DNA from: Thermomonospora catenispora
GTDB taxonomy: Bacteria > Actinomycetota > Actinomycetes > Streptosporangiales > Streptosporangiaceae
NCBI RefSeq assembly: GCF_006363815.1
Contig: NZ_RRYT01000028.1
Span: forward strand, 2,971-56,436
Reading direction: 5' to 3'
DNA: 53,466 nucleotides
Shown: piece after piece, positions 1-53,466 of the stretch
Layout of the letters: each line of letters begins with the position of its first letter
Position numbering within the stretch: position 1 is the stretch's first letter
The notes under the pieces: model-generated
The model's input: the letters and a program-made list of their open reading frames with translations, nothing else
Told to the model about the DNA's origin: nothing
Databases searched by the model: none
Position numbers and translations under genes: made by a program

Positions 1-68
1 AGGAGATCGTCTCTCGTACTCGGTCGCCCGATACATCTGCGTCGAGCCGACCGACCCCACCCTGACCA

Positions 69-94
69 CAAGGGCGCAGCGGACTGCTCCCTTG
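69..94 (-). other. Leader hairpin downstream of the leftward promoter
   Basis: The arms CAAGGG/CCCTTG and GCAG/CTGC, with one mismatch between them, enclose a 4-base loop. It lies about 60 bases after the predicted start of the leftward transcript. Such hairpins are usual in pre-rRNA leaders and processing stems; there is no U-tract to make it a terminator. Confidence 0.45.
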
Positions 95-153
95 AAGATC
101 GCGGTGGATTCCCCGGGGCCGGCCGCCTCTCGGCGTCCCGCTCCCCTCGGGGC

Positions 154-189
154 ACGTAGAACATTAGATCGCCCCTGCGGCAACGTCAA
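154..189 (-). promoter_or_regulatory. Strong sigma-70-type promoter reading leftward, probably for an rRNA operon
   Basis: On the minus strand a -35 TTGACG (189-184) and a -10 TAATGT (166-161) are separated by exactly 17 bases, giving a start near 154. This is by far the best housekeeping promoter in the window and it points away from tyrS, out of the left edge. The downstream leader (154 to 1) has no ORF and folds into a strong hairpin at 94-69. A gene-free leader behind a strong promoter suggests a stable-RNA operon; the rRNA itself is outside the window, so that part is inference. Confidence 0.65.
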
Positions 190-1325
190 ATCGGCGACCA
201 GGTGCACGAACGCCCAGCTCAGCACGCATATTCCTGTCCTGCACGCCCCGATCGCCGCACCACGTGATCAATCCGTGACCAGGCCGTGCACCCCACACGG
301 AAGGTCCGCCGCCGGCCGACGCCGTACTCATGGGACCTTCGCGAAGCAACGCTCCTGCAGCCGAACCCTTCTTCCGCAGGCGACTGCCCGCGGCCCGCTG
401 GGCGCTCATGATGAGCAGAACACGAACTCGTCTCTCACCTGGGACGACCCGTCGATCTTCATGGACCGCCCCGCACCCGCCCGTACGCGTGGTCGAGGAA
501 ACCGCTCCTCCGCGGCTCCTCACGACCTGCTCGCGGTTCGACGGTTGCAGGCCTCGCTCCCACGGTCATGACCCTGCCGACCTGCAAGGGCTTCGAGTCC
601 CCCAAAGAGAGCCACTCGTCGAGCCCTCAACCGGCGACCAGGCCGATCATGGGTCGTGTCCCTCACGGCCGGGGCTTCGAGGGCGCTCTCCGGACACCGA
701 TGCGAGCCCGGTCCGCAGAGGGGCCATGAGAGGAGGAACACTCGGCACAGCGGGAGGTCCCCCTCCGCACCGGGCGCTCAACGGCGAGCGGTTCGACGCG
801 CCCCGATGATGACCGCTCTCAGCGACCGCTGCGCATCGCCGCCGCATGCACCGATCGTGGTGCACGGGGTCCCGCTCACGCCGTCCGGATCGCCGCCCCG
901 GAAGGCGTTCTCACACCGAAAGCCCGCATCGACGGCAGAGGACATGCGCGAGCGATGTCGTCGGCATGTCCGGCGGCGAGGCCGCCTCGGCCCGCCCGCA
1001 CACGAACGATCACCCCATCGGCGGCATGCGCCCGTGGAAAGCCTCATGACGCGCGGCTCGTCCCCCTCCGGCGTCTCGGCGGCCCGCCGGACCTCATCAC
1101 CGCTCTCACGCACCGGCGATGCGGCGCCGGCGGGCGGACGCGCGACGGCAGGCGTTGCGGCAAGGTGCTTCGGCGCGCACCTCGTGCGAACGAACGGTGC
1201 GGCCGCCTTGTCACGAGCCGTTCAGGCGAGCCGTCCGGGCATCGTCCCGTAGGCCCTCCGGCGGTGGCCCGGCGGGGGCGGGGCGCGGTGGACGTCCGGG
1301 CGACGGCGCGGATGTCCGTCGCGCC
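190..1325. other. Gene-free region between the leftward promoter and tyrS
   Basis: No reading frame here resembles a protein; the frames that stay open are arginine/proline-rich translations of GC-rich DNA. On the minus strand a CCTGGTC(G/A)C element directly upstream of a TTGA hexamer occurs three times (near 190-203, 266-283 and 625-644), the first being the strong promoter at 154-189. A weaker pair TTGCTT (349-344) and TACGGC (326-321), 17 bases apart, may be another start. The likely content is a multi-promoter control region for the leftward transcript. Confidence 0.4.
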
Positions 1326-1332
1326 CCGCGGA

Positions 1333-2610
1333 TCAGGAGCGCTTCACCTCGACCATGCCGATGTTGCGCTTGCCTCGGCGAAGGACCAGGAAGCGGCCGT
1401 GCAGAAGGTCGTCGGCGGTCGGGGTCGCGTCCTCGGAGAGGACCTTGGCGTTGTTGAGGTAGGCTCCGCCCTGGGCGATGGTGCGCCGGGCCTCGGATTT
1501 GCTCTTGCACAGGCCCGAGGCGGCGAGGAGGTCGGCGACGGACGGGAGGTCGCCGGGCGGGATCTCCGCGCGCGGCACCTCTGCGAGCGCCGCGGCGAGG
1601 GTGCGTTCGTCGAGCTCCTCCAGGGCGCCCTGGCCGAACAGGGCGCGGGAGGCGGCGATGACCTTGGCGCACTCGTCGGCGCCGTGGACGAGGGTGGTGA
1701 CCTCCTCGGCCAGGGCGCGTTGGGCGATGCGGGCCGCGGGACGCTCGGCGGACTCCTTGACCAGGTGTTCGATCTCCTCGCGCGGACGGAAGCTGAACAC
1801 CTTCAGGAGCTTCTCCACGTCCCGGTCATCGGCGTTGATCCAGAACTGGTAGAACGCGTACGGCGAGGTCAGCTCGGGGTCGAGCCAGTAGGTCTCGCCG
1901 CCGGCGGTCTTGCCGAACTTGGTCCCGTCGGCCTTGGTGAGCAGCGGAGTGGTCAGGGCGTGCGCGGTGCCGCCCTCGGCCCGGCGGATCAGGTCGACGC
2001 CGGCGGTGAGGTTGCCCCACTGGTCGCTGCCGCCGGTCTGCAGCCGGCAGCCGTACCGGCGGTACAGCTCCAGGAAGTCCATCGCCTGCAGCAGCACGTA
2101 GCTGAACTCGGTGTAGCTCATGCCCGTGCTCTCCAGGCGGGTCTTCACGGTCTCGCGGGCGAGCATCCGGTTGACCGGGAAGTGCTTGCCGATGTCGCGC
2201 AGGAACTCGATCGCGGTCATCGGGCCGGTCCAGTCCAGGTTGCTCACCAGGAGCGCGCCGGTCGGGCCCTCGTCGAAGTCGAGGAACCGGGCGACCTGCC
2301 CGCGGATCCGTTCCACCCAGCCGGCGACGACCTCCGGGGAGTTGAGGGTGCGCTCGGCGCTCTTTCCGCTGGGGTCGCCGATCAGCCCGGTGGCGCCGCC
2401 GACCAGGCCGATCGGACGGTGTCCGGCCAGCTGGAAGCGGCGCAGGGTGAGGATCTGGATGAGGTTGCCCAGGTGCAGGCTGGGCGCGGTGGGGTCGAAT
2501 CCGCAATAGAGGGTGACCGGCCCCGCGGCGAGCAGCGCCCGCAGTTCGTCCAGGTCGGTGGACTGCGCGATCAGGTCGCGCCACGCGAGATCCTCAAGGA
2601 CGTCGGTCAC
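1333..2610 (-). CDS. tyrS: Tyrosyl-tRNA synthetase
   Basis: Class I synthetase that charges tRNA-Tyr in the cytoplasm. The protein shows the TyrRS N-terminus ([10 protein letters not shown]), a HIGH-type motif as HLGN after CGFDPTAPS, the tyrosine pocket and dimer region ([12 protein letters not shown]), a KMSKS-type loop as KFGKT, and a C-terminal S4 RNA-binding domain ([13 protein letters not shown]). The frame is open from a GTG at 2661, but the GTG at 2610 follows GAGGGAG and gives 425 residues, the usual length, so I prefer it. It is monocistronic as far as can be seen. The strong leftward promoter at 154-189 lies downstream and is independent of it. Confidence 0.95.
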
Positions 2611-2698
2611 GGTCTCCCTCGTCTTCCGCCATTGCTCTTCTGGGCTTTCGGGTGCGCCCACCAGGGTGCCCGATGGTCGCCGCCCACGGTAACGATAT

Positions 2699-3089
2699 TC
2701 ACCGCCCGCCGGTGAAGTAGCGGGCGGGGACGTACACCTCGTGTCCTGAGGTGAAGCGGACGCGGACTCCGGCCTGTTCCCAGGTCGCGTCCCGCAGTTC
2801 GGGGGCCTCCCCGGTGAAGTCCACTTTCACCGTGTGTCCGTAGGACGCCTTCGGGTCCCGCCCGGTGTAGAGCAGGTACTCCCGATGCCGGCCGAGGATC
2901 CAGCTCCGGTGCTGGACGATCACCGCGTAGTGGCGGGAGTCGTCGGGGTAGCGCACGGTCGCGGGCTGCTGGAGCGTGCGGCCGAGCGTCCGGGCCCGGT
3001 GCAGGCCGCCGTCCGCCGCCGTCCGCCGCCGTCAGACAGCCCGCGGCGAGCGCACCGGCGAGCGTCCTGGCGATGGCGCCGCCTTCCAT
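2699..3089 (-). pseudogene. Small putative lipoprotein, reading frame broken by a 10-bp tandem duplication
   Basis: The ATG at 3089, preceded by AGGAG, opens a lipoprotein-like signal with a lipobox LAAGC (Cys18). The remaining domain (RYPDDSRHYAVIVQHRSWIL onward, to 2699) is in another frame. Between them lie two perfect tandem copies of the 10-mer GGCGGCGGAC (minus strand; 3030-3011). Removing one copy joins the frames exactly and gives a protein of about 126 residues. I do not recognise the family; the C-terminal part is rich in aromatic and charged residues. Alternatives are a sequencing error, a real pseudogene, slippage-controlled expression, or translation of only the downstream part from a GTG at 2956. 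Confidence 0.55.
3011..3030. repeat. Two perfect 10-bp tandem repeats inside the lipoprotein gene
   Basis: The plus strand reads GTCCGCCGCC twice, with a degenerate third copy (GCAGGCCGCC) on the left and a GTC on the right. The unit is not a multiple of three, so gain or loss of one copy shifts the frame of the overlapping gene. Confidence 0.8.
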
Positions 3090-3245
3090 GAGGCCGGGTC
3101 TCCTGTCCTTCGATCGTCCTCCGATGTCCTGCGCGGCCTCGGCGCTCGGCTGCGGCGTCGGCTCACGTCCCGCCGTCTCCGCCCGGTCCGCACGGGACGT
3201 TCCTCTCCTGTCTCCTCCTGCGACGGCGGGGAGGAGAGGGAGGTT

Positions 3246-3875
3246 TCAATCCGTGCGGGCGCTCCTGCGACGGCGCGGGACGTGCATGCGGTACTGCGAG
3301 ACGCTCGGTTCCCCGTCGATCCAAAAGCGCCAGGGGACCTCCTTGGCCGCGCTCACCCCGACGCGCGGGCCCGTCCGCACCCGGGCGGGGTCCACCGCGT
3401 CGCCGGCCAGGATGCGCAGCGGAGAGTCCGGATCGCAGGCGTCCAGGCCGTTGTGGGCGCGGTCGATGGCCAGGGCCTGGCACAGGCGGGCGGGACCCCG
3501 GGCGAGGTCGCGGACGGTGGAGCGCGGGCGGCGCGCCCGGGCCAGTTCCAGGCCGTCGACGATCTCGCCGGCGCGCAGCAGCACGGCCGAGGCGGTGCCG
3601 TCGGGGCCGCAGACCAGGTTCATGCAGAAGTGCATGCCGTAGGTGAAGTAGACGTAGGCGTGCCCCGGCGGTCCCCACATGACGGCGTTGCGGGCGGTGC
3701 GCCCCCGGTAGGAGTGCGACGCGGGGTCCTTCGGACCGGCGTACGCCTCGACCTCGGTGAGGCGCACGGCGACCTCGCCCTCCGCGGTGCGGTGGGCGAG
3801 GACCTGCCCGAGCAGGGCGGGGGCGACTTCCTCCACGGGACGGTCGAAGAAGTCCCGGTCGAGCAGATCGCTCAC
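3246..3875 (-). CDS. DNA-3-methyladenine glycosylase (AAG/MPG family)
   Basis: Base-excision repair glycosylase that removes alkylated purines. The 209-residue protein has the family's Glu in RLTEVEAY, the core [20 protein letters not shown] and the [11 protein letters not shown] segment; the length is normal. It is encoded 20 bases after argH in the same direction, so it is probably read from the arg transcript. A GTG at 3899 overlapping the argH stop (GTGA) is in frame and would add eight residues. I chose 3875 because the protein then begins with the family-typical [11 protein letters not shown] and has a GGGA eight bases upstream. Confidence 0.9.
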
Positions 3876-3895
3876 GGCCGCCGTCCCGGCACGGT

Positions 3896-5461
<1,566 letters not shown>

Positions 5462-5546
5462 TCATGCGAAGCCTACCGGGCGGAAAGGTCCGTCTCCGCC
5501 CGAGCAGGCGGGTGGGCTCGGGCCGGGGACCGCCGGGGCGCGGTCC

Positions 5547-6979
<1,433 letters not shown>

Positions 6980-8176
6980 TCAGCCCTTCTTCACGGAGAC
7001 GGCGTCGAGGATCGAGGGGAAGGCCTCGACCAGGGCGGCGGCCTGGTCGGGGGCGATGATCAGCGGCGGGGCCAGTCGGATCACGTTCGGCTGGACGGCG
7101 TTGACCAGGAAGCCCGCGTCACGGGCGGCGGCCTCCACCTCGGCGGCGCGGTCGGCGGTGAGCACGACGCCCAGCCACAGGCCGCGTCCTCGCACGCCCT
7201 TCAGCAGCGGATGGTCGACGGCCGACAGGCCGTCGAAGAGCAGCGCGCCGACTCGGGCGGCGTTGTCGAGCAGGCCTTCCTTGTCGATGGTGGTCAGCAC
7301 GGCGAGGGCGGCGGCGCAGGAGATCGGGTTGCCGCCGAAGGTGCTGCCGTGGTCGCCCTTGGCGAACAGCTCCCCGCAGGGGCCGAAGCCGATGCAGGCG
7401 CCGATCGGCAGTCCGCCGCCCAGGCCCTTGGCCAGGGTGAGGATGTCAGGCCGCACGCCCTCGTGCTGGTGGGCGAACCAGGTGCCGGTGCGGCCGATCC
7501 CGGACTGGATCTCGTCCATGACGAACAGGGCGCCGGTGTCGGTGCAGACCTGCCGGGCCGTCGTCAGGTAGCCCTCCGGCGGGGGGACGACGCCGCCCTC
7601 GCCCAGGGCGGGTTCCAGGAAGACCGCCGCGCACTCCTCGGTCACGGCCCGGCGGAGGGCGTCGGCGTCCCCGTACGGGACGAACCGCACATCGAGGGCG
7701 AACGGTCCGAACGGCTCACGGATGGAGCGCTTGCCGGTCAGCGACAGCGCGCCCATCGACCGGCCGTGGAAGCCGTTCTCGGCGGCGACGAAGTAGGACC
7801 GGCCGTTCGCCTTGCCGTATTTGACGGCGAGTTTGAGGGCGCACTCGTTGGCCTCGGTGCCGCTGTTGGTGAGGAACACCCGGCCCTCGCCGCCGAGCAG
7901 CCGCCGCAGCCGCTCGGCGAGCAGCACCTCCGGCTCGTTGACGACGAGGTTGGAGGTGTGGGCGATGGCGCGGACCTGTTCGGTGACGGCGGTGACGAGG
8001 GCCTCGTGGGCGTGGCCGAGCGAGCTGACCGCGATGCCGGCGATGAAGTCCAGGTACTCCCTGCCGTCGGCGTCGCGGACCGTGCAGCCCTTGCCGGACA
8101 CCAGCGCCACCGGCGGCGTCCCGTAGTTGGGCATGAACGCCGCCGTGTACCGGGCGAGCAGGTCTTCCGAGCTCAC
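6980..8176 (-). CDS. argD: Acetylornithine aminotransferase
   Basis: PLP enzyme, fold type I class III, converting N-acetylglutamate semialdehyde to N-acetylornithine. The 398-residue protein shows [12 protein letters not shown], the PLP-contacting [14 protein letters not shown], and the Schiff-base Lys in [15 protein letters not shown]. The GTG at 8176 overlaps the argB stop by four bases (GTGA) and has GGAGG six bases upstream, which fixes the start although the frame runs further. Confidence 0.97.
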
Positions 8177-9065
8177 GGTGCGCCTCCTCGGCTCGGCACG
8201 ACCATGGTGCCGATGCCCTCGTCGGTGAACACTTCCAGCAGCAGCGAGTGCGGCACCCGCCCGTCGAGCACGTGCGCCTGGGGGACTCCTCCGCGCACGG
8301 CCTGCAGGCACGCCTCCATCTTGGGGACCATCCCCGACGACAGCGTCGGCAGCAGCTCCGCCAGTTCGTCGGTGGTCAGCTCGGCGATGACCTCCTCGCT
8401 GTCGGGCCAGTCGGCGTACAGGCCCTCCACATCGGTGAGGACGATCAGCTTGGCGGCGTCGAGCGCGACCGCCAGCGCGGCGGCGGCGGTGTCGGCGTTG
8501 ACGTTGTAGATCTCGCCGTCGTCGCCGCGCGCCACGGACGAGACCACCGGGATGCGGCCGTCGTCCAGCAGGCTGCGCACGGCGCCGACCTGGACCTCGA
8601 CGATCTCGCCGACCTGACCGATGTCGACCGGTTCGCCGTCGACGACGGCGTGCTTGCGCTCGGCGGTGAACAGGTTGGCGTCCTCGCCGCTCATCCCGAC
8701 CGCGAACGGGCCGTGCCGGTTGATCAGGCCCACCACGTCCCGGTTGACCTGGCCGACCAGCACCATCCGGACGACCTCCATGGCCTCGGGGGTGGTGACC
8801 CGCAGCCCGGCGGTGAAGCGCGACTCGATGCCGTGCTTCTCCAGGGCGGCGTTGATCTGCGGGCCGCCGCCGTGCACGATCACCGGTCTGAGCCCGGCGT
8901 AGCGCAGGAACACGACGTCCTCGGCGAAGGAGCGCCGCAGCGACTCCTCGGTCATCGCGTGCCCGCCGTACTTGATGACGACGGTCTCACCGTGGAAGCG
9001 CTCCAGCCAGGGCAGCGCCTCGATCAGCGTGGCGGCCTTGGCGAGCACGTGGCTGCGCGGGGCGC

Positions 9066-9069
<4 letters not shown>
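8173..9069 (-). CDS. argB: Acetylglutamate kinase
   Basis: Phosphorylates N-acetylglutamate. The 298-residue protein has VIKYGGHAM, the VHGGGPQI substrate loop and [11 protein letters not shown] of the amino-acid kinase fold. The N-terminal extension ahead of the kinase core is the type seen in arginine-inhibited enzymes, so feedback inhibition is likely (inference). ATG 9069 overlaps the argJ stop by four bases. Confidence 0.97.
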
Positions 9070-11275
<2,206 letters not shown>

Positions 11276-11277
11276 TC

Positions 11278-11312
11278 AGCAAGAGTATGCATAGGAGTGG
11301 ATGATTATTCAA
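11278..11312 (-). promoter_or_regulatory. argC promoter overlapped by a pair of ARG boxes
   Basis: On the minus strand, TTGAAT (11312-11307) and CATACT (11289-11284) are spaced 17 bases. Box 1, TGAATAATCATCCA (11311-11298), matches the TGAAT-N4-ATTCA-type consensus at 9 of 10 half-site positions. Box 2, TGCATACTCTTGCT (11291-11278), is weaker. The box starts are 20 bases apart, two helical turns, as for ArgR hexamer sites. Bound ArgR would cover both -35 and -10. Confidence 0.75.
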
Positions 11313-11330
11313 GACCGGGTGAGAGATATC

Positions 11331-11777
11331 TCAGCCTGTGGCCGATTTGCCCAGCTCATCTCCGTATATCCATCCAACCCAGCGCTGCACCTGGACCGTG
11401 ATCGCCGGTCCCTGGGGAGGGCGCTCGCGGTACTGGGGATACCGCTCCGCCAGCAGGTCCGCCGTCCGCCGCAGCTCACGGGGGTCGTCGGTGACGCGGG
11501 CCCGCCCGTCGGCGCGCACCCACCACAACCGGCTCCAGTCGTCCTCGTAGTGGTCGGCCAGCACGCTCACCCAGGGGTTGCCGACGATGTTGCGCAACCG
11601 TTTGAGGTGCCGCGTCCGTTTGGGCTTGTGGTCGACCGCCATGCGGATCAGGTCGCCGTCCAGGGCGAACGTCGTCACCACCAGGTGCGGCCGACCGCGC
11701 TCGTCCACGGTCGCCAGCCGCACCACCGGTGCGGCGGCCAGCCTGCGTCGCGCCTCCCCGGCCTCGAGCCCTGGCAT
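11331..11777 (-). CDS. PPOX-class split-barrel enzyme, probably F420- or FMN-dependent (Rv0121-like)
   Basis: A 148-residue split beta-barrel protein of the pyridoxamine-phosphate-oxidase class. The core VVRLATVDERGRPHLV, the DHKPKRTRHLKRLRNI stretch and HYEDDWSRLWWVRADG match the group related to mycobacterial Rv0121, thought to use F420; the substrate is unknown. ATG 11777 with GAGGAG upstream is preferred to an in-frame ATG at 11831 that lacks a binding site. It lies about 75 bases downstream of the structured RNA (12121-11853) and could share its transcript. Confidence 0.8.
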   Translation of the reverse strand: MPGLEAGEARRRLAAAPVVRLATVDERGRPHLVVTTFALDGDLIRMAVDHKPKRTRHLKRLRNIVGNPWVSVLADHYEDDWSRLWWVRADGRARVTDDPRELRRTADLLAERYPQYRERPPQGPAITVQVQRWVGWIYGDELGKSATG

Positions 11778-11852
11778 GCCGCTCCTCGCATCCGCCTCCG
11801 GTTCCGGCATACCCGTGCACGGCCGAAACATGGTGGAGCCCGAGGGTCTGCC

Positions 11853-12121
11853 CTACCCCCGGGCCCCGGCGTGCCGCCCAATTGCGCGCACCGATGTTCT
11901 GCGGACGCGGATCAGTTTCAGACCGCCCGCCTTACCTTTAGGCCACCGCGCCGCGAGAGGCGCGGACCGGAGTCGAACCGGCATGGACGACGGCGTCCGT
12001 CCGCGTCGACGCATCGGCGCTCGGCGACGAATGTTGAATCTGGAGCGATAGCCTGAATCTGGCGGCGCCGCCCCTCCGGCAGAACTCCTGCCGATCAGGG
12101 ACGCGCGGACGCCGGGGGTAG
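11853..12121 (-). ncRNA. Structured RNA containing a circularly permuted tRNA-like fold
   Basis: Read on the minus strand, a 10-bp helix closes the element (12121-12112 with 11862-11853). Inside are a hairpin (12093-12088 with 12082-12077) and helices 12066-12061 with 11878-11873, 12020-12012 with 11896-11888 (9 bp, one G-U) and 12007-12000 with 11911-11904 (8 bp). At the tip lie tRNA parts in permuted order: T-arm (GCCGG-TTCGACT-CCGGT, 11982-11966), acceptor strand CCGCGCC (11965-11959), 6-base loop, acceptor strand GGCGCGG (11952-11946), TG, then a D-arm (GCCT-AAAGGTA-AGGC, 11943-11929) and an anticodon-like stem (11997-11992 with 11927-11921). All tRNA-like stems pair; the acceptor is 7 of 7. 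The fold is capped, so it cannot be aminoacylated. Bacterial Y RNAs (YrlA) have this topology; no Ro60 gene is in the window. Confidence 0.65.
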
Positions 12122-12137
12122 ATCCGGCCTCCGCCTC

Positions 12138-12185
12138 TCACACGCCTTTCATCAGCCTGAGCCTCAGTTTCAACTTGCGCTCCAT
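12138..12185 (-). CDS. 15-residue basic leader peptide upstream of the structured RNA
   Basis: ATG 12185 has GGAGGGGG (12196-12189) upstream and encodes MERKLKLRLRLMKGV followed by TGA. The peptide alternates Lys/Arg with Leu. Its Shine-Dalgarno lies in the 3' arm of a hairpin (12212-12205 with 12198-12191), so initiation should depend on that hairpin opening. It ends 17 bases before the closing helix of the structured RNA. Translation is inferred only from binding site and start; it may be a regulatory leader. Confidence 0.45.
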   Translation of the reverse strand: MERKLKLRLRLMKGV

Positions 12186-12190
12186 GCGCC

Positions 12191-12212
12191 CCCTCCGCGC
12201 AAAGGCGGAGGG
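12191..12212. promoter_or_regulatory. Hairpin masking the ribosome-binding site of the leader peptide
   Basis: Arms CCCTCCGC (12191-12198) and GCGGAGGG (12205-12212) pair perfectly around a 6-base loop. On the minus strand the arm nearer the ATG contains the Shine-Dalgarno. On the plus strand the stem is followed by GTCTTGATTCT, so it could also terminate plus-strand transcripts. Confidence 0.55.
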
Positions 12213-12219
12213 CGTCTTG

Positions 12220-12248
12220 ATTCTATCCCTTCCCGCCGGGCTTTTCAG
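12220..12248 (-). promoter_or_regulatory. Promoter for the leader peptide and structured RNA
   Basis: Minus-strand CTGAAA (12248-12243) and TAGAAT (12225-12220) are spaced 17 bases; the -10 matches the consensus at 5 of 6 positions. The start would be near 12213, exactly at the base of the hairpin that masks the leader-peptide binding site, so the RNA need not depend on read-through from the upstream gene. Confidence 0.55.
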
Positions 12249-12281
12249 CCTCGCCGCAATCCTGCGGGTCCTGCGACGGAT

Positions 12282-13013
12282 TCACTGGAACAGATAGTCG
12301 AAAATGACCTGACCCACGCGCTGGTCGGCGACCTCGGTGCCGTTGGCCTCCTCACGGGCGAACTTGACGGCGTCCTGCAGCTTCTCCAGACGGTCGAGCA
12401 GTTCGTTGACCCGCTTGGCGGGCAGCGCGCCGGAGAACTTCACGGTGGTCCAGTAGCCCACCGGCACGTCCTCGTAGTAGACCTCGACCTGAGCGGGGTG
12501 ATGCTCGGTGGCCTCGGCCTTGACGTGGTTGCGCGGCACCTTCTTGGTCTTGACCGTGCGGACCGGCTCGGTGCGCCACACGTCGGTGGAGGCGTCATAG
12601 GTCCACGACTCGGCGGCATCCAGCACCGGCAACTGCCGGACGAAAGCCTGCAACTCCTTCAACTGCTTTTCCAGGAAAAGCAGATAGGTGACCGGGACGT
12701 CGCGCAGCAGCGGGCGGCCCTCCACGACGACGTCGGCCTTGGCGACGCAATTGGTCCAATCCTTGGTGGCGGTGACGTCGAACAGGCGGGTCAGCGTGGC
12801 GGCGACCTGACGCAGCACCTCCTCGGCCTTCACCTGGACCCGGGTGGACTCGGGCGGGAGCTGCTCGCCGTCCTCGTCCTTGGGCTGATAGGTGCGCGAG
12901 ATGCCGGACAGCGCCGGCAGCTTCTGCAGCGTCTGATTCGCCTGGGCGAGCTCTTGGACGGCCTTGCTCTTGACGCCCTTCTCGACGGCGATGATCTGGT
13001 TGAGCTTCGCCAT
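12282..13013 (-). CDS. Uncharacterised protein, DUF7873-like
   Basis: A 243-residue soluble protein with no signal or membrane segment. I recall near-identical actinobacterial proteins starting MAKLNQIIAVEKGVKSK and containing ISRTYQPKDEDGEQLPPEST, TRLFDVTATKDW and YEDVPVGYWTTVKFSG; I associate them with DUF7873, function unknown. Charged, coiled-coil-like stretches occur near residues 15-30 and 205-230. ATG 13013 has GGGGGA six bases upstream; an extended -10 (TGCTAGGTT, at 13054-13046) may be its promoter. It is transcribed toward the structured RNA, starting about 160 bases before it, which suggests but does not prove a functional link. Confidence 0.7.
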   Translation of the reverse strand: MAKLNQIIAVEKGVKSKAVQELAQANQTLQKLPALSGISRTYQPKDEDGEQLPPESTRVQVKAEEVLRQVAATLTRLFDVTATKDWTNCVAKADVVVEGRPLLRDVPVTYLLFLEKQLKELQAFVRQLPVLDAAESWTYDASTDVWRTEPVRTVKTKKVPRNHVKAEATEHHPAQVEVYYEDVPVGYWTTVKFSGALPAKRVNELLDRLEKLQDAVKFAREEANGTEVADQRVGQVIFDYLFQ

Positions 13014-13090
13014 GGTCGGTCCCCCTGTTCCTTCCGTCGGTGACCAACCTAGCAGCACAAGATCGACTTCTCATGACATTTACCGACCGG

Positions 13091-14767
13091 TCAGGGCCGA
13101 GGGCCTTCCGGTTCCTCCAGCAGCCCGCGGACGGGATCCATGCGCAGCCACCGGGTGATGCCCAGCTCCTCCAAGAACGGCAGGTCGTGACTGACCACGA
13201 GGAGCGCCCCCTGATAGGCCTCCAGCGCCTGGACGAGCTGTCGGACGCTGGCCAGGTCCAGGTTGTTGGTGGGCTCGTCCAACAGCAGCAGTTGCGGAGC
13301 CGGATCGGCCAGCAGCAGCGCGGCCAGCACGGCGCGGAACCGCTCGCCGCCCGACAGCCCTCCGGCGAGCCGATCGGCGCGCTCCCCGCGGAACAGGAAG
13401 CGGGCCAGTCCGGCGCGGACCTCGTTGGGCGAGGCGTCGGGGGCGAAGGCGCGGACGTTGTCGACGAGGCTGCGGGAGTCGTCCAGGACGTCCAGCCGCT
13501 GCGGCAGATGACGCACGCCCTCGACGCCGACCCTCACCTCGACCCCGGGCAGGGGGCGCTCGCCCGTCACGGCGCGCAGCAGGGTGGTCTTGCCGGAACC
13601 GTTGGGGCCGGTCAGGGCGATCCGTTCCGGACCGCGCACGATCAGCTCCCGCAGCGGCCGGGCCCTGTCGGCGGGCTCCTCCTGCCCCCCGCCGCCCGAG
13701 GGGGCGGGGTCGGCCGCCCCGCCGGGCGGGGTCAGCCCGGTGACGACGAGCACGGTCCGGCCCGCCGGCACGCGGGTGCGGGGCAGCTCGATGCGGATCT
13801 CCTCGTCGTCACGGACCGCCTCCTCGGCCTCGGCCAGGCGCTCGCGGGCCCGGCGCAGGCGTTCCTCGTGCAGGAGGCGGTACTTGCCCGCCGACTCCTG
13901 GGCGGCCCGTCTCCGGGCGCCCAGCACGATCTTGGGCTCGCTTCCGCGCTCGGCCTGCATCCTGCCGTGGCGGGCCCGGCGGGCCAGTTTGAGCCGGGCC
14001 TCCATCAGATCACGGCGCTGGCGGCGCACCTCGGACTCGGCGGCGCGCACGGCACGTTCCGCGGCCTCCTGCTCAACGGCCAGCGCCTTCCGGTAGGCGG
14101 AGAAGTTGCCGCCGAAGGTCCGCAGTCGGCCGTCGTACAGGTCGGCGATCTCATCGACCCCCTCCAGCAACGCCCGGTCATGGCTGACGACGATCAGCAC
14201 GCCGGGCCAGGAGCCGATGGCCTCCTGCAGCCGCCGCCGGGCGTCCAGGTCCAGGTTGTTGGTGGGCTCGTCCAGCAGCAGCACGTCAGGGCGGCGCAGG
14301 AACAGGGCGGCCAGCCCGACCATCATGGCCTCCCCGCCCGACAGCGTGGCCACGGTGCGGTCCAGGTCCACCCCTCCCAGGCCGAGCCGGTCCAGCTCGG
14401 CGCGGGCGCGTTCCTCGACGTCCCAGTCGTCGCCGACGACGGCGAAGTTCTCCTCGGTGGCCTCGCCGCGCTCGATGGCGTGCAGGGCGGCCCGGATCTC
14501 GGTGACGCCCAGCAGGTCGGAGACGGTGCGGGCGGTGCCCAGCGGAAGGTGCTGCGGCAGATGTCCGACGGTGCCCGAGACCGTGATCGTGCCCGACTGC
14601 GGGCGCAGCTCCCCGGCGATCAGCCGCAGCAGCGTGGTCTTGCCGGAGCCGTTGAGGCCCACCAACCCGGTGCGGCAGGCGCCGAACGCGCCGTCCAGGT
14701 CGGTCAGCACGGGGGTGCCGTCAGGCCAGGCGAAGGTGACGCCGGAGAAGACGACGGCGTGCGTCAT
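13091..14767 (-). CDS. ABC-F family ATPase (ribosome-acting, no membrane domain)
   Basis: A 558-residue protein with two ABC domains in tandem. Domain 1 has GLNGSGKTTLLR, LSGGEAMM and LLLDEPTNNLDLDAR. Domain 2 has GPNGSGKTTLLR, LSGGERFRAV and LLLDEPTNNLDLASV. The linker is Arg/Glu-rich and helical, as in proteins that reach into the ribosomal E site. There are no transmembrane segments. ABC-F proteins either rescue translation or protect against ribosome-targeting antibiotics; the attenuator-like leader (14768-15018) favours an inducible protection role. ATG 14767 with GAGGAC six bases upstream is preferred to a longer in-frame start. Confidence 0.9.
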   Translation of the reverse strand: MTHAVVFSGVTFAWPDGTPVLTDLDGAFGACRTGLVGLNGSGKTTLLRLIAGELRPQSGTITVSGTVGHLPQHLPLGTARTVSDLLGVTEIRAALHAIERGEATEENFAVVGDDWDVEERARAELDRLGLGGVDLDRTVATLSGGEAMMVGLAALFLRRPDVLLLDEPTNNLDLDARRRLQEAIGSWPGVLIVVSHDRALLEGVDEIADLYDGRLRTFGGNFSAYRKALAVEQEAAERAVRAAESEVRRQRRDLMEARLKLARRARHGRMQAERGSEPKIVLGARRRAAQESAGKYRLLHEERLRRARERLAEAEEAVRDDEEIRIELPRTRVPAGRTVLVVTGLTPPGGAADPAPSGGGGQEEPADRARPLRELIVRGPERIALTGPNGSGKTTLLRAVTGERPLPGVEVRVGVEGVRHLPQRLDVLDDSRSLVDNVRAFAPDASPNEVRAGLARFLFRGERADRLAGGLSGGERFRAVLAALLLADPAPQLLLLDEPTNNLDLASVRQLVQALEAYQGALLVVSHDLPFLEELGITRWLRMDPVRGLLEEPEGPRP

Positions 14768-15018
14768 GGAGCGGTCCTCCTCATCACGTGCCGGAACGGG
14801 TTCACATCGCACGTGGAGACACCGCGGACAGCGCGTAAGACGCAGATGAGAAGACGGACGGGTGAGAAGAGGGACACCCGAGAAGACGGACCCGTCCGGA
14901 ACGGAGATCACCGAGGTCACGCGCCGAAGCGGCGGCATGGGCGCCGCACGCCGGTCATCTGCGCGGTGTCTGCGACCTCAGCGCCTCACCGAAACCCCCA
15001 TCGGACGGGAACAGGACT
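14768..15018 (-). promoter_or_regulatory. ABC-F gene leader with short ORFs, triple repeat and alternative hairpins
   Basis: A promoter TTGCGG-17-TACGGT overlaps the preceding terminator, giving a start near 15018 and a leader of about 250 bases. It holds two short frames (MGVSVRR, 15001-14978; MTGVRRPCRRFGA, 14958-14917). GAGAAGACGGAC (plus strand) is repeated three times with a 16-base period at 14848, 14864 and 14880. An 8-bp stem pairs 14856-14863 with 14890-14897. Arg-rich upstream frames plus competing stems are the usual layout of ribosome-mediated attenuation; that function is inferred. Confidence 0.5.
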
Positions 15019-15032
15019 CGTCCACCGTAGGA

Positions 15033-15075
15033 AAAACACCGGCGTCCCGCAACCGGCTCGCGGTCGCGGGACGCC
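15033..15075 (-). terminator. Rho-independent terminator after pheT
   Basis: A 10-bp perfect stem GGCGTCCCGC/GCGGGACGCC (15075-15066 with 15050-15041) is followed on the minus strand by TGTTTTT. It is the best intrinsic terminator in the window and lies 22 bases after the pheT stop. The -35 of the ABC-F promoter is formed by its distal arm. Confidence 0.85.
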
Positions 15076-15096
15076 GGATCGGTCGCACTCGGCGGA

Positions 15097-17561
15097 TCAG
15101 CCGCCGCGCAGCACGGCGCCGGTGCGCTCGGCCGCCTTCGCCACCGCCGCGTCGCGGGCCCGGCCGGCCTCCTCGGCGGTGAGGGTGCGGTCGGGGGCGC
15201 GGAAGCGCAGCGTGAAGGCCAGCGACTTGCGGCCCTCACCGACCTGATCGCCGGTGTAGACGTCGAACAGCCGGATCGACTCCAGCAGCTCCCCTGCCCC
15301 CTCGCGGAGGGCGGCCTCGACCTCGGCGGCGGGGCGGTCGGCGTCCACGATCAGCGCCACGTCCTGGGTGGCGACCGGGTAGGTGGACACGCGCGGCGCC
15401 CGCACGGCGTCGCTCGGGGCCAGCCGCGACAGCTCCAGCTCCATCGCGGCGGTCCGCGGCGGCACGCCGTAGGCCTGCACGACCCGCGGATGCAGCTCCC
15501 CGGCGTGTCCGATGAGAAGGTCGCCGACGTACAGGGCGGCGCACCGGCCGGGATGCCAGGGGGCATGCTGGTCGGCCTTGACGGTCAGCTCGACGCCGGC
15601 CTCACGGGCCACGGTGCGGGCCGCCTCGATCGCGTCGGCCCAGCTCGCCGGGCGCCCCGGACCCCACCATCCGGCCGGCTCGCGGTTCCCGGCCAGCACC
15701 ACGGCGACCCGCAGCGGCTGGTCGGGCAGCGCCGCCTCCAGCGAGGCGACCTCCTCGGCGGTGGGGCCGCGGTCCACGGGCGGCCGGGGGGCGCGCCGGA
15801 CGCCGTCCGGCCCGGGCCGGTACACCAGGCCCATCTCATACAGGCCCACGTTCGCCTGGCCGCGGCCGACGTTGCGGGCCAGGGTCTTGAGCAGCCCCGG
15901 CAGCAGAGTGGTGCGCAGCAGCGGCTCGTCCTCCGACAGCGGGTTGGCCAGCCGCAGCGCCCGGCGCCGGTCGTCGTCGGCGTCCAGCTGCAGGTCGTCG
16001 AAGTCCTTGGCGCCGACGAACGGGTAGCTGAGCGCCTCCACGTACCCGGCGGCGGCCAGCGCACGGCCCACCCGGCGGCGCTGCCGCTGGGCGGGGGTCA
16101 GGCCCTGCCCGGCGATCGGCCGGGGCGGACGGGCCGGGATGTTCTCGTACCCCTCGAGCCGGATGACCTCCTCGGCCAGGTCGTTGGGGTCGACCAGGTC
16201 GGGTCGCCAGGACGGGGGCGTGACGGTCAGCTCCTCGTCCCCGGTGACGGTGCAGCCGATCTCGGTGAGCCGCCGCACCACCGTGTCCCGGCCGTAGGTC
16301 ACCCCGGCCACCTTGTCCGGATGGTCGGCGGGGATGGTGATGGTCACCGGCTCGACCGGGGCCTCGGCGTGGGTGACGCCCGGCACGATCTCGGCGCCGC
16401 CCAGCTCGGCGAGCATCTGCACGGCCCGGTAGGAGGCCCGCAGCGGCAGCTCGCGGTCGACGTTCCGCTCGAACCGGTACGAGGCCTCGCTGTGCAGCCG
16501 GTGCCGGCGGACGGCCCGGGCGATGCCGACCGGGTCGAAGTGGGCGGCCTCGATGACGATGTCGGTGGACTTCTCGTCGATCTCGGTGTGCAGACCGCCC
16601 ATCACGCCGGCCATGGAGATCGGCCCGGATTCGTCGGTGATGAGGATGTCCTCCGGGTCGAGGGTGCGCACGACGTGGTCGAGGGTCTCCAGCTTCTCCC
16701 CCGGCCGCGCCCGCCGCACCACGATCTCGCCGGTCAGCTTGCCCCGGTCGAACGCGTGCAGCGGCTGGCCCAGCTCCAGCATCAGGTAGTTGGTGACGTC
16801 CACCGCCAGCGACACCGGCCGCATCCCCGCCCGGTACAGCCGCACCCGCATCCACAGCGGCGTCTGCGCGGACGGGTCGAAGCCGCGGACCTCGCGCAGC
16901 ACGAACCGGTCGCAGGCGGTCGGGTCGGCGATGCTCGCCGGGTAGGAACGCTCGGTGTCGGCGGGCAGCGGCACGGCGGCGGGGTCGGTGAACGGCGCCC
17001 CGTAGGCCAGCGCCGCCTCCCGCGCCACCCCGCGGACGGACAGGGCGTACCCCCGGTCGGGGGTGACGGCGATGTCCAGCACCTCGTCGCGAAGGCCCAG
17101 CAGCTCGATCGCGTCGGCGCCGACCTCGGCGTCGTCCGGCAGCACCAGGATGCCGCTGTGGTCGTCGCCGATGCCCAGCTCGGAGACCGAGCACATCATG
17201 CCCTCGGACATCTTGCCGTAGGTCTTGCGGGCGCCGATCGCGAAGCCTCCGGGCAGCACGGAGCCGGGCAGCGCGACGACGACCTTGTCGCCCTCGGCGA
17301 AGTTGCGGGCGCCGCAGATGATGTTCCTCGGCTCGGGCTCGCCGACCTCCACCCGGCAGTAACGGATCGGCTTCTTGAAGCCGGTGAGCTCCTCGATGGC
17401 CAGCACCCGGCCGACCACCAGCGGGCCGGTGACGTCGTGGCCGGGGGACTCGACCTTCTCCACCTCCAGCCCGACGGCGATCAGCTTGGCGGCCAGGTCG
17501 CGGCCGGTGACGTCGGCGGGCAGCTCGACGTGCTCGCGCAGCCAGGACAGCGGGACCCGCA

Positions 17562-17562
<1 letters not shown>
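15097..17562 (-). CDS. pheT: Phenylalanyl-tRNA synthetase beta subunit
   Basis: Beta subunit of the alpha2-beta2 enzyme. The 821-residue protein starts [15 protein letters not shown] and contains the tRNA-binding EMAP-like domain (about 40-150, ICGARNF), the B3/B4 editing domain with the [16 protein letters not shown] segment, B5, a catalytic-like fold and the C-terminal ferredoxin-like anticodon domain ([12 protein letters not shown]). Its ATG overlaps the pheS stop by one base (TGATG), so the two subunits are co-translated. Confidence 0.97.
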
Positions 17563-18770
<1,208 letters not shown>

Positions 18771-19901
18771 TCAGGCGTAGTCGGGGGCGCCGGCGGGCAA
18801 GGTAAATCGGAACTCGGCGCCGCCGCCGGGGGCGCGCTGCACCGCGATCGTGCCGCCGTGCGCCTCCACCAGGCCCTTGACGATGAACAGGCCGAGCCCC
18901 GTGCCGCCGCGCCGGTGGCCGCCGGGACCGCGCCAGAACTGGCGGAACACGCGCTGAGCGGCCTCGGGGGGGATGCCTTCGCCTTCGTCGCGTACCGACA
19001 CGGCGGCCCCCTCCTTGTGCGCGTCCGGCTCCACCACAACTGTCACCGTACCAGCACCGTGCCTGACGGCGTTCTCCAGCAGATTGCCGAGGATCTGGTC
19101 GATCTTGTCCGGATCCAGCCACATCTCCGGCAGCTCGCCGCGCACCTCCAGCCGGAACCGGTCCTCGGGATCGCCAGCGGCCACCCGCCCGGCGATCACC
19201 TTGCGGGCCTCCTCGACCAGGTCGACCACCTGGCGGTGCATCTCCAGCCGTCCGGCCTCGATCCGCGACACGTCCAGCAGCTCGGTGATCAGCCGGGTGA
19301 CCCGGTCGGCGTCGGCGTTGACGGTCTCCAGCATCACCCGCTTCTGGTCGTCGTTGAAGCGGTGCCACTTGGCCAGCAGGGTGGCGGTGAAGCCCTTGAC
19401 GCTGGTGAGCGGGGAGCGCAGCTCGTGGGCGACGGTGGAGACCAGGTCGGCCCGCTCCCTCTCGCGGCGGGCGCGCCAGGCGGCGTCGCGGAAGCTGACG
19501 GTGAAACGTTCCACCACCCCGCGCGGGCCCCGCCGGTAGGCGGCGGTGACCAGCAGCTCGGTGCCGTCGGCCAGGTAGAGGGACCGCTCGGGGTGGCGGG
19601 TGCGGGTGGCCAACCCGCCATAGGGGTCCAGGCACTTCCACCAGTCGCGGCCCTCGGCGTCGTGCAGCGGCAGCACGTCGCGGAAGTCGCGACCCAGCGC
19701 CTGCTCGGCGGGGATGCCGGTCAGCCGGACCGCGGCCCGGTTGAACAGCACCACCCGTGCGTCGGCATCGGCCACCAACAGGCCGTCCGGCAGGTCGTCG
19801 GTCAGGTCACGGGCGGACTCGATGGCCGGATCCGCGCTCCGAGCACGACGCTGGGCGGGCACGACGGGCCGCGACATGTGCGAGGAGTTCTCGTCACCCA
19901 C
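18771..19901 (-). CDS. PAS-domain sensor histidine kinase
   Basis: A 376-residue cytoplasmic kinase with no transmembrane helix. It has a PAS domain (about 30-140), HisKA with phosphoacceptor His159 in VAHELRSPLTSVKG, and HATPase_c with the N-box NLLENAVRH (273-281), DEGEGIP (305-311) and GTGLGLFI (333-340). GTG 19901 has GGAGG five bases upstream. No response regulator lies nearby, so it is an orphan. The kinase between pheS and an rRNA methylase gene is a conserved arrangement as I remember it from Streptomyces. Confidence 0.92.
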   Translation of the reverse strand: MGDENSSHMSRPVVPAQRRARSADPAIESARDLTDDLPDGLLVADADARVVLFNRAAVRLTGIPAEQALGRDFRDVLPLHDAEGRDWWKCLDPYGGLATRTRHPERSLYLADGTELLVTAAYRRGPRGVVERFTVSFRDAAWRARRERERADLVSTVAHELRSPLTSVKGFTATLLAKWHRFNDDQKRVMLETVNADADRVTRLITELLDVSRIEAGRLEMHRQVVDLVEEARKVIAGRVAAGDPEDRFRLEVRGELPEMWLDPDKIDQILGNLLENAVRHGAGTVTVVVEPDAHKEGAAVSVRDEGEGIPPEAAQRVFRQFWRGPGGHRRGGTGLGLFIVKGLVEAHGGTIAVQRAPGGGAEFRFTLPAGAPDYA

Positions 19902-20045
19902 CAGGGCCTCCAGAGCACCCGTGAAAACGCGGCCTGTCGAAAGAGACTCTATAGCCCAACCGCGGCACCGCGGGACTGAGAAAACCCTTACCCCACAAGG
20001 GATCGCGATCCGCGGTCGGGCATGCGGCGCGACCGGCCGGTGCAC

Positions 20046-20531
20046 TCAGCCGGTGAACGAGGTGCGGCGCGGGCCGACGGCCTCGGCCACGGTGTCGTAC
20101 AGTCCGAACAGCCGGTCCAGGCCGGTCACCTGGAACAACCGGCGCTGCGCCGGGCGCACCCGGGCCAGGGCCAGCTCGCCGCCGCGGGTGCGCAGGTCGT
20201 TGTGCGCCCCCACCAGGGCACCCAGTCCGCTGGCGTCGCAGAACGCGACGTCGGCGAAGTCCACCACCAGCCGGGCGGCCCCGGCGGCGGTCAGCTCACG
20301 GCCGATCTCGATCAGCCGGGTGCGCAGCAGCTGCGCGGTGCGCAGATCGATCTCGCCGGCGACATGGGCCACCGGCGTCCCGCAGGGCAGGCCCGTCACC
20401 GTGATGATCAGATCCTCGGTCGGATCCGGCGGCTCCGCACCGTCCCTCTGCGGCCGGACGGCGGGCCGCCCGCAGCGCGGGAGGGCCGCCGATGAGCGCG
20501 GCCCCTGTCTATGCGTTCTGGTACGCGGCAC
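20046..20531 (-). CDS. STAS-domain anti-sigma-factor antagonist
   Basis: A protein of about 161 residues whose C-terminal 110 form a STAS domain (TPVAHVAGEIDLRTAQLL to the end). The phosphorylatable Ser sits in FCDASGLGALVG, as in SpoIIAA/RsbV. Such proteins bind anti-sigma kinases of the RsbW type and release sigma factors; no partner is encoded here. The N-terminal 45 residues are Arg-rich and the start is uncertain. GTG 20531 with AGGAAGG upstream is my choice. The adjacent PAS kinase is of another type and need not be its partner. Confidence 0.8.
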   Translation of the reverse strand: MPRTRTHRQGPRSSAALPRCGRPAVRPQRDGAEPPDPTEDLIITVTGLPCGTPVAHVAGEIDLRTAQLLRTRLIEIGRELTAAGAARLVVDFADVAFCDASGLGALVGAHNDLRTRGGELALARVRPAQRRLFQVTGLDRLFGLYDTVAEAVGPRRTSFTG

Positions 20532-20688
20532 CTGTGGCGCCTTCCTGTCGTCGATCTCGTCACGGTCACGCCGGCCGTGCCACCGCTCCCGACGGTCACC
20601 GTGAGCGGCCGGGCCGGCGGCGAACCCCGTCGGACGGGCGCCCGCTCCTCTTGTGGACGAGCCGGCGACCCGATGCGTGCGGGATGCT

Positions 20689-20701
20689 GTGAAACTTTCA
20701 C
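20689..20701. promoter_or_regulatory. Perfect palindrome GTGAAAGTTTCAC upstream of the STAS gene
   Basis: Six-base arms surround one central base, about 158 bases upstream of the chosen STAS start, in a 280-base gene-free stretch that otherwise holds nothing I recognise. It resembles a dimeric repressor site; no binding protein can be assigned. Confidence 0.35.
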
Positions 20702-20810
20702 GTCCATCCTGACAGCCGGACCGCGCATGAAGATCGTCTTCGCGCGGCCAGAACCGGCCAGGCCCCGGGAGCAACCTTTGCGCGGTCGTGAACGTTGTCG
20801 TTCGGGGAGG

Positions 20811-21659
20811 TCAGGCGGTGACCGCCGCTCCGGCGGCGCCGTCCGTCCCGGCCCGCTGGGCGCGGGCGGAGGCGTAGAGGCAGACGGCGGCGGCCGTGGC
20901 CAGGTTGAGGCTTTCGGCCCGCCCGTAAATGGGGACCCGCACCACCTCGTCGACGTGCCGCAGGATCTCCTCCGGCAGGCCCCAGGCCTCGTTGCCGAAG
21001 ATCCAGGCGGTGGGACGGGCCAACAGCCCGTCATCGATGGCCGAGTCCAGGGTGCGCTCACCGGCGCCGTCGGCGGCGAGCACGGTCAGCCCGCTCTCCC
21101 GCAGCGCCGGGATCAGCGCGTCGAACCGCGGACCGGTCACCACCGGGAGGTGGAACAGACTGCCCGCCGAGGCCCGTACGCACTTGCCGTTGTAGGGATC
21201 GACCGAGGCGTCGGTGAAGACCACGGCCTGAGAGCCGGCCGCGTCGGCGGTCCGCAGCACCGTGCCGGCGTTTCCGGGATCGCGGACGTGCGCCAGCACG
21301 GTGAGCAGGGTGGGCCGGCCCGCCAGCGCCTCCTCCAGGCCCACGTCGACGAAACCGCAGACCGCCAGCAGTCCCTGCGGGGTGACGGTCTGCGCCAGCT
21401 CGGCCATCACCTCACCGCTGACCCGCAGCACCGGCACCCCCGCGCGCTCGGCGGCCAGCACCAGATCGGCATGGCGGGACTCGGCCTCGGCCGTGGTGAA
21501 CAGCTCCCTCAGCACGCCCGGCCGGACCAGCGCCTCCCGGACCGCCTGGGGCCCCTCGGCCAGGAAACGACGCTCGCGATGCCGGAACGTGCGCTTGGCG
21601 AGCCGCCGGGCGGCCTTCACCCGGGGCGACCGGATGGAGGTCAGCTCGCGGCCCGCCAT
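20811..21659 (-). CDS. SpoU/TrmH-family RNA 2'-O-methyltransferase
   Basis: SAM-dependent knotted (SPOUT) methylase of rRNA or tRNA. The 282-residue protein has an N-terminal L30e-like substrate-binding domain and the three SPOUT motifs: VRDPGNAGTVLRTADA, WIFGNEAWGLP and PIYGRAESLNLATAAAV. It sits 43 bases after rplT in the same direction, so it is likely cotranscribed with ribosomal protein genes, which suits an rRNA target (inference). Confidence 0.93.
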   Translation of the reverse strand: MAGRELTSIRSPRVKAARRLAKRTFRHRERRFLAEGPQAVREALVRPGVLRELFTTAEAESRHADLVLAAERAGVPVLRVSGEVMAELAQTVTPQGLLAVCGFVDVGLEEALAGRPTLLTVLAHVRDPGNAGTVLRTADAAGSQAVVFTDASVDPYNGKCVRASAGSLFHLPVVTGPRFDALIPALRESGLTVLAADGAGERTLDSAIDDGLLARPTAWIFGNEAWGLPEEILRHVDEVVRVPIYGRAESLNLATAAAVCLYASARAQRAGTDGAAGAAVTA

Positions 21660-21702
21660 GCTTCCCGTCTTCGCCGTTCGGACGACCTTCTGCCCTCCGT
21701 GC

Positions 21703-22080
21703 TCAGGCGGCCTTGGCGCCCTGCGCCGGCAGCGACTCCTTGGCCAGCTCGACCAGCGTCTTGAACACCGCGGGGTCGTTGACCGCCAGCTCGGCCAGCA
21801 TGCGGCGGTCGATCTCCAGCTCGGCGGCCTTCAGGCCCTGGATGAACCGGTTGTAGGTCATGCCGTGGGCGCGGGCGGCGGCGTTGATCCGCTGGATCCA
21901 CAGCCGGCGGAACTGCCCCTTCCGGTCCTTGCGGTCCCGGTAGGCGTAGGTCATCGAGTGGAGCATCTGCTCCTTGGCCTTGCGGTACAGCCGCGACCGC
22001 TGCCCCCGGTAGCCCCTGGCCCGCTCAAGGACGACCCGACGCTTCTTGGCGGCGTTGACAGCCCGCTTCACACGTGCCAT
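21703..22080 (-). CDS. rplT: 50S ribosomal protein L20
   Basis: Early-assembly 23S rRNA-binding protein of 125 residues, with the basic N-terminal helix ([20 protein letters not shown]) and the globular domain ending in [15 protein letters not shown]. It lies 69 bases after rpmI, in the standard infC-rpmI-rplT order. Confidence 0.98.
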
Positions 22081-22149
22081 GTCTCAATCTCCTTTGCGCA
22101 AGACCGGGCCCCTGCGCCCGGCCGATGGTGGGGAAAGTCGATGCGATGG

Positions 22150-22344
22150 CTACTTGCGAAGCAGCTTCTTGATCACCTTGGTGTCGGCGTCCGCGACCAC
22201 GATGCGACCGTCCAGCCGACGGGTCCGCCGGGACGGCTTGTGCTCGAGCAGGTGGTTGCGGTTGGCGCGGCGGCGCGTCACCTTGCCGGAGCCGGTCAGC
22301 TTGAAGCGCTTCTTGGCACCGCTGTGAGTCTTGGTCTTCGGCAT
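22150..22344 (-). CDS. rpmI: 50S ribosomal protein L35
   Basis: A 64-residue basic protein ([18 protein letters not shown] to KKLLRK), full length for the family. It is separated from infC by an unusually long 262-base gap that holds a terminator (22574-22603) and a candidate promoter (22451-22456), so L35-L20 can be made separately from IF3. Confidence 0.97.
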
Positions 22345-22450
22345 GGTCGCCGTCGTCTCCCTCGATCGTCATCCCACGCAGCCGCGGGGACGTGCGTGAT
22401 CAAGGCGCCCACCATGGAATGCATGGCGGCGCGCCTGTTCGACGCACCGA

Positions 22451-22456
22451 ATGTTA
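22451..22456 (-). promoter_or_regulatory. Candidate -10 of an internal rpmI-rplT promoter
   Basis: TAACAT on the minus strand lies about 107 bases before the rpmI ATG and downstream of the post-infC terminator. No convincing -35 is present, which is common in actinobacterial promoters. Confidence 0.35.
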
Positions 22457-22573
22457 CGTGCTGACATCGCCCAGCCGGCTCCCCGGCCCGGGCTCGGCGT
22501 CCGGGCATGGCGCCCGGACGCACGGGCCGTCGCGCGGCGGCACCGGGTCCCCCGGCACCGTCCGGCGCCGCCC

Positions 22574-22603
22574 GAAAGAATCCCCGGCCGCACGCGGCCG
22601 GGG
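22574..22603 (-). terminator. Terminator between infC and rpmI
   Basis: A 10-bp perfect stem CCCCGGCCGC/GCGGCCGGGG (22603-22594 with 22591-22582) is followed by ATTCTTTC on the minus strand, directly after the infC stop. The short U-rich tail suggests partial rather than full termination. Confidence 0.6.
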
Positions 22604-22606
22604 TGC

Positions 22607-23185
22607 TCAGTTCGCCCTGCGCGCGCGCTCGCGAGCAGCGCGCTCGGCCCTGGCTTCCGCCCTGGCCTCGGCCTTCTTCTTGTGCGGGGCGATCACCATG
22701 ATCATGTTACGGCCGTCCTGCTTGGGCCGCGACTCCACGAAGCCCAGCTCGGCCACGTCCTCGGCGAGCCGCTGGAGCAGCCTGATGCCCAGCTCGGGCC
22801 GGGACTGCTCACGCCCGCGGAACATGATGGTGACCTTGACCTTGTCGCCCGCCTTGAGGAACCGCACCACGTGACCCTTCTTGGTCTCGTAGTCGTGCGG
22901 ATCGATCTTCGGCCGGAGCTTGATCTCCTTGATGACCGTGTGCGCCTGATTACGCCGCGCCTCGCGGGCCTTCATCGCGGACTCGTACTTGAACTTGCCG
23001 TAGTCCATCAACTTGGCCACGGGCGGACGCGCGGTCGGCGCCACCTCCACCAAGTCCAGATCGGACTCGCGGGCGAGTTCCAGGGCCTTGACGAGGGGGA
23101 CGATGCCCACCTGTTCGCCGTTCGGGCCGACGAGCCGGACCTCCGGCACGCGAATGCGGTCGTTGATACGCGGTTCGGCGCTGAT
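22607..23185 (-). CDS. infC: Translation initiation factor IF-3 with a non-canonical ATC start
   Basis: Binds the 30S subunit and proofreads the start codon. The 192-residue protein should begin [20 protein letters not shown]; this N-terminus is conserved in the family and follows AAGGAGGT at the right distance, but its first codon is ATC. The first ordinary start in frame is a GTG at 23149, which would delete 12 conserved residues and has no binding site. infC genes are known to use rare starts (AUU in E. coli) for self-control, because IF-3 discriminates against them. The C-terminal tail is Ala/Arg/Glu-rich. Confidence 0.93.
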
Positions 23186-23250
23186 GGGACCTCCTTGGGG
23201 CGTTCCTTGGCCGTTACCTCACTGACCGGTCGCGCCCGCGGGCCTCCATG

Positions 23251-23282
23251 AGAAAAGCCCCGCACGACTCACATGCGGGGCC
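23251..23282 (-). terminator. Attenuator-like terminator in the infC leader
   Basis: An 8-bp stem GCCCCGCA/TGCGGGGC (23281-23274 with 23264-23257) is followed by TTTT on the minus strand, 65 bases upstream of infC. A promoter-like -10, TAGCGT, lies on the minus strand near 23455-23450. The leader between holds several other GC stems, so transcript continuation into infC-rpmI-rplT may be regulated. Sequence 23283-23583 otherwise has no gene. Confidence 0.65.
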
Positions 23283-23583
23283 ACCATCGGCGCGCCCGAC
23301 GATTCACATCGCCGGACGGCGACGCCGGACGGGGACATCGAGATGTCCGCCGTCCGCCGGACCGATGACCCTCCGACCTGATCGGCCGGACAGGTGGGAG
23401 TGGCCTCCGCTTGAGTACCCGAGGTCGCCCTCGGATCGGTCAGCGAGCAACGCTATCACGTCTTTGCATGTCCACTCTACCTCATCCCCGGCGGCCGGCC
23501 AGAGGGCCGACCGGAAGCGGCCGTGGATCATCGTCGCGCGACGGCGTCCGGGCTCCGCCGGCCGATCCCCGGTCCACCGGATT

Positions 23584-24414
23584 TCACCGGACCCCGGCCG
23601 CCCGAGCGGCCAATTCCGCCTCTCCGGCGGCCCGCATCGCCTCGACCGGGACGTCCTCACGGCCGGTCATCAGCGCGACCTGCCGCACGGCCTGGTGCAG
23701 CAGCATCGGGAACCCGCCGACCACGACCCCGCCGGCCTCCTCCACCGCCTGCGCCAGCGCGGTCGGCCAGGGGGCGTACACCACGTCGAACAGCGCGCCG
23801 CAGGCCCCGGCGATCCGGTCCGCGTAAGGGTCGGCGGCCCGGCCGGGCAGCGTGGAGACCACCAGATCGGCCGGGAGGGCCCGCTCCAGCCCGTCGAGCT
23901 CCGTCGTCTCGACCCGCAGCCCCAGCCGCCGGCCGACCGCACAGGTCTCCCGGGCGCGGGCCCGGCTGCGCACGCACAAGGTCGCCGAACGCACGCCCAG
24001 CTCGTGCAATGCGGCCAATGCGGACGCCGCCGTCGCGCCGGCGCCGAGGATCGTCACCGTCCGGGGCGCGGCCGCCCCCGCCTCGGTCAGGGCGGTCACG
24101 ATGCCGTACACGTCGGTGTTGTCGCCGTATCGGCAGCCCTCCCGCAGCAGCACCGTGTTGGCCCCGCCGACCGTGGCCGCCAGTTCCGAGACCTCGTCGA
24201 CCAGCGCGAGGGCGGTCCGCTTGAGCGGCATGGTCAGCGACAGGCCCGCCCAGTCGCCGTCGAGGCCGTCCAGGAACGGCGCCAGCCCCGCCTCGTCGCA
24301 CTCGACCGCCTCGTACGTCCATCCGGACAGGCCCATCGCCGCATACGCCGCGCGATGCAGCGTCGGCGACAGCGAGTGCGCGATCGGCGACCCCAGAACC
24401 GCGGCGCGGGGCAT
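23584..24414 (-). CDS. aroE: Shikimate dehydrogenase
   Basis: NADPH-dependent reduction of 3-dehydroshikimate in chorismate synthesis. The 276-residue protein has the substrate-site LGSPIAHSLSP, the catalytic Lys in LTMPLKRTAL, NTDVYG with the conserved Asp, and the nucleotide loop LGAGATAASALA. Its ATG directly follows the mltG stop (TGAATG), so it is the last gene of the alaS-ruvX-mltG-aroE run. Confidence 0.93.
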   Translation of the reverse strand: MPRAAVLGSPIAHSLSPTLHRAAYAAMGLSGWTYEAVECDEAGLAPFLDGLDGDWAGLSLTMPLKRTALALVDEVSELAATVGGANTVLLREGCRYGDNTDVYGIVTALTEAGAAAPRTVTILGAGATAASALAALHELGVRSATLCVRSRARARETCAVGRRLGLRVETTELDGLERALPADLVVSTLPGRAADPYADRIAGACGALFDVVYAPWPTALAQAVEEAGGVVVGGFPMLLHQAVRQVALMTGREDVPVEAMRAAGEAELAARAAGVR

Positions 24415-25569
24415 TCAGCCGCCTCCGTTTCGCTTGTTGCGGTTGTACTCGGCGACCAGCCTGTTGTGCTCGGCCAGGGTGCGGGCGAACTTGGTGACGC
24501 CCTTCTCCGGGTCGGTGGTGACGAAGAACAGCCACCCGTCGTCGGTCGGCTCCAGCACCGCCCGGATGGCGTCCGCGCCCGGGTTGGCGATCGGGCCGGG
24601 CGGCAGTCCCTTCACCCGGTAGGTGTTGTAGGGGCTGGTGGAGGCGCGCTCCTGGGCGGTGGCCTCGATGCCGTAGGTGCCGTTGGCGTACTTGGTCGTG
24701 CTGTCCATCTGGAGCAGCATCGACTTCTCCAGCCGGTTGTGGATGACCTCGGCGATCTTGGGCATGTCGCTGGGCTTGCCGCTCTCGGCCTGCACGATGC
24801 TGGCCATGGTCATCACCTCGTGCGGCTCGAGCCCGGCCGCCCGGGCCTTGGCCTCCAGGTCCAGGTCGGCGACCTCCTTCTTGTAACGATCGACCATGGC
24901 CTTGAGCACGGACTCGGCGGTGCCGTTGGGGTCCAGGTCGTAACGGCCCGGCCACAGGTAGCCCTCGACCTTGCCCTTGGCGTACGGCGGCAGTTCCAGC
25001 GCCTCGGGGTTCTTGAGGACCTTGTGGAACTCCCGGCGGGGGATGCCGGTCCGTTTCGACAGCTGGTCGACGACCTGGACGGCTCGCAGTCCCTCGGGGA
25101 TGGTGATCTGGTTGCCGGCGCGGGACTTGGGGTCCAGCAGCAGGGCCAGGGCGGCGGCCGCCGACATCTTCTTGCGCATGGTGTAGAAGCCCGGCTGGAT
25201 GCCGGCCGACCTGGGCTCCTTCTCCGCGGCCTTGACGTAGGCCTTGGCGCTCTTGACCACGCCGGCCTTCTCCAGCCGCTCACCGATGGTCCATCCGGTG
25301 TCGCCGTCCTTGATCTGGACGATCACGCTGCCGGCGCCCTGCCCGCTGTAGTCGGGGACGGACAGCTTCCTGTCCAGCACGGCCAGGCCGATCAGGCCTC
25401 CGCCGCCGAACACGGCCACCAGGAACGCCAGCGAGAACAGCACCGCGGCGCGGCTGTTGAGCTTGCGGCGGCGCTGCCGTTTGCGCACCGCCGCCTGGGC
25501 CCGGCGGCCCCGCCGCCGGTCGCGCTGATCGCTCCAGGCGGGTTCTTCGAACAGGTCCAGATCGTTCAT
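24415..25569 (-). CDS. mltG: Endolytic murein transglycosylase MltG
   Basis: Cleaves nascent glycan strands and ends their elongation. The 384-residue protein has a basic cytoplasmic segment (about 1-40), one transmembrane helix ([21 protein letters not shown]), a LysM-like subdomain and the YceG fold with the catalytic Glu in [10 protein letters not shown], followed by [22 protein letters not shown] 25569 overlaps the ruvX stop by four bases. Confidence 0.93.
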
Positions 25570-26036
25570 CGGCTTCCCCGGACGCTCTCGCCCGGCGGCC
25601 GCCCCGTCGCGCGTTCGGCGTCGAGGGCGGCCTGCAGCAGCACCGTCGCGGCGGCCTGGTCGATCACCTGGCGGCGGTTCCTGCCACGCACCCACGACCG
25701 CCGCAGGCCCGCCTCGGCCGTGACGGTGGTCAGCCGCTCGTCGTACAACCGGATCCCGTCCTCGGGCAGGATTCCCGCCAGCCGGCGGGCCAATGCCTCG
25801 GCGAACCGCCGGGCCTCCTGAGCGGCCGGGCCGTTGCGGCCGGACAGCGAGGTGGGCAGCCCGACGACGATCTCGGCCACCTCGTGCTCGGCCACCAGTT
25901 CGGCGATCCGATCCAGATCACCCTTGCCCCGCCGGACGGTCTCCAGCGGGGTGGCCAGGATGCCTGCGGGATCGCTGCGCGCGACACCGATGCGGACGCT
26001 GCCCACATCGATGCCCAATCGGGTGCCCGGCCTCAC
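25566..26036 (-). CDS. ruvX: Holliday-junction resolvase-like RNase H-fold nuclease RuvX/YqgF
   Basis: The YqgF fold acts in pre-16S rRNA processing and possibly recombination. The 156-residue protein has [13 protein letters not shown] with the first metal Asp, [10 protein letters not shown], the [10 protein letters not shown] motif with its Glu, and a C-terminal Asp in [14 protein letters not shown] 26036 gives the usual length; another in-frame GTG at 26057 cannot be excluded. It lies between alaS and mltG, a conserved order. Confidence 0.92.
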
Positions 26037-26151
26037 GCCGGCATCACCGCCCGGCACGGGGCGGACGGGACCGGCGCGGCGGGCACCGGGCGGGGAGGGG
26101 ATCCGCACACACACCGAACAATACGGGTGCGGCCCGGAACGTGGTTCGAAA

Positions 26152-28821
26152 TCACGCGGAACCGACTGCCCGTTCCACCGCCGCCAGGGCGTCCCCGATG
26201 GCCTGGGGGTTCGCCCCGCCGCCCTGCGCGAGGTCGTCCTTGCCGCCTCCGCCGCCGCCGAGCGCCTTGGCCGCCACGCCCACCAGCGCGCCGGCCTTGA
26301 GCCCGCGCTCGCGGGCGCCCTCGGTGAGCGCGACCACGACCACCGGCCGGTCCTTCGGCACACCGGCGATCATGACCACGGCGGGCCGGGCGGCCAGCCT
26401 GCCGCGCACGTCGACGGCCAGCTTGCGCAGGTCGTCGGCGGTGGTGCCGTCCGGGACGCGGTGCGCCACGAACGCCACGCCGTTCACGTCCTTGGCCCCC
26501 TCGGCCAGCGAGCCGGCGACCGCCAGCACCTGCTGCGAGCGCAGCCGCTCCAGCTCCTTCTCGGCCTCGCGGAGGCGGGAGACCACCCCCGCGATCCGCT
26601 CCGGCAGCTCCTCCTTGCGCGCCTTGAGCTGCTCGGACAGCTGGGCGACCAGCACGCTCTCGCGGGCCAGGAAGCGGAAGGCGTCGATGCCGACCAGCGC
26701 CTCGACCCGGCGCACCCCGGCGCCGATGCTGGACTCGCCGAGCACCTTGATCAGACCGAGCTGGCCGGAGCGGGCGACATGGGTGCCGCCGCACAGCTCG
26801 CGGGAGTAGTCGCCGACCTCGACGACCCGGACCTCCTCGCCGTACTTCTCGCCGAACAGGGCCAGCGCGCCCATCGCCCGCGCCTCCTCGAGCGAGGTGT
26901 GGAACGCCCGGACGTCCAGGTCGTTGATCAGCACCTCGTTGACCTCGTCCTCGACGTCGCGCAGCACGCTCGGCGGGACCGGGCCGGTGCTGGTGAAGTC
27001 GAACCGGAACCGGCCCGGGGAGTTCTCCGAACCGGCCTGCGCGGCCGACTCGCCCAGCGCCCGCCGGAACCCGGCGTGCACCATGTGGGTGGCGGTGTGC
27101 GAGCGGGAGATCGCACGGCGCCGTTCGACGTCGATCTCGGCGAACGCCGAGTCGCCGGCCTGGGCCTCGCCGTCGCGGACGGTGCCGCGGTGCACGATCA
27201 GCCCGGGCAGCGGGGACTGCACGTCGCGGACCTCGATGCGGGCGCCGTTCCCGAGCCGGATCACGCCCTGGTCGGCGAGCTGGCCGCCGCCCTCGGCGTA
27301 GAAGGGGGTGCGGTCCAGCACCACCTCCACGTCGGTGCCCGGTCCGGCCGCCGGGACGGAGGCGCCGTTGACCATCAGGCCGACCAGCCGGGCCTCGCCG
27401 CTGACGTCGTGGTAGCCGGTGAAGTCCACCCGGCCGCCGGCCTGGTCGAGCAGCTGCCCGAGCACCGACACGTCCAGATTGCCGGTCTTCTTGGCGGCGG
27501 CGTCGGCCTTGGCCCGCCGCCGCTGCTCCTCCAGCAGCCGGCGGAAGCCCTCCTCATCGACCTTCAGGCCCTGCTCGGCGGCCATCTCCAGGGTGAGGTC
27601 GATGGGGAAGCCGTAGGTGTCGTGCAGGGTGAACGCCTGCTCTCCGGCCAAGGTGGTGCGGCCGGCCCGCCGGGTCTCCGCCACCGCCTGGTCGAAGATC
27701 GCCGTGCCGGTGCGCAGCGTCTGGCTGAAGCGCTCCTCCTCGGCGTCGATCACCGCGTGGATGTTGGCGGCGGTGCGGATCAGCTCGGGGTACTGCTGCC
27801 CCATCACGTCGATCGCCACCGCGGTCAGCTCGTGCATCATCCCGGTCTCCCGGCCGCCGAGCAGCCGCAGGTTGCGGATGGCGCGGCGCAGCAGACGGCG
27901 CAGCACATAGCCGCGGCCCTCGTTGGCGGGGATGACGCCGTCGGCGACCAGCATCGTCCCGGCGCGCACGTGGTCGGCGATCACCCGGAGCGACACGTCG
28001 GCGCGGTGCTCCCGGCCGTACCGGGAGCCGGTCAGTTCGGCCGCGCGGTCGAGGATCTTCCGCAGGGTGTCGGTCTCATAGATGTTGTCGACGCCCTGCA
28101 GGATCGCGGCCATCCGCTCCAGGCCCATGCCGGTGTCGATGTTCTTGGCGGGCAGCGGTCCGGCGATGTCGAAGTCGGTCTTGCTGCGGACCTTCGACAG
28201 CTGCTCCTGCATGAAGACGAGGTTCCACACCTCCAGGTAGCGGTCCTCGTCGGCGACCGGACCGCCCTCGCGGCCGTAGTCGGGGCCCCGGTCGTAGTAG
28301 ATCTCCGAGCAGGGGCCGCCGGGACCGGGCACGCCCATGTGCCAGTAGTTGTCGGCCAGCCCGCGGCGCTGGATCCGCTCGGCGGGCACGCCGACCTCGC
28401 GGTGCCAGATGTCGGCGGCCTCATCGTCGTCTTGGTAGACGGTCACCCACAGCCGGTCCTCGGGGAAGCCGAAGCCGCCGTCGGCCTCGGAGCGGGTCAG
28501 CAGCTCCCAGGCGAAGGGAATGGCGCCTTCCTTGAAGTAGTCCCCGATCGAGAAGTTGCCCAGCATCTGGAAGAACGTGGCGTGCCGGGTGGTCTTGCCG
28601 ACCTCGTCGATGTCGGGGGTGCGCACGCACTTCTGCGCGCTGACCATCCGCGGCGCGGGCGGGGTGCGCTGCCCGAGGAAGTAGGGCTTGAACGGCACCA
28701 TCCCGGCGGGGACCAGCAGCAGCGTGGGATCCTCGGCCACCAGGCTGGCCGAGGGCACGACCGTGTGCCCCCGCTCCTCGAAGAACGTGAGGAAACGGCG
28801 TGCGACCTCTGCCGACTCCAT
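26152..28821 (-). CDS. alaS: Alanyl-tRNA synthetase
   Basis: The 889-residue class II enzyme has the catalytic core ([12 protein letters not shown], then [20 protein letters not shown], motif 3 as [12 protein letters not shown]), a tRNA-recognition region, the editing domain with zinc ligands [13 protein letters not shown] and [10 protein letters not shown], and the C-Ala domain with a helical linker. I chose ATG 28821 ([10 protein letters not shown]), the start usual in related bacteria; an ATG at 28833 is in frame but overlaps the upstream gene by 11 bases. Confidence 0.96.
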
Positions 28822-28822
28822 C

Positions 28823-29131
28823 TCAGTGGCCATCCTTGTCTTCGTCGATAACGGTGTAACGGGCCTTGAGGATCCGGCGCGGCGGGGCGCCCTCCACGGC
28901 GGGCGGATCGCGGTCCAGCGCGATCGCCTCGCGCAGCTCGGCCTCCCTCTCCCGGGCCAGCTCGGCGACCTCCCGGGCGAACAGCCGCAGCCGCTCGCCG
29001 GTGGTCAACGCCTGCCGGGCGGCACGACCGGCCAGGCTCTCCGGGGTCAGCCGGCGGGCCATCCGCGTCGCCTTGCGGGTCGCCCACACGCCGGTACCGG
29101 CACCGACCAGCAGCCAGAACGTTCGCCTCAT
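28823..29131 (-). CDS. Small membrane-associated protein upstream of alaS (DUF6167-like)
   Basis: A 102-residue protein with an N-terminal hydrophobic stretch ([16 protein letters not shown]) followed by basic and helical, Glu-rich sequence ([20 protein letters not shown]). I associate it with the small actinobacterial family found between the DUF948 protein and alaS; its function is unknown. ATG 29131 overlaps the preceding stop by four bases, so it is translated with its partner. Confidence 0.75.
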
Positions 29132-29541
29132 CGTCGTTCCCTCCCGTCGGCGCGGCGGACCGGCAGCTCCGGCCGCCGACCGGCGCGGTCCGCGGCGCGG
29201 CCGGCCAACGCCTTGCGCACTCCGTAGGAGAACGCCGCCGCCTTGATCACCGGGCCCCCGAAAACCGAGGACACCACGGTGCTGACCGCCGAGACGTTCT
29301 GGGTGACGCCGGCGACCTGACGGGTGATCACGTCGGTCCGGCCGAGCTGCTCGTTGGCCCGGCGGACCGTCTCGGTCATGTCGTCCAGCAGCGGGACGGC
29401 CTGGTCGGCGATCTCGGAGACCAGCTTGGTGGCCTCTCCGATCAGCTTGGCGAGCCGCAGCAGGGCGTAGGCCAGGAAGGAGACCAAGATCGCCCAGAAC
29501 ATGGCCACGATCAGGCCTGCCAGCTCTCCACCAGTAAGCAT
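29128..29541 (-). CDS. DUF948 membrane protein
   Basis: A 137-residue protein with one N-terminal transmembrane helix (LAGLIVAMFWAILVSFLAYALLRL is the hydrophobic run, about residues 7-29). An amphipathic coiled region follows (LVSEIADQAVPLLDDMTETV), as in DUF948 proteins. It probably anchors a coiled coil at the membrane. It forms a pair with the next gene and precedes alaS; the role is unknown. No strong binding site precedes ATG 29541, so a start a few codons later is possible. Confidence 0.75.
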   Translation of the reverse strand: MLTGGELAGLIVAMFWAILVSFLAYALLRLAKLIGEATKLVSEIADQAVPLLDDMTETVRRANEQLGRTDVITRQVAGVTQNVSAVSTVVSSVFGGPVIKAAAFSYGVRKALAGRAADRAGRRPELPVRRADGRERR

Positions 29542-29653
29542 CCGGGTTTCCGTTCGCGTCGCCGTCCGTCGTCAGGCCAGGTGCGGTGCGCACGACCATA
29601 CCGCGTGCGCGCCGACCGCCCGTACGAGTTTCGCCGGCCGTGCGGCGTGTCAC

Positions 29654-29675
29654 GGACCCCGTCGCGGCGGGGTCC
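29654..29675 (-). terminator. Stem-loop between rarA and the DUF948 gene
   Basis: Perfect 8-bp arms GGACCCCG and CGGGGTCC enclose six bases, 50 bases after the rarA stop. There is no clear U-tract. It is the only feature I see in the 183-base gap 29542-29724 besides an expected promoter. Confidence 0.45.
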
Positions 29676-29724
29676 GCATGCCTCTACCGGCAGGTTAGCC
29701 GGTCGCGCCGGGGTGCGGCGGCGC

Positions 29725-31107
29725 TCACCGGCGCCGGTCGCCGCGCAGCACGGCGCGGATCCGCTCCAGCACGTCGTGGAAGCGCGCCTCGGCGCCGTAC
29801 CGGGTGGGCCGGTAATACCGCCGGTCGGCGACCGGGTCGGGGGCGTACCGCTGCCGCACCACCCCGCCCGGGTGGTCGTGGGGGTACTTGTAGCCCTCTC
29901 CGTGACCGATCTTCGCCGCGCCCCGGTAGTGGGAGTCGCGCAGATGCGGGGGGACGGGGCCGACCAGGCCCTTCCGGACGTCGGCGACGGCCTCGTCGAC
30001 GGCGGTGACGACGGCGTTGGACTTGGGCGCCAGGGACAGGTGGACGACCGCCTGGGCGAGGTTGATCCGGGCCTCGGGCAGCCCCACGAACTCCACGGCC
30101 TGGGCGGCGGCGACGGCGGTCTGCAACGCGGTCGGGTCGGCCATCCCGACGTCCTCGCTGGCGTGCACGATCAGCCGCCGGGCGATGAACCGGGGGTCCT
30201 CCCCCGCCTCCAGCATCCGCGCCAGATAGTGCAGCGCGGCGTCCACGTCGCTGCCGCGGATGCTCTTGATGAACGCGCTGACGACGTCGTAATGCTGGTC
30301 GCCCTCCCGGTCGTAGCGGACCGCGGCCCGGTCGACCGCCTTCTCCAGCACCTCGACGTCGATGACGCCCGTCTTCTCGGCGACCAGCGCGGCGGCCTCC
30401 AGATAGGTGAGGGCGCGGCGGGCGTCCCCGCCGGCCAGCCGGATCAGCTGGTCCTCGGCCTCCCGGGTCAGCTCCACCCGGCCGCCCAGCCCTCGTTCGT
30501 CGACCAGCGCCCGGGCGATCACCCGTCGCAGATGCTCCTCGCCGAGCGGTTCCAGGGTCAGCAGCAGCGACCGCGACAGCAGCGGGCTGATCACCGAGAA
30601 GAACGGGTTCTCGGTGGTGGCGCCGATGAACGACACCCAGCGGTTCTCCACCGCCGGCAGCAGCGCGTCCTGCTGGGCCTTGTTGAACCGGTGCACCTCG
30701 TCGACGAACAGCACGGTCTGCCGGCCGGTCATCCCCAGCTCCCGGCGGGCCAGGTCGATCTCGGCGCGGACCCGCTTGACCCCGTCGCTGACCGCCGAGA
30801 TCTCCACGAAACGCCGTCGGGTGACCCCCGCCACCACGTACGCCAGGGTCGTCTTGCCGGTCCCCGGCGGCCCCCACAGCACCAGGGACATCGGCGCGTC
30901 CCGGTCCACCAGCTGCCGGATGGGCGTGCCGGGGCCCAGCAGATGCTCCTGCCCGACCACCTCGTCGAGACCGCTGGGCCGCATCCGCACCGCCAGCGGC
31001 TGCTGCGCGGCCACCGCCCGCTCGGCCGCGGCGGCCCGTTCCGGCGTCGGGGTCGGAGCGGGCTCGTCGAAGAGGCCGTCGGGCTGCACGGGATCACCCC
31101 TGGACAT
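29725..31107 (-). CDS. rarA: Replication-associated AAA+ ATPase RarA (MgsA)
   Basis: Clamp-loader-like ATPase acting at stalled replication forks. The 460-residue protein has Walker [12 protein letters not shown], Walker [13 protein letters not shown], sensor 1 as GATTENP, and the RarA-specific C-terminal tetramerisation domain ([43 protein letters not shown]). ATG 31107 has no Shine-Dalgarno, but a TAATGT -10 (31120-31115) ends seven bases before it, which predicts a leaderless mRNA. Confidence 0.95.
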
Positions 31108-31114
31108 GTGTTCG

Positions 31115-31120
31115 ACATTA
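31115..31120 (-). promoter_or_regulatory. -10 element giving a leaderless rarA mRNA
   Basis: TAATGT on the minus strand is separated from the rarA ATG by seven bases, so transcription should start at the A of the ATG. There is no Shine-Dalgarno. Leaderless genes with this spacing are common in actinobacteria. Confidence 0.55.
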
Positions 31121-31299
31121 GTGGCTCGCGCGGACACGCCTCCCGTCCCGTCGGTGCGGGAGGGACACGGTGCTCGAGAGAAAAAGAGCGAATGGAGATA
31201 TTTGCCGTTATGTGGTGATCCTCCAAGGTCGTACTGTGCTATCCAAAGGTCCGGGAACCTCCCCTTGTTCCCCGACGTCGGGCGGCCGGGAGTGACGAC

Positions 31300-31701
31300 G
31301 TGAAGACGACGAGCGTGCACGGGCGCGTCCCGTGCGGGATCGCGGGCATGCTCGTCGTGCTGTTCGCGCTGGCGGGCGTGGCGTTCAGCTATGGGCTGGG
31401 CGGGCACGTGCCGCCGCTGCAGGCGTGCGTGATCCACGACCTGGCGCCGGATCAGGCGCCGCCGACCGGTCCGGGGATCGTGGTCCAGGACCAGGCGCAC
31501 CCGACCCCGCCGTCTCCGGCGACGCACCCGCAGACGTATCTGTCGCTGGCGATCCTGCTGACGCTCGTGATGCTCGGGCTGGCGGCGGCGCCGCTTCGCC
31601 GCGGCGTCCGGCCGGCGCGATCCGGGTGGGTGGTGCGCAGGCCCGCGAGAGCGCCGTGCAGGGCGCGCTCGCTCGCCGTCCTGCAGGTCCTACGGCTGTG
31701 A
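31300..31701 (+). CDS. Small two-helix membrane protein (DUF6153-like)
   Basis: A 133-residue protein with two hydrophobic helices (about 15-33 and 81-98) joined by a Pro/His-containing loop ([17 protein letters not shown]), and an Arg-rich C-terminus. It resembles small actinobacterial membrane proteins found next to DUF3105/DUF305 genes, but I am not certain of the family. GTG 31300 has GGGAG seven bases upstream. A perfect 8-bp stem (31711-31718 with 31724-31731) lies between it and the DUF3105 gene and may lower downstream expression. Confidence 0.6.
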
Positions 31702-31775
31702 CGGGGGCGTCGCGCGGCGTCGAGCCGCGCGGACGGTCGTGTTCGTCATCGAAGCCGTACCCGTGAGGAACCCCC

Positions 31776-32372
31776 ATGTCCAAGAGCAACCGGATCCGCT
31801 ACAACCGCCAACAGAACCCGCTGGTCCGCTCCGGCCCCCCGTGGGGCGCGATCGCCTTCTTCTCCGTGATCGGATTGATCGCCGTCGTCGCGATCGGCTT
31901 CGCCGCATGGCTGGCGTTCAAGCCGGCCGAGCCCATCGCCGGACTGATCGAGCGGGACGGGCTGCCGCGAGGCCACGTGCAGACCAAGGTCCGCTACGAC
32001 ACCACCCCGCCGATGGGCGGCGAGCACCACCCGGTGTGGCAGAACTGCGACGGCCGGGTCTACGACCAGCCGGTGCAGAACGAGCACGCCGTGCACTCGC
32101 TGGAGCACGGGGCGGTCTGGTTCACCTACCGGCCGGGGCTGCCCGACGAGGACCTGGAGAAGCTGAAGAAGAAGGTCTCCAGCATCGACTACACCATGCT
32201 CAGCCCGGTGCCGGAGCAGGACGCGCCGATCATCCTGACCGCCTGGGGCAAGCAGGTGAAGGTGAACGACGCCGACGACAAGCGGATCGACGCCTTCCTC
32301 AAGGCGTTCCTCAAGGGCCCGCAGACGCCCGAGCCGGGCGCCGCCTGCGCCGGCGGCAAGGACACGCCATGA
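31776..32372 (+). CDS. DUF3105 membrane-anchored protein
   Basis: A 198-residue protein with a cytoplasmic basic start, one transmembrane helix (about 25-48) and an extracytoplasmic DUF3105 domain: TPPMGGEHHPVWQNCDG, then VHSLEHGAVWFTY. The conserved His and Cys could bind metal, but the function is unknown. ATG 31776 has GAGGA seven bases upstream. Its stop overlaps the DUF305 start by four bases, so the two are produced together and probably act together outside the membrane. Confidence 0.88.
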   Translation: MSKSNRIRYNRQQNPLVRSGPPWGAIAFFSVIGLIAVVAIGFAAWLAFKPAEPIAGLIERDGLPRGHVQTKVRYDTTPPMGGEHHPVWQNCDGRVYDQPVQNEHAVHSLEHGAVWFTYRPGLPDEDLEKLKKKVSSIDYTMLSPVPEQDAPIILTAWGKQVKVNDADDKRIDAFLKAFLKGPQTPEPGAACAGGKDTP

Positions 32373-33019
32373 GCGAGGCCGTCCAGGAGCGGCCCCCGGC
32401 GAACGGCTCGCGGAGCCGCACCGTCACCCTGGTCCTGGCGGGGCTGGTGGCGTTGGCCGCGGCGCTGTGGGTGGGGGTGTCGGTGCTGCGGCCCGGCGGC
32501 CCCTCCCCCGACGGCCCGGAGGCCGGGTTCGCCCAGGACATGAGCGTCCACCACGCCCAGGCGGTGCAGATGTCCTTCCTGGTCTACGACGCCACCGAGG
32601 ACGAGGAGATCCGCACGCTGGCGTACGACATCATCAACACCCAGTCCCAGCAGATCGGGATGATGACCGCCTGGCTGGACGCCTGGGACGCGCCGAAGGT
32701 GAACCCGGGCGGGTCCATGCGGTGGATGCGGGGCCACGGCGGGCACGGCGCGGGCGGCGGCGGGGCCACGTCGATGCCCGGCATGGCCACCGACGAGCAG
32801 CTCGACCGGCTGAAGAAGGCCAAGGGCCGCGACGCCGAGGTGCTGTTCCTCCAGCTCATGATCGCCCACCACAAGGGCGGGGTGGAGATGGCCCGGGCGA
32901 TCCTGCCGCTCACCGCCGACGAGCAGGTGAAACGGCTGGCGACCAGCATGGTCGACGGGCAGGAGTCGGAGATCGAGCTGATGACCGCCATGCTCCGGGA
33001 GCGGGGCGCCGCGCCGTGA
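32369..33019 (+). CDS. DUF305 His/Met-rich exported protein
   Basis: A 216-residue protein with an N-terminal signal anchor (TVTLVLAGLVALAAALWVGV) and a duplicated DUF305 helical unit: FAQDMSVHHAQAVQM in the first half and FLQLMIAHHKGGVEMA in the second. Between them lies a His/Gly/Met-rich linker (MRWMRGHGGHGAG, then MPGMAT). Paired HH and Met residues suggest a ferritin-like, possibly copper-binding role; this is inference. It is coupled to the DUF3105 gene by an ATGA overlap. Confidence 0.88.
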   Translation: MSEAVQERPPANGSRSRTVTLVLAGLVALAAALWVGVSVLRPGGPSPDGPEAGFAQDMSVHHAQAVQMSFLVYDATEDEEIRTLAYDIINTQSQQIGMMTAWLDAWDAPKVNPGGSMRWMRGHGGHGAGGGGATSMPGMATDEQLDRLKKAKGRDAEVLFLQLMIAHHKGGVEMARAILPLTADEQVKRLATSMVDGQESEIELMTAMLRERGAAP

Positions 33020-33031
33020 AGAGACCGTGAA

Positions 33032-33063
33032 GAGGCCCTGAGGCCCTGAGGCCTTGAGGCCCT
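33032..33063. repeat. Four tandem 8-bp repeats (GAGGCCCT)
   Basis: GAGGCCCT occurs four times in direct succession (the third copy ends TT), starting 12 bases after the DUF305 stop and running into the large terminator stem. It is non-coding and of slippage type. Confidence 0.75.
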
Positions 33064-33111
33064 GAAAGGGGCCGGCCCGGCGCCGTGCGGCGCCGGGCCG
33101 GCCCCTTTCAG
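33062..33111. terminator. Bidirectional terminator with a 24-bp perfect stem
   Basis: Arms 33062-33085 and 33088-33111 are perfectly complementary with a nominal two-base loop. The outer pairs are CTGAAAGGGG/CCCCTTTCAG, so each strand ends in a short A/T block. It lies between the converging DUF305 and aspS genes and should stop both. Confidence 0.85.
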
Positions 33112-33141
33112 TTCGCTTCCCCGCTCTTCCCGGGGCGCGGC

Positions 33142-34902
<1,761 letters not shown>

Positions 34903-35083
34903 CTCGTGAGCGTCCTGATCAGCTTGACGACCTTGCGTCGGAAGGAGTTTCCGTCGCAAAGGTGTATGCCCATCGAAGCGGGTGGTATGGGTGTTCAGGC
35001 CACGCGCTCGCCGGGGCGAGGGTGTGTCGAAGGGGGCAGGCTCATGACTCGGGCCTTCATGCCGCGCAGGCCCTCAACGCGGA

Positions 35084-35416
35084 TCATCCCCCGGTTTGCA
35101 GAGGCACCGGTCGTTCTTGGTGAGCACTCACCCGGCGCGGCCTGTCGTACGCGCCCCTTCTGATGTCGCCGAGAAGCCCCGCCCAGCCGTCGGGGGAGAC
35201 GAACAGCTTGGCTCCCTCGGGGTTCTTGGAATCGCGCACCGCGACCGCCGGTCCCGCGCCGGCGTTCTCCACACCGGCACCGCCCATGTCGCTGCCGTGG
35301 CGGCTCTTGCGCCATACGGCGGCAACCTCCACGCACTCACCGCCCATCTCGTTGCTGCGTGTGCTCTTGCGCCATCGAGCGCTGGTAAGCGTGCCGCGTT
35401 CGCCTCGAATGCTCAT
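35084..35416 (-). CDS. DUF397 protein with a duplicated N-terminal half
   Basis: A 110-residue protein. DUF397 normally has one WRKSTRSN...CVEVA unit followed by VRDSKDP and FTPDGW. Here the first unit appears twice in tandem, RWRKSTRSNEMGGECVEVA then VWRKSRHGSDMGGAGVENA, before a single VRDSKNPEGAKLFVSPDGW. Its ATG overlaps the XRE stop by four bases. DUF397 (BldB-like) proteins pair with DUF5753 XRE regulators (WhiJ-type), probably as cognate modulators. Confidence 0.85.
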   Translation of the reverse strand: MSIRGERGTLTSARWRKSTRSNEMGGECVEVAAVWRKSRHGSDMGGAGVENAGAGPAVAVRDSKNPEGAKLFVSPDGWAGLLGDIRRGAYDRPRRVSAHQERPVPLQTGG

Positions 35417-36267
35417 GAGTCCTTCACCAGTCGGCGGATGGCCGTCACGGACGCCTCGGGGGACAGGGCCACTGCTTTGAGGCGGTCCAGCGTCAGCCTG
35501 GTCATCCGGATCTGAGCCGGCTCTTCCAAGTACATACTGCCGCCCACGCTGATGTCGACATGCACGACGGGTTGGTCTGTGCTCGCGAACTCCAGCATCG
35601 AGAAGCCGTTGCCCATGCTCGGGTAGGCGCCGACCTCGGTCGGTACAAGCTGAATCGTGACGTTGGGCATCGCCGCGCACTCCACCAGATGGCGGAGTTG
35701 AGCGTTCATGGTCTCCTCACCGCCGATGGGCCGAACGAGCGCCCCCTCATCCAAGATCGCCCAGAGCTTCGGAGGGTCGGCCTCCCGTTTGAGGATCTCC
35801 TGGCGCGCCATGCGCACCGACACCAGCCGATCGATCTCTGACTCGACATAGCCGATCGGGGCGGTACGGAACATGGCACGGGCGTAATCCGGGGTCTGCA
35901 GCAGACCTGGCACGAAGCTCGGGGAGAAGACGTGGATCACCGAAGCGGCCGACTCCAGGTCGATGTAGACGGTGAAGCCCTTCGGCAACACCTTGGTGAA
36001 GGGCTGCCACCAGCCACGTTGCCTGGACTTGCGAGCGGTTTCCTTCAAGGTCTCCCTCAGGTCCACATCCTCAACGCCGAGGTGATCGCACAACTGTTCG
36101 ACCTCTGCGGCAGTGATGGTCGTCTGGCCGGTCTCAAGGCGACTCATCTTGGTCGTGGACCAGCCCATGAGCTCGGCCAGCTCGGCGTTGCGCAGCCCCG
36201 CCGCCTCACGCAGCTTGCGGAGCTGGATGCCGAGCTGGCGCTTACGGGCGGTGGGACTGTCAGGCAT
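35413..36267 (-). CDS. XRE-family regulator with DUF5753 domain (WhiJ-like)
   Basis: The 284-residue DNA-binding protein has an N-terminal helix-turn-helix (LRKLREAAGLRNAELAELMG, then STTKMSRLETGQ) and a C-terminal DUF5753 domain recognised by PSFVPGLLQTPDYARAMF and AMPNVTIQLVPTEVGAYPSM. ATG 36267 has GGGGG seven bases upstream. It is divergent from the small gene at 36429, and an inverted repeat (36334-36353) in between is its likely operator. Actinobacteria carry many such XRE/DUF397 pairs, often in accessory DNA. Confidence 0.92.
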   Translation of the reverse strand: MPDSPTARKRQLGIQLRKLREAAGLRNAELAELMGWSTTKMSRLETGQTTITAAEVEQLCDHLGVEDVDLRETLKETARKSRQRGWWQPFTKVLPKGFTVYIDLESAASVIHVFSPSFVPGLLQTPDYARAMFRTAPIGYVESEIDRLVSVRMARQEILKREADPPKLWAILDEGALVRPIGGEETMNAQLRHLVECAAMPNVTIQLVPTEVGAYPSMGNGFSMLEFASTDQPVVHVDISVGGSMYLEEPAQIRMTRLTLDRLKAVALSPEASVTAIRRLVKDS

Positions 36268-36333
36268 GGCTATGCCCCCAATATCCATTGGTTTTGCGAA
36301 CGCACTTGCGCGCGGGATTGCTGGAGTACATGC

Positions 36334-36353
36334 TGACAGTGTGCCCTATGTCA
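36334..36353. promoter_or_regulatory. Inverted repeat TGACA-N10-TGTCA in the divergent promoter region
   Basis: Perfect 5-base arms spaced two helical turns apart centre to centre lie midway between the XRE gene (start 36267) and the small plus-strand gene (36429). A dimeric helix-turn-helix protein bound here could block both divergent promoters. The rest of 36268-36428 shows no gene. Confidence 0.45.
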
Positions 36354-36428
36354 CGGTACGTGGCTGCGGAATCAAACCGATCGCGCCGCGCCGCCGTGGC
36401 GATCGCCCCACGCAGATAGTGAGGAACG

Positions 36429-36629
36429 ATGACGATCACGCAGGAGAGTAGCGCCGCCATGGCCGATCAGGCCCAGGCGGTGATCGAGGCGGCCAAGAAG
36501 ACCGTGGACGACCTCGACATGGAGACCGTGTGCGACATGAGCGAGGTCGAGATGGCCGCTGTGATCGGCCGACTCACGGCGACGCTCAGCATGCTCATCG
36601 CCGCAGTCGGGCAGCCGTCCACCTCATGA
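36429..36629 (+). CDS. Small acidic protein of unknown function
   Basis: A 66-residue protein (pI low, no Cys except one) predicted to be mostly helical: SAAMADQAQAVIEAAKKTV, then MSEVEMAAVIGRLTATLSML. ATG 36429 has GAGGA upstream. It is divergent from the XRE regulator and ends at a 13-bp inverted repeat. I do not recognise the family. By position it may be a target or third component of the XRE/DUF397 module. Confidence 0.6.
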   Translation: MTITQESSAAMADQAQAVIEAAKKTVDDLDMETVCDMSEVEMAAVIGRLTATLSMLIAAVGQPSTS

Positions 36630-36635
36630 AACGCC

Positions 36636-36688
36636 GGAGCCCTGAGACCTGAGTCACTCCCTTCGAACCGCTCCTGTCTCAGGGCTCC
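36636..36688. terminator. 13-bp perfect inverted repeat between converging genes
   Basis: GGAGCCCTGAGAC (36636-36648) and GTCTCAGGGCTCC (36676-36688) enclose 27 bases. It lies between the stops of the small plus-strand gene and the archaeal-type AspRS gene. There is no U-tract, so a bidirectional terminator is likely but not certain. Confidence 0.6.
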
Positions 36689-36700
36689 GCTGCATGAGTG

Positions 36701-38011
36701 TCACGGAGTGAGGCGGTTGGGACCGCGGAACAAGAACGTCGCTTCGCGGATCGAGTCAAGGTTCAGCATGGCCACCAGCAGCCGGCCGAGCCCCATCCCG
36801 AGCCCGCCGTGCGGAGGGGTACCGAATCGGAAGATGTTCATGTAGTCCTGCATCGGCGCGGTGTCCAGGCCTTTTTCGGCCGCCTGCTTGCACAGCACGT
36901 CGTAGCGATGCTCACGCTGCGCGCCGGTGGTGACCTCCAGGCCCTTCCAGAGCAGGTCGAAGCTGAGGGTGAGATCCGGCCGATCCTTGGGACGCATGTG
37001 GTAGAAAGGCCGGATGCTGGCCGGGTAATGCGTGATGAACACGAACTCATGGCCGGTCTGCTCGGCGATATGAGCCGAGATCGCCCGCTCGCCCTCGGGG
37101 TCAAGATCCTCTTTCTCGCCTGCGGGGTCCCACCCCCTGGCACGGAGGATCTCCTGAGCCTCGGCCATCGTAAGGCGCGGGAAAGGCACAGTGGGGACCT
37201 TAAGGTCGACCCCGTAATGTTCTCGGATCGCCTCTCCGTGGACGTCGGCGACCTTCGCGATGGCGTGCGCCAGCATGCGCTCCTCGAAGGCCATCACATC
37301 CTCGACGTCGTCTATCCACGCCATCTCGACGTCCACGCCGGTGAACTCGGTGGCGTGGCGGGAGGTGAAGGAGGGCTCGGCACGGAAGACCGGGCCGATC
37401 TCGAAGACGCGCTCGATGCCCGCCGCGACCGCCATCTGCTTGTAGAACTGGGGTGACTGCGCCAGATAGGCGTCGCCGCCGAAGTAGCCGAGCTTGAAGA
37501 CCTCGGCGCCCGACTCCGAGGCCGTGCCCATGAGCTTGGGCGTGTGCATCTCGGTGAAGCCCTCGGCGTAGGCATACTCCCGCAGGCCCGCCTCGAAGGT
37601 CGTCTGCACGTCGAACAGCAGACGTGAGCTCGGCCGGAGACGGATGTCGAGGAAGCGCCAGTCCAGCCTGTGCTCCATCCCCGACTTCTCGTCAATGGGG
37701 AGCGATGCCTCCGCCTTGCCGACGACCTCGACCCGCTCCGGCACGATCTCCAGTCCGCCGAGCTTGACGATGGGGTTGTCCACGACCCTGCCGGTGATGA
37801 CCACGGCGGACTCAGTGGTCAGCGCCTCGATGGCCTGCTCGAGCTCATCCCCCTCGCCGCCCCGTTTGTGAGTGATCTGCACCATGCCCGTGGGATCGCG
37901 GAGGATCACGAACTGCATTTTGCGCTGCAACCGCAGTGCGTTGACCCAACCGCACACCGTGACGGTCTGGTCAAGGTGGTCACGCAGATCGCGTACCAGC
38001 GTCCTGGGCAT
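36701..38011 (-). CDS. Second aspartyl/asparaginyl-type tRNA synthetase, archaeal AspRS-like
   Basis: The 436-residue class II enzyme has an OB fold (TVTVCGWVNALRLQRKMQF), no GAD domain, motif 1 region HTPKLMGTASESGAEVF, AQSPQFYKQ, motif 2 FRAEPSFTSRHATEF and a C-terminal PPHGGLGMGLGRLLVAML. This is the archaeal/AspRS2 plan. Two oddities: the tRNA-discriminating position after GWV is Asn, where archaeal-type enzymes usually have Trp (Asp-specific) or His (relaxed); and motif 3 reads G-x-G-x-G-R, with Gly replacing the acidic residue normally before the invariant Arg. It duplicates aspS at 33142 within an accessory cassette. Self-resistance, tRNA-Asn charging or a biosynthetic role are all possible. 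Confidence 0.88.
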   Translation of the reverse strand: MPRTLVRDLRDHLDQTVTVCGWVNALRLQRKMQFVILRDPTGMVQITHKRGGEGDELEQAIEALTTESAVVITGRVVDNPIVKLGGLEIVPERVEVVGKAEASLPIDEKSGMEHRLDWRFLDIRLRPSSRLLFDVQTTFEAGLREYAYAEGFTEMHTPKLMGTASESGAEVFKLGYFGGDAYLAQSPQFYKQMAVAAGIERVFEIGPVFRAEPSFTSRHATEFTGVDVEMAWIDDVEDVMAFEERMLAHAIAKVADVHGEAIREHYGVDLKVPTVPFPRLTMAEAQEILRARGWDPAGEKEDLDPEGERAISAHIAEQTGHEFVFITHYPASIRPFYHMRPKDRPDLTLSFDLLWKGLEVTTGAQREHRYDVLCKQAAEKGLDTAPMQDYMNIFRFGTPPHGGLGMGLGRLLVAMLNLDSIREATFLFRGPNRLTP

Positions 38012-38181
38012 CGTGGCGAACTCTTCTCCGCAGTCGAAGGTGATTGGAACGCCAACACGGTAGTGGCTTACCAGAGCTCTTGCCATCCGGTAACGGTGAT
38101 GACACCGTGCGGCACCTTGGCCGGGACGAGCACCCCGCCGTAGCGTCAGCCATCATAGCCACCGAGCGAAGGCGAGGATCT

Positions 38182-38454
38182 ATGACGCTCTGTGTCCACC
38201 TCCTCGGCTACCCGGAAGCCGTCCTGGCAACCGACACCATCACCCTCGACGCTCCCCCGGACGCGACCGCCGACTATGTGGTACGCCAGGTGGCGACGCT
38301 CGCCCCCGGACTCGACGAAGCGCTCCTGCACGAAGACGGCAGTCCCCGGCAGACCACCAAAGTCATGGTCCACGGCGTTCCCGTCGCCCACCGGACACCG
38401 ATCGGCAGGGAACCCACGGTGACGGTACTGGCCTCCTTGCCTTGCGACGGTTGA
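38182..38454 (+). CDS. Ubiquitin-like beta-grasp protein (MoaD/ThiS-like) ending in Asp-Gly
   Basis: A 90-residue protein whose pattern (short beta hairpin start MTLCVHLLG, helix DYVVRQVATLAPGLDEAL, and VMVHGVPV then EPTVTVLASL) fits the ThiS/MoaD beta-grasp fold. It ends LPCDG, not in the usual Gly-Gly. ATG 38182 has GAGGA upstream. The E1-like gene starts 75 bases later, so activation of its C-terminal Gly by that enzyme is the obvious hypothesis. The fold call rests on pattern and neighbour, not on a diagnostic motif. Confidence 0.6.
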   Translation: MTLCVHLLGYPEAVLATDTITLDAPPDATADYVVRQVATLAPGLDEALLHEDGSPRQTTKVMVHGVPVAHRTPIGREPTVTVLASLPCDG

Positions 38455-38528
38455 ACCGCCTGCCCGGAACGACCGCGGCGGCACGCACCGGAGATCGCGT
38501 GCCGCCGCGTACCGACGGAGGGAGCCCG

Positions 38529-39272
38529 GTGGATTTCGCTGACACCCGGTACAACCGTCAGGAGCTGATGCCCCAGATCGGCCCGGAGGGGCAGAAGAAG
38601 CTCGCCGAAGCGCACGTCGTGTCGATCGGTGCGGGCGGCGTCAAGTCTTCCCTGCTCTACTACCTGGTGGCAGCCGGAGTGGGCCGGATTCGCATCATCG
38701 ACTTCGACCGCGTCGAGTTGAGCAATCTCAACCGGCAGATTCTCTACACTCGCGCCGACATCGGCAGGAACAAAGCGCTTGCCGCCGCCGACCGGCTGCG
38801 ACGACTCAACGACGAGATCGACATCGAGGCGGTGGATTCCCGTGTCGATGAGGGGAACATCGCAGAGCTGACCGGTGGCTTCGATGTGATCGTGGAAGGC
38901 GGCGACTCCCTCGCGGCCCGGCTGCTCGTCAACGATCACTGTCTGCGGTCACGAACCCCCATGGTCCACGCCAGCGCCCAGTACAACTACGGTTATGTCC
39001 TGACATTGCTGCCCGGCCGGACCGCATGTTTTCAGTGCGCTTTCCCCGATCTTCCCCGAGGTCACGGTGGGAGCGTCCCCGTCCTGGGGGTCGCCACGGG
39101 CATAGCCGGATGCCTGGGTGCAGCCGAGGTGATCAAAATCATCACAGGGGCAGGGCGACCGATCGTGAACGGCTACCTCACCTTCAGCGCGTTCCAGGGG
39201 GCCTTCCAATTCGTCCCCGCCGCACGACGGCCCGGCTGCGCCGCCTGTGGCGAAGCGGCGCAGCCGGACTGA
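38529..39272 (+). CDS. E1-like/ThiF-MoeB family adenylyltransferase lacking the usual catalytic Cys
   Basis: The 247-residue protein has the nucleotide loop GAGGVKSS (34-41), Asp58/Asp60, the E1 signature SNLNRQ (65-70), Lys82, GGDS with Asp126, and a zinc site of Cys167/Cys170 with Cys237/Cys240. In ThiF a catalytic Cys precedes the GVxGPVVG loop; here that segment reads PRGHGGSVPVLGVATG with no Cys, so adenylation without transfer to an enzyme Cys (MoeB-like) is expected. GTG 38529 has GGAGGGAG upstream. It is cotranscribed with the ubiquitin-like gene and converges on hisS with 16 bases between stops. Confidence 0.88.
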   Translation: MDFADTRYNRQELMPQIGPEGQKKLAEAHVVSIGAGGVKSSLLYYLVAAGVGRIRIIDFDRVELSNLNRQILYTRADIGRNKALAAADRLRRLNDEIDIEAVDSRVDEGNIAELTGGFDVIVEGGDSLAARLLVNDHCLRSRTPMVHASAQYNYGYVLTLLPGRTACFQCAFPDLPRGHGGSVPVLGVATGIAGCLGAAEVIKIITGAGRPIVNGYLTFSAFQGAFQFVPAARRPGCAACGEAAQPD

Positions 39273-39288
39273 TGCCGCGTATCCGGGG

Positions 39289-40554
39289 TCACCGCCCGAT
39301 TCTCTCCAGCAACGTTGCCGTGAGGTCGGTGAGCGGGACGGCGATCTGCTCGCCGGTGGCCAGGTCCTTGACTTGGGCGGACCCGGCGGTGATATCTCGC
39401 TCGCCGATGATCACGGCGTAGGCGGCTCCGGAACGGTCGGCGCTCTTCATCGCGCTTTTCAGGCTCTTGCCGGCGGGGGCCATGTCGGCGGCGATCCCGG
39501 CGCGGCGCAGCTCGGCCACCAGCGTGAAGACCTTGTGCTCGGCGGTCTCCCCCAGCGGCACCCCGAACACCTGGCAGCGGGACGGCACCGGCAGCTGCAC
39601 ACCCTCGGCCTCCAGCGCCAGCAGGGTGCGGTCCAACCCCAGGCCGAAGCCGATGCCCGGCAGCGGCGGGCCGCCGATGTCCTCCGACAGCCCGTCGTAG
39701 CGTCCGCCCCCGCCGATGCCGGACTGGGCGCCCAGCAGCGGGTGCTCGAACTCATAGGTGGTGCGGGTGTAGTAGTCCAGGCCGCGCACCAGGCGGGGCT
39801 CGTCGGTCCAGGCGATGCCCACGTCGGCCAGCAGCGAGCGGACCTTGTCGTGGTGGGCCTTGCAGGCCGCGCACAGGTGGTCGGCCATCAGCGGCGCGTC
39901 GGTGAGCTGGGCCTTGACCTCCGGGCGCTTGTCGTCCAGCACCCGCAGCGGGTTGATCTCCACGCGGGCGCGGGTGGCCTCGTCCAGGTCCAGCCCGCGC
40001 AGGAACTCCTGCAGCCGGGTGCGGTAGGCGGGCCGGCACTCGCGGCAGCCCAGGGAGTTCAGCAGCAGCCGCACCTGCCGCAGCCCCAGGCCCTGGTACC
40101 AGTTCCAGGCGATGGCGATGGTCTCGGCGTCGATCTGGGGGTCCTGGCTGCCGATGGCCTCCAGGTCGAGCTGGTAGAACTGCCGGTAGCGGCCCTTTTG
40201 CGGGCGCTCGGCGCGGAACGCCGGCCCCGTGGTCCACACCTTGACCGGCAGGCCCTGTTTGTGCAGGCCGTGCTCCAGAACGGCGCGCAGCACCCCGGCG
40301 GTGAACTCCGGACGCAGCGTGATGGAGCGGCCGCCGCGGTCTTCGAAGGTGTACATCTCCTTGCTGACCACGTCGGTGGACTCGCCCACCCCGCGTTTGA
40401 ACAGCTGGGTGTCCTCGAAGACCGCCAGCTCCAGATAGCCGTATCCGGCCAGCCGCGCCTGCTCGGCGAAGGCGTCGCGGATGGTCCGCAGCACCTCGGC
40501 GCGCGGCGGAAGGTATTCGCTGACCCCTTTGGGGGCCTGGAAGCTCGAACTCAT
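39289..40554 (-). CDS. hisS: Histidyl-tRNA synthetase
   Basis: The 421-residue class II enzyme has motif 1 near PKGVSEYLPP, motif 2 as FRAERPQKGRYRQFYQLDLE, the His-specific loops LVRGLDYYTRT and GIGGGGRYDGL, motif 3 GFGLGLDRTLL and a C-terminal anticodon-binding domain. A Cys-rich patch (CRECRPAYR, then CAACKAHH) is seen in one subgroup of HisRS. It starts ten bases after the hydrolase gene stop and is cotranscribed with it. Confidence 0.97.
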   Translation of the reverse strand: MSSSFQAPKGVSEYLPPRAEVLRTIRDAFAEQARLAGYGYLELAVFEDTQLFKRGVGESTDVVSKEMYTFEDRGGRSITLRPEFTAGVLRAVLEHGLHKQGLPVKVWTTGPAFRAERPQKGRYRQFYQLDLEAIGSQDPQIDAETIAIAWNWYQGLGLRQVRLLLNSLGCRECRPAYRTRLQEFLRGLDLDEATRARVEINPLRVLDDKRPEVKAQLTDAPLMADHLCAACKAHHDKVRSLLADVGIAWTDEPRLVRGLDYYTRTTYEFEHPLLGAQSGIGGGGRYDGLSEDIGGPPLPGIGFGLGLDRTLLALEAEGVQLPVPSRCQVFGVPLGETAEHKVFTLVAELRRAGIAADMAPAGKSLKSAMKSADRSGAAYAVIIGERDITAGSAQVKDLATGEQIAVPLTDLTATLLERIGR

Positions 40555-40564
40555 GGTCGTGTGC

Positions 40565-41260
40565 TCAAAGTCCCCTGCTGGGCCCTTGCTCGGGCGCCAG
40601 GTCCGCCAGGAACGGGTTGGTGGCCCGCTCCCGGCCGATGGTGGTCTGCTGCCCGTGGCCGGGCAGCACGATCGTCTCGTCCGGCAGCGGCAGGCATACC
40701 CGGGCCAGGCTCTTGAGGATCTCCTCGTACGATCCGCCCGGCAGGTCGGTGCGCCCGATCGAGCCGGCGAACAGCAGATCCCCGCTGAACATCACCTGGG
40801 GCTGATCGCCGCTCTCCGGGGTTCGGAACGTCACCGATCCGGGGGTGTGTCCCGGAGCATGGTCCACGGTGAAGCGCAGCCCGGCCAGCTCCAGCACCAT
40901 CCCGTCGGCCAGTTCCCGCACGTCGTCGGGCTCGCTGAGCCGCAGCCCGCCGAACAGCTGCTGCCCGACGCCCAGGGACAGGCCCTTGGCCGGATCGGTC
41001 AGCAGGTCGCGATCGGCGGGATGGATGTAGGCCGGCACGTCACGGGCACCGCACACCGGGGCCACCGACCAGACGTGGTCGATATGGCCGTGCGTGGCGA
41101 TCACCGCGACCGGCTTGAGCCGGTGCTCGCGGACGATCTCCTCGATCCCCTCCTCGGCGTCCTGCCCGGGGTCGATGATCACGCATTCCTCACCGGCGGC
41201 GGGCGCCACGATATAACAGTTCGCAGCGAATGATCCGGCGGGGAACCCTGCGACGAGCAC
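40565..41260 (-). CDS. Metallo-beta-lactamase-fold hydrolase (glyoxalase II-like)
   Basis: The 231-residue protein has the two-metal motif THGHIDH, HAPGHTPGSVTF, FSGDLLFAGSIGRTD and LPGHGQQTT. It is shorter than true glyoxalase II, lacking its C-terminal helical domain, so it belongs to the broad YcbL-like group; the substrate is unknown. GTG 41260 has AGAGGA upstream. The pairing with hisS is conserved in actinobacteria as I remember it. Confidence 0.9.
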   Translation of the reverse strand: MLVAGFPAGSFAANCYIVAPAAGEECVIIDPGQDAEEGIEEIVREHRLKPVAVIATHGHIDHVWSVAPVCGARDVPAYIHPADRDLLTDPAKGLSLGVGQQLFGGLRLSEPDDVRELADGMVLELAGLRFTVDHAPGHTPGSVTFRTPESGDQPQVMFSGDLLFAGSIGRTDLPGGSYEEILKSLARVCLPLPDETIVLPGHGQQTTIGRERATNPFLADLAPEQGPSRGL

Positions 41261-41467
41261 GGTCGTCCTCTCCTGCAGACTCGGGTGCCGCTGGATGCGC
41301 GGCGCTTCGAGCGTACCGGCGGGGCCCGCGCCCTCGCGAACGAGATCGGCCGCCGTGTCGGGGCCGGCGATCGGGCGCGACCCGTTCGGGGCGGGAATCC
41401 TCTACCTTCCCTTGGCCGGTACCATGCGCAGCACTGAACGAGGCTGGGCACCGCGAGGAGGGCACGC

Positions 41468-42259
41468 GTGGCGGGTAAGGACCGCAAGAAGCAGCTGGCC
41501 CGGCAGCGCTATCTGCGCCAGCAGGCGCTCCGGGAGGCCGAGGCCAAGAAGGCTCGTCGGATCCGGGTGCTCGGATCCGTGGTGGCGGTCGCCCTCGTGG
41601 CCGGAGGCGGCTTCGGCATCGTCTCGCTGGTCGGCGGGGACGACGACGCCAAGGCCGATCCGGCGGCGAGCTCCCCGCCGCCCGAGGACGGCAAGCCCAA
41701 GCAGGAGATCGCCCTGCAGAAGGTGAGCGTCTCCGGAAAGAAGGGCGGCGGCACCGCCAAGTGCACGTACCCGGACTCCGACGACGACCGGGGCGCCCCC
41801 AAGGGCCTGGGCAAGCCGCCCTCCACGGCCGCCTACGACGGCAAGGTCACCGCCACCGTCAAGACCAGCCTCGGCGACGTGAAGATCGAGATGGACGCCG
41901 ACAAGGCGCCGTGCACCGTCAACTCGTTCGCGCACCTGGCCAAGAAGAAGTTCTTCGAGAACGTCAAGTGCCACCGGCTCACCACCGCGGAGACGTTGAA
42001 GGTGCTGCAGTGCGGCGACCCGACCGGCACCGGCAGCGGCGGGCCGGGCTACCGTTTCGCCAACGAGAACACCAAGGGGGCGAAGTACACCCGCGGGGTC
42101 GTCGCCATGGCGCACAGCATGCAGCCCGACAGCAACGGCAGTCAGTTCTTCATCGTCTACGGCGACTCGGAGCTGCCGGCCGACTATACGATCTTCGGAA
42201 AGATCACGTCGGGGATGGACGTCATCGACAAGGTGGCCCAAGCCGGGGTGGCAGCGTAA
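41468..42259 (+). CDS. Membrane-anchored cyclophilin-type peptidyl-prolyl isomerase
   Basis: The 263-residue protein has a basic N-terminus, one transmembrane helix (about 33-56), a Lys/Gly/Pro-rich linker and a cyclophilin domain: VTATVKTSLGDVKIEMDAD, NGSQFFIVYGDSELP and YTIFGKITSGMDVIDKV. It ends at GVAA with two TAA codons. Most relatives continue about 15 residues to a final DGKPKxxVxI strand that closes the barrel, so the C-terminus looks shortened. GTG 41468 has GAGGAGG upstream. It is divergent from the hydrolase gene. Confidence 0.92.
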   Translation: MAGKDRKKQLARQRYLRQQALREAEAKKARRIRVLGSVVAVALVAGGGFGIVSLVGGDDDAKADPAASSPPPEDGKPKQEIALQKVSVSGKKGGGTAKCTYPDSDDDRGAPKGLGKPPSTAAYDGKVTATVKTSLGDVKIEMDADKAPCTVNSFAHLAKKKFFENVKCHRLTTAETLKVLQCGDPTGTGSGGPGYRFANENTKGAKYTRGVVAMAHSMQPDSNGSQFFIVYGDSELPADYTIFGKITSGMDVIDKVAQAGVAA

Positions 42260-42333
42260 TAACGCCCATACGGCTATGGTTTGGAGGGTCCAGCCATGAG
42301 GTAGGAATGGCCGGACCATGATGGGAGGCAATG

Positions 42334-43572
42334 GTGTCCAGCGCCACCGATCCCTTCGGTCGTGTTGACGAGAACGGCACGGTCTATGTGAAGACCGCCG
42401 AGGGCGAGCGGGTCGTCGGCTCCTGGCAGGCCGGCGCTCCGGAGGAGGCTCTTGCCTACTTCAGGCGCAAGTACGACGCGCTGGTCACCGAGGTCGAGCT
42501 GCTCGAACAGCGGGTCCGCACCACCGACCTGTCCCCCGCCCAGGCCGAACAGAGCATCGCGCGGCTGCGCGAGTCGGTGGCGAACGCGCACGCCGTCGGT
42601 GATCTGGACGCCCTGGTGCGGCGGCTGGACGTGCTCGGCGAGCTGGTCGACAAGCGGCGCGAGGAGATCCGCGCCCAGCGCGAGCAGGCCCGCGCCGAGG
42701 CCCGCCTGGTCAAGGAGCGGATCGTCGCCGAGGCCGAGCGGATCGCCGCCGAGGAGACCCACTGGAAGAACGGCGGCGAGCGGCTGCGTCAGCTGGTCGA
42801 GGAGTGGAAGGCCGCCGACCGGATCGACCGGCCCACCGAGACCGCGCTGTGGAAGCGGCTGTCGGCCGCCCGCAATGCGTTCTCCAAGCGCCGCAAGGCC
42901 TACTTCGCCTCCTTGGAGAGCCAGCGGGAGCAGGCCCGGCAGGAGAAGGAGCGGCTGGTCGCCGAGGCCGAGGCGATGGTGGACTCCACCGACTGGAGCG
43001 GCACCGCCGCCGCCTACCGCGAGCTGATGCGCCGGTGGAAGGCCGCCGGGCGGGCCGCGCGGGACGTGGAGGAGGAGCTGTGGGCCCGCTTCAAGGCCGC
43101 GCAGGACGCCTTCTTCGCCGCCCGGGCCGCCGCCTACGCCGAACGCGACGCCGAGCTGCGCGGCAACGTCGAGCTCAAGGAGCAGATCCTGACCGAGGCC
43201 GAGCGGCTCCTGCCGGTGCGGGACGTCCGTCAGGCCCGCCAGGCGCTGCGAAGCATCCAGGAGCGCTGGGAGGCCGTCGGCCCCGTCCCGCGCGACTCCC
43301 GCGACCGCCTCGAGAACCGGCTCCGCAAGATCGAGGACGCCGTCCGGGCGGCCGAGGAGGCCGAGTGGCGACGCACCAACCCCGAGGCCCGCGCCCGGGC
43401 CGAGGCCACCGTCACCCAGCTCCGCTCCTCCATCGCGCAGCTGGAGGAGCGCCTGGCCAAGGCCCGCCAGGCGGGCGACGACAAGGAGATCCAGGAGGTC
43501 GAGGAGGCCCTCTCCGCCCGTCGCGCCTGGCTGCAGGAGGCCGAGCGCACGCTGGCCGAGTTCACCGGCTGA
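42334..43572 (+). CDS. DUF349 coiled-coil protein
   Basis: A protein of about 412 residues, almost wholly helical, with three DUF349 repeats each marked by a W-K/E-A-A/V-G pattern (VEEWKAADRIDRPTE, MRRWKAAGRAARDVEE, QERWEAVGPVPRDSRD). The function is unknown in actinobacteria. GTG 42334 is five bases after GGGAGG; the ATG three bases earlier is too close to it but cannot be excluded. The gene converges on the GT87-like gene. Confidence 0.9.
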   Translation: MSSATDPFGRVDENGTVYVKTAEGERVVGSWQAGAPEEALAYFRRKYDALVTEVELLEQRVRTTDLSPAQAEQSIARLRESVANAHAVGDLDALVRRLDVLGELVDKRREEIRAQREQARAEARLVKERIVAEAERIAAEETHWKNGGERLRQLVEEWKAADRIDRPTETALWKRLSAARNAFSKRRKAYFASLESQREQARQEKERLVAEAEAMVDSTDWSGTAAAYRELMRRWKAAGRAARDVEEELWARFKAAQDAFFAARAAAYAERDAELRGNVELKEQILTEAERLLPVRDVRQARQALRSIQERWEAVGPVPRDSRDRLENRLRKIEDAVRAAEEAEWRRTNPEARARAEATVTQLRSSIAQLEERLAKARQAGDDKEIQEVEEALSARRAWLQEAERTLAEFTG

Positions 43573-43641
43573 CCCGGGCCGCCGAGACCGTCCGCATCGC
43601 CCTTCCCCCGCCGGGGTCGTCGCCTGCCGGCCCCGGCGCGC

Positions 43642-44853
43642 TCATCGGACGGGCTCGGGGGTCCCGGCGGAACGGGTCCGCCGCCCTCGGAGCTCGGCGG
43701 GTCCTTTGACCAGGACGGCGACGGACCAGACGGCGGCGATCAGCACGAGGGCGTTGCGGATCGCCAGCGTCCAGCTCTCCAGGGTCTCGGCGGCCATCAG
43801 ACCGGGCCAGTTGATCGGGTAGAGGAACTGGCTGAGGGCGGCGGCGGCCAGGATCAGCAGCACGGCGGGCCGCTGCCGGGTGCGGCGGTGGGACAGGCAG
43901 ACGGCGCCCAGGCCGAGCAGCCACAAAAAGTACTGGGGGGACAGGACCCTGCTGGTGGCGACGGCGGCCAGCACGGCGGCGAAGGCGACGTCGCAGCCCC
44001 AGGAGACGTCCCAGGAGCGGCCGGAGCCGCGCCAGGCCACGCAGGCGATCGCCAGGAGGGCGGCGACCGTCAGATACGGCAGCGCCTCGGCGACCCGGGC
44101 GACGTGCGGGCCGACGAGCTCCATGGAGCCGTACTGGTAGACGATGACGCCGTTCCAGTGTCCGCCCGTGCGGCCCAGCATGAACGGGGTGGCGGCCAGG
44201 GCCTCGCACTCCAGGCCCCGTCCGACCTGGGCGTCCAGGAACGACCAGGGGGCCGTGCCGCGGGCCAGGGCGAAGGCCGACAGAACCGCCCCGCAGGTGA
44301 GGGCGAAGGCCGCGATCGCGTGCAGGCTGCGACGGGCGCGCGGGAGGGCGGCCAGGAGGAGGACGGGCCAGGCCTTGAGGAGGGCGCCGAGGGCCGCCAG
44401 GACGCCGAAGAGGCGGGCCCGGTGCACGGCGAACAGGGCCGCGACGGCGGCGACGGTGACGATCAGGTCGTAGCGGACATAGCTCATCGGGCCGAGCGCG
44501 ACGATGCCGACGGTCCACAGCCAGGCGCCCGCCGACGCCCCGTTGTGACGAGAACGGGTCAACGCCCACATGACCGCCAGGTCCGCGGCCAGGGCGACCA
44601 ACGCGAAGGCGGTGGTGTAGTCCCCGCCGAGCCAGCGCGGCAGCAGCATCACCGGGGCGGCCAGCGGCGGATACTGCCAGCGGACGTCCCCCTCGGGGAA
44701 GGACCCGGAGGCCAGGATCTGCGCCCACTCGGCGTAGATCGCCGGATCCCCGAGGATCTCCTCACGCCGCGGGTAGGGGAACCGGTCGACGACGATCAGC
44801 AGGCCGATCAGCCGGGTGGCCAGCCAACAGCCCCAGAGCGCGGCGCGGCTCAC
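43642..44853 (-). CDS. Multi-pass membrane protein, GT87/GT-C glycosyltransferase-like
   Basis: The 403-residue protein has about nine to ten hydrophobic helices and an early extracytoplasmic acidic loop ([13 protein letters not shown], then [13 protein letters not shown]) typical of polyprenyl-phosphate-mannose-dependent GT-C enzymes. PMSYVRYDL and [11 protein letters not shown] fit the GT87 pattern. The donor and acceptor are unknown; a cell-envelope glycan is the likely target. GTG 44853 overlaps the rel stop by four bases, so it is translated with rel. Confidence 0.8.
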
Positions 44854-47243
44854 CGGGCCGCGCCGCTGGTCACGCGATAGACGTCATAGACGCCGTCGAC
44901 GGAGCGGACCGCCTTGAGCACATGCCCCAGATGCTTGGGGTCGCCCATCTCGAAGGTGAAACGACTGATCGCCACCCGGTCCCGGTTGGTGGTCACCGAC
45001 GCGGACAGGATGTTGACGTGCTGGTCCGACAGCACCCGGGTCACGTCCGACAGCAGCCTCGGCCGGTCCAACGCCTCGACCTGGATGGCCACCAGGAACA
45101 CCGAGTCCTCGCCGGGCGACCACTTCACATCGATCAGCCGGTCCGGCTGATTGCGCAGATCGGCGACGTTCCCGCAGTCCTCGCGGTGCACCGACACGCC
45201 ATGGCCGCGGGTGACGAACCCCACGATCTCGTCGCCGGGCACCGGGGTGCAGCAGCGCGACAGCCGGACCCACACGTCCGGATCGCCGCCGGCCACCACC
45301 ACGCCGGGGTCGCCCGCGGGACGGGGACGGCCCTTGCGGCGGGTCGGCACCGCCACCTCGGCCATGTCCTCCTCGGCGCTCTCCACGCCGCCGAGGGCCT
45401 CCACCAGCTTCTGCACCACGCTCTGGGCCGAGATCTGGCCCTCGCCGACCGCCGCGTACAGCGCGGACACGTCGGGGAAGCGCATGTCGCGGGCCAGCGC
45501 CAGCAGCGCCTCACCGGACATCATCCGCTGCAGCGGCATGTTCTGCTTGCGCATCGCGCGGGCGATGGACTCCTTGCCCGCCTCGATCGCGGTGTCGCGC
45601 CGCTCCTTGGTGAACCAGTGCTTGATCTTGTTGCGGGCGCGGGCGGACTTGACGAAGTTCAGCCAGTCGCGGCTCGGCCCGGCGTCGGGCGACTTGGAGG
45701 TGAACACCTCCACCAGGTCGCCGTTGTCCAGGGTGGACTCCAGCGGGACCAGCCGGCCGTTGACACGGGCGCCGATGCATCGGTGCCCCACCTCGGTGTG
45801 GATGGCGTAGGCGAAGTCCACCGGGGTGGCCCCCTGCGGCAGCGCGATCACATCGCCCTTGGGGGTGAAGACGAAGACCTCCGACACCGACAGGTCGAAC
45901 CGCAGCGACTCCAGGAACTCGGCCGGGTCGGCGGTCTCCTTCTGCCAGTCCAGCAGCTGCTTGAGCCACTGCATGTCGCCGGCCTTGCGGCCGCCGACCG
46001 TCTCCTCCTTGTACTTCCAGTGCGCGGCCACCCCGTACTCGGCCCGCCGGTGCATGCCCCAGGTGCGGATCTGCAGCTCCACCGGCTTGCCCTCGGGGCC
46101 GATCACGGTGGTGTGCAGCGACTGGTACATGTTGAACTTGGGCATCGCGATGTAGTCCTTGAACCGGCCGGGGACCGGATTCCATCGCGCGTGGATGATG
46201 CCCAAGGTGGCGTAGCAGTCCCGGACGGTGTCCACCAGCACCCGGATGCCCACCAGGTCGTAGATGTCGTCGAAGCCCACGTCCCGGGCGATCATCTTCT
46301 GGTAGATCGAGTAGTAGTGCTTGGGGCGTCCGGTGACGGTGGCCTTGATCTTCGCCTCGCGCAGGTCGGCCGAGACCTGCTCGATGACCTGCTGCAGGTA
46401 CACGTCGCGGCGCGGGGCGCGTTCGGAGACCAGGCGGGCGATCTCGTCGAACCGCTTGGGGTAGAGGGTGGCGAACGCCAGGTCCTCCAGCTCCCATTTG
46501 AGGGTGTTCATCCCCAGCCGGTGCGCCAGCGGAGCGAAGACCTCCAGCGTCTCCCGGGCCTTCTTCTCCTGCTTGTGCCGCGGCATGTAGCGCAGGGTGC
46601 GCATGTTGTGCAGCCGGTCGGCGAGCTTGATCACCAGCACCCGGATGTCGCGGGCCATCGCCACGACCATCTTGCGCACCGTCTCGGCCTCGGCGGCGTC
46701 GCCGTATTTGACCTTGTCGAGCTTGGTGACGCCGTCGACCAGCGCGGCGATCTCGTCGCCGAACTCCTCGCGCAGCTCCTCGAGGGTGTACTCGGTGTCC
46801 TCGACGGTGTCGTGCAGCAGCGCCGCGCACAACGTCTCGGTGTTCATGCCGAGCTCGGCGAGGATCGTGGTGACCGCGAGCGGGTGGGTGATGTACGGGT
46901 CGCCGCTCTTGCGCTTCTGATCGCGGTGGTAGTACGCGGCGACGTCGTAGGCGCGTTCGATGAGCCGGATGTCCGCTTTGGGATGGGTGTTGCGGACGGT
47001 CTTGATCAGTGGTTCCAGTACCGGGTTCATGGTGGTGCCACGCTGGGCGCCCAGTCTCGCGAGCCTACGACGGACGCGGGCGGCCGACGGAGGGGCGGCG
47101 GCCGCGTTCTGTGCCGGCGCTCCGGAGGGCGCGGCGGGCGCGGACGGACGGCGCCCGTGGTCGGGCGTCGCGGTGCGCGCTGTGGTCCCCCGGTCCTGCG
47201 GGGTCTGCGCTACCGCGTCGGTCGAGACCACCTCACCTGGCAC
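44850..47243 (-). CDS. relA: Bifunctional (p)ppGpp synthetase/hydrolase
   Basis: Makes and degrades the stringent-response alarmone. The 797-residue protein has a disordered Ala/Pro-rich N-terminus (about 1-75, as in Streptomyces Rel), an HD hydrolase domain with intact HDTVED, a synthetase domain ([27 protein letters not shown]), TGS ([19 protein letters not shown]), a zinc-finger-like [13 protein letters not shown] and a C-terminal ACT domain. Both activities look intact. GTG 47243 follows GGAGG; an internal ATG near 47030 would remove the N-terminal extension. The order relA-apt-secF-secD is the normal actinobacterial one. Confidence 0.96.
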
Positions 47244-47395
47244 CCAGCCTCCTCTCAACGCCGGTCGTGCGTCGGTCGAAGTCCGTTCGCGCCTTGTCGG
47301 ACGCTCGCGGACCGTCCGGCGTCGTTGCCGGCCACCCGGGGGGCGGGATCGCCACCTGCCCTGGTGCGGCCAGTCTAGCCGCCGGGTTTTCGGTA

Positions 47396-47923
47396 CTACA
47401 CCGTAACCAGGGAGTGAACGTCCAGATTCCCCAGCTTGTCCCGCCCGTTCAAAAACGACAGCTCGATCAGCACCGACAGTCCGACGACCTCGCCGCCACC
47501 GCGCCGGACCAGTTCGGCGGCCGCCTGTGCGGTGCCTCCGGTGGCCAGCACGTCGTCGACGATCAACACGCGCTCACCGGGCCGCAACGCGTCGATGTGC
47601 ATCTCGATCGTCTCGGTGCCGTACTCCAGATCATAAGTCTGTGCATGCGCCGCCGCGGGCAGCTTTCCCTTTTTCCGCACCGGTACGAACCCGGCGCCGA
47701 AGTGATAGGCCACGGGGGCGGCCAGGATGAAGCCGCGCGCCTCGATACCGACGATCTTGTCGACGGTGCCGCGGCCGTGGTACGACACGATCGCGTCGAC
47801 CACCGCGGCGAACGCCACGTGATCGGCCAGCAGCGGTGTGATGTCCTTGAACACCACACCGGGCTTGGGATAGTCCGGGATGTCTCGGATGCGCTCGGTG
47901 ATCAGCGTGGTGAGATCGATCAT
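47396..47923 (-). CDS. apt: Adenine phosphoribosyltransferase
   Basis: Salvages adenine to AMP using PRPP. The 175-residue protein has the adenine-loop [24 protein letters not shown] and the PRPP motif [16 protein letters not shown]. It begins two bases after the secF stop and lies 152 bases upstream of relA. Confidence 0.97.
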
Positions 47924-47925
47924 CG

Positions 47926-49092
47926 TTACCTTCTCGTCCGCCGGCGCTGCCGCCGGGTGCCGCGTCGGGGCTGACGTCGCGGCCCGACCTGCACGGCCTT
48001 GACCTTGGGGGACGCGCCCGCGGCGGCCTCGACCTTCTCGGCGTCCGCCGCTCCGCCGCTCGTTCCGCCGAGTGCGGCGTCCGCCGTTCCGCCGGCCTCC
48101 GGAGCGGCGGCCCGCACCCGCCGTTTGACGCTGGCCCGCCGCGCCCTGATCCGTTCCCGCAGCTCCCGGTAACGGGGCTCACGCTCCTTGAGGTGGACCA
48201 GCAGCGGGGGCGCCACGCACAGCGAAGAGTAGGTGCCGACCAGGATGCCGACGAACATCGACAGCGACAGGTCCTTCAGCGCTCCCGCGCCCAGCAGGAA
48301 CGCCCCCACGAACAGGATCGACGCCACCGGCAGGATCGCCACCAGCGAGGTGTTCAGCGACCGGACCAGTGTGCGGTTGAGCGCCTCGTTGACGGCCTGG
48401 CCGTAGGTCTTGAGCCTCCCGGGCGCGCCCAGGTCGCGGGTGACCTCCTTGACCATGTCGAAGACCACGACCGCGTCGTACAGCGAGTAGCCCAGGATGG
48501 TCAGGAACCCCAGCAGGGTCGCCGGGGTGACCTCGAATCCCGACCAGGCGTAAACGCCGGCGGTGATCACCAGGTCGTGCAGCAGCGCCGCCACCGCGGC
48601 CAGCGCCATCCGCCACTCGAAGGCCAGCGACAGATAGCCGACGATCAGCAGCATGAACACCGCCAGCGCCAGCCAGGCCTTCTCGGTGATCTCATCGCCC
48701 CAGGTGGAGCCGATGACCTGCGTGCTGACCCGATCGGCGGACAGGCCGAACTCCTCGCCCAGCGCCCGCTGCACCTCGGCGGCCTCGGCCGAGGACAGCG
48801 ACTCGGTGACCACCCGCCACCCGCTCCCGGTGGCCTGCACGATCACCTGGTGCGGTCCGGCCCCGACGACGGTGGAGCGGACCTGTTCGATGGAGGCGTT
48901 CGGGGCCTTGAAGGTGAACACCGATCCGCCGGTGAACTCCACCCCGAACGACAGGCCGCGAACGATCAGCCCGGCGACGGAGAACGTGAGCAGGATCACC
49001 GACAGCGAGGTCCACAGGCGGGGACGGCCGACGATGTTCGCGCTGGTCTCACCGGTGTAGATGCGCGACAGCACGGCGCGGACGGCGATCAT
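47926..49092 (-). CDS. secF: Protein-export membrane protein SecF
   Basis: Proton-driven partner of SecD in late protein translocation. The 388-residue protein has six transmembrane helices, the first periplasmic domain with FGVEFTGGSVFTF, and the conserved GYSLYDAVVVFDMVKE and VRSLNTSLVAILPV segments. The C-terminal tail (about 300-388) is long, Ala-rich and very basic, longer than in E. coli SecF but usual in actinobacteria. ATG 49092 overlaps the secD stop by four bases. Confidence 0.96.
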   Translation of the reverse strand: MIAVRAVLSRIYTGETSANIVGRPRLWTSLSVILLTFSVAGLIVRGLSFGVEFTGGSVFTFKAPNASIEQVRSTVVGAGPHQVIVQATGSGWRVVTESLSSAEAAEVQRALGEEFGLSADRVSTQVIGSTWGDEITEKAWLALAVFMLLIVGYLSLAFEWRMALAAVAALLHDLVITAGVYAWSGFEVTPATLLGFLTILGYSLYDAVVVFDMVKEVTRDLGAPGRLKTYGQAVNEALNRTLVRSLNTSLVAILPVASILFVGAFLLGAGALKDLSLSMFVGILVGTYSSLCVAPPLLVHLKEREPRYRELRERIRARRASVKRRVRAAAPEAGGTADAALGGTSGGAADAEKVEAAAGASPKVKAVQVGPRRQPRRGTRRQRRRTRR

Positions 49093-50837
49093 CGGGCTCC
49101 CTCGGCCGGGGACGGGACGGACCGGGTGCGGCGCAGCCGGGCCGGGTCCAGCCCGGACCAGCGGTGGCCCTTGGCGAAGAACCTCCGGCGGGCCAGCAGG
49201 GCCACCATCGGCTTGGTGAAGCAGAACACCACCACCACGTCGATCAGCGTGGTCAGCCCGATGGCGAACGCGAAGCCCTTGACCCCGCCGACGGCCAGCA
49301 CGTACAGCACGGCCGCGCCGATGAACATCACCGCGTCGGCGACCAGGATGGTGCGCCGGGCGCGCCGCCAGGCGGTCTCCGCCGCCGACCGCAGCGGGCG
49401 GCCCTCGCGCAGCTCGTCGCGCAGACGCTCGAAGTAGACGATGAAGGAGTCGGCGGCGATGCCGATCGAGACGATCAGGCCGATCACGTGGGCCAGCGAC
49501 AGCCGGAACCCGAGGGTGCTCTCGTAGCCGAGCAGCACCACCGCCAGGTAGGTGATGCCGGCGGCGACCGCCAGGCTGGCCACGGAGACCAGGCCCAGGC
49601 CCCGGTAATACAACAGCGAGTAGGCCACCACCAGCGCCAGGCCGATCGCGCCGGCCAGCATGCCCTTCTCCAGCTGGTCGGAGCCGAGAGTGGAGGAGAC
49701 CGTCTCGATCGAGGAGCGCTCGAACTTCAGCGGCAGCGCCCCGTAGTCGAGCACGTTGGCCAGGTCGGTGGCGTATCGCTGGGTGAAGCTGCTGGAAGGG
49801 CCGTTGATGCTGGCCTGGCCGCCGGTGATGGGTCCCTGGGTGATCTCGGGCGCGGAGACCACCTGGCCGTCCAGCACGATGGCGATCTGCCGGCGGGGCG
49901 AGAGCGGATCGGCCTGGTACGCGCGGTAGGCGTCGGCGGTCAGCGCGGCGAACTGCCGCGCGCCCCGGTCCTTCAGCTCCAGCGACACCGACCAGCCGGT
50001 CTGCCCGTTCTGGGCGTTCGGCGGGACGGCGGCGGCGTCGGCGATCTGCCGGCCCTCCACCCGCACCGGACCGAGAAGGTACTTGACCCGGCCCTCCCGG
50101 TCACAGGCGGCGACCCACCTGCGGCGCGGATCGTCGGCGCCGGGGGCCTTCTTGTCCGGCCCGGAGCAGTCCAGCTCCTCGAACTGGGCGATGACGGCCT
50201 TGTCATCGACGCCGCTGTAGTCGCGGGTCAGGTCGTCCAGGTCGAGCGGGGCGGACGGCGAGGGCGTCGGGCCTCCGGACGGGGACGGCGAACCGGACGG
50301 CGAGGGCGACGGGGCGGCCAGCGCCTGCGACAGCGCCCGCTGCCGGGCGGAGGCGGTCGGCGTGGGCGAGGAGGCGTCCCGCGAGGGGCTCTGGGAGGGC
50401 CGGGGCGAGGCGGTCGGGCTCGCCGACGGTCCGGGCGAGCCGGTCGACGGCGTGGCGCCCGCCAACGCGTACACCTGCCGGAACTGCAGCTGGGCGGTGG
50501 TGCCGATCAGGTCCACCACCCGCCGCTGGTCGCCGGTGCCGGGCACCTGGACCACGATGTGGTCGCCGCCCTGCGGGGCGACCTCGGCCTCGGAGAGCCC
50601 CAGCCCGTTGACCCGGTCCCGGATGATGTTCACCGCCTGCCGGAGCTGGGCCTGCGGCGGGCTCTGCCCGTCCTCGGTGACCGCGGTGAGCGTCACCGTG
50701 GTGCCGCCCGCCAGATCGAGCGCCAGCTTGGGGGTGGTCTGCCCGTGCAGGAACATCACCCCGGTGAGCACGGCCAGGACGGCGAACAGCAGCACAATCG
50801 TCCGGCCGGGCCGGGAGGGAGTGCTCGGCGGTGCCAA
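49089..50837 (-). CDS. secD: Protein translocase subunit SecD with a Pro/Ser-rich insert
   Basis: The 582-residue protein has a first transmembrane helix (about 12-30), the P1 region starting LALDLAGGTTVTL, and the C-terminal membrane domain with GLIVSIGIAADSFIVYFERLRDE. Residues about 127-200 form a low-complexity Pro/Ser/Ala/Gly insert, an extracytoplasmic linker common in actinobacterial SecD though longer than most. The start codon appears to be TTG (50837), with GGAAGAGA upstream. No other start fits the N-terminus. Confidence 0.94.
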   Translation of the reverse strand: MAPPSTPSRPGRTIVLLFAVLAVLTGVMFLHGQTTPKLALDLAGGTTVTLTAVTEDGQSPPQAQLRQAVNIIRDRVNGLGLSEAEVAPQGGDHIVVQVPGTGDQRRVVDLIGTTAQLQFRQVYALAGATPSTGSPGPSASPTASPRPSQSPSRDASSPTPTASARQRALSQALAAPSPSPSGSPSPSGGPTPSPSAPLDLDDLTRDYSGVDDKAVIAQFEELDCSGPDKKAPGADDPRRRWVAACDREGRVKYLLGPVRVEGRQIADAAAVPPNAQNGQTGWSVSLELKDRGARQFAALTADAYRAYQADPLSPRRQIAIVLDGQVVSAPEITQGPITGGQASINGPSSSFTQRYATDLANVLDYGALPLKFERSSIETVSSTLGSDQLEKGMLAGAIGLALVVAYSLLYYRGLGLVSVASLAVAAGITYLAVVLLGYESTLGFRLSLAHVIGLIVSIGIAADSFIVYFERLRDELREGRPLRSAAETAWRRARRTILVADAVMFIGAAVLYVLAVGGVKGFAFAIGLTTLIDVVVVFCFTKPMVALLARRRFFAKGHRWSGLDPARLRRTRSVPSPAEGAR

Positions 50838-50868
50838 TGGGGGGTCTCTTCCGATTCGTTCAGGGCGG

Positions 50869-51252
50869 TCAGGCCGAGGGCTTGTCCGCCTTCCGCACGT
50901 CCTCGGCGTCCTTGGTCAGGTCGACGGCGCCGGCGTCCTCGGCGTCCTCGTCTCCGTCGTCGGAGACGATGTTCATGATGGCGGCCTTGACGAACCGGAC
51001 CTTGACGCCGGGCGCGATCTCGAGCACCACCCCGTCGTCGTCGACCTCGACGATCTCGGCGTGCATGCCGCTGGTGGTCATCACCTTCATGCCGGGTCGC
51101 AGCGAGCTCTGCATCTGCAGCTGTGCACGGCGCTGCTTGTTCTGCGGCCGGATCAGCAGCAGGTAGAACAGGACCGGGATGGCCAGCAGCAGGAGGAGGT
51201 TGATCAGACCGCCGCCGCTGGACTGCTGTGCAAGGAACATGCTGTCGCCCAT
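50869..51252 (-). CDS. yajC: Preprotein translocase subunit YajC
   Basis: Small accessory subunit of SecDF. The 127-residue protein has one transmembrane helix (LINLLLLLAIPVLFYLLLI), the RPQNKQ motif after it and a conserved LRPGMKVMTTSGMHAEIVEV beta region; the tail is acidic. ATG 51252 with AAGGA upstream is chosen. It precedes secD by 31 bases. Confidence 0.93.
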   Translation of the reverse strand: MGDSMFLAQQSSGGGLINLLLLLAIPVLFYLLLIRPQNKQRRAQLQMQSSLRPGMKVMTTSGMHAEIVEVDDDGVVLEIAPGVKVRFVKAAIMNIVSDDGDEDAEDAGAVDLTKDAEDVRKADKPSA

Positions 51253-51416
51253 CAAAGGGCATCCTTCCGATGTGGGTTGCCCCAGCGTTTCGCCGTTCAT
51301 GACGTTCGCGCGCGGGACCGCCGGCTGGGGACGGCGACCAAGTCCCGGAGTGTAGAGACTACGCGAATCACCGGCAACGACAGGACGAGCGAGGCGGCCG
51401 GGAAGTTCCCGAACGG

Positions 51417-52487
51417 TTATTCGGGCTTCTCCTCGCCGGCCTCCTCCAGGGCGAACAACGTGTCGGCCATCGGCGCGGACGGCGGCGGGGTCAACCCCAT
51501 GTGCCGCCAGGCGGCGGGCGTGGCGATCCGGCCGCGGGGGGTGCGCGCCAGCAGCCCCTGCCGGACCAGGAACGGCTCGGCCACCACCTCGACCGTCTCA
51601 GGCTCCTCCCCCACCGACACCGCCAGCGTGGACAGGCCCACCGGTCCTCCGCCGAACTTGTGCAGCAGCGACTCCAGCACGGCGCGGTCGAGCCGGTCCA
51701 GGCCGCGCTCGTCCACCTCGTACAGGGTCAGCGCGGCCCGCGCCAGATCACGGGTGATCACCCCGTCGGCGCGGACCTCGGCGTAGTCGCGGACCCGGCG
51801 CAGCAGCCGGTTGGCGATGCGGGGGGTGCCGCGGGAGCGGGCGGCGATCTCGGCCGCGCCCTCGTCCTCGATCCGCACGTTCAGCAGCCGGGCCGAACGC
51901 TTGATGATCACTTCCAGCTCGGCGGGCTCGTAGAAGTCCATGTGCGCCACGAAGCCGAACCGGTCGCGCAGCGGACCCGGCAGCATGCCCGCCCGCGTGG
52001 TGGCGCCGACGAGGGTGAACGGGGCGATGTCCAGCGGGACGGAGGTGGCGCCGGGGCCCTTGCCGACGACCACGTCGACCCGGAAGTCCTCCATCGCCAT
52101 GTAGAGCATCTCCTCGGCGGGGCGGGCCATCCGGTGGATCTCGTCCAGGAACAGCACCTCCCCCTCCGAGAGGGTGGACAGCACCGCGGCCAGGTCCCCG
52201 GCCCGTTCGATCGCCGGGCCGCTGGAGATCCGCAGCGGCTTGCCCAGCTCGGCGGCGATGATCATGGCGAGGGTGGTCTTGCCCAGGCCGGGGCCGCCGG
52301 ACAGCAGCACGTGGTCCGGCGGACGGCCCCGGCGCAGCGCGCTGTGCAGCACCAGCGACAGCTGCTCGCGGACCCGGTGCTGGCCGATGAACTCATCCAG
52401 CCGCTTGGGCCGCAGCGCCGCCTCGATGAGGCGTTCCTCGCCGTCCGCACCGGCCTCGGGGGACACCAGGCGATCGTGGTCGGTCAT
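51417..52487 (-). CDS. ruvB: Holliday junction branch-migration helicase RuvB
   Basis: The 356-residue AAA+ motor has the N-terminal [11 protein letters not shown], Walker [12 protein letters not shown], Walker [10 protein letters not shown], the sensor segment [11 protein letters not shown] and a winged-helix DNA-binding domain ending [24 protein letters not shown] 52487 overlaps the ruvA stop by four bases. Confidence 0.98.
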
Positions 52488-53095
52488 GGCTTGGCGAGTT
52501 TCTTGAGGGCGGATTTGAGCAGGTCGGCGACCGGCGGGACCTGTTCGCCGTCCAGCTCGGCGGCGACCGCCTCGGCGGCGGCCTCGGCGTCCTTGGCGGA
52601 CCAGCCGAGGTTGATCAGGCCGGTGACGACCTGGTCGCGCCACGGGGCGGCGACCGGCCGGCCGCGCGGGGCGGTCTCGCCGTCTCCGGCGATCGGGGCG
52701 CCCAGCCGGTCCTTGAGCTCCAGCACGATGCGCTGGGCGCCCTTCTTGCCGATGCCGGGGACCTTGGTGAGGGCGGACACGTCCTCGGTGGCCACCGCCC
52801 GGCGCAGCGCGTCCGGGCTGTGCACGGCGAGCATGGACAGCGCCAGGCGGGGGCCGACGCCGCTGGCGGTCTGCAGCACCTCGAACGTGGCGCGCTCGTC
52901 GTCGTCGGCGAACCCGAAGAGCGTCAGCGCGTCCTCCCGCACCACCAGCGAGGTGGGGATCTCGGCCTCCTCGCCGACCCGCAACCCGGCCAGCGCGGCG
53001 GGCGTGCACTGCAGGGCCAGCCCGACGCCGCCGACGTCCACGACGGCGCCGTCCGGGCCCGTGGCGGCCACCCGCCCACGGACGAAGGCGATCAC
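52484..53095 (-). CDS. ruvA: Holliday junction DNA-binding protein RuvA
   Basis: The 203-residue tetrameric junction-binding protein has an OB-fold domain (VIAFVRGRV to [10 protein letters not shown]), two HhH motifs ([13 protein letters not shown] and [19 protein letters not shown]), and a C-terminal UBA-like domain that contacts RuvB. GTG 53095 overlaps the ruvC stop by four bases (GTGA). Confidence 0.97.
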
Positions 53096-53466
53096 GACCT
53101 GCTCCCTGTCTGTCGTACGGCCCGGCGCGCCGCCTCCAGCCGGGCCTGCGCGCCGCCGCGCCACACGTGGCAGATCGCCAGCGCCAGCGCGTCGGCGGCG
53201 TCGGCCGGCTTCGGCGCGGTCTCCAGTCGCAGCAGCCGGGTCACCATCGCGGTGACCTGCGCCTTGTCGGCGCGGCCGTTGCCGGTGACCGCGGCCTTGG
53301 CCTCGCTGGGGGTGTGCAGCGCCACCGGCAGGCCGCGGCGGGCGGCGGCCACGATGGCGATCGCGCCGGCCTGCGCGGTGCCCATCACGGTCCGCACGTT
53401 GTGCTGGGCGAACACCCGCTCCACCGCGACGACGTCGGGGGCGTACTCCTCCAGCAGCGCCTCCAG
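53092..53466 (-). CDS. ruvC: Crossover junction endodeoxyribonuclease RuvC (N-terminus outside the window)
   Basis: The visible C-terminal 124 residues contain [21 protein letters not shown] with the catalytic Glu, the [10 protein letters not shown] segment and the [13 protein letters not shown] end with the paired catalytic Asp residues. The first metal-binding Asp and the start codon lie beyond the right edge. It is the first visible gene of ruvC-ruvA-ruvB. Confidence 0.96.

Follow-up and report, generated by a model that had tools for sequence, protein, structure and literature searches.

Relation to YrlA and other permuted RNAs

In the YrlA RNAs of bacteria a stem holds the Ro60 protein and a tRNA-like part binds PNPase and is acted on by tRNA-modifying enzymes (excerpts of PMC8394870), and YrlA has been proposed to inhibit an anticodon nuclease (excerpts of PMC7790460). 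The permuted tRNA genes of algae and archaea have the same order of halves as the RNA described here and an intervening sequence at the acceptor end, and RNase P and tRNase Z have been proposed to excise the spacer of permuted pre-tRNAs (excerpts of PMC3978253). The circularly permuted (two-piece) tmRNA also has a tRNA-like part with its 3' half first and a spacer between the acceptor strands. GOLLD, ROOL and OLE are RNAs of several hundred nucleotides and obscure function that are often phage-borne or accompanied by a protein partner.

The DNA analysed here (the window) is a 53,466 nt stretch of the Thermomonospora catenispora genome. Comparison of its sequence with relatives indicates that it probably encodes a structured RNA, about 380 nt long, that acts in trans as the partner of a DUF7873 protein (Pfam PF25283) encoded just upstream. 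The RNA has a circularly permuted tRNA-like module, a topology given in the original prediction and on which a covariance model and the YrlA-model alignment agree; its helices covary, its tRNA tertiary core is kept, and its neighbourhood with DUF7873 is lasting in bacteria and phages. The pair recurs in many actinobacteria and in phages that infect several groups of bacteria, and this suggests that it forms an RNA-protein system not described before.

Like YrlA, the DUF7873 RNA has a permuted T-arm, a capped acceptor and a D-arm on a long stem, its gene adjoins that of its proposed protein partner, and neighbouring pairs of modules are common at the Ro60 loci of relatives. It differs in that its constant neighbour is DUF7873 and not TROVE, in its conserved internal loop, in having a module (M1) with a 3-bp D-stem, in its more frequent NCCA caps, and in that DUF7873 is common on viral contigs and present in several phages. 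The likeness to YrlA drawn in the prediction holds for the topology of the tRNA-mimic module; the TROVE gene lies on another contig here, and no TROVE match was found in G013 and G031 (below). In the suggested comparison with the Rfam Y RNA-like model, the YrlA model (RF02553) aligns over its whole length at 12006-11902 (E 3.4e-5) with 32.7 bits and misses its cut-off of 69. That cut-off does not discriminate in this case, because the Ro60-linked RNAs of relatives miss it too (0 of 60 genomes over it, best score 57.4). On six other DUF7873 loci the YrlA model scored 28.3-35.8 bits in four and had no match in L160 and L180 (E 0.05).

The earlier remark that no Ro60 gene is in view is true of the window and not of the genome, in which a TROVE/Ro60 gene lies on contig C25 and the DUF7873 RNA on C30. 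The C25 locus (genome G000, 10691-12066; locus L101, gene 2610-4217) has two YrlA-like modules of 52.1 and 38 bits just upstream of TROVE/Ro60; it is a system separate from the DUF7873 RNA, and such paired modules recur at other Ro60 loci. Another YrlA-like module, a strong one (50.8 bits), lies at L100, 3977-4043 (-), on contig C7 of G012, a different contig from that of the G012 TROVE match. The DUF7873 RNA could itself be an orphan Y RNA of the YrlA family that acts in trans with a Ro60 encoded elsewhere in the genome, and the span of the YrlA model over the entire module, the TROVE gene in this genome and the TROVE matches in 10 of 12 relatives with DUF7873 and the RNA among the fetched loci agree with this. 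We consider it quite unlikely: the constant neighbour is DUF7873, and two genomes rated 100% complete (G013 and G031) contain DUF7873 and the RNA with no TROVE match found. Ro60-linked modules also score at most 54.2 bits with our covariance model R1 (below), which is to be expected since R1 was built from the DUF7873-linked group.

The two-piece tmRNA differs from the DUF7873 RNA, which has a full D-arm with G18G19, often has two modules, and gives no tmRNA match in the window at the gathering score of RF00023 or by ARAGORN. The DUF7873 RNA differs from the permuted tRNA genes in being without an anticodon arm, in its conserved extra helices and in its occurrence in bacteria and phages. GOLLD, ROOL and OLE resemble it in size class, phage carriage and protein partner, and permuted tRNA-like modules set it apart from them; searches of the window and of 18 viral loci at Rfam cut-offs matched none of the three, and an Rfam scan of the window found no family at its cut-off. 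The DUF7873 RNA shows the same kind of mimicry as YrlA, without the linkage to Ro60 and without tmRNA or permuted-tRNA-gene features. No mention or described function of DUF7873 was found in the literature searched, nor any description of its linked RNA in titles and abstract openings of the YrlA/Ro60, permuted-tRNA and two-piece-tmRNA literature.

Fold and covariation of the RNA

Features of the DUF7873 locus, in order of transcription
Feature	Coordinates	Strand	Remarks
DUF7873 gene (PF25283), proposed protein partner	12282..13058	(-)	258 aa ORF
Putative sigma-70-like promoter site, CTGAAA-17-TAGAAT	12220..12248	(-)	consensus match
RNA 5' hairpin	12188..12213	(-)	similar hairpin in relatives
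Repeated CUGA-like element	12149..12174	(-)	bacterial and phage copies (alignments)
Two GC-rich hairpins in the place of M1	12070..12134	(-)	MFE fold; no R1 match there
Middle element between M1 and M2	12028..12061	(-)	strongly conserved
Outer 6-bp helix of M2	12019-12014 / 11894-11889	(-)	consensus of relatives
Inner helix of M2	12007-12002 / 11909-11904	(-)	consensus of relatives
M2 T-arm, GCCGG-TTCGACT-CCGGT	11982-11966	(-)	loop TTCGACT
M2 acceptor	11946..11965	(-)	3' strand 11965-11959; cap loop 11958-11953 (TCTCGC, 6 nt); 5' strand 11952-11946
M2 D-arm, GCCT-AAAGGTA-AGGC	11943-11929	(-)	A14, A15, G18-G19, A21
Conserved GCGCAATTGGGCGGC strand	11873..11887	(-)	
GC-rich 3' hairpin	11835..11867	(-)	same place in relatives

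The permuted tRNA-like fold lies on the minus strand at 11982-11929, and the T-arm with its TTCGACT loop, the capped 7-bp acceptor and the D-arm with A14, G18-G19 and A21 are present as had been claimed; the two acceptor strands are complementary over all 7 bp. Relatives correct the prediction in its extent, the conserved parts spanning about 12213 to 11835 and not 12121-11853, and in its 10-bp closing stem, the long closing stem of the single-sequence fold being absent from their consensus. Six of the seven consensus pairs of the inner M2 helix form in the window, and a conserved internal loop, AUCGA / CUUAAACG, is found on the two M2 helices, where an anticodon arm would be. The CUGA-like element may pair with the middle element, with weak covariation. 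The GC-rich hairpin at 11835..11867 is likely the 3' end of the RNA. Many aligned relatives keep a UGG-UA-like loop in this hairpin, which is more conservation than a plain terminator would require; the loop of the window has diverged. The sigma-70-like site, of which 0.1 matches are expected in shuffles and which has counterparts in TAGNAT-like words at the equivalent position of L081, L082 and L127, is weak evidence for transcription that would start near 12213.

Single-sequence folding energy is unremarkable (z -1.97; 7 of 100 shuffles fold as well) and is not persuasive alone, and evidence was therefore sought in relatives. R1 is a covariance model of the second module (M2) and its flanking helices with a seed of 63 sequences. 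In the 63-sequence alignment, one row of which (L084) is an M1 entered by mistake, 95.6% of cells pair, compared with a mean of 69.9% when shuffled and 40-48% when slid by 1-3 columns. The compensatory changes that the prediction called for are seen in 27 of 29 pairs as two-sided changes (shuffled mean 22.9). All seven M2 acceptor pairs have such changes, although acceptor pairing, like that of the T-arm and D-arm, was required when the sequences were picked. Neither flanking helix was used in picking, so the independent evidence for covariation is their 13 of 13 pairs with two-sided changes, six of six in the outer M2 helix (94.4% of cells paired) and seven of seven in the inner one (88.6%).

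The tertiary core can be judged in the same way. Picking required the T-loop pattern and the D-loop GG and favoured A14, and it made no use of U8 or of positions 15 and 48. Counted as sequences and not as independent events, 134 distinct M2 modules have U8 in all 134, A14 in 133, and a Levitt pair 15-48 that is A-U in 115, G-C in 16 and mismatched in three (A-C in two, G-G in one), and 107 M1 modules have U8 in 106 and a 15-48 pair that is A-U in 93, G-C in two and other in 12.

R1 also finds M1 upstream of M2 in at least 85 of the 118 bacterial loci besides the window. The window and its near relative L082 have no recognisable M1, GC-rich hairpins replacing it in the window. The M1 D-stem is 3 bp with a loop of about 11 nt, and that of M2 is 4 bp; the D-arm of tRNA-Leu is comparable to that of M1, with a 3-bp stem and an ~11-nt loop. 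The discriminator place is mostly A in M1 (53/63 bacterial, 29/47 viral) and mostly G or U in M2 (104/105 bacterial, 32/37 viral).

In tRNA the acceptor is followed by NCCA. The cap loop, 4-24 nt long (24 being the limit of the scanner described below), starts with NCCA in 69 of 252 distinct modules, 42 of 84 viral and 27 of 168 bacterial, compared with a CCA background of 1.7% and an NCCA cap in one of 18 comparison modules, which are mostly Ro60-linked. A bare N-C start is common in both sets (235/252 and 13/18), and is less telling because it is frequent in the comparison modules too. In 57 of 84 viral modules a U precedes the 5' strand of the acceptor. The tRNAs within viral loci encode CCA less often (65/308). 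By analogy with permuted pre-tRNAs, the NCCA caps and the U before the 5' strand would fit spacer excision.

Linkage with DUF7873 in bacteria and phages

The gene upstream of the RNA matches DUF7873 with 401.3 bits (cut-off 27) over positions 1-242 of the 244 in the profile, and its end is 68 nt from the 5' hairpin and 299 nt from the T-arm. Among 394 genomes sampled from the class DUF7873 was found in 37 (in one of them, G236, as fragments only), in at least 485 of at least 590 candidate stretches of named genomes and in 225 viral-contig stretches, the best 80 of each being kept for analysis, as well as in four plasmid-collection records and in 73 phage records, those of Arthrobacter, Gordonia, Rhodococcus, Pseudanabaena, Microcoleus, Klebsiella, Serratia, Rhizobium and Vibrio phages. 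We note that the control genome Deinobacterium chartae matches both TROVE and DUF7873, so bacterial DUF7873 is not limited to actinobacteria.

Searching for the RNA with a covariance model, as the prediction had proposed for actinobacterial genomes, shows that it recurs. R1 scores 106.2 bits on the window and adjoins DUF7873 in 119 of 119 bacterial loci, of which 107 were picked by DUF7873 alone, 11 by the RNA and one is the window itself; the RNA is present in all 107 of those picked by DUF7873 alone. It matched 38 of 38 further bacterial loci at 69.6 bits or more (15 outside the seed) and all of the best 80 named-genome loci at 120-163 bits (64 outside the seed). R1 matched 77 of the 80 viral-contig loci (the best 80 of 225), 67 of the 80 at 58 bits or more, with 57 outside the seed; matches at or above 58 bits exceed every score seen away from DUF7873, and the ten weaker ones (43-56 bits) overlap the range of unrelated tRNA-like loci. 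The permuted module was also sought downstream of DUF7873 with a simple scanner, which found at least one in 118 of the 119 bacterial loci (5 of 357 dinucleotide-shuffled controls) and in 67 of the 80 viral ones (again the best 80 of 225; 3 of 240 such controls).

When 296 genomes of the class were searched with R1, 24 had full-length matches of 69 bits or more, all of them DUF7873 carriers with the match near DUF7873 on the same contig, and the remaining matches listed reached at most 56.6 bits. The DUF7873 carrier G003 is not among the matches listed in that search, whose listing omits the 182 genomes that gave no match, and has the RNA in L083 (R1 116.7 bits). G236, which has only DUF7873 fragments, gave no R1 match. 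A weak R1 match elsewhere in the window, at 41966-42049 (-) (13 bits, E 0.26), is probably due to chance.

DUF7873 is also the sole constant gene across 121 loci surveyed with flanks that vary from 1.5 to 5 kb; ABC-F was found in 17 of these flanks, pheT in 11, argC in 8 and PPOX in 7. The gene order pheT, ABC-F, DUF7873, RNA, PPOX, argC, argJ is kept in the window and in four genomes of its genus, where the RNA lies directly upstream of PPOX. A cis-acting 5' leader of the PPOX gene, the main alternative in the original prediction, would explain that position; however, the seven PPOX loci all belong to the window's genus (three are duplicates of others), and the confinement of this synteny to one genus refutes a PPOX leader as a general explanation and leaves it extremely improbable.

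The position of the RNA after DUF7873 is also what would be expected of a 3'-untranslated regulatory element of the DUF7873 mRNA, which DUF7873 or a tRNA-binding factor would bind and which would control its own gene. R1 starts 155-427 nt past the end of the DUF7873 match in 18 genomes (both on the plus strand), and a GC-rich hairpin terminates the element. However, in L278 the RNA and DUF7873 lie on opposite strands and in L284 the RNA is upstream of the gene, a promoter-like site directly precedes the RNA in the window and an annotated promoter lies at the corresponding place in Klebsiella phage FBKp24, and its size and double-module build exceed those of usual 3' elements. Because of the two exceptional arrangements and the promoter-like sites we favour a separate, trans-acting RNA and regard a 3'-untranslated element as unlikely.

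Among the 73 phage records nine named phages were examined, and in seven of them R1 matches within about 650 nt downstream of DUF7873 with 39.5-105.6 bits (three under 52). Of the two others, L330 scores 25.3 bits, and L331 has no match there and one of 34.9 bits two kilobases further on. DUF7873 lies inside tRNA arrays in Arthrobacter phage Mimi, Gordonia phage Phendrix, Rhodococcus phage NiceHouse and Rhizobium phage RHph_Y65, and ARAGORN calls a tRNA or tmRNA in 37 of 60 viral loci scanned, a few of these being single or doubtful calls adjoining the RNA. In Klebsiella phage vB_KpM_FBKp24 the RNA linked to DUF7873 overlaps with an annotated tRNA-Sup-TTA (L328, 5027-5106) that has probably been misannotated; ACCA follows both of the module-like stretches at this locus.

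The vicinity of many viral copies to tRNA genes raises the question of whether the element is what is left of tandem tRNA genes or a permuted gene whose product is an ordinary tRNA, the more so as tandem identical tRNAs can mimic the module. This is very unlikely: when the halves are joined in a cloverleaf test they give no anticodon loop and the strands pass into the conserved long helices, ARAGORN finds no tRNA in the window, and bacteria and phages alike retain a pair of modules that differ in acceptor and D-arm. The tandem identical tRNA-Asn genes at L103, 3969-4119 (-), which imitate a permuted module with 36-54 bits in the YrlA and R1 models, can give rise to false matches and may hint at the origin of the modules.

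Possible roles of the DUF7873 RNA

The M2 core represents the top half of a tRNA in permuted order, with the T-arm and 3' acceptor strand, the cap or spacer, the 5' acceptor strand and the D-arm. The analogy with YrlA would place DUF7873 on the helices and leave the modules to a tRNA enzyme. We infer that the protein binds the RNA, and the contact is probably made by helices and internal loops that lie outside the tRNA-like part. The modules would then bind at least one tRNA-handling enzyme, of which RNase P, RNase Z, the CCA-adding enzyme and a tRNA-cutting nuclease are the likeliest. The likeliest purpose, proposed tentatively, would be to protect tRNA metabolism or to redirect it, with the RNA acting as a decoy, a guard or a scaffold.

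Perhaps the spacer is excised where the cap starts with NCCA, which would leave the RNA with 5' and CCA ends like those of a tRNA; our confidence in this is reduced because the N-C cap start is also common in the comparison modules. A more elaborate possibility, which we think doubtful, is that RNase P and RNase Z excise the spacers to give a nicked RNA with CCA ends, and that its ribonucleoprotein with DUF7873 can be aminoacylated or captures tRNA enzymes, M1 being a possible synthetase substrate. With mostly A73 and a Leu-like D-arm, M1 could suit a synthetase that is indifferent to the anticodon.

The pair within phage tRNA arrays fits a role in phage translation supply, and these copies suggest a part in the contest over translation, for example protection against tRNA-cutting defences. 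If the proposed partnership is true, it assigns a specific RNA to DUF7873, and permuted RNAs that mimic tRNA extend beyond the Ro60 Y RNAs and tmRNA. The processing of permuted tRNA-like RNAs by bacteria and phages becomes testable, and should the modules turn out to undergo processing and charging, the RNA would be of a new kind.
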